From the NCBI GenBank assembly GCA_018242365.1, contig JAFECB010000017.1, positions 186,001 to 250,000 on the forward strand: a stretch of DNA of 64,000 nucleotides, read 5' to 3'. Below the pieces are notes generated by a model, which saw only the letters and a list, made by a program, of their open reading frames with translations, was not told the DNA's origin and did not search any database. Shown in pieces: positions 1 to 64,000 of this stretch (the stretch's first letter is position 1; every line of letters begins with the position of its first letter). Made by a program: the position numbers and the translations under genes. The DNA comes from Pseudomonadota bacterium. GTDB lineage: Bacteria; Pseudomonadota; Gammaproteobacteria; Xanthomonadales; Xanthomonadaceae.

Positions 1-1352
1 GCATAGGCGGTGCCTTCGTCCATGCCCGGCAGGTCCAACAGGTCCTGCGCCGGCTGGTTCTCCTCCAGCCCCTCCTCCACCGCCAGCGCGTCATGCAGCA
101 ACGCATCGCGGGCGCGCGAGCGCAATTCCTCGACGATGTCCTCGTCGAAGTCCTCGACCGCCAGCAATTCGGCGACCGGCACGTAGGCGACTTCCTCGAC
201 CGTGCTGAAGCCTTCGCCCACCAGGATGCCGGCGATTTCCTCGTCGACTTCGAGCTTCTCCATGAACAACGCCTTCGCCGCCGCCTGTTCGGATTCGGAC
301 TTGGCGCGCACCTGGTCGGCGGTCATCACGTTGAGCTGCCAGCCGGTCATGCGGCTGGCCAGGCGCACGTTCTGGCCGCCACGACCAATCGCCTTGGCGA
401 GGTTTTCCTCGGCCACCGCGAGATCCATCGAATGCTTGTCTTCGTCGACCACGATGGATTGCACTTCGGCCGGCGCCATCGCATTGATCACGTACTGCGC
501 CGGGTTGTCGCTCCACAGGATGATGTCGACGCGCTCGCCATTGAGCTCGTTGGTCACCGCCTGCACACGCGAGCCGCGCATGCCGATGCAGGCACCGATC
601 GGGTCGGTGCGGTTGTCGTGCGCCAGCACCGCGATCTTGGCGCGGTCGCCCGGATCGCGCGCGCAGGCCTTGATCGACACCAGGCCCTGGCCGACTTCCG
701 GCACCTCCAGCTTGAACAGCTCCATCATGAACTCGGGCGCGGCGCGGCTGATGAACAGTTGCGGGCCACGCGGCTCGCTGCGGACGTCGAACAGGTAGCC
801 GCGCACGCGGTCACCGGTGCGCAGCACGTCGCGCGGAATGCCCTTGTCCTTGGCGATGATGGCCTCGGCATTGCCGCCGAGGTCCACGTAGATGTTGCCG
901 CGCTCGGCGCGCTTGACCACGCCGGTGACCAGCTCGCCAACGCGATCCTTCCACGCATCGACCACCTGCGCGCGCTCGGCTTCGCGTACGCGCTGCACGA
1001 TGACCTGCTTGGCGGCCTGCGCGGCGATGCGCCCGAATTCGGGGTTCTCGATCTGCTCTTCGATGTAGTCGCCGATCTCGGCGTCCTCGCTCTCGTCGAC
1101 CGCATCCATCAGGCGCAGCTGGCGGTCCGGCGATTCCATCACCACGTCGTCGGCCACCACTTCCCAGCGGCGGAAGGTTTCGTAGCTGCCGTCCTTGGGA
1201 TCGATCTGGACGCGGATCAACACGTCCTGCTCGGCATAGCGCTTCTTCGCCGCCGACGCCAGCGCCGCTTCCATCGCTTCGAGGATCACCGTCTCCGGGA
1301 CGCCCTTCTCGGCGGCGACCGCATCGACGACCTGCAACAGTTCCTTGCTCAT
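1..1352 (-). CDS. nusA: Transcription termination/antitermination factor NusA (3' part outside window)
   Basis: NusA binds RNA polymerase and nascent RNA and controls pausing, termination and antitermination in the cytoplasm. The ATG reads MSKELLQVVDAVAAEKGVP, the usual NusA start. The N-terminal polymerase-binding domain is followed by an S1 domain (VGELVTGVVKRAERGNIYVDLGG) and KH domains (DPIGACIGMRGSRV, then AKAIGRGGQNVRLASRMTGW). An acidic helix-hairpin-helix repeat (MEKLEVDEEIAGILVGEGF) is still open at the window edge, so about 450 codons are visible and the extreme C-terminus is missing. It lies 6 nt downstream of rimP in the classical tRNA-rimP-nusA operon. Confidence 0.97.
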   Translation of the reverse strand, partial: MSKELLQVVDAVAAEKGVPETVILEAMEAALASAAKKRYAEQDVLIRVQIDPKDGSYETFRRWEVVADDVVMESPDRQLRLMDAVDESEDAEIGDYIEEQIENPEFGRIAAQAAKQVIVQRVREAERAQVVDAWKDRVGELVTGVVKRAERGNIYVDLGGNAEAIIAKDKGIPRDVLRTGDRVRGYLFDVRSEPRGPQLFISRAAPEFMMELFKLEVPEVGQGLVSIKACARDPGDRAKIAVLAHDNRTDPIGACIGMRGSRVQAVTNELNGERVDIILWSDNPAQYVINAMAPAEVQSIVVDEDKHSMDLAVAEENLAKAIGRGGQNVRLASRMTGWQLNVMTADQVRAKSESEQAAAKALFMEKLEVDEEIAGILVGEGFSTVEEVAYVPVAELLAVEDFDEDIVEELRSRARDALLHDALAVEEGLEENQPAQDLLDLPGMDEGTAY

Positions 1353-1358
1353 GCCCGC

Positions 1359-1991
1359 TTACTCCGCATCGTGCGGCTCATCGGCCGCCGGGTGGTTGGT
1401 TGGATTCTTGTTCGCCGCGGGTGACTTGCCCGCCACGTCCTTCTTCTTGTTCGACTTCTGCTTGCCCGGACGCGCGTCGCGTCCGGAGTTGTCGCGTGCC
1501 GGTGCCAGGCCCAAGGCAATCCAGTCCGGCACCAGCTTGGCTTTCTCGATGTTGTCCGCCGCCACGGCAAGCTCGTTGCCATCGACGCCGAACGTGATCG
1601 TCGGCCCCTCTACCCGCAGGATCTCGCCCTGCAAGCGGCGGCGCCCGTCCTGCGGCAGCTTCAGCGTGACCTTGGCGGCATCACCGACGAAACGCGCGAA
1701 CTGCGCAGCGGTGAACAGCGGGCGGTCGAGTCCCGGCGACGACACCTCCAGCGTGTAGGCCGCGCTGATCGGGTCTTCGACGTCGAGCTGGGCCGAGACT
1801 TCGCGACTGACCGACTCGCATTCGTCGATCCCGACCGACCGCGAAGCCGCCTCGTCCGCGGGCACGTCGATGTACAGGCGCAGCGTCGCACCGCCGGGTG
1901 CGGTGAGGTATTCGGCACCGAGCAGATCCAGCCCGAGGGCCGCCACCGTCGGCGTCAACAGTGCAACGATTTCGCTTGCCTTGTCCGTCAC
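1359..1991 (-). CDS. rimP: Ribosome maturation factor RimP
   Basis: RimP assists maturation of the 30S subunit. I chose the GTG at 1991 (reads [20 protein letters not shown]), because the open frame upstream runs through a terminator-like hairpin and encodes nothing RimP-like; this gives 210 residues. The RimP N-domain ([52 protein letters not shown]) and the SH3-like C-domain ([22 protein letters not shown]) are complete. RimP is usually about 150 residues; here a Lys/Arg/Ala-rich tail of about 45 residues follows ([17 protein letters not shown]), probably disordered. Its stop lies 6 nt before the nusA start, so the two are co-transcribed. Confidence 0.93.
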
Positions 1992-2041
1992 GTCCAGCCT
2001 GTTCCTGAGCTTGGCGAAGCGCGAGCGCGTCGCCGGAAAAC

Positions 2042-2066
2042 AAAAAAGGACCCGATGGGCCCTTTT
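2042..2066 (-). terminator. Terminator-like hairpin between initiator tRNA and rimP
   Basis: Read on the minus strand, AAAAGGGCCC and GGGTCCTTTT form a 10-bp stem (one G-U pair) around a 3-nt loop, followed by a run of six T. This is a good intrinsic terminator between the tRNA 3' end and the rimP start. It probably releases most tRNA transcripts while allowing read-through into rimP-nusA. Because NusA itself acts at such hairpins, autoregulation is possible but is inference. Confidence 0.75.
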
Positions 2067-2143
2067 CCGATGACGCTGGATGCGAAGGCCTGGAGACGCC
2101 TTCACGAGCCCGAGTCCGATGTTGAACATCCAACATTGAAACT

Positions 2144-2220
2144 TGGTAGCGGGGGCAGGATTTGAACCTGCGACCTTCGGGTTATGAGCCCGACGAGCTG
2201 CCAGACTGCTCCACCCCGCA
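2144..2220 (-). tRNA. Initiator tRNA-Met (CAT)
   Basis: A 77-nt cloverleaf with anticodon CAT and encoded CCA. The anticodon stem carries three consecutive G-C pairs (TCGGG/CCCGA), the hallmark of initiator tRNA. The acceptor 1:72 position is unpaired, as expected for an initiator, but the bases are T1 and T72 rather than the C1/A72 of E. coli. It is the promoter-proximal gene of the rimP-nusA operon. Confidence 0.95.
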
Positions 2221-2232
2221 GCAGAGCCGCCT

Positions 2233-2261
2233 ACTATATTGAGTCAGCTTTCCCAATGCAA
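2233..2261 (-). promoter_or_regulatory. Sigma70-type promoter for tRNA-fMet-rimP-nusA
   Basis: On the minus strand a -35 box TTGCAT (2256-2261) is separated by exactly 17 nt from a -10 box TATAGT (2233-2238). The predicted start point falls a few bases upstream of the tRNA 5' end at 2220, so the leader would be very short. Confidence 0.75.
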
Positions 2262-2431
2262 CATGCGATGTGCAACTGACTGAAATAGCGTGAACCCAAG
2301 TGTAACGCTGAAGCTCGGTTTTCGTTCTGTCGCATGCACGACATATCGGGCAACTGGCCCCGGTACCCGAAAAGTGCTATTTCTCACGCCAAGGCGGGCA
2401 TGGTGCCTGCACGGATACATGGAGATTGGTC

Positions 2432-3583
2432 ATGGGTCTCATTCAAGCAGTGAAAGGTGCGGTCGGCGGCATGCTGGGCGACCAGTGGAAAGACTTCTAC
2501 ACGGTCCCGGACAACCTGCCCTCGACGGCGGCGCTGTTCTCTGCGGTTCCTCGTGGCACCAATGCCGGTCGCGGTTCCAATACGCATGCGTCGTCGAACA
2601 TCATCACCAACGGCTCGAAGATCGTGGTGCCGGAGGGCTACGGCCTGCTGCTGTTCCAGGACGGCAAGATCACCGGCCTCGCCGCCGAGGCAGGCGGTTA
2701 CGAGTGGCGTTCGGATGACATCAATTCGAAGTCGATCTTCTCCGGCGACGGCCTGCTCGATCCGCTGGTCAAGCAGAGCTGGGAGCGCTTCAAGTTCGGT
2801 GGCCAGCCCGGCGCGCAGCAGATGGCGATCTTCGTCTCGCTGAAGGAATTGCCGGACAACCGCTTCGGCACCCAGTCCGAGATCTACTGGGACGACGGCT
2901 TCCTGAACACCCAGGTCGGCGCGGTGACGCGCGGCACCTACACGTTGAAGATCGTCGATCCGATCCTGTTCGTGAAGAACTTCGTCCCGGCCACCTACCT
3001 GCAGCCGGGCCAGGTCTTCGACTTCACCGACATCGACAACGCCGCCGCCAGCCAGCTGTTCAATGAGGTGGTGGGCTCGCTGGCACCGGCCTTCAGTGCG
3101 TATACCAACGATCCGAGCAAGGGCAACCGCATCAGCAAGATCCAGATGGATTCGCTGGGCTTCGCCAAGAGCCTGTCGGAGGCGGTCGAAAACGGCTACC
3201 AGTGGAAGTCCGATCGCGGCCTCGCCATCGTCAAGACCGCGATCATCTCGATCGAGTACGACGCCAACACCAAGGAACTGCTCAAGACCGTGCAGCGCGC
3301 CGATGCACTGGCCGGTGCACGCGGCAATTCCAACCTGCAGGCCAGCGTTGCCCAGGGCTTCCAGTCCGCGGGCGAGAACGGCGGCGCGGCCGGCATCATG
3401 GGGCTGGGCATCGCCGGTGGTGCCATCGGTGGCCTCGGCAGCCTGCAGCAGCCGGTTGCACCGCCCGCGCCGCCTGCGGATGATCCGATCGCCAAGCTGA
3501 AGAAGGCCAAGGAAATGCTCGACCTCGGCCTGATCACCCAAGCCGATTACGACGCGATGAAAGCCAAGGCACTGGGCCTGTAA
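2432..3583 (+). CDS. SPFH-domain protein with C-terminal SHOCT domain (YdjI-like, 'virion core protein' family)
   Basis: Start is the ATG at 2432 (MGLIQAVKGAVGGMLGDQW), with GGAG 7 nt upstream, giving 383 residues. Residues about 45-280 match the bacterial SPFH/'virion core protein' family: VPEGYGLLLFQDGKI, then a beta-rich segment, then a helical stretch. A Gly/Ala/Pro linker (about 300-348) leads to a C-terminal SHOCT motif (DPIAKLKKAKEMLDLGLIT). There is no membrane segment of its own, so peripheral recruitment to the membrane is likely. In B. subtilis the related YdjI is recruited by the membrane proteins YdjG and YdjH, and the next two genes fit those roles. Function here is inferred from that parallel. 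Confidence 0.8.
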   Translation: MGLIQAVKGAVGGMLGDQWKDFYTVPDNLPSTAALFSAVPRGTNAGRGSNTHASSNIITNGSKIVVPEGYGLLLFQDGKITGLAAEAGGYEWRSDDINSKSIFSGDGLLDPLVKQSWERFKFGGQPGAQQMAIFVSLKELPDNRFGTQSEIYWDDGFLNTQVGAVTRGTYTLKIVDPILFVKNFVPATYLQPGQVFDFTDIDNAAASQLFNEVVGSLAPAFSAYTNDPSKGNRISKIQMDSLGFAKSLSEAVENGYQWKSDRGLAIVKTAIISIEYDANTKELLKTVQRADALAGARGNSNLQASVAQGFQSAGENGGAAGIMGLGIAGGAIGGLGSLQQPVAPPAPPADDPIAKLKKAKEMLDLGLITQADYDAMKAKALGL

Positions 3584-3606
3584 TCCTTTCGAGGGCATTT
3601 CCCGCC

Positions 3607-4929
3607 ATGTCCAGCGCCAATACGCCACCGCCACTGCTGCCCAGCGGCAGTGGCTCGCCACCGCCGTTGCCCACCGGTCCCGGCTCGCCGCGCGACGTGC
3701 CGCCGCCGCCCGGCAGTTTCCCGATCGACCCGGACACCCTGCCCGGACCACTCCGTGACGAGATCAAGGCCCCTGATCCGGTGGCCATCGACACATCCTC
3801 GGATGAGCTCAAGGACGGGCTCAACCAGTGCCCGAAATGCGGCTCCACCGATATCAAGCAGCGCCCGGGCACCGACAAGCTGATCTGCCTGTTCTGTCGC
3901 CACGAATGGGAAGCCCAGCGGATCGAGGAGGAATTCGGCCTCGGCGAGGGCCTCGATCAGCTCGAAGGCACGATCATCGCCTCCGGCGCCAAGGACATCG
4001 CCGCCGATTCCTCGGCGATGATGACCTTCAAGTGCACCGGCTGCGGCGCCGAGGTCACGGTCAATACCGAAAACGCGATGACCGCGCGCTGCCATTGGTG
4101 TCGGCATGTGCTGGGCGTCAACGAACAGATCGCCAACGGCGCGGTGCCTGATGCGGTGCTGCCCTTCCACATCAAGAAGGACGACGCGATTGCCCGCATC
4201 CGCCAGTTCGTCGGCAAGCGGCAATTCTTCGCGCTGAAGGAATTCAAGCAGCAGTTCACGCCGGAAAATGTCGTTGGCGTCTACCTGCCGTACATGATCG
4301 TCGACAGCAAGGCCAGTTCCGACCTCGAAGGCCACGGCGAGATCAAGACCCGCGAGTACCAACGCGGCAGCGACAACAACAAGACCACCTATTACGACGC
4401 CGATGTCTACCAGGTGGAGCGGCATGTCGACTTCACCGTCGACGACCTGCCGCTGGAATCCTCGGCCAACCGCGGCAACCTCGATACCCGCGTCAACACC
4501 AACAACATCATCAACACGATCCTGCCGTTCGACACCAAGAACGCGGCCAAGTGGAATGCGTCCTACCTGGTCGGCTTCAGTTCGGAAAAGCGCGACCTCG
4601 ACGTGGAGCAGTTGCGCCCGCATCTGGAGGATCAGTTGCTGTCGATCGCCCGCAGTGAAGTCGAGGCATCGGTCGGCATGTACGACCGCGGCGTGCGTTG
4701 GGAACGCGAATACCTCAAGGTCCACGGCTCCCGCTGGGTCGCGATGTACCTGCCGGTGTGGCTGTATTCCTACCAGCAGCCCGGCACCAAGATGCTGCAC
4801 TACATCGCGGTCAACGGCCGCACCGGCGAGACCATGGGCAGCATCCCGATCCAGAAATGGAAGCTGCTGCTGGTCGCGCTGACCCTCGGCACCATCCTCG
4901 AAACCCTTGCCATCTGGATCGTGAGCTGA
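3607..4929 (+). CDS. Zinc-ribbon, single-pass membrane protein (YdjG-like)
   Basis: Protein of 440 residues. The first 50 residues are Pro/Ser/Gly-rich. Two zinc-ribbon modules follow: CPKCGS...CLFCRHEW at about 77-103 and CTGCG...CHWCRHV at about 143-167. A long conserved globular domain (about 180-410) precedes one C-terminal membrane helix (LLLVALTLGTILETLAIWIV). Such proteins are often mislabelled as primosomal protein N' or TFIIB-like; no helicase motif is present. It begins 23 nt after the SPFH gene and is followed 2 nt later by a small membrane-protein gene, so the three are probably one transcript. By analogy with B. subtilis YdjG it would dock the SPFH protein at the membrane. Confidence 0.75.
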   Translation: MSSANTPPPLLPSGSGSPPPLPTGPGSPRDVPPPPGSFPIDPDTLPGPLRDEIKAPDPVAIDTSSDELKDGLNQCPKCGSTDIKQRPGTDKLICLFCRHEWEAQRIEEEFGLGEGLDQLEGTIIASGAKDIAADSSAMMTFKCTGCGAEVTVNTENAMTARCHWCRHVLGVNEQIANGAVPDAVLPFHIKKDDAIARIRQFVGKRQFFALKEFKQQFTPENVVGVYLPYMIVDSKASSDLEGHGEIKTREYQRGSDNNKTTYYDADVYQVERHVDFTVDDLPLESSANRGNLDTRVNTNNIINTILPFDTKNAAKWNASYLVGFSSEKRDLDVEQLRPHLEDQLLSIARSEVEASVGMYDRGVRWEREYLKVHGSRWVAMYLPVWLYSYQQPGTKMLHYIAVNGRTGETMGSIPIQKWKLLLVALTLGTILETLAIWIVS

Positions 4930-4931
4930 CC

Positions 4932-5198
4932 ATGAGCGACCACGGTGCATTCCTGCTGTTGCTCGGCCCCGCTGGCGGCGCCGGCTTCTACTGGGCGATG
5001 TATCGGTATTACCGCAATACCGATAAATCGCACAACTTCGAACACGAGACCGCGATCCAGTCGCAGCCGGTGACCGGCGACGAGAAGGATTTCAAGGACG
5101 GCGAAACCCTGGAGACGCGGGACCCGCGCATCAAGGGCGACAACGTGCGCCAGTACCGGCAGCGGGTGGAGCGGATCCCGGACGACAACAGCAGTTGA
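4932..5198 (+). CDS. Small membrane protein, third gene of the SPFH module
   Basis: An 88-residue protein starting at the ATG 2 nt after the preceding stop. The N-terminus holds one hydrophobic segment (FLLLLGPAGGAGFYWAMY), followed by a charged, hydrophilic tail (ETRDPRIKGDNVRQYRQRVE). No catalytic motif is visible. Its tight spacing suggests it is translated with the zinc-ribbon gene and may be a structural partner, a short counterpart of B. subtilis YdjH. I do not recognise a named family with confidence. Confidence 0.65.
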   Translation: MSDHGAFLLLLGPAGGAGFYWAMYRYYRNTDKSHNFEHETAIQSQPVTGDEKDFKDGETLETRDPRIKGDNVRQYRQRVERIPDDNSS

Positions 5199-5397
5199 CG
5201 GCTAACGCGGGCGTCCGGCAGCCGGCCAAGTCGGCTGAATAGTTCGATGTCGAAAACCGACGCAAGCATGCAGCGAATGCAGGGCCGGGACGGCGTAGGC
5301 AACGCTCCCGCACACTTGTCTGCCACAGACAGTGCAAGACGTATTACAGTCGCAACCTGAGGCGACGCGCAGCGGCGCACGCTGCGACCCACCGACG

Positions 5398-6999
5398 ATG
5401 ACAGGCACCCGCATGCCCGCTTTCATCCGGAAACCCTCCAGCCCGTTGCTGTCACCCCCCGTCCTGCTGGCGATCGCCCTGCCAATACTGGTGGCACTTA
5501 TCGTGGCGCATTGGGCCAGCATGCAGCGGATGGATGACGTGAGTTCGCAGATGGCGCACCGGATCCTGATGCAGGCGGACAGAATCCGGATCGAAATGAG
5601 CCAGGCCAACCGGGCGTCCCATCCGACCGCCGGGCAAGACCCCTGCAGCCCGCAAGGCATTCAGTTGATGCGCGGGGCCTTGCTGCATGCCGACACCTTG
5701 GCCGACGTGGGCTATGTTCGCGATGACCAACTGCTGTGCTCCGCCTTGGGCCAACAAGACTTGCCCATCGGCAAGCCCGCATATACCAGCCTCAACGGTT
5801 TCATCATCCGCAATGTCGTGCATCTTCCGATTGCGCAGGATGTCACCCTGCTTGCGACCACGGATCCGGTGACCGGGATTTCGATGTTCACCCATCCGGC
5901 GCAGGTCATGGACATCATCCCCGATGGCGAACCTTGGTCGGCAGCCGTCGTTGGGACTGGTCCAGATGGTGCCGTATTGGCCAGTCGCGGCAGGTTCGAT
6001 CCGGAATGGTTGAAACATCCTGCATCCGGTTATTCCGGGGTGTTCTTGCACAAGCGGCACATCGTCGCGTGGGAGCGCTCCAGGAGAGGTGCCTACACCG
6101 TTTTTGCTGCCATGCCAAACGCAATGTGGGCACCCGTGGTGTTCCAGAGCACGCTGCTTGCATTGGCGCTCGGCCTGGTCGCAAGCCTGCTTCTGGTATT
6201 TGCCGTCAGGCGCATGGCACTGCGCAATACCAGCTTGCGCTACCTGTTGAAACAAGCGATCAAGCAGGGCGAGTTGTCAGTGGCGTATCAACCCGTGGTG
6301 GAACTCGCCAGCGGCCGCTGGGTCGGCGCGGAGGCCCTCATGCGCTGGCATCGTCCACGTGGTGAATCCATCAGCCCCGACATCTTCATTCCGATCGCGG
6401 AGGAATCCGGCTTGATGCCGGCACTCGGGGAACACCTGCTGCGCACGATCGAACGCGAGACCACTCCCCTGTTCACCCGCTATCCGGACTTCCAACTCGC
6501 CCTGAACTTCAGCGCGGAGGATCTGTGCGCCAGCGGTTTTCCGGCACGCCTCAAGCTCGCCAGTGATCGCACTGGCGCCAAGCCCCGGAACTTGCATGTC
6601 GAAGTCACCGAGCGCGTATTCATGCACCTGGACGATGCGGCCCCGATCATCGCCAGCTTGCAGGGCATCGGCATCAGCGTCGTGATCGATGACTTCGGTA
6701 CCGGCTACTCCAGCCTGTCCTACCTGACCCACCTGCAATTCGACTGGCTGAAGATCGACAAGAGCTTCGTCGGCACGGTGGAAACCGGCGCGGTCACCAG
6801 CAAGATCGTCGACCACATCATCGCGATGTCGAAATCCCTCGGCATCCAGATGATCGCCGAAGGCGTGGAAACCCAGATGCAGGCCGACTACCTGCGCGAG
6901 CATGGCGTGCAATACGCGCAAGGCTGGCTGTATGCCAAGGCGATGCCGATCACCGAACTGCTGGATCGGATGCCGCCGCGCCGGATGCAGTCGGGCTGA
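5398..6999 (+). CDS. Cyclic-di-GMP phosphodiesterase, CSS-motif sensor plus EAL domain
   Basis: Membrane-bound EAL enzyme that should hydrolyse c-di-GMP to pGpG. From the ATG at 5398 it has 533 residues; ATG 5413 and GTG 5332 are alternatives, none with a strong ribosome site. A first membrane helix (about 20-42) and a second (about 247-270) enclose a periplasmic domain with the paired cysteines DPCSPQG and LLCSALG, typical of the CSS sensor of E. coli PdeC. The EAL domain keeps its catalytic set: EAL (312-314), LALNFS, EVTERVF, DDFGTGYSS (431-439), LKIDKSF and IAEGVET, so it is predicted active. Activity may respond to periplasmic redox state through the cysteine pair, as known for PdeC. Confidence 0.9.
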   Translation: MTGTRMPAFIRKPSSPLLSPPVLLAIALPILVALIVAHWASMQRMDDVSSQMAHRILMQADRIRIEMSQANRASHPTAGQDPCSPQGIQLMRGALLHADTLADVGYVRDDQLLCSALGQQDLPIGKPAYTSLNGFIIRNVVHLPIAQDVTLLATTDPVTGISMFTHPAQVMDIIPDGEPWSAAVVGTGPDGAVLASRGRFDPEWLKHPASGYSGVFLHKRHIVAWERSRRGAYTVFAAMPNAMWAPVVFQSTLLALALGLVASLLLVFAVRRMALRNTSLRYLLKQAIKQGELSVAYQPVVELASGRWVGAEALMRWHRPRGESISPDIFIPIAEESGLMPALGEHLLRTIERETTPLFTRYPDFQLALNFSAEDLCASGFPARLKLASDRTGAKPRNLHVEVTERVFMHLDDAAPIIASLQGIGISVVIDDFGTGYSSLSYLTHLQFDWLKIDKSFVGTVETGAVTSKIVDHIIAMSKSLGIQMIAEGVETQMQADYLREHGVQYAQGWLYAKAMPITELLDRMPPRRMQSG

Positions 7000-7024
7000 T
7001 ATTGGCTGGGCGGAGCCTGCCGCC

Positions 7025-7924
7025 TCAGTACCGATCCAGATCCTGCGCCACGATCACCGGCCCCTTGTAGCCCCCTGCACGGATACCGGCCAGCAATTCC
7101 GCATCATCGTTGCCGTGGCGGACGATGTGGTGCAGCACCAGCCGCTTCGGCTTGGCCAATGCCGCAATCACGCCCAACTCAAGGTCCGAGGTATGGAACT
7201 CGCCCATGTAGGTCGGCCAGACCTCACCGCCGATGCGTAGCTCCGGCAAGGCTTGGGTGTGGGGATAGACCTCGTGCACCAGCAGGTCCACGCCACGGCT
7301 GGCCTCGACGATGGCTTCGGTGGGCCGGGTATCACCGGAAATCACGATGGAGCGATCCGGTGTGTCGATGCGAAAGCCATAGGCCTGTTTCCAGCAGCCA
7401 TGTTCGACCGGGATGGCGGTGACGCGAACGCCGTCCTTGTCGTACACCAGTCCGCTATCGAACTCGTGCACGTCCACCTTGTAACCGGTGGTTGTCTGCC
7501 GCTCCAGCCCCTCGATGCGCACATGGATGTCCTCGTCCCACGCAGCGAGGATGTGTTTGGTCATCTTCTTCAAGCCACGCGGTCCGTAGGCCTGCAATTT
7601 GTCGCGCCGGCCCATCACCCAACTGGTCAGGATCAGGTCGGGGTAGCCGAGGGTGTGATCGCTGTGCAGATGGGTGATGAAGACCGCCTCCGGCCCACGG
7701 ATCGACAGACCCGCCGCGGCCATTCGGCGCATGACGCCGGCACCGGCGTCGAACAGGAACACCCGCCCATCGAACACCACCGCAGTCGCCGGCCCGAAGC
7801 AGGCCGGGTCCGGCCGTGGCATGCCGGTGCCCAGCATCACCAAGCTGGTCGCATTCGGCTTGCGCGCGGCGGCGCGCTTGAGTGCGGAGCTGCGGTATTT
7901 CTCGGGCAAGGGTTTCGAGGGCAT
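7025..7924 (-). CDS. Metallo-beta-lactamase-fold hydrolase (RNase Z/arylsulfatase-like)
   Basis: About 299 residues from the ATG at 7924; the frame stays open upstream to 8128 but that part looks non-coding. The zinc-binding motif HLHSDH is present, followed by VEHGCW, an aspartate in VISGDTRP and a late histidine in GEFHTSDLEL, which is the ligand set of the MBL superfamily. The opening VMLGTGMPRPDPACFGPATAVV resembles RNase Z/ElaC-like and arylsulfatase-like members. Substrate is unknown. It is convergent with the EAL gene, separated by 25 nt, and no operon partner is obvious. Confidence 0.85.
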   Translation of the reverse strand: MPSKPLPEKYRSSALKRAAARKPNATSLVMLGTGMPRPDPACFGPATAVVFDGRVFLFDAGAGVMRRMAAAGLSIRGPEAVFITHLHSDHTLGYPDLILTSWVMGRRDKLQAYGPRGLKKMTKHILAAWDEDIHVRIEGLERQTTTGYKVDVHEFDSGLVYDKDGVRVTAIPVEHGCWKQAYGFRIDTPDRSIVISGDTRPTEAIVEASRGVDLLVHEVYPHTQALPELRIGGEVWPTYMGEFHTSDLELGVIAALAKPKRLVLHHIVRHGNDDAELLAGIRAGGYKGPVIVAQDLDRY

Positions 7925-8124
7925 GGGGGGCGGGCAAGCGCGTCGTGTCTGCTCGAATGAAAGCACACTCGCTCGGACCGAACCATCAATGAAGCAAGAT
8001 ATCGCTACCGTCCAACGTCGGATCGTGGACGAGATCAGTACCACGCGCTGAACGGGGGTGAACCACGGGCAGCCTCGCCCCCGTATCGGAGCGCGTCCGC
8101 CACTCCTGCCGCCCTGCGTCGTCG

Positions 8125-8424
8125 TCAATCCAGCTGCCGGAGCCTGCCTGCGGCGTTCGTCGCAGCCGTCTTCAGTGCATTGGCGTACACCTTGCGGAAC
8201 TGACCCGCCTCCTGTGCGGCAGTTTCAAGCCCGTGGATGTAGGCGGTGAGCAAGTCCTTGGCATTGTGCTGATGGCCGAGGTCGTCGATCGTCCGGGCGA
8301 CGGCATCGCGCAGGTGGAAGTCGACGTTGGCACCGGTCTCGGCCTCCTTGGCGAGATCGATGACCCGCAGGACATGGGGAGTGATCAATCCGACGATGGT
8401 GACGCGCATGTGTTCGACCTGCAT
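8125..8424 (-). CDS. Hypothetical small protein
   Basis: A 99-residue frame (MQVEHMRVTIVGLITPHVLR...) with ordinary amino-acid composition and mixed alpha/beta character (VITPHVLRVIDLAKEAE; DAVARTIDDLGHQ). A second ATG lies at 8409. No good ribosome site precedes either start and I recognise no family. The opposite-strand frames here look less protein-like. It could be a real orphan gene or a chance frame in GC-rich DNA. Confidence 0.45.
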   Translation of the reverse strand: MQVEHMRVTIVGLITPHVLRVIDLAKEAETGANVDFHLRDAVARTIDDLGHQHNAKDLLTAYIHGLETAAQEAGQFRKVYANALKTAATNAAGRLRQLD

Positions 8425-8581
8425 GGACTCGTACCGGGAAGATAGCCGAAAACGGGGTCAGGGAACATTTGCGATCGACCGCTTCCCATGCAACCAAATC
8501 ACTATCGGAAGAGGTCGTGCTTTTCAACAATCAACTGCCATTCGGGTGAACCGTGGACACTCTCGACCTCGAAACCCGCCC

Positions 8582-8631
8582 TTGACCCACATCCCGCACA
8601 GCGTATAATTCATCGCTGAATCGCGATGGAA
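8582..8631 (+). promoter_or_regulatory. Promoter and palindromic operator of the ArsR-methyltransferase regulator
   Basis: TTGACC (8582-8587), 16 nt and TATAAT (8604-8609) form a near-consensus promoter with a start point near 8616. Two overlapping dyads cover that start point: ATTCA-TCGC-TGAAT (8608-8621), and TTCATCGC (8609-8616) facing GCGATGGAA (8623-8631). This placement is typical of an ArsR-family repressor site that blocks its own promoter. Which dyad is bound cannot be told from sequence alone. Confidence 0.7.
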
Positions 8632-8637
8632 AGATAT

Positions 8638-9567
8638 ATGGATCTCGAAGGCTGGTCAGCGCATCTGAAGGTGTTTGCCGACGCGACCCGGGTGCGGCTG
8701 CTGGCACTGCTGGAGCGCGAGGAGCTGACGGTGGCCGAGCTGTCGGCGATCACCCAGTTGGCGCAACCCCGCGTGTCTACCCACCTGGCTCGGCTCAAGG
8801 AGGCCGGGCTTGTGCGCGACCGTCGCGCCGGGGTCTCCGCCTATTACCGTTTCGATGAAGACGGCCTGGACGCCACCCAACGCGCATTGTGGCATTCGAT
8901 TCGCAGCGGCAGCAACGATCCACTGCTGGACCAGGATGCCAGTCGCGTGGCTGCGGTGCTGGCCAACCGTGCCGCCGAGCAGAATTGGGCCGACAGCGTG
9001 GCCGGTGACATGGAGCGCCATTACTCGCCCGGCCGCACCTGGGAAGCGATGGCACGCACCGCCATCCCGCTGCTGTGGCCGGGTGACGTGCTGGACATTG
9101 CTTCCGGCGATGGCGTGTTGGCCGAATTGCTGGCACCGCATTCCGGCCGCTATGTGTGCATTGATTCCAACCCGCGCGTGGTCTCGGCCGCCAGCGAACG
9201 ACTGCGGCGATTCGGCAATGTTGAAGTCCGCGCCGGCGACATGCACGCCCTGCCCTTCGACGACGAAAGCTTCGACCTGGTCGTGCTGATGCAGGCTCTG
9301 ACCTATGCAGCCAAGCCTGCGCAGGCGGTGGCCGAGGCGGCGCGGGTGTTGCGCCGCAGCGGACGCTTGCTGTTGTCCAGCCTCGACAAGCATGGCCATC
9401 GCAACGTGGCCGAGGCCTATGGACACGTCAACCTCGGCTTCAGTGCACGCGAGCTGCGCAAGTTTGCCGAGAAGGCCGGCCTGCAGGTCGCCAACCTCGA
9501 AACCGTCACCCGTGAGCGTCGGCCGCCACATTTCGAAGTGATTTCACTCACCGGAGTGAAGCCGTGA
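8638..9567 (+). CDS. ArsR-family HTH regulator fused to a SAM-dependent methyltransferase domain (SahR-like)
   Basis: A 309-residue, two-domain protein. Residues about 5-75 form an ArsR winged helix ([38 protein letters not shown]). Residues about 135-300 form a class I methyltransferase fold with the SAM/SAH motif [10 protein letters not shown] and an [10 protein letters not shown] strand. I prefer the ATG at 8638 over that at 8626, because the predicted transcript starts near 8616 and GGAAAG precedes 8638. The metal-binding cysteines of classical ArsR proteins are absent, so it probably senses SAM or S-adenosylhomocysteine. Proteobacterial SahR regulators of methionine-cycle genes have, as I recall, this architecture. 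The two metH genes follow directly, which fits that role. Confidence 0.82.
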
Positions 9568-9619
9568 CACGCCCCGCTGCACGCATGCACCCGAATCAAT
9601 TTCTGCTGGACTCGTCGAC

Positions 9620-10717
9620 ATGACCCTTGCCTGGAAACACCCCGACCGCGTCGCCGCGCTGGAAGCCGCGCTGGCCAAGCGCATCCTGATCCTTGACGGC
9701 GCGATGGGCACGATGATCCAGCGCGAAGGCCTGGAGGAAGCCGATTACCGAGGCGGTCGTTTTGCGCAGGGCTATGACGCGCTGTTTGCCGTCGGCGGCC
9801 ATGTCCATGGCCCGGACTGCGGCTGCGAGGCCAGCGACCAGCGCGGCAACAATGACCTGCTCAGCCTGACCCGACCCGACATCATCGGCGGCATCCATCG
9901 CAAGTACCTCGAGGCCGGTGCCGACCTGATCGAGACCAATACCTTCAACTCGACCAGCATTTCGCTGGCCGACTATCGCCTCACCCACCTCGTGCGCGAA
10001 CTCAACCGTGAAAGCGCGCGGCTGGCGCGGGCCGAGTGCGATGCGATCGAAGCACGCACGCCCGACCGTCCACGCTTCGTCGTCGGCGTGCTGGGGCCAA
10101 CCAGCCGCACCGCCTCGCTGTCACCGGACGTCAACCGCCCCGGCTTCCGCGCCGTCAGCTTCGACGATCTCGCCGAAGCCTATCGCGAGTCGGCGCGCGG
10201 GCTGATCGAAGGCAGCGCCGACATCCTGATGGTCGAGACCGTGTTCGACACCCTGAACGCCAAGGCCGCGCTGTTCGCCATCGACGATGTGTTCGACGAA
10301 ATCGGCGGACGGCTGCCGGTGATGGTCTCGGGGACGATCACCGACGCCTCCGGGCGCACACTCTCCGGCCAGACCGCCGAGGCGTTCTGGTATTCGCTGC
10401 GACATGCCTCCCTGCTGTCGATCGGGCTGAACTGCGCGCTCGGCGCACGCGAGCTGCGCCAGCACATCGCCGTCCTCGCGCAGGTCGCCGATGCGCCGTT
10501 GAGCTGCCACCCCAATGCCGGCCTGCCGAATGCCTTCGGTGGCTATGACGAAACCCCGGAGAGCATGGCCGAGCAATTGCGCGAATTCGCGCAAAGCGGC
10601 CTGCTCAATATCGTTGGCGGCTGCTGTGGCACCACCCCGGAGCACATCGCTGCAATTGCCGCGGCCGTCGCCGATGTCGCCCCGCGGGAATTGCCAGAGA
10701 TGGAAACAGCCGAATAA
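9620..10717 (+). CDS. metH: Methionine synthase, homocysteine S-methyltransferase half (split MetH, part 1)
   Basis: A 365-residue protein equal to the N-terminal homocysteine-binding barrel of cobalamin-dependent MetH. It opens with [14 protein letters not shown], keeps [12 protein letters not shown], and carries the three zinc ligands Cys272 (GLNCALG) and Cys335/Cys336 ([10 protein letters not shown]). It stops just after the barrel; the pterin, B12 and reactivation domains are a separate gene 113 nt downstream. Relative to E. coli MetH there is an extra loop of about 20 residues around 50-75 rich in His and Cys ([10 protein letters not shown]). It lies 52 nt after the ArsR-methyltransferase gene, probably in the same operon. 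Confidence 0.92.
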
Positions 10718-10809
10718 TTTTTGACGCGGATGAACGCGGATAACGCCTTTTCCACATGTCCTGACTGCTTGATTGATCCGTTTTTTCCGTGTCAATCCGC
10801 GTCAAGAAT
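10718..10809 (+). repeat. REP-like inverted intergenic repeat, copy 1
   Basis: The gap between the two metH genes holds an interrupted inverted repeat: the left arm TTTTTGACGCGGATGAACG faces a right arm ATCCGCGTCAAGAA preceded by a degenerate second unit. The core unit GACGCGGATNNACGCGGA recurs at 13565-13654 and 36785-36906. It can form a hairpin in the metH transcript between the two coding parts. Confidence 0.8.
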
Positions 10810-10830
10810 CTCGCTCCAAAGGTCTGAAAG

Positions 10831-13521
10831 ATGAACTCGTCACTGCACCGTCACACCCGTCTGTCCGGGCTGGAATCGCTGATCCTCAGCCCGGATGCGA
10901 ATTTCATCAATATCGGCGAGCGCACCAATGTCACCGGCAGCGCCCAGTTCAAGAAGCTGATCGTCGAAAACCGCTTCGACGAAGCAGTGGCCGTGGCCCG
11001 CCAGCAGGTGGAAAGCGGCGCGCGGGTGATCGACATCAACATGGACGACGGCCTGCTCGATGCCGAACAGGCGATGGTCGAGTTCCTCAACCTGATCGCC
11101 GCCGAACCGGACATCGCCAAGGTGCCGGTGATGATCGACTCCTCGAAATGGACGGTCATCGAGGCCGGCTTGAAGTGCCTGCAGGGCAAGGGGATCGTGA
11201 ATTCGATCTCGATGAAGGAAGGTGAAACCGAGTTCCTGCGCCAGGCCCGGCTGGTGCGCCGCTACGGCGCGGCGGTAGTGGTGATGGCCTTCGACGAGGA
11301 CGGCCAAGCCGACAGTGCGCAGCGCAAGGTCGAGATCTGCACCCGTGCCTTCCGCTTGCTGACCGAAGAGATCGGCTTCCCGCCCGAAGACATCATCTTC
11401 GACCCCAACTGCTTCGCCATCGCCACCGGGATCGAGGAGCACGACGACTACGCAGTGGCCTTCATCCAGGCCGCCCGTGAACTGCGCCAGCGCTTCCCGT
11501 ACAGCCATATCTCCGGCGGCGTCTCCAACATCAGTTTCTCCTTCCGCGGCAACGAAGTGGTTCGCCAGGCCATCCACACGGTGTTCCTGTACCACGCGAT
11601 CCAGGCCGGAATGGACATGGGCATCGTCAACGCCGGCGCGCTGCCGATCTACGACAGCCTCGATCCGGAACTGCGCGAACGAGTCGAGGACGTGGTGCTC
11701 AACCGGCGCAAGGACGGCACCGAACGGCTGCTGGAGATCGCCGACAACTACCGCCGCAAGAAGGGCGAGAAGAAGGTCGAGGATCTTGCCTGGCGCAAGC
11801 TTCCGGTTGCGCAGCGGCTTTCCCATGCGCTGGTCAACGGCATCGACGCCTACGTCACCGAAGATACCGAAGAGGCACGGCTGCAGTCGACGCGTCCGCT
11901 GGACGTGATCGAAGGCCCGCTGATGGACGGCATGAACGTGGTCGGCGACCTGTTCGGTGCCGGCAAGATGTTCCTGCCGCAGGTGGTCAAGTCGGCGCGG
12001 GTGATGAAGAAGGCGGTGGCCTGGCTGCTGCCCTTCATCGAGGCGGAGAAGGCGCGCAGCGGCGACGCACCCAAGAGCAATGGCAAGATCGTGATGGCCA
12101 CGGTCAAGGGCGATGTCCACGACATCGGCAAAAATATCGTGGGCGTCGTGCTGGCCTGCAACAACTTCGAAGTGATCGACCTCGGGGTGATGGTGCCGGC
12201 ACAAAAGATCCTCGACACCGCCAAGGCGGAGAACGCCGACATGATTGGCGTCTCCGGCCTGATCACGCCCTCGCTGGAGGAGATGACCCACGTCGCCCGC
12301 GAGATGCGGGTGCAGGGCTTCACCACCCCGCTGCTGATCGGTGGCGCCACCACCTCGCGCGCGCATACCGCACTGAAGATTTCACCGAATTACGCAGCGC
12401 GCACGCTCTGGGTCAAGGACGCTTCGCGTGCGGTCGGCGTGGCGCAGTCGCTGATGTCGCTGGAACAGCGCGACACCGTACTGAACGCCGCCAACGACGA
12501 ATACGTGGAGATCCGCGAGCGCTATCGGCTGCGTGGCAATCCACAGAAATTGGTGACCTTGGAACAGGCGCGTGAACGCCGGTTCCGCGGCGACTGGGAC
12601 AGCTATACGCCGCCCGCGCCCCTGCAGCCCGGTCGGCATGTGTTTGACGACTATCCGCTCGCCGAGCTGGTCGAGTGCATCGACTGGACGCCGTTCTTCA
12701 ACACCTGGGAACTGGCCGGCAAGTACCCGGCAATCCTCACCGATCCCGTGGTCGGTGCGCAGGCCAGCGAGCTTTACAAGGACGCGCGGGCGATGCTTGC
12801 GCGCATCGTTGGCGAGAAATGGTTGCGGGCGAAAGCCGTCTGCGAATTCTGGCCGGCCAACAGCGTCGGCGATGACGTGCTGCTCGACGTCGATGGCCAG
12901 GCACATTGGCTGCGCTGCCTGCGCCAACAGGCCGACAAGCCGATCGAACGCCCGAACCTGTGCCTCGCGGATTTCATCGCGCCGAAGGACTCGGGCAAGC
13001 AGGACTGGATCGGCGCGTTCACGGTCACCGCAGGGCTCGGCATCGAGCCGCACATCGAGCGCATGCAGGCGGAACACGACGACTACAACGTCATCCTGCT
13101 CAAGGCGCTGGCCGATCGCCTCGCCGAAGCCTTTGCCGAACGCCTGCACCAGCGCGTGCGCAAGGAATTCTGGGGCTACGCCGCGGATGAGTCGCTCGAT
13201 AACGAAGCCCTGATTGCCGAGGCCTATCGCGGCATCCGCCCTGCCCCGGGCTACCCGGCCTGCCCCGAGCACAGCGAGAAACGGGTGATTTTCGACCTGC
13301 TCGATTCGACCGTGAACAGTGGCGTCACCCTGACCGACCACTTCGCCATGTATCCGGCGTCCAGCGTGTCCGGGCTGTATTTCAGCCATCCGGACAGCAA
13401 GTACTTCGTGGTCGGGCGGATCACCCGCGAGCAGGTCGCGGACTACGCCAAGCGCAAGGGCGTGGACATGAAGCAGGCCGAGCGCTGGCTGTCGTTCAAT
13501 CTGGATTACGATCCGGAGTGA
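10831..13521 (+). CDS. metH: Methionine synthase, pterin-B12-reactivation half (split MetH, part 2)
   Basis: An 896-residue protein carrying the remaining MetH domains in order. First is the methyltetrahydrofolate-binding pterin domain ([33 protein letters not shown]). Next is the B12 cap and the cobalamin domain with the axial ligand His430 in [12 protein letters not shown], plus [13 protein letters not shown] and [11 protein letters not shown]. Last is the C-terminal SAM-binding reactivation domain ([44 protein letters not shown]). It transfers methyl groups from methyl-tetrahydrofolate via cobalamin to homocysteine held by part 1. It lacks its own homocysteine domain, so both genes are needed. 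It ends shortly before a second copy of the intergenic repeat. Confidence 0.96.
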
Positions 13522-13564
13522 GCAGGTGGCATTGCTTGGTTTCGGGCACGCCCAGAATGGAGTG

Positions 13565-13654
13565 CATTTTTGACGCGGATTGACGCGGAAACAGCCGGAT
13601 GAGATTTCACGACTTTATCCGTGTCATCCGCGTTTATCCGCGTCGAAAAAAATG
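13565..13654. repeat. REP-like inverted intergenic repeat, copy 2
   Basis: CATTTTTGACGCGGATTGAC on the left faces ATCCGCGTTTATCCGCGTCG plus AAAAAAATG on the right, giving an almost perfect 90-nt dyad. It sits between the convergent metH part 2 and the DUF2058 gene, where a transcript from either side would form a long hairpin. It may act as a bidirectional terminator or RNA stabiliser. Confidence 0.8.
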
Positions 13655-13668
13655 TCCGTAAACCCACC

Positions 13669-14268
13669 TCACCAGACCAGATCATCCGGCACCTGGTATT
13701 GCGGGTCGGAATAGGGATCGTCGGCAGCAGGCGCGTTCGGATCCACCTTCAACGCCACCGCCTGCGAGAAGATGGCCTCCACCTGCTCCAGCACCTCGGC
13801 AGTCACCAGCAGGTAACGACCATTCTGCTGCACCACGCCCAGCAGCCCCGCGTTGAGCGCCTTGAGCTGCTCGGCATTGACGTGGATGCGCTTGATCTTG
13901 CCGCCGTAGTCGAAATGGCGGACGTGATCGGCATCGGCGGCATTCAGTGCCTTGTCCTTCAGGAAGGCTTCGAGCTTGGCGCGCGCTTCGCGGCGCAGCC
14001 GAGCTTCTTCCTGCTTGATGCGCTCGGCCTCGATGCGCTCGTCCTTTTCCTTCTGCGCACGGATAGCGAAGGCCTTGGCGAGGTCGATATCGCCCTGTGG
14101 CTTGACGTTGCGATCATGCCGCGGCTTGCCGTCACGGGATGGCTTGCCGGCTGCGGCCTTGGCAGGCGCTTGCGGGTGCGCACGCGGCGCAGGCTTTGCC
14201 GGTGTCGGCGGCTTGGGAGCAGACTTGAAACCCAGCCCCAACAGCTGGTCGCGCAGGGAATTGCTCAT
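13669..14268 (-). CDS. DUF2058 family protein (YaiL-like)
   Basis: A 199-residue protein that opens with MSNSLRDQLLGLGFK, the usual DUF2058 start. A Pro/Ala/Lys-rich linker (about 16-55) leads to a charged helical region, likely coiled coil (IRAQKEKDERIEAERIKQEE). The conserved C-terminal part follows (NAADADHVRHFDYGGKIKRIHV; RYLLVTAEVLEQ; DDPYSDPQYQVPDDLVW). The biochemical role of the family is not established; YaiL has been described as nucleoprotein- or polysaccharide-biosynthesis associated only loosely. It precedes slyX by 14 nt on the minus strand order slyX to DUF2058. Confidence 0.88.
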   Translation of the reverse strand: MSNSLRDQLLGLGFKSAPKPPTPAKPAPRAHPQAPAKAAAGKPSRDGKPRHDRNVKPQGDIDLAKAFAIRAQKEKDERIEAERIKQEEARLRREARAKLEAFLKDKALNAADADHVRHFDYGGKIKRIHVNAEQLKALNAGLLGVVQQNGRYLLVTAEVLEQVEAIFSQAVALKVDPNAPAADDPYSDPQYQVPDDLVW

Positions 14269-14282
14269 TGCGGTGCGGCGGC

Positions 14283-14510
14283 TCAGTAATGCGGTGGCGG
14301 CGGTTCGCTGGCGGCATCGCCGGTGATCGGGCTGGATGCCAGCGCGCTGCGCAATTGTCGCAGGTCTTCCAGCGCTCGATGCAACAGCAGCCCGTTGCGC
14401 GCTTCGGTATCACGTGCGGCGGCGAGCGCGTCGCTCAATTCCTGCAGCGCCTGCTCCTGGAAGGTCAGGCGGGTTTCCAGGTCAATCAACCGTTGTTCGA
14501 GATCGGACAC
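14283..14510 (-). CDS. slyX: SlyX family protein
   Basis: A 75-residue protein with a predicted coiled coil over most of its length (LEQRLIDLETRLTFQEQALQ) and the SlyX signature C-terminus ending in PPPPHY. Its biochemical role is unknown. It lies between ugd (2-nt gap) and the DUF2058 gene (14-nt gap), so the three are probably co-transcribed. Confidence 0.92.
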   Translation of the reverse strand: MSDLEQRLIDLETRLTFQEQALQELSDALAAARDTEARNGLLLHRALEDLRQLRSALASSPITGDAASEPPPPHY

Positions 14511-14512
14511 GC

Positions 14513-15859
14513 TCAGCCCTTGCGCACCGAACGCCCGCGCCCGATGCCGTAATAGGCCACGCCGGCCGCTTCGACATCGGCAGGCCGATACAGGTTGCGT
14601 CCATCAAACAGGACGGCGTCGGTCAGTGCATTCTTCAGCGCGCCGAAATCGGGACTGCGAAACTGCTTCCATTCGGTGATCACGACCAGGGCATCCGCCC
14701 CATCCAGCGTCGCCGTGGACGAATCACACAGCACAAGGTCTGCGCGTTCGCCGTAGATCCGCTTCGCCTCGCCGATGGCCTCGGGGTCGAACGCCCGCAC
14801 CTTGGCACCGGCATCCCAGAGATGATCGAGCATGCGTCGACTGGAAGCCTCGCGCATGTCGTCGGTGTCCGGCTTGAAGGCCAGACCCCACAGTGCGACG
14901 GTCTTGCCGCGGATGGCGCTGACGCTGCCGTAATGGCGCACCATCAGTTCGAACAGATGGCTCTTCTGCGCATCGTTGACCGCTTCCACCGCATCCAGCA
15001 GGCGGGTGCGTACGCCGTGCTGCAAGGCGGTCTTCGCCAGCGCCTGCACGTCCTTGGGGAAGCAGGAACCGCCGTAGCCGGCACCAGGATAGATGAAGCC
15101 CCAACCGATGCGCGGATCGGAGCCAATGCCCTTGCGCACCAGCTCGACGTCAGCGCCGACTTCCTCGGCAATGCGCGAGATCTCGTTCATGAAGCTGATC
15201 TTGGTCGCCAGCATCGCGTTGGCGGCGTACTTGGTCAGTTCGGCCGAACGCACGTCCATCGCCACGATCCGCTCGTGGTTGCGATTGAACGGCGCATACA
15301 GGCGTTTCATGGTGTCCAGCGCAGCAGCGCTGTCGGTACCGATCACGATCCGGTCCGGACGCAGGCAATCCTCGACCGCCGCGCCTTCCTTCAGAAACTC
15401 GGGGTTGGACACCACTTCGAACGCGATGTCCGCGCCGCGTGCGGCCAGTTCCGCCGCGATCCTTGCGCTCACCTTGTCGGCGGTACCGACCGGCACGGTG
15501 GACTTGTCCACCACCACGGCCGGTCGATCCAGATGCATACCGATACTCGCGGCCACCGCCAGCACGTATTTCAGGTCGGCGCTGCCGTCCTCATCCGGCG
15601 GCGTGCCGACCGCGATGAAGATCACCTCGCCGTGAGCGACGCCCGACGCGGCATCAACGGAAAACCGCAGGCGACCGGCCGCGTGGTTGGCCTGCACCAT
15701 GGGCGTGAGGCCCGGCTCGAAGATCGGCACCACACCGCGGTTGAGCCCTTCGACCTTGGCTGCATCCACGTCAATGCAGAGCACGTCGTGGCCGACCTCG
15801 GCGAGGCAGGTCCCGGTGACCAGACCGACATAGCCGGTGCCAAAAATGCAGACGCGCAT
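14513..15859 (-). CDS. ugd: UDP-glucose 6-dehydrogenase
   Basis: Oxidises UDP-glucose to UDP-glucuronate with two NAD+, supplying precursor for exopolysaccharide or lipid A modification. The 448-residue protein has the N-terminal NAD fold ([16 protein letters not shown]), the central domain with [14 protein letters not shown] containing the catalytic cysteine, and a C-terminal UDP-binding domain ([30 protein letters not shown]). Length matches the family. It starts a minus-strand group with slyX and DUF2058 downstream. Confidence 0.96.
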
Positions 15860-15966
15860 GGGGTTCGAATCCTTTCGTTTGGTGGGAGGTGGCCGATGGA
15901 CTCATCCCTGCGGCAGACAGCGGAAGCCGCCGCGCAGCGGGAAGCCGCGCGGCAGCTGCCGGGGCA

Positions 15967-16803
15967 TCAGTGCGCCGCTGCGTCCGCCGGCGGTGCGCCT
16001 GCAGGTGCTGCGGAAGGAGCAGCAGCCGGAGCGCCGGTGTTCGGCTTCTTGATGACTTCGAGCAGCTCGACGTCGAACACCAGCACCTGGTTCGGGCCGA
16101 TCGTCGGCGGTGCCTGCTCGCCATAGGCCAGGCGCGACGGAATCCAGAAGCGGAACTTGCTGCCGGTGGGCATCAGCTGCAGGCCTTCGACCCAGCCCGG
16201 AATCACGCCGGCCAGCGGCATCGTCGCCGGCTCACCGCGGTCATAGGAGCTGTCGAACTTGGTGCCGTCAAGCAAGGTGCCGACATAGTTGACCTTGACG
16301 CCGTCCTGCGCGGTGGCCTTGGGACCATTGCCCGGCGTCAGGATCTGGTACTGCAGGCCCGAAGGGGTGGTGACCACACCCGGCTTCTTGCCGTTTTCGA
16401 CGAGGAACTTCTCACCCTTTTCCTGATTGGCCTTGGCCTGCGCCATCATTTCGGCCATCTGCTTGGCCTGCATCTTCTGCCCGAACTCCTGCATGATCTG
16501 CTGGGCCTGCGCCTCGGTCAGCAGCGCATGGCCACCGCTGAGCTGGGTCTTCAGCGCCTTGACCAGGGTATCGACGTCGATTTCGCCCTTGATCTCGGTG
16601 AGTTGCTTGCCCATCGCCATGCCGATCGTGTAGCTGACCTGCTCCTTCTCGGTCGGCAAGCCCGGATACTGGTTGGCCCCGGCTGCGCCGTTGGCATTGG
16701 CACCGCCCGGCCCGACGGCGACGGGTTTGTCGCCGGCCTTGCAGGCGGAAAGCGCGAACAACATGGCGGCGGTAAGCGCGGTGGTGCGAATCAGCGGATT
16801 CAT
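15967..16803 (-). CDS. FKBP-type peptidyl-prolyl isomerase lipoprotein
   Basis: A 278-residue precursor. The signal peptide ends in a lipobox (MLFALSAC), so it is predicted to be lipid-anchored in the cell envelope. Residues about 50-145 match the FKBP N-terminal dimerisation domain of FkpA/Mip proteins (EKEQVSYTIGMAMGKQL). The FKBP fold follows (VKVNYVGTLLDGTKFDSSYDRG; GVIPGWVEGLQLMPTGSKFRFWIP; LVFDVELLEV). A Gly/Ala/Pro-rich tail ends the protein. It should isomerise prolyl bonds in envelope or secreted proteins. A paralogue lies immediately upstream. Confidence 0.92.
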   Translation of the reverse strand: MNPLIRTTALTAAMLFALSACKAGDKPVAVGPGGANANGAAGANQYPGLPTEKEQVSYTIGMAMGKQLTEIKGEIDVDTLVKALKTQLSGGHALLTEAQAQQIMQEFGQKMQAKQMAEMMAQAKANQEKGEKFLVENGKKPGVVTTPSGLQYQILTPGNGPKATAQDGVKVNYVGTLLDGTKFDSSYDRGEPATMPLAGVIPGWVEGLQLMPTGSKFRFWIPSRLAYGEQAPPTIGPNQVLVFDVELLEVIKKPNTGAPAAAPSAAPAGAPPADAAAH

Positions 16804-16876
16804 TGTGCAAGTGCTCCGGGGGACAGGTTGGGCCGGCGATGATCGCCGGAAGTACGGGGTCGAAACGGGATTGGAC

Positions 16877-17791
16877 TCACTGGACGCCGATCAGTTCCAC
16901 GTCGAATACCAGGGTGGCGTCGGGCGGGATGGTCGGCGCCATGCCGGACTGGCCGTAGCCGAGGTTTGACGGGATCCAGAAGCGGTATTTCGCCCCGACC
17001 GGCATCAGGCCCAGGCCCTCTGTCCAACCGGGGATGACATCGTTGAGGCCGAACACAGCCGGCTGGCCATGATCGTAGGAACTGTCGAACTTGGTGCCAT
17101 CGAGCAAGGTGCCGACGTAGTTGACGCGCACCTTCTGGCCGGGCATCGGGCGGACACCCTTGCCCTGCTGGAGGATCTTGTACTGCAGGCCGCTGGGCGT
17201 GGCGAACACACCGGGCTGCTTGCGATTGCCGGCAAAAAACGCCTGCTCACGCTCCTCTGCGGCGGCATGCTCGGTCTGCCGCACGCTTGCACTGCTCACC
17301 TGCACCTTTGCCGCCAGTGCCGTGCGCACGCGATCGATCTCGGCCGCATCCAGTGCCGGCGTGACGGCGGGATTGGCGCCATCATTCAAGCCGCGCAGGA
17401 ACATCGACATGTCGAATTCGCCACGCAGGCCGGTCATGCGACGACCGACATTCGTCCCCACCACCAGCCCGGCCTTGTTGCGATCGATCGCCACCGCGGG
17501 TTTGCCGGAAACACGCGCACCGATGCTGGCCATCAAGCTGCGCAACACGCCGCGCGCTTCATCCTCGGGCACGATGGGTGCACCTCCGGCCATCGCGTTT
17601 TCCAGGCCGCGCACGAACGCAGCCTGGTCGAGATCCTGCAGGCCGGCGCCGATGGAACGCCCTGCATCCAGCCCTTCCATGTAACCGATCTTGTCGCGCT
17701 CGCTGGTCGGTGGCGCGTTTTGCGCATACGCCACGCCCGCCATCAGCACAGCCGCAAGCAGCGCGCCCAGTGCGCGCATCGACAGATTCAT
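16877..17791 (-). CDS. FKBP-type peptidyl-prolyl isomerase, secreted (second copy)
   Basis: A 304-residue precursor starting at ATG 17791 (MNLSMRALGALLAAVLMAGVA), with GGAG about 10 nt upstream. The open frame to 17938 lacks a signal peptide. Cleavage after AYA-Q is likely, giving a periplasmic rather than lipid-anchored protein. The Mip/FkpA-like N-terminal domain (SERDKIGYMEGLDAGRSIGAG) is followed by an FKBP domain almost identical in layout to its neighbour (VRVNYVGTLLDGTKFDSSYDHG). The two genes are in tandem, 73 nt apart, and look like an old duplication with one lipidated and one soluble product. Confidence 0.9.
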   Translation of the reverse strand: MNLSMRALGALLAAVLMAGVAYAQNAPPTSERDKIGYMEGLDAGRSIGAGLQDLDQAAFVRGLENAMAGGAPIVPEDEARGVLRSLMASIGARVSGKPAVAIDRNKAGLVVGTNVGRRMTGLRGEFDMSMFLRGLNDGANPAVTPALDAAEIDRVRTALAAKVQVSSASVRQTEHAAAEEREQAFFAGNRKQPGVFATPSGLQYKILQQGKGVRPMPGQKVRVNYVGTLLDGTKFDSSYDHGQPAVFGLNDVIPGWTEGLGLMPVGAKYRFWIPSNLGYGQSGMAPTIPPDATLVFDVELIGVQ

Positions 17792-17965
17792 TGCGGATGA
17801 TCTCCACGGAGGCTTCGGGCCATCGGCCCTGAGCCGCCTATTGTCCGTGTTGAAGGCGCGGCGGGCAACCACACTCGGGCGCGTGCGGCCCTCCATTACC
17901 GCCCGCCATTCCCACTTATTCCGCTGTGGCCACCCCACCCATGTCTTTAGTTGGGTGGAAAGTGC

Positions 17966-18005
17966 TTGACGCGGCCAAATGTAGTGTTATAGTTACCTAC
18001 AACAC
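17966..18005 (+). promoter_or_regulatory. Promoter and GTGTT-N12-AACAC operator of the GntR/ABC operon
   Basis: TTGACG (17966-17971), 16 nt and TATAGT (17988-17993) form the promoter. Inverted arms GTGTT (17984-17988) and AACAC (18001-18005), 12 nt apart, bracket the -10 box. YtrA-subfamily GntR repressors typically bind such spaced dyads over their own promoter, and a YtrA-type gene is the second gene of this operon. Confidence 0.72.
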
Positions 18006-18030
18006 GTAGACGTGGCGAGGAGATCCCGAC

Positions 18031-18285
18031 ATGACCCGCAATCAACGCCTCCACCCGATGTTGGTGAGCGCGACCCTCGCCGCCATCCTGCTGACCGCGA
18101 TGCACGCCTTCGCGGCATCGGCGGAACCCGAATCGGCGGCGCGCTCCGGCACCAGTGCCGCCGTCGATGCCATTCCGACCACGAGCCCGGACGCCGCCAC
18201 ACGTCGGCCACCACGTCGCTTGTCCTCGCATCCGTTCCGGCATTCCCTGCGGATGCCGTTCTTCTCCTTCCAGCCGCTGGGGTGA
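18031..18285 (+). CDS. Small predicted secreted protein leading the GntR/ABC operon
   Basis: An 84-residue frame with a clear signal peptide (MLVSATLAAILLTAMHAFAA) and a Ser/Pro/Arg-rich mature part ending RMPFFSFQPLG. GAGGAG precedes the ATG. It stops 3 nt before the GntR gene and so is promoter-proximal in the operon. I recognise no family. It may be a small periplasmic or exported peptide connected with the ABC system, but this is inferred only from position. Confidence 0.65.
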   Translation: MTRNQRLHPMLVSATLAAILLTAMHAFAASAEPESAARSGTSAAVDAIPTTSPDAATRRPPRRLSSHPFRHSLRMPFFSFQPLG

Positions 18286-18288
18286 CCC

Positions 18289-18660
18289 ATGACCACCGTC
18301 GAATGGAGCGATGGCGCTCCGATCTATCGGCAACTCAAGGAACGCGTCGTGGCGATGATGCTCGACGGTCTGCTCAATCCCGGTGACGCCCTGCCCTCCG
18401 TGCGCCAGGTCGCCGCCGAATACCAACTCAACCCGATCACCGTCTCGCGCGCCTATCAGGAGCTCGCTGACGAGCAATTGGTGGAAAAGCGCCGCGGCCT
18501 CGGCATGTTCGTCACCGACGGCGCGACCAAGCGACTGCGCTCCAGCGAACGCGAGCGCTTCCTCAGCGAGGAATGGCCGCAGATCCAGGAACGCATCCAG
18601 CGGCTGGGCCTGTCCGTCGAAGAACTCCTTGATCCGAAACACAAGTGGGGGCCGAAATGA
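18289..18660 (+). CDS. GntR-family transcriptional regulator, YtrA subfamily
   Basis: A 123-residue protein with the GntR winged helix at the N-terminus (APIYRQLKERVVAMMLDGLL; LPSVRQVAAEYQLNPITVSRAYQEL; RGLGMFV) and a short helical C-terminus of about 50 residues. This is the compact YtrA type, which regulates ABC transporter operons. Its stop codon overlaps the start of the ATPase gene by 4 nt (ATGA). It probably represses the promoter at 17966-18005; the inducing signal is unknown. Confidence 0.9.
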   Translation: MTTVEWSDGAPIYRQLKERVVAMMLDGLLNPGDALPSVRQVAAEYQLNPITVSRAYQELADEQLVEKRRGLGMFVTDGATKRLRSSERERFLSEEWPQIQERIQRLGLSVEELLDPKHKWGPK

Positions 18661-19532
18661 GCACCAGCACCAACCCAGCCGTCGTCACCGCCAAGGGGCT
18701 GCGCAAGGCCTACAAGAACAGCCTTGCCCTCGACAACGCCGACTTCACCATCCCGACCGGCCGCATCGTCGGCCTGATCGGCCCGAACGGTGCCGGCAAG
18801 ACCACCGCACTCAAGGCCATCCTCGGCCTGATCCCGTTCGATGGTGATCTCAAGGTGCTGGGTAAGGACCCACGCACCGAACGCGACGCACTGATGAATG
18901 ACGTGTGCTTCATCGCCGACGTCGCCGTGTTGCCGCGCTGGATCACGGTCGATCAGGCCATCGAATTCGTGGCCGGCGTGCATCCGCGCTTCGATGCCGC
19001 CCGCTGCCGCGAATTCCTCAAGGGCACCCAGCTCAAGCCCAGGCAGAAAGTGCGCGAGATGTCCAAAGGCATGATCGTGCAACTGCACCTGGCCCTGGTC
19101 ATGGCGATCGATGCCAAGCTGCTGGTGCTGGACGAGCCGACCCTCGGCCTCGACATCCTCTACCGCAAGCAGTTCTACCAGCGCCTGCTGGAGGACTATT
19201 TCGACGAGGAGAAGACCATCCTCGTCACCACCCACCAGGTCGAGGAAATCGAACACATCCTCACCGACGTGATGTTCATCCAGCACGGCAAGGTGGTGCT
19301 CGATGCCGCCATGGACACGCTGGGCGAGCGCTATGCCGAGGTGCTGGTGGATGCAGACAAGCTCGATGCGGCGCGTGCGCTCAATCCCAAGGACGAGCGC
19401 AGCCTGCCGTTCGGCAAGACCGTGATGCTGTTCGACGGGGCCGACCCGGCCCGCTTGGCCGAACTGGGCGAAACCCGCACGCCGGGCCTCGCCGACCTGT
19501 TCGTCGCCACCATGAAAGGGAGTTACGCATGA
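18657..19532 (+). CDS. ABC transporter ATP-binding protein
   Basis: A 291-residue ATPase starting at the ATG that overlaps the GntR stop. Walker A is GPNGAGKTTAL and Walker B is LLVLDEPTLGLD, with the H-loop in ILVTTHQVEE. The signature region reads VREMSKGMIVQLHLALVMA, a diverged LSGGQ typical of YtrB-like exporters. A C-terminal domain of about 60 residues follows. It works with the permease encoded by the next gene, with which it overlaps by 4 nt. The substrate is not evident; YtrA-controlled systems elsewhere respond to cell-wall stress or antibiotics. Confidence 0.93.
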   Translation: MSTSTNPAVVTAKGLRKAYKNSLALDNADFTIPTGRIVGLIGPNGAGKTTALKAILGLIPFDGDLKVLGKDPRTERDALMNDVCFIADVAVLPRWITVDQAIEFVAGVHPRFDAARCREFLKGTQLKPRQKVREMSKGMIVQLHLALVMAIDAKLLVLDEPTLGLDILYRKQFYQRLLEDYFDEEKTILVTTHQVEEIEHILTDVMFIQHGKVVLDAAMDTLGERYAEVLVDADKLDAARALNPKDERSLPFGKTVMLFDGADPARLAELGETRTPGLADLFVATMKGSYA

Positions 19533-20572
19533 ACGCCGCCATCGACACCGCCGACCGTGCCCCGGCCCGTCCGGCCGTGACGCATTCCACCCACAAGCTC
19601 AAGCTCCTGCTCAAGCGCGAATTCTGGGAGCACAAGGGCGGCTTTTTCTGGGCACCGATCTGGGCCTCCGCCATCTCGCTGCTGTTCACCCTGATGGCGC
19701 TGGGCATGGCCGAATACGTGCTGCGCAGCCACAACGGTCTTCACATCAACGGCAAGACCACGATCAATGGCCTCGACCTCGGCGCGTTGACCTCGCAGAT
19801 GAGCGCCGAGGACATGGCACACCTGAGCCAGGGCATCACCATGAGCACCGCCACCGCGATGTTCTGGCCACTGCTGGTGCTGGGCTTCGTGGTGTTCTTC
19901 TACTGCCTTGGCAGCCTGTTCGACGAGCGCAAGGACCGCAGCGTGCTGTTCTGGAAATCGCTGCCGGTGTCCGACCGTGACACCGTGCTGTCGAAGCTCG
20001 CCAGCGCATTGCTGATCGCACCGGCCATTGCCACCGCCATCGGCATCGTGTGCATGGTGGCCTATCTGTTGCTGCTCAGCGTGTTCGTACTGATCCACGG
20101 CGCCAACCCGTTCACCCTGCTGTGGAGCCCCGGCAACCTGCTGGCCAATGCCGGCGTGGCGATCGCGGCGCTGCCGATCTACGCCCTGTGGGCACTGCCC
20201 AGCGTCGGTTGGCTGATGCTGTGCTCGGCCTGGGCCAAGAGCAAGCCGTTCCTGTGGGCGATCATGATTCCGGTGTTCACCGGCGTCCTCGTCAGCTGGT
20301 TCGACCTGATGAGTGTCTTCAACCTCGGCAGTAGCTGGATCTGGAAGAACGTGGTCGCGCATGTGCTGGGCGGCGTGTTCCCGGGCACCTGGCTGTTCGA
20401 AATGAATCCAACCATGTTGCAAACGCGAACCGACGCCTCACTCGACCATATGGCCGTCCTCAAAGGCATGTACTCGGTGATGGCCACGCCGCAACTGTGG
20501 GTTGGCGTGGTGGCCGGCATCGCCATGATCATCGCCGCCATCCGCCTGCGCCGCTGGCGCGACGAAGGTTGA
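19529..20572 (+). CDS. ABC-2 type transporter permease
   Basis: A 347-residue integral membrane protein starting at ATG 19529; the much longer open frame from 18905 overlaps the ATPase gene and is not real. At least six hydrophobic helices are visible, including FFWAPIWASAISLLFTLMAL, FWPLLVLGFVVFFYCLGSL, LIAPAIATAIGIVCMVAYLL and VGVVAGIAMIIAAI. The motif SLFDERKDRSVLFWKSLPVSD is typical of ABC-2 exporters of this group. It forms a transporter with the preceding ATPase. Confidence 0.9.
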   Translation: MNAAIDTADRAPARPAVTHSTHKLKLLLKREFWEHKGGFFWAPIWASAISLLFTLMALGMAEYVLRSHNGLHINGKTTINGLDLGALTSQMSAEDMAHLSQGITMSTATAMFWPLLVLGFVVFFYCLGSLFDERKDRSVLFWKSLPVSDRDTVLSKLASALLIAPAIATAIGIVCMVAYLLLLSVFVLIHGANPFTLLWSPGNLLANAGVAIAALPIYALWALPSVGWLMLCSAWAKSKPFLWAIMIPVFTGVLVSWFDLMSVFNLGSSWIWKNVVAHVLGGVFPGTWLFEMNPTMLQTRTDASLDHMAVLKGMYSVMATPQLWVGVVAGIAMIIAAIRLRRWRDEG

Positions 20573-20607
20573 TCCCGAACCCACTCCATTCTTCAGGAAG
20601 CGCCATC

Positions 20608-21288
20608 ATGAACCGTCATAGCATCCTCGCCCTCGCCCTGCTCGCCTCGATCAGCCTGAGTGCCTGCAGCCAACCTGCCTCGACGTCGGGTTCCAAGCCT
20701 GCCGCACAAGCCGGCCAACCAGGCAACCACAGTTTCATCGGTGAACAGGTGGATCGTGCAATGGACACCGCGCGCAAGGAATTGCGCGAGAAAAACCTGG
20801 TGCTGAACAACGGCGTCCACATCAACGTCAATGGCCACGAGGTCGAACGTCCCGGTGACAACCTGCCCAAGGCGGAAATCACCCCGCAAGGCGACCTGCT
20901 GATCGCCGGCAAGCCGGTGACGATCAACGCCGACCAACGCCAGCAACTGCTGACCTATCGCAACCAGATCATCGGCATCGCCGAAGCCGGGATGGCGATC
21001 GGCGCACAGGGCGCCGACATCGCCGGCAAGGCCCTGCAGGGCGTGGGCGAGGCGATCTTCGGTGGCGAACAGGGCCAGAAGAATTACGAGGCGCGGATGG
21101 AGGCCGAAGGAAAGAAGATCGAAGCGCAGGCCAAGACCCTGTGCACCCGCCTGCCACCGCTGCTGGCCACCCAGAACCAGTTGGCCGCCTCGCTACCCGA
21201 GTTCAAGCCCTACGCCAGCATGACCCAGACGGACATCGATGACTGCGGCAAGGAAGGCGAGCGCGGCGTGGCAGTGACCAGCGACTGA
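20608..21288 (+). CDS. DUF2884/YggN-like lipoprotein
   Basis: A 226-residue precursor starting at ATG 20608, with AGGA upstream. The signal peptide ends in a lipobox (ASISLSAC), so it is predicted to be a lipoprotein. The mature part resembles E. coli YggN (DUF2884): a beta segment GDLLIAGKPVTINADQRQQL, then a helical segment containing GAQGADIAGKALQGVGEAIF, and a late cysteine in CTRLPPLLATQNQL. Function is unknown. It lies 35 nt after the permease, probably in the same operon. Confidence 0.8.
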   Translation: MNRHSILALALLASISLSACSQPASTSGSKPAAQAGQPGNHSFIGEQVDRAMDTARKELREKNLVLNNGVHINVNGHEVERPGDNLPKAEITPQGDLLIAGKPVTINADQRQQLLTYRNQIIGIAEAGMAIGAQGADIAGKALQGVGEAIFGGEQGQKNYEARMEAEGKKIEAQAKTLCTRLPPLLATQNQLAASLPEFKPYASMTQTDIDDCGKEGERGVAVTSD

Positions 21289-21524
21289 AGCAAGGCGAGG
21301 AATCGCGGCACGGAACTGACGCAGGGATGCGTGGCGCAAGGACGCGCCGAACTTGCACCACGGGCCACGGGTTGGATTACCCGGTCAAGGAATCCTGGCT
21401 TCCGTGCAGGACGGGTACTGCCAGGCAGCTGCCATCGCATCGGCATCCATGCTTCAATCATGCCGCCCGACCATCCCGGGGTGGATGGCCGTTTGCAGAT
21501 CAACCAACGCGGGGGAAGCGCGTC

Positions 21525-21893
21525 ATGGCAAGCAGATTCATCCGTATCGCCGTCGCCTATCTGGTCATAGGCGGCACGCTCGGACTGTACATGGGGATCA
21601 CCAAGAATTTCGTGTTGATGCCTGTGCATGCGCACATTCTGTTGGCGGGTTGGCTGTCGCTGGCCATGGCCGGCGTCATCTACAAGCACTACCCGACGGC
21701 CAGCAGCACGCGGCTGGCGTCATGCCATTTCTGGCTGCACAACCTGGGGCTTCCGACCTTCATGATCGGGTTGGCCTACATGATGACGAACGGCCACGAA
21801 CTGCCGGGGGGCGTGCTGCCGATCGGTGCCACCGCCGTCCTGCTCGGTTTCTACTGTTTCGCGCTCAACGTCTGGCGCACGGTCAGGGATTGA
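21525..21893 (+). CDS. Small heme-copper-oxidase-like membrane protein
   Basis: A 122-residue protein starting at ATG 21525, preceded by GGGGGAAG. Four hydrophobic helices are visible: IAVAYLVIGGTLGLYMGI, HAHILLAGWLSLAMAGVIY, LGLPTFMIGLAYMM and LPIGATAVLLGFYCFALNVW. The MPVHAHILLAGW segment and a second histidine-bearing helix (CHFWLHNLG) resemble fragments of subunit I of heme-copper oxidases or NnrS. It is far too short to be a complete oxidase, so it may be a heme- or copper-binding accessory. The 236 bp upstream hold no recognisable gene. Confidence 0.75.
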   Translation: MASRFIRIAVAYLVIGGTLGLYMGITKNFVLMPVHAHILLAGWLSLAMAGVIYKHYPTASSTRLASCHFWLHNLGLPTFMIGLAYMMTNGHELPGGVLPIGATAVLLGFYCFALNVWRTVRD

Positions 21894-21918
21894 GCAAACA
21901 GCGATCCTGCGAACCGGA

Positions 21919-23223
21919 TCACTCCAGGCCGAAACCTGCGCCTCTGGCCAAGGTGTCGAAGCCGGGAAACGAGGTCGCCACATTGGCCACGTCGTGGATC
22001 TGCACGTCGCCCTCGGCAACCTGCGCCGCCACCGCGAATGCCATTGCGATGCGATGGTCGGCGTGGCTGTCCACGCTGCCACCGTGCAGCGGCGCTGGAT
22101 GGATCGTCGCGCCGTCCGGCGTTTCATCGACCCGGATGCCCAGCGCCCGCAAGCCTTCGGCCATTACCGCAATGCGGTCGGATTCCTTCACCCGCAACTC
22201 GGCCGCGCCACGCACCACGGTCGGCCCTTCGGCGCAGGCGGCGGCAATGAACAGTGCCGGGAATTCATCGATCATGTCCGCCACCAGCGCCTGCGGCACC
22301 TCGACCCCGCGCAGCTGTGCATGACGCACGCGCAAGTCGGCCACCGCCTCGCCACCGCAACGGCCGGCATGCGCCTCCTCGATGTCCGCGCCCATATGCC
22401 GCAACACGTGCAACAGGCCGGTGCGGCGGGGATTCAGCCCCACGGCCCGCAAGCAAAGATCGGAACCGGGCACGATGCTCGCCGCGACCAGGAAGAATGC
22501 CGCCGAGGAAAAATCCGCCGGCACCACCACGTCGGTCGCACGCAGCCGCTGGCCGCCGCGCAGGCGCGCATAGCCGGGTGAAAAATCGATATCGACATCG
22601 AGGGCCGCCAGCATGCGCTCGGTGTAATCGCGAGTCGGGTGTGGCTCGACCACCTCGGTTTCACCCTGCGCGTACAGGCCGGCCAGCAAGAGCGCCGATT
22701 TGACCTGCGCGCTGGCGACATCCAGCGCATGTCTGGCCCCATGCAAGTGCTGCCCGCCATGGATATGCAGCGGCGGCAAGCCGCCAGCAGCGGTGTCGAT
22801 CCGCGCACCCATCGTGGCCAACGGCTCAGTGACACGCCGCATCGGTCGTTTGCGCAGCGAGTCATCGCCGGTCAGGGTCGAATCGAAGCGCTGCGCAGCC
22901 AACAGGCCGGCCAGCAGGCGCATGCCGGTGCCGGCGTTGCCGCAGTCCAGCGCACCGTCAGGCGCATGCAATCCATCGATGCCGACACCATGCACGATCC
23001 GCCGCGAGGGCGATGGGGTTTCGATGCGTACACCCATCCGGGAGAAAATCGCCGCAGTTGCGCGTGTGTCCTCGCCTTCGAGGAACCCGTCGATGGTAGA
23101 CACCCCATCGGCCAGCGCCGCCAACATCACCGCACGATGCGAAATCGACTTGTCACCGGGAATGGCCAGTGTCCCGCGCAGCGGCGATCCAGTCCGTGCG
23201 CGCCAGTCCACCCGCGCGCTCAC
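21919..23223 (-). CDS. aroA: 3-phosphoshikimate 1-carboxyvinyltransferase (EPSP synthase)
   Basis: Catalyses the sixth step of the shikimate pathway, joining PEP to shikimate-3-phosphate. The 434-residue protein has GDKSISHRAVMLAALADG near the N-terminus, the PEP loop DCGNAGTGMRLLAG, DSLRKRPMRRV, DMIDEFPALFIAAACA and the late RVKESDRIAVM plus DHRIAMAFAVAA. It is the last gene of serC-pheA-hisC2-aroA; its start overlaps the hisC2 stop by 4 nt. Confidence 0.97.
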   Translation of the reverse strand: MSARVDWRARTGSPLRGTLAIPGDKSISHRAVMLAALADGVSTIDGFLEGEDTRATAAIFSRMGVRIETPSPSRRIVHGVGIDGLHAPDGALDCGNAGTGMRLLAGLLAAQRFDSTLTGDDSLRKRPMRRVTEPLATMGARIDTAAGGLPPLHIHGGQHLHGARHALDVASAQVKSALLLAGLYAQGETEVVEPHPTRDYTERMLAALDVDIDFSPGYARLRGGQRLRATDVVVPADFSSAAFFLVAASIVPGSDLCLRAVGLNPRRTGLLHVLRHMGADIEEAHAGRCGGEAVADLRVRHAQLRGVEVPQALVADMIDEFPALFIAAACAEGPTVVRGAAELRVKESDRIAVMAEGLRALGIRVDETPDGATIHPAPLHGGSVDSHADHRIAMAFAVAAQVAEGDVQIHDVANVATSFPGFDTLARGAGFGLE

Positions 23224-24335
23224 GCCATCACCTCATCCAATGCCACCAGCAGGCACGCGTTCTGCTCCGCCTTGCCCACGGTGATGCGCAGGCAATCGCC
23301 CAGGCCATACCCACCCATCGGGCGCAGGATCACGCCACGCTGCACCAGCGCGGCCTCGATCCGGGCAGTGGCCTCACCGAACTCCACCAGCAGAAAATTG
23401 GTCTGCGACGGCGATAGCCAACGCCCGCGTGCGCGCAGGGCGTCCGCCAGAAGTTGCCGTTGCCGCGCATTGGCGGCCACCGTGGCCTGCAAATGCGCCG
23501 TATCGGCCAACGCCGCTTCCGCCGCCGCCAACCCCAAGGCGTTGACGTTGAAGCTCTCGCGCACGCGCTCCATCACTGCGATGCAGTCCGGATGCGCAAT
23601 CGCATAGCCCACCCGCGCACCGGCCAGCGCATAGGCCTTGCTGAAGGTGCGGGTGACGATCAGATTGGGATGCGCGGCCAGCAGCCCCAGCGCACTGGCG
23701 TAGTCGTCGGCATCCGCCAATTCGGCATAGGCTTCGTCCACCACCACCAGCACATGCGCCGGCACCTGCGCAAGAAACGCCGCGAATGCCGTCGCCGAGT
23801 ACCAGGTCCCGGTGGGATTGTTCGGGTTGGCGAGATAGACCAGCTTGGTGCGCGGCGTGATCGCAGACAGCAGCGCATCCAGATCGTGCCCGCGCGGCAT
23901 CGCGTGGTCATGCGCCAGCGCCGGTGCGAGGCGCAAGGTCGCACCCGCCGCTTGCGCGGCCAGCGCATACACGGCAAATCCGAACTGCGATGCCACCACC
24001 TCGTCGCCCGCACCGGCGAACACCTGCGCGAACTGCATCAGCAGTTCGTGCGAGCCATTGCCCAGCAGCACCTGCGCAGGCTCAACGTCGTGCTTGACAG
24101 CCAAGGCACGCTTGAGATCACCGCCCAGCGGATCGGGATAGATGTGCAGACCTTCCAGTGCATCGATCACGGCCTGCCTGGCCTTTGGGCTGGCACCGTA
24201 GGGGTTCTCATTCGACCCGAGTTCAACCAGCGGCACCGGCGCGTGCTGGCGGCGCAACGCGACCAGATCGTGACCGGGATCGTAGGCACGCAGGCCACGG
24301 ACCCCCGCCTGCGCGAGCGCAACGAAGTCGATCAC
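23220..24335 (-). CDS. hisC2: Histidinol-phosphate aminotransferase family protein, second paralogue
   Basis: A PLP-dependent class I/II aminotransferase of 371 residues. Motifs: ELGSNENPYGASP, LANPNNPTGTWYS, VVVDEAYAELAD and the PLP lysine in TRTFSKAYALAGARVGY. A different HisC sits in the histidine operon of this window, so this copy, embedded among aromatic amino-acid genes, more likely transaminates prephenate or aromatic keto acids. That is inference from context. Starts and stops overlap by 4 nt with pheA and aroA. Confidence 0.9.
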   Translation of the reverse strand: MIDFVALAQAGVRGLRAYDPGHDLVALRRQHAPVPLVELGSNENPYGASPKARQAVIDALEGLHIYPDPLGGDLKRALAVKHDVEPAQVLLGNGSHELLMQFAQVFAGAGDEVVASQFGFAVYALAAQAAGATLRLAPALAHDHAMPRGHDLDALLSAITPRTKLVYLANPNNPTGTWYSATAFAAFLAQVPAHVLVVVDEAYAELADADDYASALGLLAAHPNLIVTRTFSKAYALAGARVGYAIAHPDCIAVMERVRESFNVNALGLAAAEAALADTAHLQATVAANARQRQLLADALRARGRWLSPSQTNFLLVEFGEATARIEAALVQRGVILRPMGGYGLGDCLRITVGKAEQNACLLVALDEVMA

Positions 24336-25501
24336 GTGATCGCCACCGGGTAGGAGCCAAGCACCCGCACCTCATCGCCCAACCCACCGATCTCCTCGAG
24401 CGCGTCCTTGAGCGGCGCTTCATCGCAATGGCCGGCCACGTCGATGAAGAAAGCGTATTGCCATTTGTGACCGTGCTCCGGACGCGATTCGATCCGGTTC
24501 ATGCTGATGCCACGCCGCGCCAGCGGTTCCAGCACGCCGTACAGCGCGCCGGGGCGGTCACGGATGAACACCAGCAGCGAGGTGCGGTCGTTGCCGGACG
24601 GCGGGAACGGCTGGCGACCGATGACCAGGAAGCGGGTGGTGTTGTCGCTGCGATCCTCGATCGGGCCAGCGATCTTTTTCAATCCGTACACCAGCGCGGC
24701 CGATTCACCAGCAATCGCCGCGGCGTCGTCGGAATTACGCGCACGGCGTGCGCCTTCGGCATTGCTGGCCACCGGCAGTTTTTCGACGCGCGGCAGGTTG
24801 GTGCGCAGCCAGCCTGCCGTCTGCGCCAGTGCCTGCGGGTGGCCGAAGATGCGCTCGACATCCTCGATGTGGCCGCTGCGCGACAGCAGGTATTGGTGCA
24901 CGCGCAACTCGACCTCGCCGCAGATGCGCAGCGGCGAGGTCAGGAACATGTCCAAGGTCACCTGGATCGTGCCCTGCCCGGAATTTTCCACCGGCACAAC
25001 GCCGAAATCGGCATGCCCTGCCGCCACTTCCTGGAACACTTCCTCGATGCTGGCAAGCGGCAGGCCATGCGCGGAATGGCCGAAATGCTTGTGCACCGCC
25101 TGCTGGCTGAAGGTGCCTTCCGGGCCGAGGTAGCCGATCTTCAGCGGCTCCTGCTGGGCGAGGCAGGCCGACATCACCTCGCGGAACAGCCGCACCAGGA
25201 CGTCGTCCGAGAGCGGGCCTGCATTGCGATCCACCACCCGCCGCAGCACCTGCGCCTCGCGCTCGGGGCGGTAGTAATCCACCGCCGCCGCCAGCTTGCC
25301 CTTGGCCTTGCCGACCTGGTGCGCCCAGCGCGCACGCTCGGCGATCAGGCTCTGGATCTGTTGGTCGATGCCGTCGATCTGCGCACGCACCTGGGAAAGA
25401 TCGGGCTTGCCTTCGAGCCCGGACGATGCAGCATCCGCTGCCGCTTTCGCCTTGCTCCTTGCCTTCGGCTTCCGCGTGTTGTCGGTGGATTGCTTAGCCA
25501 T
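24332..25501 (-). CDS. pheA: Bifunctional chorismate mutase/prephenate dehydratase
   Basis: Makes prephenate and then phenylpyruvate for phenylalanine synthesis. From ATG 25501 it has 389 residues. A basic N-terminal tail (about 1-30) precedes the AroQ chorismate mutase domain ([20 protein letters not shown]). The prephenate dehydratase domain follows ([40 protein letters not shown]), and then an ACT domain with the feedback motif [10 protein letters not shown]. Phenylalanine inhibition is therefore expected. The start overlaps the serC stop by 8 nt, which favours this start over the upstream one. Confidence 0.96.
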
Positions 25502-26579
25502 GACGCGTCTGGAACTCCTGCATGAAATCGACCAAGGCCTGCACGCCGGCTTCCGGCATGGCGTTGTAGAGCGAAGCACGCATGCCGCCGAGCACGCGAT
25601 GGCCTTTCAGCGCCAGCAATCCGGCCTGCCTGGCCTCGGCCAGGAACACCGTATCCAGCGCCGGATCGTGCAGGAAGAACGGCACGTTCATGCGTGACCT
25701 TGCCGAGGCCACCACCTCGTTGCGGTAATAGCCACCGGAGCCGTCGATGGCGGCATACAGCAGCGCGGCCTTGCGCGCATTGCGGCGGGCGAACTCCTCG
25801 ACGCCACCTTCATCGAGCATCCACTTCACGGTCAGGCCGAGCACGTACCAATTCCAGCTCGGCGGGGTATTGAGCATCGATTCCGAGGCGGCCTGCGCGC
25901 GATAGTCGAGGATCGGTGCCCGCGGCTGGCCGTCGCGTTGCAGAAGGTCGCGGCGCACGATCAGCACGGTGATGCCGACGGGCCCGAGGTTCTTCTGCGC
26001 ACCGGCGTAGATCGCCCCGAACTTCGTGACGTCCAGCGGCTCGGACGCGATGGAGGAACTGAAGTCGGCGATCAGCGGCGCGTTGCCGGACTCCGGGATA
26101 TCGCGCCACTCCACGCCGTGGATGGTTTCATTGGCAGTGACGTGGACATAGGCAGCATCGGCGGAAAGCCGCCACTGTGCGCGTCCTGGCAGGTCATGGA
26201 AACCGCCGGCCTCGCTGCTGGCCGCGATCCGCGCATCCACGCAAGGCGCAGCCTGCTTGAGCGCGGTCTTGCCCCAGTGGCCGCTGACCACATAATCGGC
26301 GGCCTGACCCGGTGCCGCAAAATTGAGCGGCAGCAGTGCCTGCACGGTGGTGGCACCGCCGGCGGTGAAGATCACCGCGTAGTCGTCGGGGATCGACAGC
26401 AGCCTGCGCAGGTCGGCTTCGGCCTGACGGGCCACCGCGAGGAAATCCGCACCGCGATGGCTGATTTCAAGGATCGAGGCGCCGCAGCCGTCGAACTCCA
26501 GCATGGTGGCCTGCGCCTGCCGCAACACCGACTCCGGCAGCATGGAAGGGCCAGGACTGAAGTTGAAGTCGCGCGACAT
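25494..26579 (-). CDS. serC: Phosphoserine aminotransferase
   Basis: Converts 3-phosphohydroxypyruvate to phosphoserine, and serves in pyridoxal phosphate synthesis. The 361-residue protein opens with [17 protein letters not shown], has [17 protein letters not shown], the glycine loop [10 protein letters not shown] and the PLP lysine in [12 protein letters not shown]. It is the first gene of a serC-pheA-hisC2-aroA operon, an arrangement shared with other gammaproteobacteria. Confidence 0.97.
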
Positions 26580-26700
26580 CGGGGCGGTTCCGAGCGGAGG
26601 AAGCGTCGAGTATGCCGCAGTGCAGCACGATTGCGTCAGCCCTCACCCTGAAAACCGTCCATGACGCTTTGGCATCACGGAACAACCCAGCCGGCAAGCT

Positions 26701-26973
26701 TCAGAAGCGTTCGTCCAGCACGCGCTGGATCTCGGCCTCGATCTTGTCCTTGAACATCGCCGCGAGGAAGCCGAGCTTGGCTTGCACGGTCAATGCCGCC
26801 TTGCCGAGTTCGATCGTGCCATCCACGCCGGGACGGGAAAAATTCAGCACGTCGCCCTGCCACGCATAATCAATGCCGAACCTCTCGGCCAGCGTTTTCG
26901 CAAGCTCCTCCGCAACCTTGCGTGCCTCGCTTGGGGCGAGGGCGTGGGCGTGCCTGATTTCGATGCGCGACAT
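26701..26973 (-). CDS. Polyhydroxyalkanoic acid system family protein
   Basis: A 90-residue protein of the PHA_gran_rgn family: MSRIEIRHAHALAPSEARKV, then FGIDYAWQGDVLNFSRPGVDGTIEL and a C-terminal helix ending IQRVLDERF. Members occur beside PHA-granule genes; their exact role is unknown. Its position at the head of a block with phasin, lipase and acyl-CoA-binding genes supports a lipid-granule link. It is divergent from the FHA gene. Confidence 0.85.
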   Translation of the reverse strand: MSRIEIRHAHALAPSEARKVAEELAKTLAERFGIDYAWQGDVLNFSRPGVDGTIELGKAALTVQAKLGFLAAMFKDKIEAEIQRVLDERF

Positions 26974-27154
26974 GCGGGCTCACTGGGTCAAGGAAACGTG
27001 CGGGATCAATCGAGCAGCCAGCCACCGACTGTCGCATCGAATGCTAACAGGCCCAAGGCAGGTGATGCAGGTCCGGCGTCGGCCGGGTTGCCGACGGTCC
27101 AGACGCCGTCTCGCCCGCACGCAGCGGCGTCCCGACCTGCTAGATTGCGCGGCA

Positions 27155-27928
27155 ATGAAGCATTCGTTCCTGCGATTCTGCGAAGACCCGCAACCCGACC
27201 TTGCGCTACCTGCCGGCGTGCAGGCCTTGGGCCGCGCCAGCGGTGGCCAGCTTGCACCCGTCGATCAGGGTGCTGACTGGCTACTGCAACTGAGCAATGA
27301 CCGACGCGGCATCTGGATGACGGTTGCGGAAGGCCTGCGCGGGGTGCACGTCAACGGCCGCCCGGTACATCAGGTCGCGATGCTGCGCGCCGGCGACAGC
27401 ATCCATGTCGATGGCCGCAAGCTTCAGTTGTGTGCCGATGTCGATACCCGCGCACCAACCGAAAGCGCGCCGCAACAGGATCCCGCCGCCAAGGTGCGGC
27501 TGGTATTGCGCGGCGTTGGCGGACGCCACCACGGCCGCGGTCTTGGCCTCGACCGCCCGTGCCGGATCGGCAGTGCCGAAGCGAGCGAATTGCGGATCGA
27601 AGGACCCGGCATCCAGCCCCAGCATGCGGTGATCGATGTGGTCAACGGGCAGGTGGTGTTGCGCGCCATCGATGTCGACGTCCTGGTCAACGGCCAGCCG
27701 GTGCGCGAGGCCACCCTCCACGGCGGCGACCAGATCGCCTTCGGTACCCAGCATCGCTTCGTCCTCGAAGCCCCCGCAGCGCCGGTGCCGCCGGCAAGCC
27801 ATCCCGAACTCGATGCCGCGCCGCTGCCGCCGCAACGCGGCTGGGCCAGCCGCGTGCCCTGGCTGCTGGTGGCCGCCGCCCTGCTTGCGATCGGCCTGTC
27901 CGCCCTGCTCGCCTTCGGCCAGCGTTGA
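27155..27928 (+). CDS. FHA-domain membrane protein
   Basis: A 257-residue protein starting at ATG 27155. A forkhead-associated domain is visible at about 140-205 (RIGSAEASELRIEGPGIQPQH; VLVNGQPVREATLHGGDQIAFG). The first 90 residues look like a degenerate second FHA-like fold (LGRASGGQLAP; VHVNGRPVHQVAMLRAGDSI). A Pro-rich linker leads to one C-terminal membrane helix (VPWLLVAAALLAIGLSALLA). FHA domains bind phosphothreonine peptides, so it may recruit a phosphorylated partner to the membrane, but no Ser/Thr kinase gene is in the window. Confidence 0.8.
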   Translation: MKHSFLRFCEDPQPDLALPAGVQALGRASGGQLAPVDQGADWLLQLSNDRRGIWMTVAEGLRGVHVNGRPVHQVAMLRAGDSIHVDGRKLQLCADVDTRAPTESAPQQDPAAKVRLVLRGVGGRHHGRGLGLDRPCRIGSAEASELRIEGPGIQPQHAVIDVVNGQVVLRAIDVDVLVNGQPVREATLHGGDQIAFGTQHRFVLEAPAAPVPPASHPELDAAPLPPQRGWASRVPWLLVAAALLAIGLSALLAFGQR

Positions 27929-28012
27929 TCGTCATCCGGCCCGCACCCGTCGCCTGCAACACGGCGGCGTGACTCCGCTACACTCGCACAGGTCACGACA
28001 CGGGACAGGTGC

Positions 28013-29245
28013 ATGCTTTCGATCCATGCGGCGCGCGAACCGACTGCGGTAAAGCATCGACCACGCATTGGCCTCGCCATCGCCGGTGGCGGACCGGTCG
28101 GGGCGATGTACGAACTGGGCGTGTTGCGTGCGCTGGAAGAAGCCTGTGACGGCCTCGACCTGACCCGTCTGGACGGCTACGTCGGTGTCAGCTCGGGTGC
28201 ATTCTTCGCCGCGGGCCTGGCCAACCGCATGGATACTGCGGTGCTGTGCCGGATCTTCCTCAAGGGCGAATGCGAGGACGTTGCCTTCAGCCCGGAGATC
28301 TTCCTGCGCCCCGCCTTCCGCGAGTACCTGCAGCGCGCAGCCGCGGCACCGCGCCAGGGTCTGCGCCTGCTCCACGACCTGCTCTCGCCCGGCAACGGTT
28401 CGCGCTGGTCGGAAGCACTCAATCGCCTCGGTGGCTTGGTGCCGACCGGCGTGTTCGACAATGCACCTGTCGAGCGCTTCCTCGCCGACCTGTTCTCGCG
28501 CCATGGCCGCCGCAACGATTTCCGCACGCTTGATCGCAAACTGTTCGTGATCGGCGTCGACCTCGACAGCAGCGAAGCGGTCTGCTTCGGCGGACCGGGC
28601 TGGGACGATGTCCCGATCTCGCGCGCGGTGCAGGCCAGCTCGGCCTTGCCCGGCCTGTATCCGCCGGTCGAACTGCGTGGCCGCAGCTTCGTCGATGGCG
28701 CACTGCGCAGGACCATGCACGCCTCGGTCCTGCTTGATCGCGATGTCGATCTGCTGCTCGGGATCAATCCGCTGGTGCCGTTCAATCCCACCCGCGACAA
28801 CAGCGCGGCGCGATTCGGGGATCGTCGCATCGCCCAGGGCGGGCTGCCCGGCGTGTTGTCGCAGACGCTGCGCACCATGCTGCAATCGCGGATGCAGGTC
28901 GGCCTTGCACGTTATCCGCAGCAATACCCGCACATCAGCCAGATGGTGTTCGAACCCAACGCCATCGACCGCGATCTGTTCTTCACCAATATCTTCAGTT
29001 TCTCGGCGCGGCGCCGGATCTCGCAACTCGGTTACCGCAACACGCTCGATGACCTGCGCACGCGACGCGAGTCGCTGGCTCCGGTGTTTGCACGCCACGG
29101 CATCCAGTTGCGTGACGAGATCCTGCAGGATCGCCATCGCGTCCTGCTCGACGCCCTGCCCGCCCGCGTGCGCCGCACCGAAACCACCGCCCGGCTTGCG
29201 CGCAACCTCGACGACCTCGAACACCTGCTGCAGCACGTGGTGTGA
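28013..29245 (+). CDS. Patatin-like phospholipase
   Basis: A 410-residue patatin-fold hydrolase expected to cleave acyl esters. The oxyanion loop reads AIAGGGPVGAMYELGVL, the nucleophile elbow GVSSGAFFAAG carries the catalytic serine, and the aspartate lies in VDGALRRTMH. No signal peptide is present, so it is probably cytoplasmic or granule-associated. A phasin gene follows 75 nt downstream, which suggests action on granule surface lipids or PHA; this is inference. The C-terminal 120 residues after the catalytic domain are helical and rich in Arg. Confidence 0.88.
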   Translation: MLSIHAAREPTAVKHRPRIGLAIAGGGPVGAMYELGVLRALEEACDGLDLTRLDGYVGVSSGAFFAAGLANRMDTAVLCRIFLKGECEDVAFSPEIFLRPAFREYLQRAAAAPRQGLRLLHDLLSPGNGSRWSEALNRLGGLVPTGVFDNAPVERFLADLFSRHGRRNDFRTLDRKLFVIGVDLDSSEAVCFGGPGWDDVPISRAVQASSALPGLYPPVELRGRSFVDGALRRTMHASVLLDRDVDLLLGINPLVPFNPTRDNSAARFGDRRIAQGGLPGVLSQTLRTMLQSRMQVGLARYPQQYPHISQMVFEPNAIDRDLFFTNIFSFSARRRISQLGYRNTLDDLRTRRESLAPVFARHGIQLRDEILQDRHRVLLDALPARVRRTETTARLARNLDDLEHLLQHVV

Positions 29246-29320
29246 ATGCTCTAGACGGCCGGCGGAAGCTGTGTCGCAATCCATCCACCACATGCGTCAT
29301 CGTGACGCGGGGAAGCCAGC

Positions 29321-29938
29321 ATGGCCAAGCTCAAGAAGTCCGCCAATTCGTCCACCTCCAAGCCCTCGGGCAAGGCCTCCAAGTCCACGCCGAATGCGGA
29401 ATCCCTGCGCGCGAGTCGCTCGATCAGCGAATCGGCGCAGCAGATCTGGCTGGCCGGCATGGGCGCGTTCAACCGCGCGCAGGCCGAGGGTGGCCGCCTG
29501 TTCGAAAGCCTGGTCCGCGACGGCCTGTCGCTGGAACAGACTGCGCGCCGCTTCGCCGGCAATCGTGCCAACGTGATGAAGGGTGCGATGGAAGGCCGCG
29601 TCGACCAGGCCAAGGAACGCGCGGCGGATACCTGGGACAAGCTGGAAAAAGTGTTCGAAGAGCGCGTCCAGCGTGCCTTGGTCAAGCTTGGCGTGCCCGG
29701 TCGTGATGACCTGAACGCGTTGACCGAGCGCGTGGAGCGCCTGACCGCCGCCGTGCGTCAGTACGGTGCCGTGCCGGCCAAGCAGACCGCCAAGCCCGCG
29801 GGCACGCGCACGCCGAAGCAGGCAGCTGCCAAGCCCGGTGCCAAGCCCGCCAGCAAGCCGGCAAAGGCGAGCAAGACCGCGAAGGCCAGCAAATCGGCCA
29901 AGGCCGGCAAGGCGACCAGCCCCGCCAGCGCAGCTTGA
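29321..29938 (+). CDS. Phasin family protein (PhaF/PhaI type)
   Basis: A 205-residue protein. A Ser/Lys-rich N-terminus precedes the phasin domain (ISESAQQIWLAGMGAFNRAQ; LFESLVRDG; AADTWDKLEKVFEERVQRAL), rich in amphipathic helix. The last 50 residues are a histone-like Lys/Ala/Pro tail (AKPASKPAKASKTAKASK). Phasins coat polyhydroxyalkanoate granules; PhaF-type tails bind DNA and spread granules between daughter cells. No PHA synthase is in the window. A long hairpin follows the gene. Confidence 0.9.
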   Translation: MAKLKKSANSSTSKPSGKASKSTPNAESLRASRSISESAQQIWLAGMGAFNRAQAEGGRLFESLVRDGLSLEQTARRFAGNRANVMKGAMEGRVDQAKERAADTWDKLEKVFEERVQRALVKLGVPGRDDLNALTERVERLTAAVRQYGAVPAKQTAKPAGTRTPKQAAAKPGAKPASKPAKASKTAKASKSAKAGKATSPASAA

Positions 29939-29991
29939 GTCAGACAACGGCCAGGACGCGTGTTCGCCGCGTCCAGAGCCTTGATCCAAGT

Positions 29992-30043
29992 CCCGTCAGT
30001 CCGTCCTGCCGCTCCCCCTCCCGCGCCGATTCGGACTGACGGG
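29992..30043 (+). terminator. Long-stem terminator candidate after the phasin gene
   Basis: CCCGTCAGTCCG (29992-30003) pairs perfectly with CGGACTGACGGG (30032-30043) across a 28-nt pyrimidine-rich loop and is followed by CATTTCTTC. The tail is only moderately T-rich, so it may be an RNA-stabilising hairpin instead. Confidence 0.55.
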
Positions 30044-30125
30044 CATTTCTTCAGGATGCGTTTCGACACGCAAGCACGGCGCGGCACGGTATAGTTGCGC
30101 CCTGTTCAACGTCCTCGTGTAACGC

Positions 30126-31103
30126 ATGATCGCCATCCTGCTCGGTTTGCTTGTTTTCATCGCCGTCGGCATCGGCCTGACCTTCAAGCTGCGCGGCATG
30201 CCCGTGGCTGCCAAGGCGGAACCGGCAAAGCGTGGCGCAGAGCAACTGTCGCAACTCCGCTGGCGTGATTTTGCCCGTCTGGTGCTGCAGGCCATGCACA
30301 GCCGTGGCTACCGCCCGGTGATCGAAGCCGGCGGCCCTACTGATGGCATCCCCACCGACGGCAGCGACATCCTGCTCACGCGCGGTGGTGAAAAAGTGTT
30401 GCTGTCCTGCCAGTACGGCACCGGTGCGATCGTCAACGCCCAGGTGATCAGTGCCGCCGTCTCGTCTGCATCCTTGCGCGGCGCGGAACGCGTCATCGTG
30501 GTCACGCCGGGCCGCTTCGAATCCGGTGCCGCCGCGGGAATGGCCCTCGTTGAACTCATCGATGGCGAAACCCTGTGGCCGGAAGTGCGGCCCTATGTGG
30601 CGCACCCTGATGAGCCGATGGCACCAGCCCCCTCGGCGTCGGCTTCAGGCAAATCGATGGCGATGGCGTGGGGCGGCGCGGTGGTCGCCGGCGGCATCGT
30701 GTGGGCCGTGGTGAATGGCATCATGCCGGGCGACACCGCCGCGACGACCGACACCGCTGCAACCCCGACGCCCGTGGCCGCGGCCGCGCCGGCTGCCAGC
30801 CCGGCGGCAGCACCCCAGGATGACCGCCCGGCCATGCCAGGCGTGCCCACTGACGTCCGTGAACTGGACGAACGCCGCAAGGAAGCTGCCAATGCGGTCG
30901 CCACCCTGTTTGGTGTGAATCGCGCGCTGTGGTCAAGCCAGTCGACCCTGATGGTGTACCTGTCCTCACCGGACGCGGACCCGATGAATGATATCTGCCC
31001 GCTGCTGGAGCAGTACCCGGAACTGGCCGCCTCGCGCATCCAGTTGCAACCACCGGAAGGCAGCAACAAGCAGGTGCGCTTCACCCACTGCCGGGCCTAT
31101 TGA
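30126..31103 (+). CDS. Membrane-anchored Mrr-like (restriction endonuclease-fold) protein, probably catalytically dead
   Basis: A 325-residue protein with an N-terminal membrane helix (MIAILLGLLVFIAVGIGLTF). An Mrr-like domain follows at about 38-150 (LRWRDFARLVLQAMHSRGYRP; GSDILLTRGGEKVLLSCQYG). A second hydrophobic helix (AMAWGGAVVAGGIVWAVV) leads to an Ala/Pro-rich linker and a C-terminal domain of about 90 residues (VRELDERRKEAANAV; CPLLEQYPELAASRI). The catalytic lysine expected in the QCK motif of active Mrr nucleases is Gln (SCQYG), so cleavage is unlikely. Membrane anchoring and isolation from a methyltransferase argue against a restriction system. Role unknown. Confidence 0.7.
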   Translation: MIAILLGLLVFIAVGIGLTFKLRGMPVAAKAEPAKRGAEQLSQLRWRDFARLVLQAMHSRGYRPVIEAGGPTDGIPTDGSDILLTRGGEKVLLSCQYGTGAIVNAQVISAAVSSASLRGAERVIVVTPGRFESGAAAGMALVELIDGETLWPEVRPYVAHPDEPMAPAPSASASGKSMAMAWGGAVVAGGIVWAVVNGIMPGDTAATTDTAATPTPVAAAAPAASPAAAPQDDRPAMPGVPTDVRELDERRKEAANAVATLFGVNRALWSSQSTLMVYLSSPDADPMNDICPLLEQYPELAASRIQLQPPEGSNKQVRFTHCRAY

Positions 31104-31112
31104 TCCGAAACG

Positions 31113-31139
31113 ACGAGCGCCGGACTCGCCGGCGCTCGT
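31113..31139. terminator. Bidirectional hairpin between convergent genes
   Basis: ACGAGCGCCGG and CCGGCGCTCGT form an 11-bp perfect stem with a 5-nt loop, placed between the convergent Mrr-like gene and the TPR-like gene. There is no T-tract on either side, so it is a strong hairpin but only a possible terminator. Confidence 0.5.
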
Positions 31140-31160
31140 TCGATCAGGACTGACACGCCA

Positions 31161-32018
31161 TTACTCGATCTGCGCGCGCGCCCAGGCCGCGTCCAGCGTC
31201 TCCATCGCATCCAGCGGCTTGCACTTGCCAGCCTTCTCGTAGGCTTCCGCAGCGGCGTCCTCGTTGCGACGTGCATCCAGCAGCAGCAATAGATTGCCGT
31301 GCTCGACATGGGCAATCGGTGAGGACGGCGTGAGTTTGAGCGCCTCACGTATGTGCTTGTCCGCCTCGGACGCCTTGGCACCGTAGGTCAAGCCACCGAT
31401 CATCGCGCCGATCTTGCCGACGATCTCGGCATGGTAGAGCGCCAGCGCCATGTGCGCCTCGGCATGTTTCGGTGCCAGTTCCAGCGCCGAATCCAAGGAA
31501 GCACGCACCTTGCCGGCGATGCCGAGCTTGAGCGCCTTGGCGATCGAAATCCCCTGGCTATAGCGCCCGAGTGCAAACGCATGCCGGTAGTGGCTGTTGG
31601 CCTCGTCCGGCAAGGCCTTGACCGCTGCTTCGGCGAGCTTGCCGCCCAGCTCATGCCGACGCAGGCGCTCGTCCTCATCCTCGACCAGATAGGTCGCGTG
31701 GATCCCGAGCGCCTTCACCGCTACCGAAGCACCGACCGGACCCAGCGCCTCCCCGGCCTCGAACGCCTGCTGGAAGTCGCCGCGATGGAACGCACGCCAC
31801 GCGTCCTGCAGCGCCGCCGACAGCGCATCGGCATCGAGCCTGGGTGCCGCCTTGCCTGCGGCCTTGAGCAGCGCTGCGGCGTGCTTGGCATCGGGATACG
31901 GCTCGCAATCGCCGGCATGCAACTTCGGCCATGCCTTCTTCAGCGCGTCGCCCGCGAACTGGAAGGCTTTTGCATCATGCGGGAAGGCGGCCCATCCAGC
32001 GGATTTTTTCGCAGCCAT
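31161..32018 (-). CDS. TPR-like repeat protein
   Basis: A 285-residue protein starting at ATG 32018 (MAAKKSAGWAAFPHDAKAF). It is mostly helical with TPR-like pairs (LQDAWRAFHRGDFQQAFEAGEAL; ALELAPKHAEAHMALALYHAEI; ALKLTPSSPIAHVEHGNLLLL; DAAAEAYEKAGKCKPLDAME). No signal peptide or membrane helix is present, so it is probably a cytoplasmic protein-interaction scaffold. It is divergent from the small phasin-like gene at 32154 and convergent with the Mrr-like gene. The specific family is not recognised. Confidence 0.75.
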   Translation of the reverse strand: MAAKKSAGWAAFPHDAKAFQFAGDALKKAWPKLHAGDCEPYPDAKHAAALLKAAGKAAPRLDADALSAALQDAWRAFHRGDFQQAFEAGEALGPVGASVAVKALGIHATYLVEDEDERLRRHELGGKLAEAAVKALPDEANSHYRHAFALGRYSQGISIAKALKLGIAGKVRASLDSALELAPKHAEAHMALALYHAEIVGKIGAMIGGLTYGAKASEADKHIREALKLTPSSPIAHVEHGNLLLLLDARRNEDAAAEAYEKAGKCKPLDAMETLDAAWARAQIE

Positions 32019-32153
32019 GTCAGGAAATCTCCAGCGGTCTGTGTGCCCTGCGAGCATCGGGCCTCGCGGGCGCGATGGCAAGCGCGACGGTAGTGTGAAA
32101 GCTCGACATCGAGGCGGCATGCTGACCCCAGTTTCCCCACCCCGGAGTCCGCC

Positions 32154-32576
32154 ATGGCTGCCCGCAAGAACGCAAAGACCCGCGCTCCCCGCAACGAAGC
32201 CCTCGATGTCAATCCTCGCCACCTGTGGCTGGCCGCGCTGGGCGGCTTGGTGGTCGCACGTCGTGGCGTCGCCGGCGCCCTGCATCAAGCCGGGCTGCGC
32301 ATGCGCATTGCCAATGCCGACGCACGCTATGCGATGCGCCAATTCGATACCACCGCCCGCGCCGGGATCGAAGGCCTGAATGATCGCATCCAGCCGTTCC
32401 TCTGCCCGATCGGCCGTACCGTGCAGGCCGGGATCGCGCCGCTCGCGGAGCGGGTCGGGCTCAAGCTCGGTGCCAGGCATGCCGAACGCCGCAAGGCGGC
32501 GACCACCAAGACCCGCACCCGTCGCAGTGCCGCGCGCAAGCCGGTTGCACGCAGGAAGGCCGCGGCCGTCCGCTGA
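32154..32576 (+). CDS. Small basic phasin-like protein
   Basis: A 140-residue protein with GGAG 6 nt before the ATG. The centre (LWLAALGGLVVARRGVAGAL; TVQAGIAPLAERVG) resembles the amphipathic helix of phasins. The last 35 residues form an Arg/Lys/Thr tail (KAATTKTRTRRSAARK), as in the larger phasin at 29321. It may be a second granule-associated or nucleoid-binding protein. Assignment rests on composition and context, not on a clear family motif. Confidence 0.6.
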   Translation: MAARKNAKTRAPRNEALDVNPRHLWLAALGGLVVARRGVAGALHQAGLRMRIANADARYAMRQFDTTARAGIEGLNDRIQPFLCPIGRTVQAGIAPLAERVGLKLGARHAERRKAATTKTRTRRSAARKPVARRKAAAVR

Positions 32577-32599
32577 TCCGCGGTCACCCCCGCACCCGG

Positions 32600-33226
32600 T
32601 CAGTCGAGATAGGCGCGGGTCAGGGTATTGAGGTGGACGCGCTCGGCATCGCGCAGGAAGGGTGAAATCGACATCATCACCTGCACGATGCCGTCGCGGA
32701 TCGAGGCGCGTTCGTCATGATCGCCGCGTGCCGCGGCGTAGTTCATCCAGAAGGTCGCGATCACCAGGATATTGGTGGCGGCCGCGTTCATTTCCGCCAC
32801 CGACGCACGCAGGATCCCCGCCTGCAGCAGGCCACGCAGGACCGCGTGGGCGCGTTCGTCGGCACGCTTGAGGATGCGTGCAAAGCGCATCCGCAGGCGC
32901 CGGTTGCGGGTCAGGATGTCGACCAGATCGCGGTACAGGAAACGGTAATCCCAGATGCACTCGAAGACGAGGTGCAGCTGCAGCCAGACATCCTCCAGCC
33001 CCGGCAGCCGACCCTCGGGCGCCGCCAACGCCGCATCCATCCGCGCCTCGTAGCCCGCGAACAGCTGCTCGATGATGTCGTCCTTGTTGCGGAAGTGGTA
33101 GTACAGGTTGCCCGGGCTGATCTCCAGCTCGTCGGCGATGTGATTGGTGGTGACGTTCGGCTCGCCCTGCGCGTTGAACATCGCAAGCGAAGCATCGAGG
33201 ATGCGCTGGCGGGTTTGCCTGGCCAC
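32600..33226 (-). CDS. TetR-family transcriptional regulator
   Basis: A 208-residue regulator with the TetR helix-turn-helix at the N-terminus (TRQRILDASLAMFNAQGEPNV; IADELEISPGNLYYHFRNKD). An all-helical ligand domain follows (WLQLHLVFECIWDYRFLYRDL; FWMNYAAARGD). It is 13 nt downstream of the acyl-CoA-binding protein gene and in the same direction. TetR proteins in such places often sense acyl-CoAs; PhaD, which activates phasin genes in Pseudomonas, is a possible functional analogue. Ligand and targets are inferred only. Confidence 0.9.
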   Translation of the reverse strand: MARQTRQRILDASLAMFNAQGEPNVTTNHIADELEISPGNLYYHFRNKDDIIEQLFAGYEARMDAALAAPEGRLPGLEDVWLQLHLVFECIWDYRFLYRDLVDILTRNRRLRMRFARILKRADERAHAVLRGLLQAGILRASVAEMNAAATNILVIATFWMNYAAARGDHDERASIRDGIVQVMMSISPFLRDAERVHLNTLTRAYLD

Positions 33227-33239
33227 GAAAACGCCCCGA

Positions 33240-33497
33240 TCAGCTCGTCAGTTTCTTCACCAGATCGATGTACTTCTGCATCGCCTGCGCCTGGTCGGTA
33301 CCCGCAAGCTTGCTCCAGGCCTCGTATTTGGCGGTGGCGACGAAATCGAAGAATCCGGGCTTGGGCCCGCTGACATCGCCCTCGCTGCCCTGCTTGTACA
33401 GCGCGTAGAGGCGCAGCAGGGTGTCGTTGTCCGGTTTCTCCGTCAGCCCCTTGATCGCGACTGCAGCCTGTTCGAACGCGGCCTTCAGATCGGCCAT
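33240..33497 (-). CDS. Acyl-CoA-binding protein
   Basis: An 85-residue four-helix ACBP. The family signature is intact: LLRLYALYKQGSEGDVSGPK, then GFFDFVATAKYEAWSKLAGT and a final helix AMQKYIDLVKKL. It binds medium- to long-chain acyl-CoA and would buffer or deliver these to acyl-CoA-using enzymes. The next gene on the opposite strand is a fatty acyl-CoA reductase, and the next gene downstream is a TetR regulator. Bacterial ACBPs are uncommon but known. Confidence 0.93.
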   Translation of the reverse strand: MADLKAAFEQAAVAIKGLTEKPDNDTLLRLYALYKQGSEGDVSGPKPGFFDFVATAKYEAWSKLAGTDQAQAMQKYIDLVKKLTS

Positions 33498-33631
33498 GAC
33501 CCACCTCCGTGCTTGGATGTGGCCATATCAGCACGCGTCGGCGCAGGGGTCAATACGGCAGAGCATTGTCGCGCGGCCCGCGGTCTGGCAACGTAGACGC
33601 CACGGCGTCACATCACGGCAGGGAACTGGAC

Positions 33632-35623
33632 ATGAGCTATTTCGTCACCGGCGGCACCGGCTTCATCGGCCGGCACCTGATCGACCTCCTCCTCAAGCGC
33701 AAGGGCACGATCCACGTGCTGGTGCGCAAGGAATCGATGAAGAAGTTCAATGCACTGGCGAAACGGCAGGGCTGGGACGGCAAGCGCGTGGTCGCGGTGC
33801 CTGGCGACATGACCGCCCCGCGCTGCGGCCTCACCGCCGCGCAACTGCGCAGCTTGGGTGGAGGCAAGATCAAGCACTTCTTCCACCTCGCCGCGATCTA
33901 CGACATGGCGGCGGATGCCGAATCGCAGCGCGCCGCCAATATCGACGGCACCCAGCACGCGCTCGACCTCGCCGCGGCGCTGAAAGCCGGCTGCTTCCAC
34001 CACACCAGCTCGATTGCCGCAGCCGGCATGTATCCGGGCGTGTTCCGCGAGGACATGTTCGACGAGGCCGAAGGCCTGAATAATCCCTATCTGCGCACCA
34101 AGCACGATTCGGAAGGCTTGGTGCGTGCAGAGAAGCGGATCAAGTGGCGGATCTATCGCCCCGGCATGGTGGTCGGCCATTCGCAGACCGGCGAAATGGA
34201 CAAGATCGACGGGCCTTACTACTTCTTCACCTTCCTCAAGAAGCTGCGCGAGATGCTGCCACCATGGATGCCGACGCTCGGCATCGAAGGCGGCCGGATC
34301 AATATCGTGCCGGTCGATTTCGTCGCATCGGCAATGGATCACATCGCCCACAAGCCACGCCTCGATGGGCGCTGCTTCCACTTGACCGATCCGGAGCCGA
34401 TGCGCGCCGGCGAGGTGATCAATACCTTCGCCCGCGCCGGGCACACCCCGCAGATGACCATGCGCATCGATGCGCGGATGTTCGCCTTCGTGCCCGGTGG
34501 CGTGCGGGCCGCGGTCGGCAGCCTGCCGCCGGTGCGACGCTTCATCGGCATGTTGCTGCGTGATTTCCGGATCCCGAAGGACGTGCTCGGCTTCATCACC
34601 TACCCCACCCGCTTCGACAACCGCGAAGCCGAGCGCGCGCTCAAGGGCAGCGGGATCAGCGTGCCACGTCTGGATGACTACGCCTGGCGGCTGTGGGATT
34701 ACTGGGAGCGCCACCTCGATCCGGACCTGTTCGTCGATCACTCGCTCAAGGGCAAGGTGCGCGGCAAGGTGGTGGTGATCACCGGCGGATCTTCCGGCAT
34801 CGGCCTGTCCACCGCGCAACGCGTGGCCGAGGCCGGTGCGATCACGGTGATCGTCGCCCGCGGCGAGGAAGAACTGTTCAAGGCGCGCGACGCCATGGTT
34901 GCCGCCGGCGGCAAGGTGTTTGCCTACACCGCCGACCTCGCCGACCTCGCCGACTGCGACCGCCTGGTCAAGACCGTGCTCGAGAAACACGGCCACGTCG
35001 ACGTGCTCATCAACAATGCAGGACGTTCGATCCGGCGCTCGATCGCGCTCAGCTTCGATCGCTTCCACGATTTCGAGCGCACCATGCAGCTCAACTACTT
35101 CGGCAGCCTGCGCCTGATCATGGGCTTCATGCCGAAGATGCTCGAACGTCGCAAGGGCCACATCATCAACATCAGCTCCATAGGTGTTCTGGCCAATTCA
35201 CCGAGGTTCTCCGCCTACGTGGCCTCGAAGGCGGCGCTGGACGCGTTCAGCCGTTGCGCACAGGGTGAGCTGTCCGGCAAGAACATCGCCTTCACCACCA
35301 TCAACATGCCGCTGGTGAAGACGCCGATGATCGCACCGACCAAGATGTACGACAGCGTGCCGACACTGACTCCGGACGAAGCCGCCGACCTCGTGGTCAA
35401 GGGGATCATTGAACGCCCGAGCCGGATCGCGACGCGCCTGGGCATCTTCTCGGCCTTGGTCAACGCGGTGGCGCCGAAGGCCTACGAGGTGGTGATGAGT
35501 ACCGCCTTCGAGTTGTTCCCGGACTCCGCCGCCGCCAAGGGCGAAGGCAAGGGCGGCAAGGAGGAGGCGCCGAGCCAGGAACAGATCGCCTTCGCTGCGC
35601 TGATGCGCGGGGTGCACTGGTAA
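33632..35623 (+). CDS. Two-domain SDR, fatty acyl-CoA reductase (alcohol-forming) type
   Basis: A 663-residue protein starting at ATG 33632. The first domain is an extended SDR with TGGTGFIG (6-13) and a Y153-x3-K157 active site, as in the acyl-CoA-reductase half of marine-bacterial FAR enzymes. The second is a classical SDR with TGGSSGIG (384-391) and YVASK (529-533). A Lys/Gly/Glu tail ends the protein. This layout matches the PRK07201-type family, whose Marinobacter member reduces fatty acyl-CoA to fatty alcohol through the aldehyde. The adjacent acyl-CoA-binding gene fits that substrate. Wax ester or fatty alcohol production is a likely but unproven role. Confidence 0.82.
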   Translation: MSYFVTGGTGFIGRHLIDLLLKRKGTIHVLVRKESMKKFNALAKRQGWDGKRVVAVPGDMTAPRCGLTAAQLRSLGGGKIKHFFHLAAIYDMAADAESQRAANIDGTQHALDLAAALKAGCFHHTSSIAAAGMYPGVFREDMFDEAEGLNNPYLRTKHDSEGLVRAEKRIKWRIYRPGMVVGHSQTGEMDKIDGPYYFFTFLKKLREMLPPWMPTLGIEGGRINIVPVDFVASAMDHIAHKPRLDGRCFHLTDPEPMRAGEVINTFARAGHTPQMTMRIDARMFAFVPGGVRAAVGSLPPVRRFIGMLLRDFRIPKDVLGFITYPTRFDNREAERALKGSGISVPRLDDYAWRLWDYWERHLDPDLFVDHSLKGKVRGKVVVITGGSSGIGLSTAQRVAEAGAITVIVARGEEELFKARDAMVAAGGKVFAYTADLADLADCDRLVKTVLEKHGHVDVLINNAGRSIRRSIALSFDRFHDFERTMQLNYFGSLRLIMGFMPKMLERRKGHIINISSIGVLANSPRFSAYVASKAALDAFSRCAQGELSGKNIAFTTINMPLVKTPMIAPTKMYDSVPTLTPDEAADLVVKGIIERPSRIATRLGIFSALVNAVAPKAYEVVMSTAFELFPDSAAAKGEGKGGKEEAPSQEQIAFAALMRGVHW

Positions 35624-35628
35624 TGACG

Positions 35629-35655
35629 GCGCGGGTTGCGGCAAGCAACCCGCGC
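35629..35655 (+). terminator. Hairpin after the acyl-CoA reductase gene
   Basis: GCGCGGGTTGC (35629-35639) pairs with GCAACCCGCGC (35645-35655) around a 5-nt loop, 6 nt after the stop codon. There is no T-tract, so Rho-independent termination is not certain. Confidence 0.45.
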
Positions 35656-35727
35656 GGCATCGCAGCGGACCGCCCGCTATCCACAGCGGTGCCGGCGCGG
35701 CTACGCTGACGGCATCCATCGACGCGA

Positions 35728-36756
35728 GTGCTCGTGAACGCATCCACCGCCCATCCGCTCGCTGCCCTGTGGCGCCCGCCGGCCTTGCTGGGCGTGGTGC
35801 TTGGCGGCGAGGCCTTGGCGGCGATCATCGCCTTGGCCCCGGCGCAGGACGCTGGACGGCTGGTGCATTTCGGCCTGGCCTCGCTGTGTGTGCAATGGGT
35901 GGCGATCGGCACCCTGTGCGCGCTGTATCTGCTGCGCAAGCCATTGAGCCGATTGCCACCGCTGCGCCTGGCCTGGGCCTGCCTGATGGTGTTGCTGGGC
36001 ATGGCCTTGATGGTCGCCGCCGCCTCGTGGAGCGTGCTGGCGATGGGGGCACTGCCCACCGAATCGCGCATCAACTTCGTGCTGCGGATGCTCGGCATCG
36101 CGCTGGTGGTCGGGATGGTCGGCCTGCTGACCTACCAGAATTACTGGCAATCGCGGCAACTCGCGCTGCGCGCCAAGCAGCTGGAATTGGAAGCGCTGCA
36201 GGCGCGAATCCGTCCGCATTTCCTGTTCAACACGCTCAATACCGGTGCCGCACTGGTGCACCAGCGGCCGGATGAAGCCGAGCGCGTCCTGCTGGATCTG
36301 GCAGACCTGTTTCGCCACGCCCTGCGCGGGCCCAGACAGATCCCGCTGGCGGAAGAGCTGGCGCTCACCCATCGCTATCTGGAAATCGAAGCCCTGCGCT
36401 TCGGCCCGCGATTGCGGCTGGAATGGAACGTGCCCGCGACCCTGCCGGACATCCTGGTCCCCTCGTTATCGCTGCAACCGCTGGCGGAAAACGCGATTCG
36501 TCACGGCATCGAACAGCGGATCGAGGGTGGCCGCATGGAAGTGGAAGTGACGGAAACACCCGACGGCATCGAGGTCGTCATGCGCAACGACCTGCCGGCA
36601 GCGAGTGCAGACAGCGCCGGCCATTCGGTCGGCCTCAATTCCGCGCGCGAACGCGTGCTGGCACTGACGGCCGGACGTGGCCGGCTGGATGCAGGCATCG
36701 AAGCAGGCCGTTTCGTGGCACGCGTGTGGCTGCCGGGTGGGCAGCATGAAGCATAG
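35728..36756 (+). CDS. LytS/AlgZ-type sensor histidine kinase
   Basis: A 342-residue membrane kinase; GTG at 35728 or 35734 is the start, no ATG being suitable. Four hydrophobic helices occupy residues about 15-140. The His_kinase domain follows with the phosphoacceptor histidine in IRPHFLFNTLNTGAALV, and the HATPase part with LQPLAENAIRHGIE, MRNDLPA and VGLNSARERVLAL. Kinases of this class normally pair with a LytTR response regulator (AlgR-like) encoded next to them. The next gene downstream is cysNC on the other strand after a repeat, so no partner is visible. Confidence 0.87.
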   Translation: MLVNASTAHPLAALWRPPALLGVVLGGEALAAIIALAPAQDAGRLVHFGLASLCVQWVAIGTLCALYLLRKPLSRLPPLRLAWACLMVLLGMALMVAAASWSVLAMGALPTESRINFVLRMLGIALVVGMVGLLTYQNYWQSRQLALRAKQLELEALQARIRPHFLFNTLNTGAALVHQRPDEAERVLLDLADLFRHALRGPRQIPLAEELALTHRYLEIEALRFGPRLRLEWNVPATLPDILVPSLSLQPLAENAIRHGIEQRIEGGRMEVEVTETPDGIEVVMRNDLPAASADSAGHSVGLNSARERVLALTAGRGRLDAGIEAGRFVARVWLPGGQHEA

Positions 36757-36784
36757 GCACTCGAAATCTCGAAACAAGCTTCTC

Positions 36785-36906
36785 AGACGCGGATCAAAGC
36801 GGATGGGCGCGGATGAACATTCTGAGTTGATCGAATGCGTCGCGATGACCTCCTACCCAATCATGCCTGCCTTATCCGCCCTTTCCGCGTCAATCCGCGT
36901 CAAAAC
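36785..36906. repeat. REP-like inverted intergenic repeat, copy 3
   Basis: AGACGCGGATCAAAGCGGAT at the left faces TTTCCGCGTCAATCCGCGTC at the right, with a 60-nt centre. The core unit is the same as at 10718 and 13565. It separates the convergent kinase and cysNC genes. Confidence 0.78.
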
Positions 36907-36927
36907 CCCTCACCACCGGACAACCCA

Positions 36928-38913
36928 TCAATACCCGTGATAGCCCAAGGCTGCCAGCACGCGATCCGCCAGCGCCGCGGCATCGGCCTCCTGCGTATGC
37001 AGATGCAGTTCCGGGCGCTCCGGGGCCTCGTAGGGTGAATCGATACCGGTGAAATTGCTCAATTCGCCACGCCGTGCCTTGGCATAGAGGCCCTTGACGT
37101 CGCGTCGCTCGGCGTCGGCCAGCGGCGTATCGACGAACACCTCCAGGAATTCGCCATCCGCAAACAGTGCCCGCGCCAACTCGCGCTCGGCACGGAACGG
37201 GCTGATGAAGCTGACAAGGACGATCAAGCCGGCATCGGTCATCAACCGCGCTACCTCGGCGACGCGGCGGATGTTTTCGACACGATCCTCTGCGGTGAAG
37301 CCGAGATCCTTGTTGAGCCCGTGGCGGACGTTATCGCCATCGAGCAGATAGGTGTGCTTGCCGAGCGCCAGCAGCTTCTTCTCGACCAGGTTGGCAATCG
37401 TCGATTTGCCGGCACCGGACAGGCCGGTGAACCACAGGCAGCGCGGCTGCTGGTGCTTGATCGCGGCGCGCTCGCCCTTGTCGACATCAAGATGCTGCCA
37501 ATGGATATTGCCGGCGCGACGCAGCGCGAATTCCAGCGTGCCGGCGGCGACGGTGGCATTGCTCTGGCGATCGATCAGGATGAAGCCACCCAGCGCACGA
37601 CTGTCGGCATAGGCTTCAAACGGAATCGGCTGATCGAGGTGCAGATTGCACAGGCCGACTTCATTGAGCTCCAGATGCTTGGCCGCAAGCTGGTCCTGGC
37701 TGTTGACGTCGACCTTGTGCTTGATCTCGGTCACCGAGGCACCGAGCGTGCGGGAGCCGAGCTTGAGCAGGTACGGACGGCCCGGCAGCAGGCGTTCATC
37801 ACCCATCCACAGCAGGTGGGCCGCGAACTGGTCGGCCACTTCCAGCGGGCTGGCCGCCGCAGTGATGACATCACCACGACTGGCATCGATTTCATCGGCC
37901 AAGGTCAGCGTCACCGCCTGGCCCGGGTTGGCCTCGGCCAAATCGCCCGTCGCGGTGACAATACGCGCCACCTGCGAGCGACGCCCCGAAGGCTGCACCA
38001 CGATGGCATCGCCGGGCTTGATCTGCCCGGACACCACGGTGCCGGCAAAGCCGCGGAAATCCTGATTCGGACGGCAGACCCATTGCACCGGCATGCGGAA
38101 TGCGGATTCGGTGTCGTGACCCTCGATCGGCACGGTTTCCAGCAATTCCAGCAAGGTCGGGCCGGCATACCACGGCGTGTTGACCGAGCGCACGATCATG
38201 TTGTCGCCTTGCAGTGCCGACAGCGGCAGGCAATCGACGTGGGCAATGCCGAGCTGGGTCGCCAATGCGCGGTACTCGTCGCAGATCGCATCGAACGTGG
38301 CTTGATCGAAATCGACCAGGTCCATCTTGTTGACCGCCAACACCACGCGATCGATGCCAAGCAATTGGACGATGTAGCTGTGGCGGCGGGTCTGGGTGAG
38401 CAGGCCCTTGCGTGCATCGACCAACACCACCGCGACATCGGCGGTGGACGCGCCGGTGGCCATGTTGCGGGTGTACTGCTCGTGGCCGGGGCAATCGGCG
38501 ACGATGAACTTGCGCCGCTCGGTGCCGAAGAAGCGGTAGGCGACATCGATGGTGATGCCCTGCTCGCGCTCGGCGGCGAGGCCATCCACCAGCAAGGCGA
38601 AATCGATCTGCCCATTCTGGGTGCCGTGGCGAAGGCTGTCGGATTCCAGCGCCGCGAGCTGGTCGTCCAGCAGCAACTTGGTGTCGTGCAACAGGCGGCC
38701 GATCAGGGTGCTCTTGCCGTCATCGACACTGCCGCAGGTGATGAAACGCAGCAGGCCCTTGGTTTCGTGCTGCTGCAGGTAGGCTGCAACGGCGGAGGCC
38801 GCTGCCGCGTCCTCGGGATTGGTGATTGGTGATTGGTGATTGGAAGAAGAAGACGCGGCGGCACCTTGCTCTTTCGAATCACGAATCACGTCTCTCGAAT
38901 CACGGGTCGTCAT
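36928..38913 (-). CDS. cysNC: Bifunctional sulfate adenylyltransferase large subunit/adenylylsulfate kinase (CysNC)
   Basis: The CysN GTPase drives ATP sulfurylase with CysD, making APS; the fused CysC kinase then makes PAPS for sulfate reduction or sulfation. The 661-residue protein has the GTPase P-loop (GSVDDGKST, 61-69), [12 protein letters not shown] and NKMDL, a barrel domain pair, then the CysC P-loop (GLSGAGKST, about 495-503) and [16 protein letters not shown]. Its ATG overlaps the cysD stop by 1 nt (TGATG), which supports this start. The first 40 residues are an unusual low-complexity extension built from short DNA repeats ([20 protein letters not shown]). Confidence 0.95.
38814..38903 (-). 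repeat. Short tandem repeats inside the cysNC 5' end
   Basis: Within the first 35 codons of cysNC, the minus strand carries CCAATCA repeated three times (38817-38840 region) and the unit CGTGATTCG repeated further upstream (about 38870-38903). Both are translated in frame as a polar linker. Such heptamer/nonamer runs look like simple-sequence repeats inserted or expanded in coding DNA. Confidence 0.65.
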
Positions 38914-39827
38914 CAGAAATAACCCTCCTGCTTCTTTTTCTCCATCGAAGCTGTCGGGTCGTGGTCGATCACCCGGCCCTGGCGTTCGGAGGTGGTGGCC
39001 ACCAACATCTCGGCGATGATCTTTTCCAAAGTGTCCGCCTCGGATTCGATCGCGCCGGTCAGCGGATAACAGCCGAGCGTGCGGAAACGCACCTGCTTCA
39101 TCGCCGGCACTTCGCCGGGATGCAGCGGCAGACGCTTGTCATCGACCATGATCAGCGCACCATCGCGCTCGACCACCGGGCGTTCGGCGGCGAAATACAG
39201 CGATGGCACTTCGATCTTCTCGCGGTAGATATACAGCCAGATATCCAGCTCGGTCCAGTTCGACAACGGGAAGGCGCGTACCGACTCACCCTTGTGGATG
39301 CGCGCGTTGTAAAGATTCCACAGCTCCGGGCGCTGGTTCTTCGGATCCCAACGATGCTGGGCATTGCGGAAACTGAAGATGCGTTCCTTGGCCCGTGACT
39401 TCTCTTCATCGCGGCGGGCACCGCCGATGGCGGCATCGAAGCCGTACTTGTCCAGCGCCTGCTTGAGCGCCTGGGTCTTCATCACGTCGGTGTGGACGGT
39501 GGCACCATGACTGATCGGGCCGATGCCCTGCGCCAGGCCATCGGGATTGCTGTAGACGCGCAGGTCCACGCCGGTCTCGACGGCACGACGATCCCGGAAA
39601 GCGATCATCTCGCGGAACTTCCACGTGGTATCCACGTGCAGCAACGGGATCGGCGGGCGCGCCGGATGGAAGGCCTTGAGCAGCAGGTGCAGCAACACCG
39701 AACTGTCCTTGCCGACCGAATACAGCAGCACCGGGTTGCGGAACTCGGCCGCCACCTCGCGCATGATGTGGATGCTTTCGGCTTCGAGTTGGTCGAGGTG
39801 GGACAGTCCGTTGTTCAAGGCGGGCAT
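38913..39827 (-). CDS. cysD: Sulfate adenylyltransferase small subunit
   Basis: CysD catalyses adenylation of sulfate to APS, coupled to GTP hydrolysis by CysN. The 304-residue protein has the PP-loop ATP-binding motif [20 protein letters not shown], then [34 protein letters not shown] and [15 protein letters not shown]. It is the first gene of cysD-cysNC and translationally coupled to it. No cysH, cysI or cysG lies in the window. Confidence 0.97.
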
Positions 39828-39853
39828 CGCAGCAATATCAATGCGCGATTTTA

Positions 39854-41494
39854 TCAGGTCGCCTTGCTCGACCGCAGGCGCAGGATGCGCTCCGGTGCGG
39901 CGAATGTGTCACTGCGTGATTCCTCCCAGTAATCACGGAATACGGCATGTTCCGGCAGGCGGCCAGCGAGCAGTTCGCCCGGTTCGAGGAATCGATACAG
40001 GGACGCATACGACTTCACCTGGGTCTGCGACACCCTGCGCAGGATGTGCTCCGGCCCCAATTCGTCCGGATGGCTCAAACCGGCTGCGCACAGCAGGTCG
40101 CGCAGCGCACGCACGGTATTGTCGTGGTAATCGGCCACGCGTTCGGTCTTGTCCGGCACGTCGAGGTGCTTCCAGCGGCCGGGATCCTGGGTCGCGATCC
40201 CGGTCGGACAGCGGTTGGTGTGGCAACTGAGCGACTGGATGCAGCCCAGCGAGAACATGAAGCCACGCGCGGCGTTGCACCAGTCAGCACCCATCGCGAT
40301 CGCACGGGCGAGGTCGAAGGCGCTGACGATCTTGCCGGCCGCACCGATCTTGATGCGCTCGCGCAGGTTCAGCCCGACCAGGGTGTTGTGGACCAGCAGC
40401 AAGCCTTCGTGCATCGGTACGCCGACGTGATCGACGAACTCGGCCGGGGCCGCGCCAGTGCCACCTTCGGCACCATCGACCACGATGAAATCCGGCAACA
40501 GGTCGGGTCTTGAAATCGCGCATTCCTGCATCGCCTTGGCGATCCCAAACCACTCCCAGGGATGACCGATCGCGAGCTTGAAACCGGTGGGTTTTCCGCC
40601 CGACTTCTCACGCAGACGGGCGACGAATTGCAGCAGGCCCAGTGGCGTGGAGAACGCCGAGTGCTTGGCTGGCGAGACGCAGTCCTGCCCCATCGGCACG
40701 TCGCGGGTGGCCGCAATCTCCTTGCTGAGCTTGGCCGCCGGCAGCACGCCGCCATGGCCGGGCTTGGCACCCTGCGACAGCTTCACCTCGATCATCTTCA
40801 CCTGCGGATCGACTGCCTGCTCGGCGAAGCGCGCCTCGTTGAAACTGCCGTCGTGGTTGCGGCAGCCGAAGTAGCCCGAGCCCAGTTCCCAGACCAGATC
40901 GCCACCGCCTTCACGATGGTAGGGCGAGATCGAGCCTTCGCCGGTGTCATGGTAGAAACCGCCGCGCTTGGCACCGCCATTGAGGGCGCGGATCGCCGCC
41001 GCCGACAGCGCACCGAAACTCATCGCCGAGATGTTGAACACGCTGGCCGAATACGGCTGCTTCGACTCTGCACCGATCAGGATGCGGAAATCATGATCGG
41101 CCACCTCGACCGGCGCGATCGAATGGTTGATCCATTCGTAATCGTTGTCGTAGACATTGCGCAGGGTGCCGAACGGGCGCACGTCGTTGACATGTTTCGC
41201 GCGCTGGTACACCAAGGCACGCTGCTGGCGCGAAAACGGCACCTTGTCGGTATCGGCCTGGATGAAATACTGGCGCATCTCCGGGCCGATGGTTTCCAGC
41301 CCGTAACGAAAATTGGCCAGCAGCGGATAGTTGCGACGCAACGTGCTGGTGCGCTGAAGCATGTCGAACGTGCCCAGCAGGGCCAGCGCTCCGAAGATGC
41401 CGACGCCCCACCACGCACCGGCAAGCAGCGGCGTCAGCGCCAACATGCAGAGGGTCAACAGGATGCTGAGGATGTAGGCGAAATAGCGGGACAC
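39854..41494 (-). CDS. FMN-binding glutamate synthase family protein, membrane-anchored
   Basis: A 546-residue protein. I chose the GTG at 41494 ([13 protein letters not shown]), which has GGAG 6 nt upstream. One or two N-terminal membrane helices ([17 protein letters not shown]) are followed by the glutamate-synthase FMN barrel: [57 protein letters not shown] and a Cys-rich [17 protein letters not shown]. The amidotransferase and C-terminal domains of GltB are absent, so it is not a complete glutamate synthase. Substrate is unknown. It is the gene after tRNA-Leu on the same strand. Confidence 0.88.
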
Positions 41495-41519
41495 GGCAAC
41501 TCCTTCGCATTGGTCGCGG

Positions 41520-41606
41520 TGGTGCCCGGAGTCGGGATCGAACCGACATGGTGTTGCCACCGAGGGATTTTAAGTCCCTTGCGTCTACCAGTTTCGCCAT
41601 CCGGGC
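41520..41606 (-). tRNA. tRNA-Leu (TAA)
   Basis: An 87-nt cloverleaf with a long variable arm, anticodon TAA in the loop CTTAAAA, acceptor GCCCGGA/TCCGGGC and encoded CCA. It follows tRNA-Cys on the minus strand, with a terminator between them. Confidence 0.95.
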
Positions 41607-41655
41607 ATGCGGCAAGCTTACGCGATCGCAATGCAGGCTCAAAAAACTGCCGCAC

Positions 41656-41680
41656 AAAAAAAGCCCCGCGATGCGGGGCT
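41656..41680 (-). terminator. Intrinsic terminator after tRNA-Cys
   Basis: On the minus strand AGCCCCGC-ATC-GCGGGGCT forms an 8-bp stem with a 3-nt loop, followed by seven T. It should end the pgsA-tRNA-Gly-tRNA-Cys transcript, so tRNA-Leu either uses its own promoter or depends on read-through. Confidence 0.85.
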
Positions 41681-41686
41681 CAAGTC

Positions 41687-41760
41687 TGGAGGCCGAGGTC
41701 GGAATTGAACCGGCGTACGCGGATTTGCAGTCCGCTGCATGACCACTCTGCCACCCGGCC
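41687..41760 (-). tRNA. tRNA-Cys (GCA)
   Basis: A 74-nt cloverleaf, acceptor GGCCGGG/CTCGGCC with one G-U pair, anticodon GCA in the loop CTGCAAA, discriminator T and encoded CCA. Confidence 0.95.
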
Positions 41761-41804
41761 GGATGACGCTTGCATTCTACCGAAATGACAAGACTGAAAT
41801 GACA

Positions 41805-41824
41805 AGGCCCCGCGAACGGGGCCT
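41805..41824 (-). terminator. Hairpin between tRNA-Gly and tRNA-Cys
   Basis: AGGCCCCG and CGGGGCCT form a perfect 8-bp stem closed by a TTCG loop on the minus strand. The following bases TGTCATTTC are only weakly T-rich. It is probably a processing or attenuation hairpin. Confidence 0.5.
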
Positions 41825-41833
41825 GTCCGGAAC

Positions 41834-41909
<76 letters not shown>

Positions 41910-41932
41910 ACTGAGCCCGCTATTTTACGGGC

Positions 41933-42517
41933 TCACTCGCCGCTGTCAACACTCTTCGGCGATTCATCGATCAAGGACGGCCAAGCGGCACGCAAGTACT
42001 CGAACCCGGACCACAGGGTCAGCACCGCTGCCGCTGCCAACAGCCACTCACCGATGAGGAAGATCGGCAGGCCCCACAACGGATCGCGGTACAGCAGGAA
42101 GCCAAGCGCGATCATCTGCACCGTGGTCTTGATCTTGCCGACCATCGCCACCGACACCTTGGCATGCTGGCCGATCTCCGCCATCCATTCGCGCAGTGCC
42201 GAGACGGCGATCTCGCGACCGATGATGACGCTGGCCCACAGTGCGATCCAGACGGTGTGGTGGTGCTGCACGGTGACCACCAGAGCCGTCGCCACCATCA
42301 GCTTGTCCGCCACAGGATCAAGGAAGGCACCGAAGCGTGAGGACAATCCGTAGCGTCTGGCGATCCAACCGTCCAGCCAATCCGTGACCGAAGCGAGGGC
42401 AAACACCACGGTGGCCCCCGGATTGGACCAGCGCCCGCCGAGGTAATACACCGCCACCAGCACCGGAATCATCGCGATCCGGCCCAGCGTCAGCCATGTA
42501 GGAAGGGTCAACTTCAT
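41933..42517 (-). CDS. pgsA: CDP-diacylglycerol--glycerol-3-phosphate 3-phosphatidyltransferase
   Basis: Makes phosphatidylglycerophosphate, the committed step to phosphatidylglycerol and cardiolipin. The 194-residue membrane protein has the CDP-alcohol phosphatidyltransferase motif DWLDGWIARRYGLSSRFG followed by AFLDPVADK, and several hydrophobic helices. It is downstream of uvrC and precedes a tRNA cluster, the usual uvrC-pgsA-tRNA order of gammaproteobacteria. Confidence 0.96.
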   Translation of the reverse strand: MKLTLPTWLTLGRIAMIPVLVAVYYLGGRWSNPGATVVFALASVTDWLDGWIARRYGLSSRFGAFLDPVADKLMVATALVVTVQHHHTVWIALWASVIIGREIAVSALREWMAEIGQHAKVSVAMVGKIKTTVQMIALGFLLYRDPLWGLPIFLIGEWLLAAAAVLTLWSGFEYLRAAWPSLIDESPKSVDSGE

Positions 42518-42607
42518 CCGCGCATTCTACTGGCAGGCCAACTCCGCGCATGGCCCCTGCGATCACTTCGATTCACGGCCCCGAGGACCATTGCCCAGGC
42601 CAGCGAC

Positions 42608-44446
42608 TCAACCCATCCCATGCAACTGCTCCCAGATACGCTGGGCAAGTGCCGTGTTGACGCCTTCAACGCGTGCGATCTCATCGACAGCCGCTGCCTT
42701 CAATCCGGGCAGGCCGCCGAAATGTTTCAGCAATGCGGCACGACGGCGCGGGCCGATGCCGGGAATGTCTTCCAGTCGACTGGTGACGCGTGCCTTCATG
42801 CGGCGCTGCCGGTGCCCGGTGATCGCGAAGCGATGCGCTTCATCGCGCACCTGTTGGACCAGCTGCAGTGCCGGTGAGGCCGGCCCAGGCTCCACTTCTC
42901 GACCATCCGGCAACAGCAGGGTTTCCGCGCCCGGCTTGCGCTCCGGCCCCTTGGCCACGCCCACCAGGGCGACGCCATCGACGCTCGCCTCCAGCAATAC
43001 CGCACGCGCCTGCGCGACCTGCCCTGCCCCACCGTCGATCAACAGCACATCGGGCACCACCGCATCCGCCGCCGCTTCCGCCACCGGACGGAATCGCCGT
43101 TGCAGGGCCTGGTGCATCGCCGCGTAGTCATCGCCGGGCTGGATGCCGCTGATGTTGTAACGCCGATACTGCTTGCGCGCCGGGCCTTGCGCATCGAACA
43201 CCACGCAAGAGGCAACAGTGGCTTCGCCCATGGTGTGACTGATGTCGAAACATTCGATTCGATCGGGCAACTCCGGCAAACCGAGCAGGTCGCGCAGGGC
43301 CTCGATCCGGGCCTGCTGGGCGCTGCTGCTGGTCAGCTCGGCCGCCAGTGCCAGTGCTGCATTTCGTCGCACCATGTCGAGCTGGGCGGCGCGCTCGCCG
43401 CGCACGCCGGTGCGCAGCGCGACCTTGTGCCCGGCACGCTCGCCCAAGGCCTGCTCGATCAGCTCGCGCTCCGGTATGTCGCGATCCAGCACGATCTCGC
43501 CGGGCGCGGTATGCGCGCCGTAATACTGCGAGACGAAAGCACCCAGCACCTCTTCTGCACTGTCCTCGCCATTGGTCTTCGGAAAGAACGCATGCGTGCC
43601 GAGGTTGCGGCCGTCGCGAAAAGCCAGCAACAACACGCAGGCCGCACCGCCCTGCAAGGCCACCGCCAGCACGTCGAGGTCGGCGCTGCGGCCGTCCATG
43701 GTCTGGCGTGATTGCAGACGCCGGATCGAGGCGATGGTGTCGCGCAACTGCGCGGCCTTCTCGAATTCCAGCGCATCGCTGGCGGCCTGCATGGCCTCGG
43801 TCAGTTCACCGCTGAGCTCGTCGCTGCGACCTTCGAGGAACAACTCCGCGCGCCGCACCGACGCGGCATAGGCAGCGGGCTCGATCATCCCGACGCAGGG
43901 CGCACTGCAACGACCGATCTGGTATTGCAGGCAGGGCCGGCTGCGGTTCCTGAACACACTGTCTTCGCAATTGCGCAGGCGGAACAGCTTGTGCATCAGA
44001 TTGAGCGTCTCGCGCACCGCGGTGACGTTCGGATACGGCCCGAAATAGCGGCCGGGCAGCGACTGCGGGCCGCGATGCAACACCAGCCGCGGCGCATTCC
44101 CGCGGGTGATCAGCACATAGGGATAGCTCTTGTCGTCGCGCAGCATCACGTTGTAGCGCGGCTGCAGCGATTTGATCAGCTCGTTTTCCAGCACCAGTGC
44201 ATCGGCTTCGCTGCGGGTGACGGTCACTTCCAGCCGCGCCACCTGCGCCAGCATCAGCATGATCCGCGTCGGCTTCGGGGTCGCGTTGAAATAGCTGCCG
44301 ACGCGGTTGCGCAGTGCACGCGCCTTGCCGACATAGAGCACGCCGCCGTCGGCGTCGAACATCCGGTACACCCCCGGTGCCAGGGGCAGGCGCGCGGCCT
44401 CGGCATGACCGTCGAAGCTCGGCTGCTCAGGCTTGGACTTGGCCAC
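42608..44446 (-). CDS. uvrC: Excinuclease ABC subunit C
   Basis: UvrC makes both incisions in nucleotide excision repair after damage loading by UvrAB. The 612-residue protein has the N-terminal GIY-YIG nuclease (LAPGVYRMFDADGGVLYVGKAR), a Cys-rich segment (CLQYQIGRCSAPCVG), the UVR motif, the C-terminal RNase H-like nuclease (ECFDISHTMGEATVASCVVF; VLLIDGGAGQ) and the helix-hairpin-helix tail (LEDIPGIGPRRRAALLKHFGG). The start is GTG at 44446 with GGGAG just upstream. It lies between the phosphatase gene and pgsA. Confidence 0.97.
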   Translation of the reverse strand: MAKSKPEQPSFDGHAEAARLPLAPGVYRMFDADGGVLYVGKARALRNRVGSYFNATPKPTRIMLMLAQVARLEVTVTRSEADALVLENELIKSLQPRYNVMLRDDKSYPYVLITRGNAPRLVLHRGPQSLPGRYFGPYPNVTAVRETLNLMHKLFRLRNCEDSVFRNRSRPCLQYQIGRCSAPCVGMIEPAAYAASVRRAELFLEGRSDELSGELTEAMQAASDALEFEKAAQLRDTIASIRRLQSRQTMDGRSADLDVLAVALQGGAACVLLLAFRDGRNLGTHAFFPKTNGEDSAEEVLGAFVSQYYGAHTAPGEIVLDRDIPERELIEQALGERAGHKVALRTGVRGERAAQLDMVRRNAALALAAELTSSSAQQARIEALRDLLGLPELPDRIECFDISHTMGEATVASCVVFDAQGPARKQYRRYNISGIQPGDDYAAMHQALQRRFRPVAEAAADAVVPDVLLIDGGAGQVAQARAVLLEASVDGVALVGVAKGPERKPGAETLLLPDGREVEPGPASPALQLVQQVRDEAHRFAITGHRQRRMKARVTSRLEDIPGIGPRRRAALLKHFGGLPGLKAAAVDEIARVEGVNTALAQRIWEQLHGMG

Positions 44447-44464
44447 GACGCTCCCGGCCGCCGG

Positions 44465-44944
44465 TCAGTACCGGCCCTCGTGCAGGCGAGTGGCGATCCC
44501 GGTGGCAGCGCTGTCGATCAACTTGAACGCGCGTTCGAAATCCTTGCTGTTGCCGTAATAAGGATCAGGCACGTCCTTCTTGCCGACGCCTGCCCAGTCG
44601 AGCAGCAACTCGACCTCGGCGTGGGCCGTGCGCGGCTTGCGGATGCGGGTTTCGTGCAGGATGGTGCGGTCCGCGCACAGCAACAGATCGAAATTCTCGA
44701 AATCCTCGTAGGCCAGGCGGCGTGCCCGCTGCGCGGAGATGTCGATGCCATGGCGCAACGCGCACTCGATCGCACGCGGATCCGGCGCACTGCCGACATG
44801 GGAGTCGCCGGTTGCAGCCGAATCCACGTGGACGCGCTTGCCGAAATCGCTGGCATCGAGCCGCGCACGCAGGACGCCTTCGGCCGTCGGCGAGCGGCAG
44901 ATATTGCCCATGCATACCATCAGGATCGAATACGGTCTAACCAT
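44465..44944 (-). CDS. Low-molecular-weight protein-tyrosine phosphatase
   Basis: A 159-residue phosphatase with the P-loop CMGNICRSP and the general-acid motif [10 protein letters not shown]. It dephosphorylates phosphotyrosine, often on BY-kinases that control exopolysaccharide export. Its start overlaps the kdsB stop by 8 nt, so it is translated with it, and uvrC follows 18 nt later. No BY-kinase gene is in the window. Confidence 0.93.
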
Positions 44945-45716
44945 GGCTTGCTTGCAGTTCCTTGCAGGTGTGCTCCGCCCTGAGCAGGTCGGTTTCGGTA
45001 TCGACGCCCGGCGGGAACGGCGAGGGTGCCAGCGCTACCGCAATACGCCAGCCCGCTTCGAGTACACGCAATTGTTCAAGCGCCTCGACCTGTTCCAGCC
45101 GACCCGGCGGCAGTTCGGCAAACGCGCGCAAGGCGCGCACGCGATACCCGTAGATGCCGATATGACGCAGCCATTGCCCTTCCGGCATGGTGGTGCGGTC
45201 GCGTGCGAAGGCGTCGCGCGGCCACGGCACCGGCGCGCGGCTGAAATACAGCGCATCGCGGTTATCCGCACGCACCACTTTCACGGCATTGGGATCAAGC
45301 AACGTGTCGATATCGTCGATGGGCGTTGCCAAAGTCGCGATCCCGGCACCGCTGTCCACCACGGCTCGTGCGACGCAGGCGATGCCATCGACCGGCGCGA
45401 AGGGCTCATCGCCCTGCAGGTTGACAACCACGGCCTCCTCGGCCCAACCGGCAATCCGCGCACATTCGGCAAGGCGGTCGGTGCCGGACGCATGCTTGGG
45501 CGAGGTCATCGCCACGCGCACGCCGCTGCCTTGGAGCGCATCGGCGATCCGCGCATCGTCGGTCGCCACCCAGACCTCGCGCGCACCGGCGGCCAATGCG
45601 CGCTGTGCAACGTGCAGGATCATGGGCGTCCCGCCGATCAAGCGCAGCGGCTTGCCGGGCAGGCGCGTCGAAGCGTAACGGGCCGGTATCGCCACGATGA
45701 AGTCTGGAATATCCAC
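44937..45716 (-). CDS. kdsB: 3-deoxy-manno-octulosonate cytidylyltransferase
   Basis: Activates KDO as CMP-KDO for lipopolysaccharide core synthesis. The 259-residue protein has the nucleotidyltransferase opening [19 protein letters not shown], then [20 protein letters not shown] and [10 protein letters not shown]. It is the first gene of a group with the phosphatase, uvrC and pgsA. Confidence 0.97.
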
Positions 45717-45857
45717 GCCGCGGATTATCGCCTACATTCGAAGGGATTCCTCGGTTTGATCCTGTCGATGACAGGCATGCACACCCGCATGCGCCTGTTC
45801 ACCACCCAGCCTGCGACAATGCACGCATCGCAATGACAACGCCATCAGGCGCTGACC

Positions 45858-46553
45858 ATGACCTCGACCATCCTCACCGACATCGAAGGCACCACCAGCA
45901 GCATTTCCTTCGTCAAGGACGTGTTGTTTCCCTACGCGCGTGCCGCCCTGCCCGGCTTCGTGCGCACGCACGGCCATGAACCGGAAGTGCGCCGCTGGCT
46001 GGACGCGGTGGCGATCGAAATTGCCGCCAGCGCCTGTCAAGACGCGATCATCGTTGAGACCTTGCAGGGCTGGATCGACCAGGACCGCAAACACACCGCG
46101 CTGAAAGCATTGCAGGGCATGGTCTGGGAAGCAGGCTATCGAGACAAGGATTTCACCGCACCCCTGTATCCGGATGTCGTCCCGGCGCTACGACGTTGGC
46201 ACGCCGAAGGGCATGTGCTCGCCGTGTATTCCTCAGGTTCGGTGCCGGCGCAGAAGCTGCTGTTCGCACACACGGATGCCGGCGACTTGACCGCGTTGTT
46301 CAGTGGCTTCTTCGATACCGAAGTCGGCGGCAAGCGCGTGGCCGACAGTTACCGCACCATCGCCACGCGGCTGGCGCGGGAACCCGGCGACATCCTCTTC
46401 CTCTCCGATGTGGTGGACGAACTCGACGCTGCCCGTGATGCCGGCCTGCGCACCGTGCTGCTGGACCGATGCGAGGACTACCCGACCCCGCGCCTTGGCG
46501 AGGCCGCGCACGGCCATCGACGGGTGGAGTCGTTCGCCGAGATCACGCCCTGA
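45858..46553 (+). CDS. mtnC: Acireductone synthase (enolase-phosphatase E1)
   Basis: Acts in the methionine salvage pathway, converting 2,3-diketo-5-methylthiopentyl-1-phosphate to acireductone. The 231-residue HAD-fold protein has the [20 protein letters not shown] start, motif II in [16 protein letters not shown] and [14 protein letters not shown], and motif IV in [14 protein letters not shown]. mtnB and mtnD, often adjacent, are not in the window. Confidence 0.96.
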
Positions 46554-46562
46554 GCCAACGCC

Positions 46563-47918
46563 TCAGGGAGCCGCATCCAGCAGCGTGTAGCTCGTACTGG
46601 CGGTGAGCACGCCGCGCCAGCGATCGAATGCGCGCACTTCGATCCGGTGCGCGCCGGCCGCAAGTTTCGTGGGCAACGCCGCACGCCAGAGGTGCGGGGA
46701 AATCTCGGCCTCGGGCGAACGGTCGAAACCGCGCAGGGCTTCGGCCAGGTCATCGCGCATGTTTTCCTCGGTCAGGCTCGGGTCCGGCAGGTCGACCTTC
46801 TTCATCGGCTTCCACTCGCCGTCATCGACCCGGAACTCCAGTCGCGATGCGTCATCACCCATGTAGTAATTGGCGAACACACCCCAAGCCGGATAGGCGC
46901 CACGACGCAGGGCTTTCGGTGCATGCAAGCCGATCTGGGTGTCCGCCGGGTCCCGCGCCGCATGCCATTCCAGTGCATAGCCGCCCATCGGTTTGAGGGT
47001 CAGCACCGCATAACCATTCGGGCTGCCATCGCCCATGCGCGCATCGGGAATGCCGTCGGCATCCTTCACGCCGCTCCAGTACGCACCGCAGGCCGCACCG
47101 ACATTGAACTCGTGCAGGGGCGTGGCACCCAGCCAGCCATCGCTTGCATCGTGGAAGACGTTGCGCTGGCCGTGGCTGTGCGCGCTCAGGATCAGCACAT
47201 GCGGAAATGGCGCCAGCAGGGCAAACAGGCGGGTGCGATCAGCATCGCGGAAATTCTTCTCGTCGATCTTGTCGAACAACGGGATGTGCATGGCCAACAC
47301 CAGCAGCTTGTCCTTCGGCAGCGTGGGCAGGTAACGCTGCAGGAAGGCGTACTGGTCCTCGCGCAGGCCGCCGATGTAGGCCGGTTTCTGCCCGGGCAGG
47401 GTGATCACATCGTCCAGCACCACGAAGTTGGCGAGTGCGGTCTGCCGCGCCTGCGTGTCCGGACCGATCAAGCGGTGGAACACCGTCAGCGCGGTCGCAT
47501 CGCTGGTGGTGCCGCGGTCGATGTCATGATTGCCCGGGGCAAACATCCAGGGGATGCCGAGCTGCTCGGTGGTCTGCTTGACCGCCGGCAACAGGTCCGG
47601 CGCATCGTCCACCAGATCACCCAAGGTCAGGCCTAGTCGTGCCTGCGTGTGTCCGCGCAGAGGCAGCACGATGTCACGTCGGAAATAATCGACTTGTTCG
47701 ACGGAGCGTGGCTGCGGATCGCCGAACACCAGCACCTGTCCTGCATCACTGCGCACGCTGGCGGGCACGCGCCGATAGACCATGCAACCCGGGCCATGCC
47801 AGTTGTCTGCCTGCGGCAAGGGTTGCGGCGCTTCCACCGCGACCGGTACGCAGGCCGTCGTCTCGGCATGTACGGTCGGGGCGAGCAACAGCAAGGTGAT
47901 CAGGAATGAGCGATTCAT
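46563..47918 (-). CDS. Secreted calcineurin-like metallophosphoesterase
   Basis: A 451-residue precursor with signal peptide (MNRSFLITLLLLAPTVHA). The phosphoesterase core has VFGDPQPRS, LGLTLGDLVDD, FAPGNHDID, VLAMHIPLFD and ILSAHSHGQR, so all metal-ligand positions are present. The first motif has Gln in place of the usual His (GDPQ). A C-terminal beta domain of about 130 residues follows (LEFRVDDGEWKPM; IEVRAFDRW), as in the calcineurin C-terminal-domain group. Substrate unknown. It begins 37 nt after hisIE on the same strand and could be co-transcribed by read-through. Confidence 0.87.
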   Translation of the reverse strand: MNRSFLITLLLLAPTVHAETTACVPVAVEAPQPLPQADNWHGPGCMVYRRVPASVRSDAGQVLVFGDPQPRSVEQVDYFRRDIVLPLRGHTQARLGLTLGDLVDDAPDLLPAVKQTTEQLGIPWMFAPGNHDIDRGTTSDATALTVFHRLIGPDTQARQTALANFVVLDDVITLPGQKPAYIGGLREDQYAFLQRYLPTLPKDKLLVLAMHIPLFDKIDEKNFRDADRTRLFALLAPFPHVLILSAHSHGQRNVFHDASDGWLGATPLHEFNVGAACGAYWSGVKDADGIPDARMGDGSPNGYAVLTLKPMGGYALEWHAARDPADTQIGLHAPKALRRGAYPAWGVFANYYMGDDASRLEFRVDDGEWKPMKKVDLPDPSLTEENMRDDLAEALRGFDRSPEAEISPHLWRAALPTKLAAGAHRIEVRAFDRWRGVLTASTSYTLLDAAP

Positions 47919-47954
47919 CCTGCAATTATGCCCGCACGCCCCCGCCCGCGATGT

Positions 47955-48560
47955 TCATCCGCGCCTTGCCGCCAATACTTGCCGGGCATCGGCCAACGAT
48001 AGGCCGCGTGCACGCAGCAGCACGGCGAGATGGTAGAGCAGGTCGGCGGCCTCGCCCAGCAGCGCCTCGTCGTCCTGCGCCACCGCCGCCAGTGCAGTTT
48101 CCACGCCCTCCTCACCCACTTTCTGGGCGATCCGGCGCACGCCCTCGGCAAACAGTTTGGTGGTGTAGCTGCCGTCCGGACGTTCGCGCTCGCGCGTTGC
48201 GATCAGTGCATCCAGCTCGGCCAAGGCATCACCAGGTGCCTCAGTGAAGCAGCTGCTGCGTTGCAGATGGCAGGTCGGTCCGTGCGGATGCGCCTGCACC
48301 AACAGGGTGTCGGCATCGCAATCGGTCGCAACACCCACCAGCTCCAGCACATTGCCGGAGGTTTCGCCCTTCATCCATAACCGCTGCTTGCTGCGGCTGA
48401 AGAAGGTGACCTTGCCGCAGGCCAGTGTGGCCATCAGCGCTTCACGGTTCATGTAGCCCAGCATCAGCACCCGCAGGCTGGTCGCGTCCTGCACGATCGC
48501 CGGCAACAGGCCGTCCTGCTTGTCCCAATCCAGCGATTCGATGTCGAAACCCGTGCTCAT
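47955..48560 (-). CDS. hisIE: Phosphoribosyl-AMP cyclohydrolase/phosphoribosyl-ATP pyrophosphatase
   Basis: Fused HisI-HisE, catalysing steps 2 and 3 of histidine synthesis. The HisI part has [34 protein letters not shown] and the zinc ligands DCDADTLL and [15 protein letters not shown]. The HisE part (about 115-201) has [28 protein letters not shown]. Its start overlaps the hisF stop by 4 nt, and it is the last his gene. Confidence 0.97.
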
Positions 48561-49327
48561 AGCCGCACCTGTATGCCGTGTTCGCGCAGCGTGCGCTTGA
48601 GTTCGGGAATGGCCAGCGCGCCGGAATGGAATACGCTGGCTGCCAGCGCGCCGTCCACGTCGGCGTGCAGGAACGCATCGGCAAAGTGCTGCGGCGTGCC
48701 CGCGCCACCAGAGGCCACCAGCGGCACCGCACAGACCGCACGCACCGCGCGCAGCTGTTCGATGTCATAACCGGCACGCGCGCCGTCGCTTCCCATGCAG
48801 TTGAGCACGATCTCGCCTGCGCCCAGCCGCTGCGCCTCGACCACCCAGTCGAGCGTGCGAATGCGTGGTGCACGCATCACATCGGGATTGCCGGCATGCG
48901 TGCGCACGCGCCAGTGACCATCGTCTTCCCGCACGGAGTCGATACCCACTACGACACATTGCACACCAAACGCCTCGGCCAATTCTGCAACCAATGGCGG
49001 ACGCTCCAACGCTGGCGTATTGATCGAGATTTTGTCCGCACCGGCACGCAGCACAGCCCGCGCATCATCCACACTGCGGATGCCACCTGCGACACAGAAA
49101 GGGATATCGATCACGCGCGCCACGTGCTCCACCCAGGTGCGATCCACGCTGCGCCCCTCAGGGCTGGCAGTGATGTCATAGAACACCAGCTCATCGGCAC
49201 CGGCATCGCGATAGCGCGTCGCCAGCTCGACGATCCCGCCCATATCGACGTGATCGCGAAAGCGCACCCCCTTGACCACCCGGCCGTCGCGCACGTCGAG
49301 GCAGGGAATGATGCGCCGGCTCAACAT
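48557..49327 (-). CDS. hisF: Imidazole glycerol phosphate synthase, cyclase subunit
   Basis: With HisH it makes imidazole glycerol phosphate and AICAR from PRFAR. From ATG 49327 it has 256 residues. The barrel motifs are [56 protein letters not shown] and [12 protein letters not shown]. The start overlaps the hisA stop by 7 nt; the longer open frame upstream overlaps hisA and is not coding. Confidence 0.97.
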
Positions 49328-50055
49328 GCCAGCGCCTCCGCCAACGCCAACCGCCCGTCCAGCAGGGCCTTGCCCAGCACCGCGCCCGCGCATCCGGCGG
49401 CACGCGCGGCGGTCACGTCGGCCACGTCGCGCACGCCGCCACTGGCCTGCAGCTGCACGCCGGGATACCCGGCGCACAGGTACCGATACAGATCCAGGTT
49501 GGGGCCGGTCAGCATGCCGTCGCGGGCGATATCGGTGCACAGCAGATGCCGCAAGTCCGCCTGAGCGTAGTGCTCCAGCAAGACATCGAGCGTGTGCTCT
49601 GCGGTCTGGGTCCAGCCATGCACCGGCAGCCGCCATTGGCCATCTGCATCCTGCCGGGTGTCCAGCGCGATCGTCAGCACCTCGCTGCCAAATTCCTCCA
49701 GCCAATCGATCACGGCGTCAGGCTCGCGTACCGCAAGCGAACCGACCACCACCCGCGTTGCACCCGCCTCCAGCAGCGCCCGTACATCGGCACGGATGCG
49801 CACGCCGCCGCCGGTTTGCACCTGCAGGCCGGTGCTGGCCACGATCTTGGCCAGCAGCGGCAGCAAGGTGTATCCCCCGGCCTTGGCTGCATCCAGATCG
49901 ACCAGATGCAGCCATTTCGCGCCGGCCTCGGCATAGCACTGGGCGAAGGCCAGTGGGTCCTCGCCATAGCGGGTTTCGTCGGCGTAATCGCCCTGCCGCA
50001 GGCGCACCACGCGGCCGCCGCGCACGTCGATGGCGGGATAGACGGTGAATGTCAT
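49321..50055 (-). CDS. hisA: Phosphoribosylformimino-5-aminoimidazole carboxamide ribotide isomerase
   Basis: Isomerises ProFAR to PRFAR. The 244-residue barrel has [60 protein letters not shown] and [12 protein letters not shown]. It starts at ATG 50055, 10 nt after the hisH stop. Confidence 0.97.
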
Positions 50056-50065
50056 GGGTGCAGAC

Positions 50066-50668
50066 TCAGGTCGGATTCCACTGCAGGAAATTGGCCAGCA
50101 GGCGTGCGCCCACATCGGCAGAGCGCTCGGGATGGAATTGCGCGCCGGCCCGGTTGCCGCGTTGGACCACGGCGGCAAAGCGCTCGCCATGCGTGCAAGA
50201 GGCAACGCAATCCGCAGTGACCGGCGCGGCATAGCCGTGTACGAAATACGCCTGCGCCTGGGTGTCGATTCCTGCGAGCAACGGCGAGTCGCGCAATGGC
50301 TGCAAGGCATTCCAGCCCATATGTGGCACGCGCAAACCCGCCCTACCATCCAACTTGCGCACGCGTCCGGGCAATAGCCCCAGACAATCCACATCGCCTT
50401 CTTCGGAAGATTCGAACAGCAATTGCATGCCCAGGCAAATGCCCAGCAGGGGGACCGGCAGCGCGGGCAGCACCTCGGCAAACCCACGCTCACACAGCAG
50501 TGCCATCGCCGGTGCCGCGGCACCCACGCCGGGCAGGACAACGCGCCGTGCATCGCGCAGGCCATCGGCATCGCGCACCATGACCGGCGTCGCCCCCAGA
50601 CGCTCCAGCGCATAGCAGACCGAGCCGAAATTGGCCCCGCCGGCATCGACCACAGCCACGCGGCTCAT
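50066..50668 (-). CDS. hisH: Imidazole glycerol phosphate synthase, glutamine amidotransferase subunit
   Basis: Supplies ammonia to HisF from glutamine. From ATG 50668 it has 200 residues. The class I glutaminase motifs are present: VVLPGVGAA, the nucleophile cysteine in [13 protein letters not shown], and the His-Glu pair in [13 protein letters not shown]. The start overlaps the hisB stop by 4 nt. Confidence 0.96.
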
Positions 50669-51744
50669 AGCATGCCCTTCGTCGAGGGCAGCTCTGCACC
50701 TTCGCGGCGAATCGCCTGCCGCAGCGCACGCGCCAGCGCCTTGAAGCACGCTTCAACTTGGTGATGATCGTTGTCGCCACTGACCTTCAGATTGAGGTTC
50801 AGCCCCGCCGCATCACACAGCGAACGGAAGAAATGCGGCACCAGCTCCAACGGCAGATCGCCCACGCGTTCACGCGTAAACGCACCTTCAAACACGAAGT
50901 ACGGGCGCCCGGAAAAATCCAGCGCCGCTTGCGCCAAGCACTCGTCCATCGGCAGGGTGAAGCCATAGCGACCGATCCCGCGCTTGTCGCCCAGCGCCTC
51001 GCGCAGCGCCTGCCCCAGCGCCAACCCGGTGTCTTCCACCGTGTGGTGTTCATCGATCTGCAGATCGCCCTTGGCTTCGATCTCCAGCGCAAACCCGCCG
51101 TGCTTGCCGATCTGCTCCAGCATGTGATCGAAGAACGCAAGCCCGGTGCGGATCTTCGGCTCGGCGGACTTATCCAGATCCACCGCGATGCGAATTTGCG
51201 TTTCTTTGGTATTACGCTGCACGCAGGCCGTACGCGGCGCATCGGCTAGCGCATGGGCAATGTCCGCCCAATCGCAATCGCCTCCGAATTGTGCTGTGCG
51301 TAGCTGGAAGCTACGGATGCGCAGGTTATGAGCGAATTCGATATCGGTGGGGCGATCGCCCACCATCGCGCTGCGGCTCCAGTCAATGCTTCTGTCTTGC
51401 AGGTAGCCGGTAAGCATGCCGATCCCCGGCTTGCGGTTGGGGCTGTTGTCCGCCGGGAAGCTGGAGTCGATGAACTCATCACGGAAGACGATGCCCTGGC
51501 TTGCGAACACCTGCCGCATCAGCGCATGCGGGCCAGCGAAGCACGCTTGCGGAAAGGCCTGCGTGCCGAGTCCATCCTGATTGGATACGATCACGAACTG
51601 GTAGCCGGCATCGCGCAGCTTGAGCAGGGCCGGGATCACGCCGGCAACGAAGCGCAGCTTCTCGTAGGCATCGATCTGGAAGTCGTCCGGCTCCTCGATC
51701 AGGGTGCCGTCGCGATCGACGAACAGGATCGGCACCCCGCTCAT
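50665..51744 (-). CDS. hisB: Histidinol-phosphatase/imidazoleglycerol-phosphate dehydratase
   Basis: Bifunctional enzyme, 359 residues from ATG 51744. The N-terminal HAD phosphatase domain (about 1-165) has [13 protein letters not shown] and VSNQDGLGT. The C-terminal dehydratase domain (about 170-359) has [31 protein letters not shown] and [15 protein letters not shown]. It performs steps 7 and 9 of the pathway. Both ends overlap neighbouring his genes by 4 nt. Confidence 0.97.
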
Positions 51745-52832
51745 GCCGCGGCCTCCGCGCCCAGCGTGGCAAGGGCCGCCAATACGCGCCGGCATTCCTC
51801 ACTGCTGCCGATCGTGATCCGCAGAGCATCGCCAAGCTGCGGCAGTGCGCGCATGTCGCGCACCACCACCCCGGCGGTCAGCAGCGCGGCAAACGCGGCA
51901 TCCGCATCGAAAAAACGCACCAGCAGGAAGTTGCCGGATGCGGGATACACCCGTCGTACGCACGCAAGACTGCGCAGGCCATCGGCCAAGCGCCCGCGCA
52001 GGTCGGCCACCGCCGCCAGACGGCTGCGGGACAGGGCCAATACCGGCGGCGCGAGTGCCGCCAGCGTCGCCTCCACCACCGGCTGCGGCATCGGATACGG
52101 TGCCTGGCAGCGGCGCAGCGCCTCGATCAGCGGCGCGCCTGCGAGCACGCAGCCCACTCGCGCGGCCGCCAGTGCATGCGCCTTCGAGAGGGTGCGCAGC
52201 ACCGCGATGTTGTCGTATTCGGCCAACAGCATCGTGGCCGATGGCGCACCGGCATATTCGAGATAGGCTTCATCCACGACCACCAGACAGCGCCCACGCA
52301 GACGCGATGCCAGCGCAGCGATCTGCTCCAGCGCCAGCAGTTCGCCCGACGGATTGCCTGGCGTGCACAGGAACAGCAAGCTGGCACCCTGCGCGAGTGC
52401 AGCATCGCCCATCGCCGCCAGGTCGGCGCACAGGCCGGCCGGCCCGTCGCGCAGCGGCACTTGCAGCACGTGCGCGCCGTGCAAGCGTGCGCACACTGCA
52501 TACATGCCGAACACCGGCGGCGCGATCACGACCCTGCCCTGTCCTGGCATGCAGAACGCGCGCAGCAACAGATCGATGCCTTCATCACTGCCGCGTCCCA
52601 CCAATACCTGTGCCGTGGCAACCCCATACAACTCGGCCAGCCGCGCGCACAGCGGCTGCGGCTGCGGCTGCGGATAGCGGCGCAGTTGGCCGCTGGCATC
52701 GGCGGGATTGGCCCAGGCCGATTCGTTGGCATTGAGCCAGACCGATCCGGCCAGCGCTTCACTGCGGGCAGACTTGTAGCCTCCGAAACTGCGCAGGTCC
52801 TCGCGCAGCAATGCGTCGATCGTCATGCTCAT
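51741..52832 (-). CDS. hisC: Histidinol-phosphate aminotransferase (his operon copy)
   Basis: PLP enzyme for step 8, 363 residues from ATG 52832; ATG 52826 is a close alternative. Motifs: [57 protein letters not shown] and the PLP lysine in [17 protein letters not shown]. The start overlaps the hisD stop by 4 nt. It is distinct in sequence from the paralogue in the aro operon. Confidence 0.96.
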
Positions 52833-54127
52833 GCGGCTGCCTCCAGTCGCAATTCGACCGCCCGCGCATGCGCCTGCAGGCCTTCGGCATGCGCCAGCGT
52901 GGCGGCGCAGGGACCGATGTTCCGCAGGCCCTGCGGCGTAGCTAGTTGCACGCTGATCGATTTCTGGAAGCTCGCCACCGACAAGCCGCTCCATGCCCGC
53001 GCCGCACCACCGGTGGGGAGGACGTGGTTGCTGCCGCTGCAGTAATCCCCCAGCGCTTCTGGCGTCCAGTCCCCAAGGAAGACGCTGCCGGCGTTGTCGA
53101 TCGCAGGCAGCCAAGCCCGAGGCTCGCGCAGGCTCAGGATCAGATGCTCGGGCGCATAGGCATTGCTGACCGCGATGGCTTGCGCGATATCCACCACCCG
53201 CACCAAGCGTGAATGCGCCAGCGCGCGCACCGCGATCTCGGCCCGCGGTAGCTGCGGCAATTGCCGAGTGATTTCCGCCGCCACCGCATCCAGAAGCGCA
53301 TCGCTGTCGGTCAGAAGCAGCACCTGCGAATCCGGACCGTGCTCGGCCTGCGACAGCAGGTCGGCGGCGACGAAGGCCGGGTTCGCTCCGGCATCGGCGA
53401 TCACCAGCACCTCCGATGGCCCGGCCGGCATGTCAATCGCCAGCCCACCCGGCCGCTGCGTGGCTTGGCGCTTGGCCTCATCCACCCAGCCATTGCCGGG
53501 ACCGAACAATTTGTCGCAACGCGGGATGCTGGCCGTACCCACCGCCATCGCCGCGATCGCCTGCGCCCCGCCCAGCTTGAATACACGCGCACCCGGTGCC
53601 TGCTGCGCCGCCAACAGCACCATTGGATCAGCACTGCCGTCCGCGCGCGGCGGTGTGCATACAAGAATTTCCTTGCAGCCTGCCAAGCGCGCCGGCACGC
53701 ACAGCATCAGTGCGGTCGAAGGCAGCGGCGCACTGCCGGCCGGCACATACAGTCCAACGCGTTGAATGGGCCGCTGCACGCGCTCGCAGCGCACGCCAGA
53801 TGCCGTTTCCACCGCATACGGCACCGCCATGCCAGCGCGATGGAAGGCTTCGATGCGCGCGGCGGCCTCAAGGATCGCCGCCTGCACCGCCGGCGCAACC
53901 TGTGCGTTGGCCGCAGCGAACTCCTCCGGCATCACTTCAAAACCATCCAATGCCACACCATCGAAGCGCGCACTGTATTCACGCAGGGCGGCATCGCCGC
54001 GCGCTTCCACCTCGGCAAAAATCGCCTGCACCCCCGCACGCACCGATTCGGCTACCGCCTGCACCGGACGCTGCAGCAGCGTGCCACGCTCGATCTCGCT
54101 CAATGCATTCCAGTCGAAGCGATTCAT
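52829..54127 (-). CDS. hisD: Histidinol dehydrogenase
   Basis: Zinc enzyme that oxidises histidinol to histidine with two NAD+. From ATG 54127 it has 432 residues. Motifs: [78 protein letters not shown] and [14 protein letters not shown]. The start overlaps the hisG stop by 4 nt. Confidence 0.97.
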
Positions 54128-55038
54128 GCCAGCATCCGCTCCACCGGCAGCACCATCAGCCCGCGTGCACCGGCGCGTTTCAAGTCTTCCAGCCGCTGCC
54201 AGGTCATCGCACCGTGGCACAACGCCTGCAGCGCCAGAGTGTCGGCACCATCGACCGCGCACATGGTGGGCGGCTCGGCATCGGGCAACAATTGCAGCAG
54301 GCATTCCAGTGCATCCCGTGGCGCTTGAAACAGCAGCAGCTTGCTGTCACGAATGCGCAGCACACCGTCCATCCGCCGCAGCAGAAGCTCGGCCAGCTCG
54401 GCACGCACATCACCGAACGGCTGCGCCGGCCCAGCCAGCACCGCTTCGCTGTGCATCACGTCCTGCACCGCTTTCAGCTGGTTGGCGGCCAGTGTGGCGC
54501 CGCTGGAGACCAGATCGCAGATGGCATCGGCCTGCCCCAGCCGTGGTGCGATTTCCACCGAGCCGTTCAAGACCACGATATCGGCCTCGACCTGGTTCAT
54601 TCGCAGCCACGTGCGCAGTTGGTTCGGGTAGGTGGTCGCAATCCGCTTGCCCGCCAGCTGCTGCGGTCCGCGCCAGTCCCAACCTTCCGGTACCGCCAGC
54701 GCCAGCCGGCACCCGCCAAAGCCCAGTGCCCGCCACTCGCGAAATGTCGCCGGCCGGCCCGCCGCGCAGCGGCCATCGATTTCTTCATCCAAGACGTTGC
54801 GGCCGACGATACCTAGATCGCACACGCCGTCCGCAATCAGACCGGGAATGTCGTCATCGCGCACCAGCAGCAGATCCACCGGCAGGGACTCGCCGTAGCA
54901 GAACAACTTGTCGCGACTCTCGCGCCAGCTCAGCCCGGACGAGGACAGCAGGGCACGCGCCGGCTCGCTCAGCCGGCCATTTTTCTGGATGGCGATGCGC
55001 AGACGGTCGCGCGTCCCTGGATTGGTGGCCGGGCTCAT
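54124..55038 (-). CDS. hisG: ATP phosphoribosyltransferase
   Basis: First enzyme of histidine synthesis. From ATG 55038 it has 304 residues, the long form with a C-terminal regulatory domain, so no HisZ is needed and histidine feedback is expected. Motifs: [46 protein letters not shown] and [25 protein letters not shown]. The start overlaps the stop of the regulator gene by 4 nt. Confidence 0.97.
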
Positions 55039-55370
55039 GGCTTGCCCGCGGGAGGTTGTGAAGTCATCCCCATCCGGCCAGCCGCCACCCGGTAGCCACC
55101 CGCACCGCGCTCCAAACAGCGCGCGACACGGCCAATGGTGGTGACACTCACTTTGGTGCACTCGTGGATCTCGCGATACGGCTCACCCTTCAACAATTGC
55201 GGCACCACACGCCAGCGATCCGCCAATGCCTCCAATTCTGCCGGCGTGCACAGGTCTTCAAGAAAGGCTTTGACTTCCTCTGCACCTTTCAGCTTGGACA
55301 GCACATGTGCCAATGCACTGATGGCTACCGACGCGTCATAGGGCATCAGGGGTTCTGGGCGTTGTTTCAT
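55035..55370 (-). CDS. hisR: TrpR-like YerC/YecD-family regulator of the his operon
   Basis: A 111-residue protein with a TrpR/YerC fold: [30 protein letters not shown], then the helix-turn-helix [23 protein letters not shown] Gly/Pro-rich tail follows. It is the first gene of the his operon and overlaps hisG by 4 nt. As a TrpR relative it probably binds histidine or a pathway intermediate and represses the operon through the palindromes at 55399-55451. The symbol follows the regulator naming used for his-linked TrpR-type proteins; ligand is inferred. Confidence 0.85.
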
Positions 55371-55398
55371 GGCGGGCAGGTCGCAGGTTGATGGGCAT

Positions 55399-55451
55399 AA
55401 TGTGATTATAGGCTATCACATTAATGCATTAACGCGTTATTACATTAACGC
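55399..55451 (-). promoter_or_regulatory. his operon promoter with an array of palindromes (candidate HisR operators)
   Basis: On the minus strand the -10 box TATAAT is at 55405-55410, with a weak -35 TTAATG 16 nt upstream. Three dyads overlap it: AATGTGAT/ATCACATT (55399-55406 and 55415-55422), which brackets the -10 box; the perfect palindrome TTAATGCATTAA (55421-55432); and GCGTTA/TAACGC (55434-55439 and 55446-55451). The region is conspicuously AT-rich for this genome. No histidine-rich leader peptide is present, so repressor control rather than attenuation is likely. Confidence 0.75.
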
Positions 55452-55549
55452 AATCACGTGACCAACCCTATGACCCCGACCCACAGCCGACCACCCGCTA
55501 CTATCCGAACGTGAATGCAAAGATGCCTGGATGGACGACGGAGGGGTTC

Positions 55550-56368
55550 ATGTTGAACGTGCTGCGCTGGACTTCATGTCTCTGCATGTTGGCGCTTGCC
55601 GGATTCCAGCCGCAGGCACGGGCGCAAACCTCTCCGGATGGCACCGAGGTCCACGTTCTGGACACCTGGCCGGCAGGCGCCTCGGTGAGCCTGGGCCGAA
55701 ATCAGAATTTCTATCTGCATCTGTCCTACACCGCGCATCGGCCCACCCACCTATGGGTGCAACCGATGTATCGAGGAAAACAAGCCGATGCAGGAACAAG
55801 CGGTTCGCCCATCTATTCAGGCAAGGGTGAAGCGGTCGTCTGGTTTTTCCTGATGTCGCGTGATGCAAAAGTCGACGAAATACGCATCCAGACCGGCGAT
55901 GGCGGCCCCGGTGCACAACCCACCGTGCTGGTCTGGCAGGGGGATATCCGTCAAGGCGTGATGACGTCCGATGCTCCCAACCCGGCATGGTTGGATCGGA
56001 TGATGCCGGAGTTGGCAGGACGTGCTGCGCAACCAGTGGGGCAATCGCCGTCCATGCCGCGCAAATCATCACTGGCGAGCGTGCTCTTGGTCACCCTGTT
56101 CTGGCTGCCCAGCCTGCTGGTACCGCTTGCAGCGGCATGGTTCCTGCGTGGAAGCTGGCGACTTGCAATGCTGGTGCCCGTCGCCGGGATGCTGTTTGTC
56201 ACGCTCAGGTTTGCGATCGACGTCTATCGTGATGCGACATCACACAATCTATGGCCATTCGAACTGGCGATCTACACCTTCTTCGCATTTGGCTATGTCG
56301 CCTTGCTGATGGTGGCTTGGGGCATCGCGAAGGCACGCTCGAAACCTGCGCCACCACGCACACGCTGA
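55550..56368 (+). CDS. Hypothetical exported/membrane protein
   Basis: A 272-residue protein from ATG 55550, preceded by GGAGG; GTG 55511 and ATG 55523 are less likely. The signal peptide (LCMLALAGFQPQARAQ) is followed by a beta-rich domain of about 130 residues (VHVLDTWPAGASVSLGRNQ; THLWVQPMYRGKQ; VVWFFLMSRDAKVDEIRIQT). Three membrane helices end the protein (VTLFWLPSLLVPLAAAWFL; LAMLVPVAGMLFVTLRFAI; AIYTFFAFGYVALLMVAW). An extracytoplasmic domain tethered to the membrane is likely. I do not recognise the family. It is divergent from the his operon. Confidence 0.72.
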   Translation: MLNVLRWTSCLCMLALAGFQPQARAQTSPDGTEVHVLDTWPAGASVSLGRNQNFYLHLSYTAHRPTHLWVQPMYRGKQADAGTSGSPIYSGKGEAVVWFFLMSRDAKVDEIRIQTGDGGPGAQPTVLVWQGDIRQGVMTSDAPNPAWLDRMMPELAGRAAQPVGQSPSMPRKSSLASVLLVTLFWLPSLLVPLAAAWFLRGSWRLAMLVPVAGMLFVTLRFAIDVYRDATSHNLWPFELAIYTFFAFGYVALLMVAWGIAKARSKPAPPRTR

Positions 56369-56450
56369 CTCGCACGCACAGCGAACAGAACCAACCGAGC
56401 GCAGGTTGCCTGCGCGGTACGGACCGAAGCCGCCTGCGATGTGAGCATGT

Positions 56451-58349
56451 TCAGCCGATCCGACGCACCGCCGCCAGCAGGCTGCCGTCAGCCACCATCG
56501 CGACCGCCGCCGCCACTTCACCATCCAGCGCGCGGTCGCGCTCCAGATAGGGGATGCGGCTGCGGATCGCCGCGTGCGCGGCTGCCACCGCCCTGCCGGG
56601 ACGGAATTCGTCCGCCAGTGCCAATTGCTGGCGCAGCGCATCGACCTCGCCGAGAAAGCCCGCACGCTCGCCGGCAGCCGGCAGCGGCCCGCCAGTTACC
56701 TTGGCGGCGAACGCTTCCGCATCGGTTCGATCGGCCAGCGCGCGTGCGGCATTGATCATGTCGCGGCGCAGGTCCAGCGCCTGTGCGGCGGTGTACAGCT
56801 CCAGCCCCAGCACCTTGCCCAGGTCCTGCACCATCGCCAGTACGTGGCGCGCTTCGTTGGCGCCCATCGACACATGGTCTTCGGCATTGGCGCTGGTCGG
56901 CACCGAATAGACCGATGCAGGCATCGCGCGGCTGGCCAAATCGTTGACGATCGCCGCAGCGGTGTACTGCACGATCATGTGCCCCGATTCGGTGCCATCT
57001 TCATTGCCGATCAAGAACGCCGGCAGGCCATCATTGGTGGCCGGGTCGACCAGCTTGTTGAGGCGCCGCTCGCTGATCGAGGCCAGTACCGGAATGGCGG
57101 CCTTCACATAGCTCATCGCCAGCGCCAGCGGCATGCCGTGGAAGTGACCCGCGGAAATCACCTGCTCTTCCACGTGCTTGGCATCGGCCTTGTCGGGGAA
57201 CACGATGGGGTTGTCGGTCAGTGCATTGAGCTCGATATCGAGCACGCGCTTGGCCTGTTCCAGCGCATCGCGCACCGCGCCGTGCACCTGCGGGATGCAG
57301 CGCAGCGAATAGCTGTCCTGCGGCTGGTGTTTCTTGCCACCACGAAATGGCAGGAAGCGCTGGTAGAACTTTTCGCGACCATGGCGCTGGCTGAAGGGCA
57401 CCCAGTCCCAGCCGATGTCGAAGTCCAGCGCCTGTGCCGCCGGTGTGTCCCAACTCTCGGGCTGCCAACTGCGGAACTTCGGGACCAAGTGATAGGGAAT
57501 ATCGGACAGGGTCGAACCATCCAGCAGCCGACGCAGATTGGCCGCCACCTGCACCTGCCCGGGGTGTGGGCGCAGCGCGTGCACCTCGGGCGCGAACGCG
57601 CCCAGCCGGCCGGCGAAGGCATCGATCGTCATCGCCGCGGCAAGGTCTGCGGTGTCCAGCAAGTCTTCCAGTTGCTGCAGGGCCAACACGCCGGTGGCCA
57701 GCATCTGCGCAGTGCCGTTATTCAGTGCCAAGCCTTCTTTGTAGGACAGCTCAACCGGCTTGAGGCCTTTTTTCGCCAGCGCATCGGTGCCGGGCATACG
57801 CTGACCATCGACGAAGGCTTCGCCACCGCCGAGCAACACGATCGCCAGATGCGACAGTGGCGCCAGATCGCCGGAGGCACCCACCGAACCGAGCTGCGGC
57901 ACCACCGGCACGATGCCGGCGTTGAGCATCGCCGCCAAAGCTTGCAAGGTCTGGACGCGAATACCGGAATGACCGCGTAACAGGGTATTGATGCGGATGC
58001 ACTGCATCGCCCGTACCACATCCGGCGCAAACGGCTCGCCGACACAGACCGCGTGGGTGACGATCAGGTTGCGCTGCAATTCGATATGCGGCGACACCCC
58101 GGATTTGGCCGCACCCGGCAGGGTATCGCGCAGGCGATGCGCGCCCAACAGCTTGTCGGCATTGCTGCCAAAGCCGGTGGAGACGCCATAGATCGGCTCC
58201 TGCTTGTCCACCTGCGCGGCAAGAAACTCCGCCGCACGCGCCACGCGGGCCAGTGCAGCATCGTCCAGGCTGACGTGTGCACCACGCGCCACTGCCAGCA
58301 GCTGCGAACGCTGCAGCGATAGTCCATCCAGCTTCACGACATCAGACAT
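56451..58349 (-). CDS. HAL/PAL-family aromatic amino acid ammonia-lyase, extended histidine-ammonia-lyase type
   Basis: Removes ammonia from histidine or a related amino acid without cofactor. The MIO-forming Ala-Ser-Gly triad is at 158-160 (GSVGASGDLAPLSHL); the catalytic tyrosine is in YGVSTGFG (about 54-61). The selectivity segment LQRNLIVTHAVCVGEPF carries His99, the position typical of histidine rather than tyrosine enzymes. At 632 residues it is about 120 longer than HutH, mainly through an insertion near 290-345 (WQPESWDTPAAQALDFDIGW) before DSYSLRCIPQVHGA. No hutU, hutI or hutG is nearby. It overlaps the hisS stop by 1 nt, an unusual coupling. Confidence 0.87.
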   Translation of the reverse strand: MSDVVKLDGLSLQRSQLLAVARGAHVSLDDAALARVARAAEFLAAQVDKQEPIYGVSTGFGSNADKLLGAHRLRDTLPGAAKSGVSPHIELQRNLIVTHAVCVGEPFAPDVVRAMQCIRINTLLRGHSGIRVQTLQALAAMLNAGIVPVVPQLGSVGASGDLAPLSHLAIVLLGGGEAFVDGQRMPGTDALAKKGLKPVELSYKEGLALNNGTAQMLATGVLALQQLEDLLDTADLAAAMTIDAFAGRLGAFAPEVHALRPHPGQVQVAANLRRLLDGSTLSDIPYHLVPKFRSWQPESWDTPAAQALDFDIGWDWVPFSQRHGREKFYQRFLPFRGGKKHQPQDSYSLRCIPQVHGAVRDALEQAKRVLDIELNALTDNPIVFPDKADAKHVEEQVISAGHFHGMPLALAMSYVKAAIPVLASISERRLNKLVDPATNDGLPAFLIGNEDGTESGHMIVQYTAAAIVNDLASRAMPASVYSVPTSANAEDHVSMGANEARHVLAMVQDLGKVLGLELYTAAQALDLRRDMINAARALADRTDAEAFAAKVTGGPLPAAGERAGFLGEVDALRQQLALADEFRPGRAVAAAHAAIRSRIPYLERDRALDGEVAAAVAMVADGSLLAAVRRIG

Positions 58350-59776
58350 CAGGCGTTCCCCGCTGCGCTACGCAGCTGTTCGCGTTCCACCAAAAGCGCC
58401 GCGGCCAGCTCGGCCTCCGTCACTTCGAATTGTTCGCCCCGACGCAAGTCCTTCACCGTCACCACCTTGCGTGCGGCTTCGTCCTCACCGCGCATCACCA
58501 CGAAGCGAATTCCCGTCTTGTCGGCATACTGCAATTGCTTGGCCAGCTTGCGCGGCTCCAGTTGCGTCTCGACATTCAAACCCGCCGCCCGCAGCCGCTG
58601 CGACAGCGCCAGCGCGTGCTCTAGGCCGGCCTCATCCATCAGTGCGACCAACACATCCACCGAGCTATCAGCCGTTGCGACCAGCCCTGCATCCTTCAGC
58701 TGGAAGAACAGCCGGGTCAGGCCGATGGAAATGCCCACACCCGGCAGTTTCGATCTGGTGTAGTGGCCAGCGAGGTTCTCGTAGCGCCCGCCCGAGCAGA
58801 TCGAACCGATCTGCGGGTAGGCATTGAGGGTGGTCTCATAGACCACGCCGGTGTAGTAGTCGAGGCCGCGCGCAATGGAAAGATTCAGCGCATAGCGGGC
58901 TTCGTTCACGCCCAGTGCCTTGAGCTGATTCAAGATCGCACGCAGTTCATCGCGCCCTTCTTCCAGCAAGGCCGTGCCTGCACCCAGCGCGTCCAGCTTG
59001 GCCAGCGCATCGGCATGGCCAGTGGAGCGCACTTGCGAGAACGCCATCAGCTTGTCGATCACGTCAGGGGCGAGACCGAAGCCGTCGCCCGCCAAGGTCG
59101 CACGCACCGCATCCGCACCACGCTTGTCGAGCTTGTCCAGCTCACGCAACACCAGCATCTGTGCATCACCCTCGATGCCGAGGCCTTCGAAATAGCCGCG
59201 CAGCAGCTTGCGATGGTTGAGCTGGATGGTGAACTCGCCGATGGCCAGTCGCTCGAACACGGCCGCGATCACCGCCGGCACTTCGGCATCGAAACGCGGC
59301 GACAATGCATCCTTGCCGATCACGTCGATGTCGCACTGGTAGAACTCGCGGAACCGGCCGCGCTGGGCTCGCTCGCCGCGGTACACGCGCTGCATCTGAT
59401 AGCGGCGAAACGGGAACGCCAATTCGTGCTCGTGCTCGGCCACGTAGCGCGCCAGCGGCACGGTCAGATCGAAGCGCAGCGCCAATTCCGGCAACCCTTC
59501 GCCACTCTTTTCAAGCGCACCGGTAGACTGCAGGAAATACACCTGCCGCTCGGTCTCACCGCCCGACTTGGTCAGCAGTACATCGGTCAGCTCCATCACA
59601 GGCGTTTCCACCGGCAGGAACCCGAACTGCTCGAAGGCATGGCGAATGGTGTCCAGCATGCGCTGGAACGCGATCTGGTCGCGGGGCAACAGTTCCATCA
59701 CCCCAGGCGGGGTACGAGGCTTGATCAAGGGAACACTCCGACGCCGACCTGAAACCGGCAGTTTACCGGGCATCAT
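58349..59776 (-). CDS. hisS: Histidyl-tRNA synthetase
   Basis: Charges tRNA-His. The 475-residue class II synthetase has [19 protein letters not shown], the motif 2 region [32 protein letters not shown] (split here as [18 protein letters not shown] then REFYQCDID), the histidine-specific loop [12 protein letters not shown] and a late [13 protein letters not shown]-terminal anticodon-binding domain follows. The N-terminus has about 17 extra residues; a TTG start at about 59731 would remove them. The ammonia-lyase gene begins inside its stop codon. Confidence 0.95.
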
Positions 59777-59795
59777 CGAAAATGCGTCACCCCAC

Positions 59796-59824
59796 TTGCC
59801 GCGGTGTCAACCGCCCCGTAAAAT
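59796..59824 (+). promoter_or_regulatory. Promoter of tRNA-Pro
   Basis: TTGCCG (59796-59801), 17 nt and TAAAAT (59819-59824) precede the tRNA by 13 nt. The dyad CCGCCC (59811-59816)/GGGCGG (59825-59830) embraces the -10 box and could be a protein-binding site or melt-resistant discriminator. Confidence 0.65.
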
Positions 59825-59837
59825 GGGCGGCTCACCT

Positions 59838-59914
59838 CGGGGTGTAGCTCAGCCTGGTAGAGCGCTACGTTCGGGACGTAGAAGTCGCAGGTTCAAATCC
59901 TGTCTCCCCGACCA
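59838..59914 (+). tRNA. tRNA-Pro (CGG)
   Basis: A 77-nt cloverleaf with acceptor CGGGGTG/CTCCCCG (one G-T pair), anticodon CGG in the loop TTCGGGA, T-loop TTCAAAT and encoded CCA. A terminator follows 22 nt later. Confidence 0.94.
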
Positions 59915-59936
59915 ATCAAATCAATGATTTGCGACG

Positions 59937-59959
59937 AAACCGCCGAAAGGCGGTTTTTT
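59937..59959 (+). terminator. Intrinsic terminator of tRNA-Pro
   Basis: AACCGCC-GAAA-GGCGGTT, a 7-bp stem with a stable GAAA loop, is followed by six T. This is a classic Rho-independent terminator on the plus strand. Confidence 0.9.
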
Positions 59960-59992
59960 CGTGCCAGCACGGTGTCAGCCACCGGAGACCGG

Positions 59993-61204
59993 TCACATGG
60001 GGACGACTTCGACCCGGAAACCGTCGTGACGCAAGCGAGCGATCAGCCCGTTCTGGCCCATCAGATGCAAAGCCCCGACGGCCACCAGCGTCGGTGCCTC
60101 CCTGTACAGCGATTCGATGGTCGCTATCCACTTCGCATTGCGATCCTCGAGCAGGCATAGCCGCGAGCGTTGCTCGATCTGCTTGGCCGCATCGCTGAGC
60201 CCTTCCATCCGATCGACATCCGCCAGCCAGGCGCCAAGATCGCGTGCCCGATAGGACGCCATGGATTCGGCGGAATCCATTTGCAGGTACAACGGTTTGT
60301 TCAAGCGTTCCTGCAGCACCCGCGCGTGCTGCACCGGCGGCACGCAGTCCAAGGCCTTCAGTTGCGCCTCCAGTGTCTCCAGATGCACCAGGCGCTTGCC
60401 CATGCCACTGGCGATCCGTTGCAGGCGGATGTCCGCACTGTTGTCGCCGCCATGCTCCCCGCGTGCTTCCAGCAAGGCCAGCACCATCCACGGGCGCATG
60501 CGCTGCAGGTCACGCTGCTGCACGTCAGGCAGAAGCTCCTTCGCCTGGGCCAAGGCGGCGACACCGATCATTCCGGACAGCGGCGTTTTTATCGGCAGCC
60601 AGCGATAGGCATCCAACCGCGTGTCCCAGCGGGAATCGACGTCTGCCTCGTTGGCATACACGGTGACACCATTCAGCAGTTGGCCGAGCTTGCCGTAATC
60701 GAGCCCTTGCTCTTCCGGCGAGCCGAAATGAATGGTTCCGAACAGGTAACCCACGGTTGGATTGGAACGCGATCCGGTCGAAGCTGCTACCGCACCCGCC
60801 GTGGCTACGGGTGCGGTGATCCGGAACAGGATCCCACGGTCCATCCCTGGCCCCGCTTGCGTTGCGGCATCGATGGCGACTTGGGCGGAAACACCACGCG
60901 TCGCGTCCTGTGCAGCCTGCTCCGCATCCCTTGCATCCTTGGCCGCTTGTCCTGCCTCCTGGGTGCTTCGCACGACCTGCGCCGCGCTACCTGCATGCAG
61001 GCTGCGGGTGACGTCTTGCGATGCCTGCGGCGGCGCCTGTGGTGGTGCCTGTGGTGGTGCCTGTTGCGGTGAGTGTGCAAGGGCAAGCGTGGCCACACCC
61101 GCAAGCAACAGCAGATACAGCAGCCTTCGCGGCCGCAACTTTCCTGCGTCACGGCTGGGCACGGTCGCAATGGCATCAAACTCTGGCTTCACCCGATCCG
61201 ACAT
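59993..61204 (-). CDS. TraB/GumN family protein
   Basis: A 403-residue protein with one N-terminal membrane anchor or uncleaved signal (LLYLLLLAGVATLALAHS). A low-complexity region follows, including tandem QAPP units and an Ala/Gln/Asp-rich helix (about 50-110). The TraB/GumN domain runs from about 145 to the end: VGYLFGTIHFGSPEE, LNGVTVYANEADVD, and the closing LVAVGALHLMGQNGLIARLR. GTIH and GALH histidines are the conserved putative metal-ligand positions of this family. Biological role is unknown; some members are proposed metalloproteases or heme-binding proteins. Confidence 0.88.
   Translation of the reverse strand: MSDRVKPEFDAIATVPSRDAGKLRPRRLLYLLLLAGVATLALAHSPQQAPPQAPPQAPPQASQDVTRSLHAGSAAQVVRSTQEAGQAAKDARDAEQAAQDATRGVSAQVAIDAATQAGPGMDRGILFRITAPVATAGAVAASTGSRSNPTVGYLFGTIHFGSPEEQGLDYGKLGQLLNGVTVYANEADVDSRWDTRLDAYRWLPIKTPLSGMIGVAALAQAKELLPDVQQRDLQRMRPWMVLALLEARGEHGGDNSADIRLQRIASGMGKRLVHLETLEAQLKALDCVPPVQHARVLQERLNKPLYLQMDSAESMASYRARDLGAWLADVDRMEGLSDAAKQIEQRSRLCLLEDRNAKWIATIESLYREAPTLVAVGALHLMGQNGLIARLRHDGFRVEVVPM
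61029..61064 (-). repeat. Three tandem 12-bp units in the TraB/GumN gene
   Basis: GGNGGNGCCTGT occurs three times in a row (61029-61040, 61041-61052, 61053-61064), the last two identical. Translated on the minus strand it encodes QAPP repeats just after the membrane anchor. In-frame length means slippage would only change linker length. Confidence 0.75.
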
Positions 61205-61297
61205 CGACCCCCCGCCCTCTGCCGAGCAAATCCCAGCTCGGTCATGCCATGCGGTCCATCAGCAAAGATGATTGATCTGCAGTACCCGCGAGGCAGC

Positions 61298-61350
61298 AGA
61301 AAGAGAAAGCCGGCCGCGCCCACCACCTCAGGAGGCGGACGCGACCGGCT
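61298..61350 (-). terminator. Terminator candidate downstream of the OmpA-family gene
   Basis: On the minus strand AGCCGG (61345-61350) and CCGGCT (61308-61313), extended by partly paired GC-rich arms, are followed by TTTCTCTTTCT. It lies 84 nt after the OmpA-family stop codon and upstream of the TraB/GumN gene. Confidence 0.55.
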
Positions 61351-61433
61351 ATTCCCGCCCTCCCCGGGCTCTGCACCTTGTCCAACTTGCGGATGACTGG
61401 ATGTCCGGCCGCCAGCAAGTGGACGATTCAACC

Positions 61434-62099
61434 TCAGCGACCCGTCGCGATGATCTCGACCCGGCGATTCTGCGCGCTGTCCGGGTTACGTGGGTTGACA
61501 AGCTCGCTCTCGCCCTTGCCTTCGGCCGTCAGTCGATCCGCGGCGATGCCGTGGGCGACCAGATAGGCCCGCACGGCTTCGGCACGACGATCCGACAATG
61601 CCTGGTTGTAGCTGGCCGAACCCTTCGCATCGGTGTGGCCAACGACGGTAAAACGGCGATCTTCGAGCTGCGGGGACGCCAGCGCCGTAGCCAGGGTGGC
61701 CATGGCCTGCTGCGAATCACCGGCGATCTGATCCGAGTTGAATTCGAAATTGATCGTCATATCGGTTGAGGCACGATCCGCCGACCGAGCCACACGAGCA
61801 CGGTGCGGGCGTGTCACCGACGCCCTCGGCTTCGGCGAGGCGGATGCAGCGGCGGCCGGTGCCGGCGTTGGCGAAGCATCCGGTGCCGACATCGGCGCGG
61901 TGGTGGCCATCGAGGCCGCGCCCGGGCGCAACGCACGGGTCGCTTCATCCGAATTCTGGTTATTGTTGGATTTCAGGGCATTGACGATCGAATCCACGGT
62001 CGGCTCGTTGCTCTGCTGCGCGCTCTGCGCAAACACGGCACCCGACGCCGCCAACAGGGCGATCGCCAAGCTGCTCCGGGCCCAAGTCTTGACGCTCAT
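61434..62099 (-). CDS. OmpA-family outer-membrane protein (peptidoglycan-binding)
   Basis: A 221-residue precursor from ATG 62099, preceded by GAGGA. The signal peptide is SSLAIALLAASGAVFAQ. A Pro/Ala/Ser-rich linker (about 55-105) leads to the OmpA C-terminal domain: INFEFNSDQIAGDSQQAM, FTVVGHTDAKGSASYNQALSDRRAEAVRAYL and LVNPRNPDSAQNRRVEI, with the Asp and Arg that bind diaminopimelate. There is no N-terminal beta-barrel, so it is a soluble or lipid-free periplasmic anchor. It is downstream of a large adhesin gene on the same strand. Confidence 0.9.
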   Translation of the reverse strand: MSVKTWARSSLAIALLAASGAVFAQSAQQSNEPTVDSIVNALKSNNNQNSDEATRALRPGAASMATTAPMSAPDASPTPAPAAAASASPKPRASVTRPHRARVARSADRASTDMTINFEFNSDQIAGDSQQAMATLATALASPQLEDRRFTVVGHTDAKGSASYNQALSDRRAEAVRAYLVAHGIAADRLTAEGKGESELVNPRNPDSAQNRRVEIIATGR

Positions 62100-62454
62100 T
62101 TCCAATCCTCCTCACACCGTGGCGGCCTGCCACATGGGGCCGTGCAACCCAACGCACGACCGTTCTACCCGATATACACGCATCTTCCGTCGGCGACAGG
62201 ACAATTCCCTGCGCCGATTGCGCCTCTGCCTGACTGCCGGACTCCTTCCGGTTCATCCAGCCATCCCGAACTGACAGTCAAATTGTTTCGCAATAATCTG
62301 ATTTTGAATGACTTACACCGTGCGATCTCGCCAGCGCATTCGGTCTGCCGCAGACAGCCATGGATCATCCATTGTTCAGCTTCACGCCATCTGTGACATC
62401 CGAACCCGGCCAATCGCATGGTCGGGATCTTCCTAGGCCCAAGCACCCAAGCAA
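62100..62454. other. Intergenic region with no gene seen
   Basis: 355 bp between the OmpA-family gene and the adhesin 3' end. Frames on both strands are broken or of poor composition. The minus strand contains GTGTATATC and TTGTCC about 22 nt apart (62160-62210), a poor promoter spacing. The stretch 62278-62320 is AT-richer than its surroundings. No tRNA, repeat or clear terminator was seen. Confidence 0.5.
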
Positions 62455-64000
62455 TCAGAAACTGCCGCTGCAGCCTCCCTTCTTGTCGTTGCTGAAACAG
62501 TTCAGCAGATTCAAGCGCTTGCGCACCTTCGACCAATCGCCTCCCAGCGCGTCGCCACCTTCCAGTGCCTGGTCGTTGCCGGAATCCGAAACCGGACACA
62601 TTTCGACCTGCCCGATATTGGTGTCGTAGACGTCGGTATCGTTTCGTTCGGAAACAAACGTCGTCGGCTGGTCGGAGGTGATCGCCGCCGGGATCAGGTG
62701 CAGTGCCGATTGATTGCCCGTTGCTTGTGCGAACACATAGTTCTGGGCATTGCCACCACCGTAGATCGCATAGAACCCCGGCATCGAGAGCGGCGAGGCA
62801 TTGGTGAACCAGTACGGATTGTTCCCGAACACGCTGGCTGCCGTGTCGCCATTCTTGAAGCCGCTGATCGTGCCGGTAAAGGCCGGGAATGGAACACCCA
62901 TGTACCAGAGCAGCGGATCGGCAGTGAACAACAGGGTGGCAGGCGTGATGGTCAACGACCCCGGGGTAAAGGCGATGGCATAACCCGCCGCCGAGGTGAA
63001 GTTGCCGGTGATTGCGTACTGGCCGACATTGCTGCCACTGGTCGCCAGACTGCTCAGGTAGCCCGACAGGACATAGGCAAGGTCATCGCCAAGGATCAAT
63101 CCGCTCGCCGAATAGTTGAAGGATGGATTGGCGTCGCCGTATTCGCGGCTGGCATCGTCGATCAGGATGGTCAGGGTCGGCTGCTGGGTGTAGATGAAAT
63201 GGTTGCCACTGCCAACAGTGACGCCGCAGGGGCCGCCATAGGTGCAGTTGTACAGGTTCGGCAAGCTGCCATTGCCGGCGAGACCGCCACGATCTTCGCC
63301 CAGCCACGTGCTGGCCCAGATGCGCCAGTCGCCGCTGGCGTTGATCGTCGCACCCGCCGGATTGAGGAACACACCGGCAGTCACCAGATCGACATCGACA
63401 CCGTTCACGTTGGCGTTCATGGTCAGGTTGCCCGACAGGGTCCTGACCAGGACATTGCCGTTCGCATTGATGCCCGATACCCCGACACTCGTCAGCCCGC
63501 CGCCGACTCCGGCATTGAATCCGTAGCCGGTCACATTGCCGATCGCAAGTTCATTGGCATCCAGATAGCGGAACTGCCCACCCGCGCTGCCGGCCAGGGT
63601 ATTACCGGTGACATCGTTCTGGGCCGAGGCCAGCAACACGTCGCCGCCTGCTATGGCGATCAAACTCTTGGCGTGGATGCTGCCGGCACCGGACTGGGCG
63701 ATGAAGCCACCGGCGAACAGGCCCAGCGTGTAACCGCTGACATCCAGCATCCCGGACAATTGGATGCCCGCCGTCCCGCCCTGATTCTGCAAGCTCAGGT
63801 TGCCGGCGTAGGCAATGTCGGACTGGACCCGGATCTCACCCTGTTGCAGGTTGCTGCCAAGCACCAGCCAAGGCGTGGTGATATGCGAGAGCTCGACGTT
63901 GTCCAGCACGAAGCCGTTGCCGCCGCCGAGGTAGAGGATATCGGTGACATCCAGCGGGCGCAGGTTCACGCCCGTGGTGCTGGAAACAGCGCCGTCGATG
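62455..64000 (-). CDS. C-terminal part of a two-partner-secretion (filamentous haemagglutinin/HMW-type) adhesin
   Basis: At least 514 codons; the frame is still open at the window edge, so the 5' part is missing and the GTG at 63969 is not the start. The visible protein has a repetitive beta-helix (IQLSGMLDVSGYTLGLFAGG; NVLVRTLSGNLTMNANVNG) and MBG-type domains (DDASREYGDANPSFNYSASG; ITGNFTSAAGYAIAFTPGSL). The last 14 residues, CFSNDKKGGCSGSF, hold a close cysteine pair, like the C-terminal disulfide that keeps HMW1 tethered to its TpsB pore. A TpsB transporter gene is expected upstream but is outside the window. Confidence 0.82.
   Translation of the reverse strand, partial: IDGAVSSTTGVNLRPLDVTDILYLGGGNGFVLDNVELSHITTPWLVLGSNLQQGEIRVQSDIAYAGNLSLQNQGGTAGIQLSGMLDVSGYTLGLFAGGFIAQSGAGSIHAKSLIAIAGGDVLLASAQNDVTGNTLAGSAGGQFRYLDANELAIGNVTGYGFNAGVGGGLTSVGVSGINANGNVLVRTLSGNLTMNANVNGVDVDLVTAGVFLNPAGATINASGDWRIWASTWLGEDRGGLAGNGSLPNLYNCTYGGPCGVTVGSGNHFIYTQQPTLTILIDDASREYGDANPSFNYSASGLILGDDLAYVLSGYLSSLATSGSNVGQYAITGNFTSAAGYAIAFTPGSLTITPATLLFTADPLLWYMGVPFPAFTGTISGFKNGDTAASVFGNNPYWFTNASPLSMPGFYAIYGGGNAQNYVFAQATGNQSALHLIPAAITSDQPTTFVSERNDTDVYDTNIGQVEMCPVSDSGNDQALEGGDALGGDWSKVRKRLNLLNCFSNDKKGGCSGSF

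Follow-up and report, generated by a model that had tools for sequence, protein, structure and literature searches.

A predicted HisR operator in extended tandem form on an 8-bp lattice in front of a hisR-hisGDCBHA operon

The his genes in the window, the whole stretch of 64,000 nucleotides analyzed here, form an operon on the minus strand with hisR (55035-55370) as its first gene. hisG (54124-55038), which scores above cutoff with both TIGR00070 and TIGR03455, shares 4 bp with the end of hisR. The frames for hisD, hisC, hisB, hisH and hisA are also downstream on the same strand (49321-54304), and each scores above the cutoff of its NCBIfam equivalog. hisR heads this hisR-hisGDCBHA operon, and the dyads in front of it fit an operator for its product, in agreement with the original prediction. 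HisG was present in 105/105 loci examined, and a simple test found it downstream on the same strand in 78/80 named loci. On the other side of the intergenic region is a divergent 285-aa frame (55511-56368) that matched no Pfam family and had no relative among the other 104 loci, whose flanks were short. Beside the his operon are also a 632-aa protein resembling histidine ammonia-lyase (56451-58349) and a histidyl-tRNA synthetase (58349-59776). The lyase-like protein scores above cutoff with PRK09367 and below cutoff with the hutH model TIGR01225, and its match to the models is split into two stretches, suggestive of an insert.

The 111-aa product of hisR is HisR, a TrpR-fold histidine regulator of the YerC/YecD type. 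It matched Pfam Trp_repressor (1.1e-23; 83.5 bits against a cutoff of 27) and belongs to the YerC/YecD family by its TIGR02531 score (60.5 bits, cutoff 42.2). With the TrpR equivalog TIGR01321 it reached 37.4 bits, below the cutoff of 67.25, and it is not a TrpR proper by this measure. The structure of HisR was predicted with AF2 from an alignment of 28 sequences (pLDDT 89.8), and the model has the TrpR-type all-helical fold with a helix-turn-helix. Its best fold matches in the PDB were the YerC-type structures 3kor, 3g1c and 3frw, with E. coli TrpR next. The match with 3kor_A gave TMq 0.76, rmsd 1.4 and 31% identity. The match with 1trr, the crystal of a tandem TrpR-operator complex, was weaker than those with the three YerC-type structures; the Foldseek probability was 1.00 for both 1tro and 1trr. 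The Pfam, NCBIfam and fold matches bear out the earlier assignment of this neighboring gene to YerC/YecD-type relatives of TrpR. The HisR system as such is already known. The text of Ashniev et al. 2022 (PMC9413887) describes HisR in Xanthomonadales as the first his gene with a predicted site immediately upstream, and reports that the HisR ortholog of R. gnavus binds its own site in vitro only with histidine. The statement that YerC/YecD proteins are poorly characterized is thus valid in part, as HisR has been described with a predicted site and one ortholog has been assayed in vitro.

To define the dyads, region 55390-55465 was searched for exact dyads with arms of at least 5 bp. Four main dyads were found. 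The first has 9-bp arms TAATGTGAT/ATCACATTA with a spacer of 8 bp (55398-55423, center 55410.5), followed by TTAATG/CATTAA (55421-55432, center 55426.5), TAACG/CGTTA (55430-55439, center 55434.5) and GCGTTA/TAACGC with a spacer of 6 bp (55434-55451, center 55442.5). A minor dyad with 5-bp arms lies at 55397-55409. The dyads are real and not due to chance: the 53 bp reported at first contain three dyads with arms of at least 6 bp, compared with a mean of 0.17 in shuffled sequences, and about 1/3000 shuffles reaches three. The interval given for them, 55399-55451, was correct to one base. The TTAATG/CATTAA-like pattern said to be shared by the arms holds only approximately in the dyad closest to hisR.

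The four main dyad centers are separated by 16, 8 and 8 bp, and the dyads are therefore not independent. They are registers of a single lattice, in which half-sites recur with a period of exactly 8 bp. The description of three different dyads was accurate as to their presence but undersold this order, and the regular spacing is a stronger fact than the number of dyads. The lattice spans 55398-55461, has no strand of its own, and reads on the plus strand TAATGTGA TTATAGGC TATCACAT TAATGCAT TAACGCGT TATTACAT TAACGCAA TCACGTGA. Its half-site-like units carry TA at 55398, 55414, 55422, 55430, 55438 and 55446. Self-identity of the same segment is 0.54, 0.48, 0.65 and 0.50 at lags of 8, 16, 24 and 32, and does not exceed 0.36 at any other lag from 2 to 31. 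TrpR tandem sites are spaced 8 bp apart, and all four dyad centers fall on an 8-bp grid of this kind.

A weight matrix for the HisR operator was built without the site of the window, using 88 sites from 88/89 other loci; the locus that matched the seed least well, L098, was excluded from training. The five top scores in the window, at 55422, 55398, 55414, 55406 and 55430, were 45.3, 22.3, 12.7, 11.3 and 10.3. The sixth-best score was -6.2, and the maximum over 60 simulated 64-kb sequences was 8.1. Shuffling the 76-bp segment yielded 22.3 or more in 0/20000 cases. The two highest scores define two predicted 26-bp operators, neither assigned to a strand. O1 (55422-55447) is the main operator. 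The published 20-bp palindromic HisR motif occupies 55425-55444 within it, upstream of hisR. O2 (55398-55423) has the perfect 9-bp arms, and its center is 24 bp from that of O1, with one TA common to both operators. O1 and O2 fit the same proteobacterial motif of PMC9413887, TGTAnTArnnnnyTnTTACA, at 13/14 and 11/14 specified positions, respectively, as counted by eye. By context it is close to certain that HisR is the binding partner of the operator. From its sequence, the region is predicted to be an operator of this previously described repressor, extended here into a tandem arrangement.

HisR was found in 184/198 sampled genomes of the family (E up to 1e-6) and in 25/25 genomes of the genus. 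A palindrome close to TAATGTATTAACGCGTTAATACATTA was present upstream of hisR in 90/90 loci examined first, including that of the window, and in 89/89 other family loci that were fetched the top-scoring site in the roughly 400 bp preceding hisR reached at least 25. An equivalent site upstream of hisR in relatives supports the original prediction of an operator for a TrpR-like histidine regulator, which was right in kind. In a larger set, 189 loci were reduced to 150 distinct upstream regions, and the best upstream site scored at least 22.3 in 146 of these. The remaining four have weak sites (14-17) and come from records labeled Thermoanaerobaculia (L158), Serinicoccus (L173), Acidobacteria (L197) and Ornithinimicrobium (L198). 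The two records with Actinobacteria labels, L173 and L198, encode a proteobacterial-type HisR with HisG nearby and a weaker but recognizable operator; transfer and contamination are not told apart here.

Relative to the main site, secondary positions scoring at least 0 in the 150 loci are at -16, -8, 8, 16, 24 and 32 bp (2, 83, 61, 10, 3 and 2 cases, respectively) and at no other offset. That secondary sites upstream of hisR fall only at multiples of 8 bp is a new observation, and the values at 8 bp on either side partly reflect self-similarity of the motif. TA dinucleotides outside the operator core provide a cleaner test of the 8-bp phase. Downstream of the core, genus members have TA at 9/67 in-phase versus 9/486 out-of-phase positions (Fisher p 7e-5); upstream the counts are 4/75 versus 10/525, which is not significant (p 0.08). 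Other genera have no excess of in-phase TA, with 1/82 versus 10/616 downstream and 2/249 versus 10/1743 upstream. The lattice of the core is thus a general feature, and long arrays are a trait of particular genomes. Extended arrays are not general across the family. Among the 150 distinct loci, only that of the window has a complete second operator more than 8 bp away from the main site (22.3 at +24). Conservation of the dyads upstream of related hisR genes, proposed earlier as a check, therefore applies to the central operator equivalent to O1 but not to the second one, and O2 could be drifting.

These results might also be explained if O1 alone were functional, with O2 and the outer half-sites arising as by-products of repeat slippage or of a self-similar motif and no dimers binding in tandem. 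O1 alone is conserved, most relatives have one site, extended arrays are limited to a few genomes, and Tandem Repeats Finder reports a period-8 repeat at 55419-55452. The self-similarity behind part of the 8-bp offsets points the same way. However, the perfect 9-bp arms of O2 flank a changed center, which is not expected from slippage. The units also vary in sequence while the period and the TA remain constant, and the strongest autocorrelation is at lag 24. On balance we regard an O1-only operator as rather unlikely, although it is the most serious competitor of tandem binding.

The helix-turn-helix stretch of HisR (11 residues), with the recognition helix, is nearly invariant among 149 proteins. 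Two genus members deviate in the recognition helix, G210 (L104) with V76T and G208 (L108) with I79T. A stop codon flagged in the hisR gene of G208 proved to be the ordinary gene end. Both genomes have atypical operators, with hisR sites scoring 38.7 (G210) and 30.3 (G208). V76 of HisR aligns, in our own alignment, with Ile79 of TrpR, a DNA-contact residue according to the text of PMC9413887. The pairing of helix changes with atypical operators comprises two cases and is only a hint.

The position of the promoter relative to the operator was compared in the same 150 loci. In 99/150 loci TTGAC begins 22-26 bp ahead of the operator, mostly at 23 or 24, which places the first arm of the operator at the -10. 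A second layout has TTGAC immediately next to the operator and occurs in 13/150 distinct loci (for example L024, L041, L046 and L072). TTGAC is elsewhere in 2/150 and absent in 36/150, the window included. In the window a perfect TATAAT on the minus strand (55405-55410), a candidate -10 of the his promoter, lies inside the O2 spacer. TATAAT near the operator was found in one other of the 150 loci, L135, where it is at another place. No good -35 partner for the TATAAT is present, and a scan of 54000-57000 for sigma-70 promoters gave no match, with 0.6 expected by chance. In this genome a full second operator covers a perfect TATAAT, whereas most relatives carry a single operator over a -10 spaced from TTGAC; this arrangement is a new observation. 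The promoter may have moved, and O2 may have followed it.

We consider it probable that these elements serve histidine-dependent repression by HisR dimers arranged in tandem on the O1/O2 lattice, and that the hisR-hisGDCBHA operon is thereby autoregulated. The region would be the operator of this operon. Histidine-charged HisR dimers would occupy O1 and O2. As the arms and internal half-sites of both operators lie on the 8-bp lattice, dimers could sit in tandem on neighboring registers, side by side like those of E. coli TrpR. When histidine is plentiful, HisR would cover the promoter and block RNA polymerase. In most relatives a single operator overlaps the predicted -10. In this genome, where the TTGAC -35 is gone and TATAAT is in the O2 spacer, the array extends over the TATAAT. 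The analysis establishes the sites, their period and conservation, the link to hisR-hisG and the TrpR-type fold; binding by HisR, repression, cooperativity between tandem dimers and the location of the promoter are inferred. Tandem, cooperative binding is proposed from the spacing and from TrpR, and histidine is the likely co-repressor by analogy with the R. gnavus ortholog.

We wondered whether O2 could instead be the site of another regulator, such as the CRP-like Clp, as it contains the arms TGTGA...TCACA at 55401-55420. CRP-type sites have a spacer of 6 bp and this one has 10 bp. Furthermore, the O2 score is within reach of true HisR operators and O2 shares the 8-bp grid of O1, making a separate regulator improbable. 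Least credible of all is a function of the palindromes at the RNA level, as hairpins, an attenuator or a leader, in place of one as DNA operators. The 90-nt strand does form two hairpins when folded (-22.5 kcal/mol, z -2.56), and gammaproteobacterial his operons are often attenuated according to the text of PMC9413887. However, such hairpins arise from any DNA palindrome, no Rfam match (E up to 1), whether to a his attenuator or to a T-box, was found in 54900-56400, and hisR is adjacent. A leader peptide would also not fit in most relatives, where the operator stops a few bases short of the start codon and coincides in part with the predicted -10.

Further arrays, outside the his operon, were sought in the 2.63 Mb of the same genome (34 contigs). 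A first pattern, CATTAAYGCRWTNACG with 2 mismatches, was too loose, matching 15 forward and 13 reverse positions versus 7 and 10 in controls. The 26-bp pattern that replaced it matched three forward positions versus none in the control. With up to 3 mismatches it identified one further site, on contig 31, while the reversed control gave 0 matches. This site is a second 8-bp array (L120:1477-1543, equal to G000:C31:102067-102133) with scores of 42.0, 20.4, 20.2, 19.1, 11.4 and 7.2 at 8-bp steps. It begins at the stop codon of a degP/degQ-like gene for a trypsin/PDZ protease, and its other flank is a small membrane-type gene without a Pfam match. The small gene was found in 23/25 genomes of the genus. 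The 220 bp before it contain no site above -6 in the 22 other genus genomes that have this gene, and the contig 31 array is therefore specific to this genome.

A pattern of seven TA units with 1 mismatch was then scanned over 395 family genomes. It matched 14/395, and since controls reached up to 29 in single genomes the bare TA pattern alone is not evidence. As judged by eye, 7/14 matches are simple or near-exact repeats (G022, G100, G175, G241, G264, G376 and G382), 3/14 look unrelated (G086, G239 and G380) and 4/14 are of the HisR kind (G000, the genome of the window, with G199, G210 and G283). G210 has three arrays, one of them at hisR. The two outside the his operon are long and degenerate (L225:2492-2573 and L246:2956-3084); one lies between convergent genes for an amidase and a class II DAHP synthase, and the other precedes a pirin gene. 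G283, from another genus, has a degenerate 8-bp array (L262:2348-2413, best matrix score 24.3) flanked by genes for an MgsA-type ATPase and a glycosyl hydrolase 108, together with a separate hisR site. No tRNA genes were found at three of the loci with extra arrays.

The presence of 8-bp arrays outside the his operon, at the degP-like gene in this genome and in two other genomes, is new. The extra arrays adjoin gene ends or unrelated genes away from his and are unexplained by a purely his-operator reading. We tentatively propose, with less conviction than for repression at hisR, that HisR of some Thermomonas-like bacteria lines up dimer after dimer along degenerate 8-bp arrays whose length is tunable, and that it also occupies the arrays at the degP-like gene, the two in G210 and possibly that in G283. 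These could be extra regulatory, roadblock or titration sites gained within species-level time.

The predicted operator can be compared with three known systems. The passages of PMC9413887 considered here present single 20-bp proteobacterial sites, with no word of HisR sites in tandem, of an 8-bp lattice or of arrays outside his. Likewise, among open-licence PMC papers searched by title and start of abstract, none was on tandem or 8-bp-spaced HisR operators. HisR shares with E. coli TrpR (1trr; the Carey review PMC8745587) its fold and overlapping half-sites that could hold tandem dimers, and the review describes tandem TrpR dimers on synthetic operators with sequence-dependent cooperativity. 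Unlike TrpR, it falls below the TrpR equivalog cutoff, controls his rather than trp, has a different operator sequence, and is expected to have histidine as its ligand. The HisR of R. gnavus is an ortholog whose histidine-dependent binding in vitro is reported in the text of PMC9413887. Its hisX operator differs, having the Firmicute consensus cacTTTAnnnnnnTAAAgtg and being a single 20-bp site in the assay described there.

HisR is a DNA-binding alternative to attenuation and T-boxes in the control of histidine genes, and in the literature covered here the build of its proteobacterial operator consists so far of predicted 20-bp sites only. The 8-bp lattice makes testable predictions of the positions of dimers and of the number that can bind, and with natural arrays of about 3 to 10 or more units one could measure how cooperativity depends on array length. 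If true, tandem binding would extend to a second branch of the TrpR family. If the arrays outside the his genes are bound, the HisR regulon would be less local than described.
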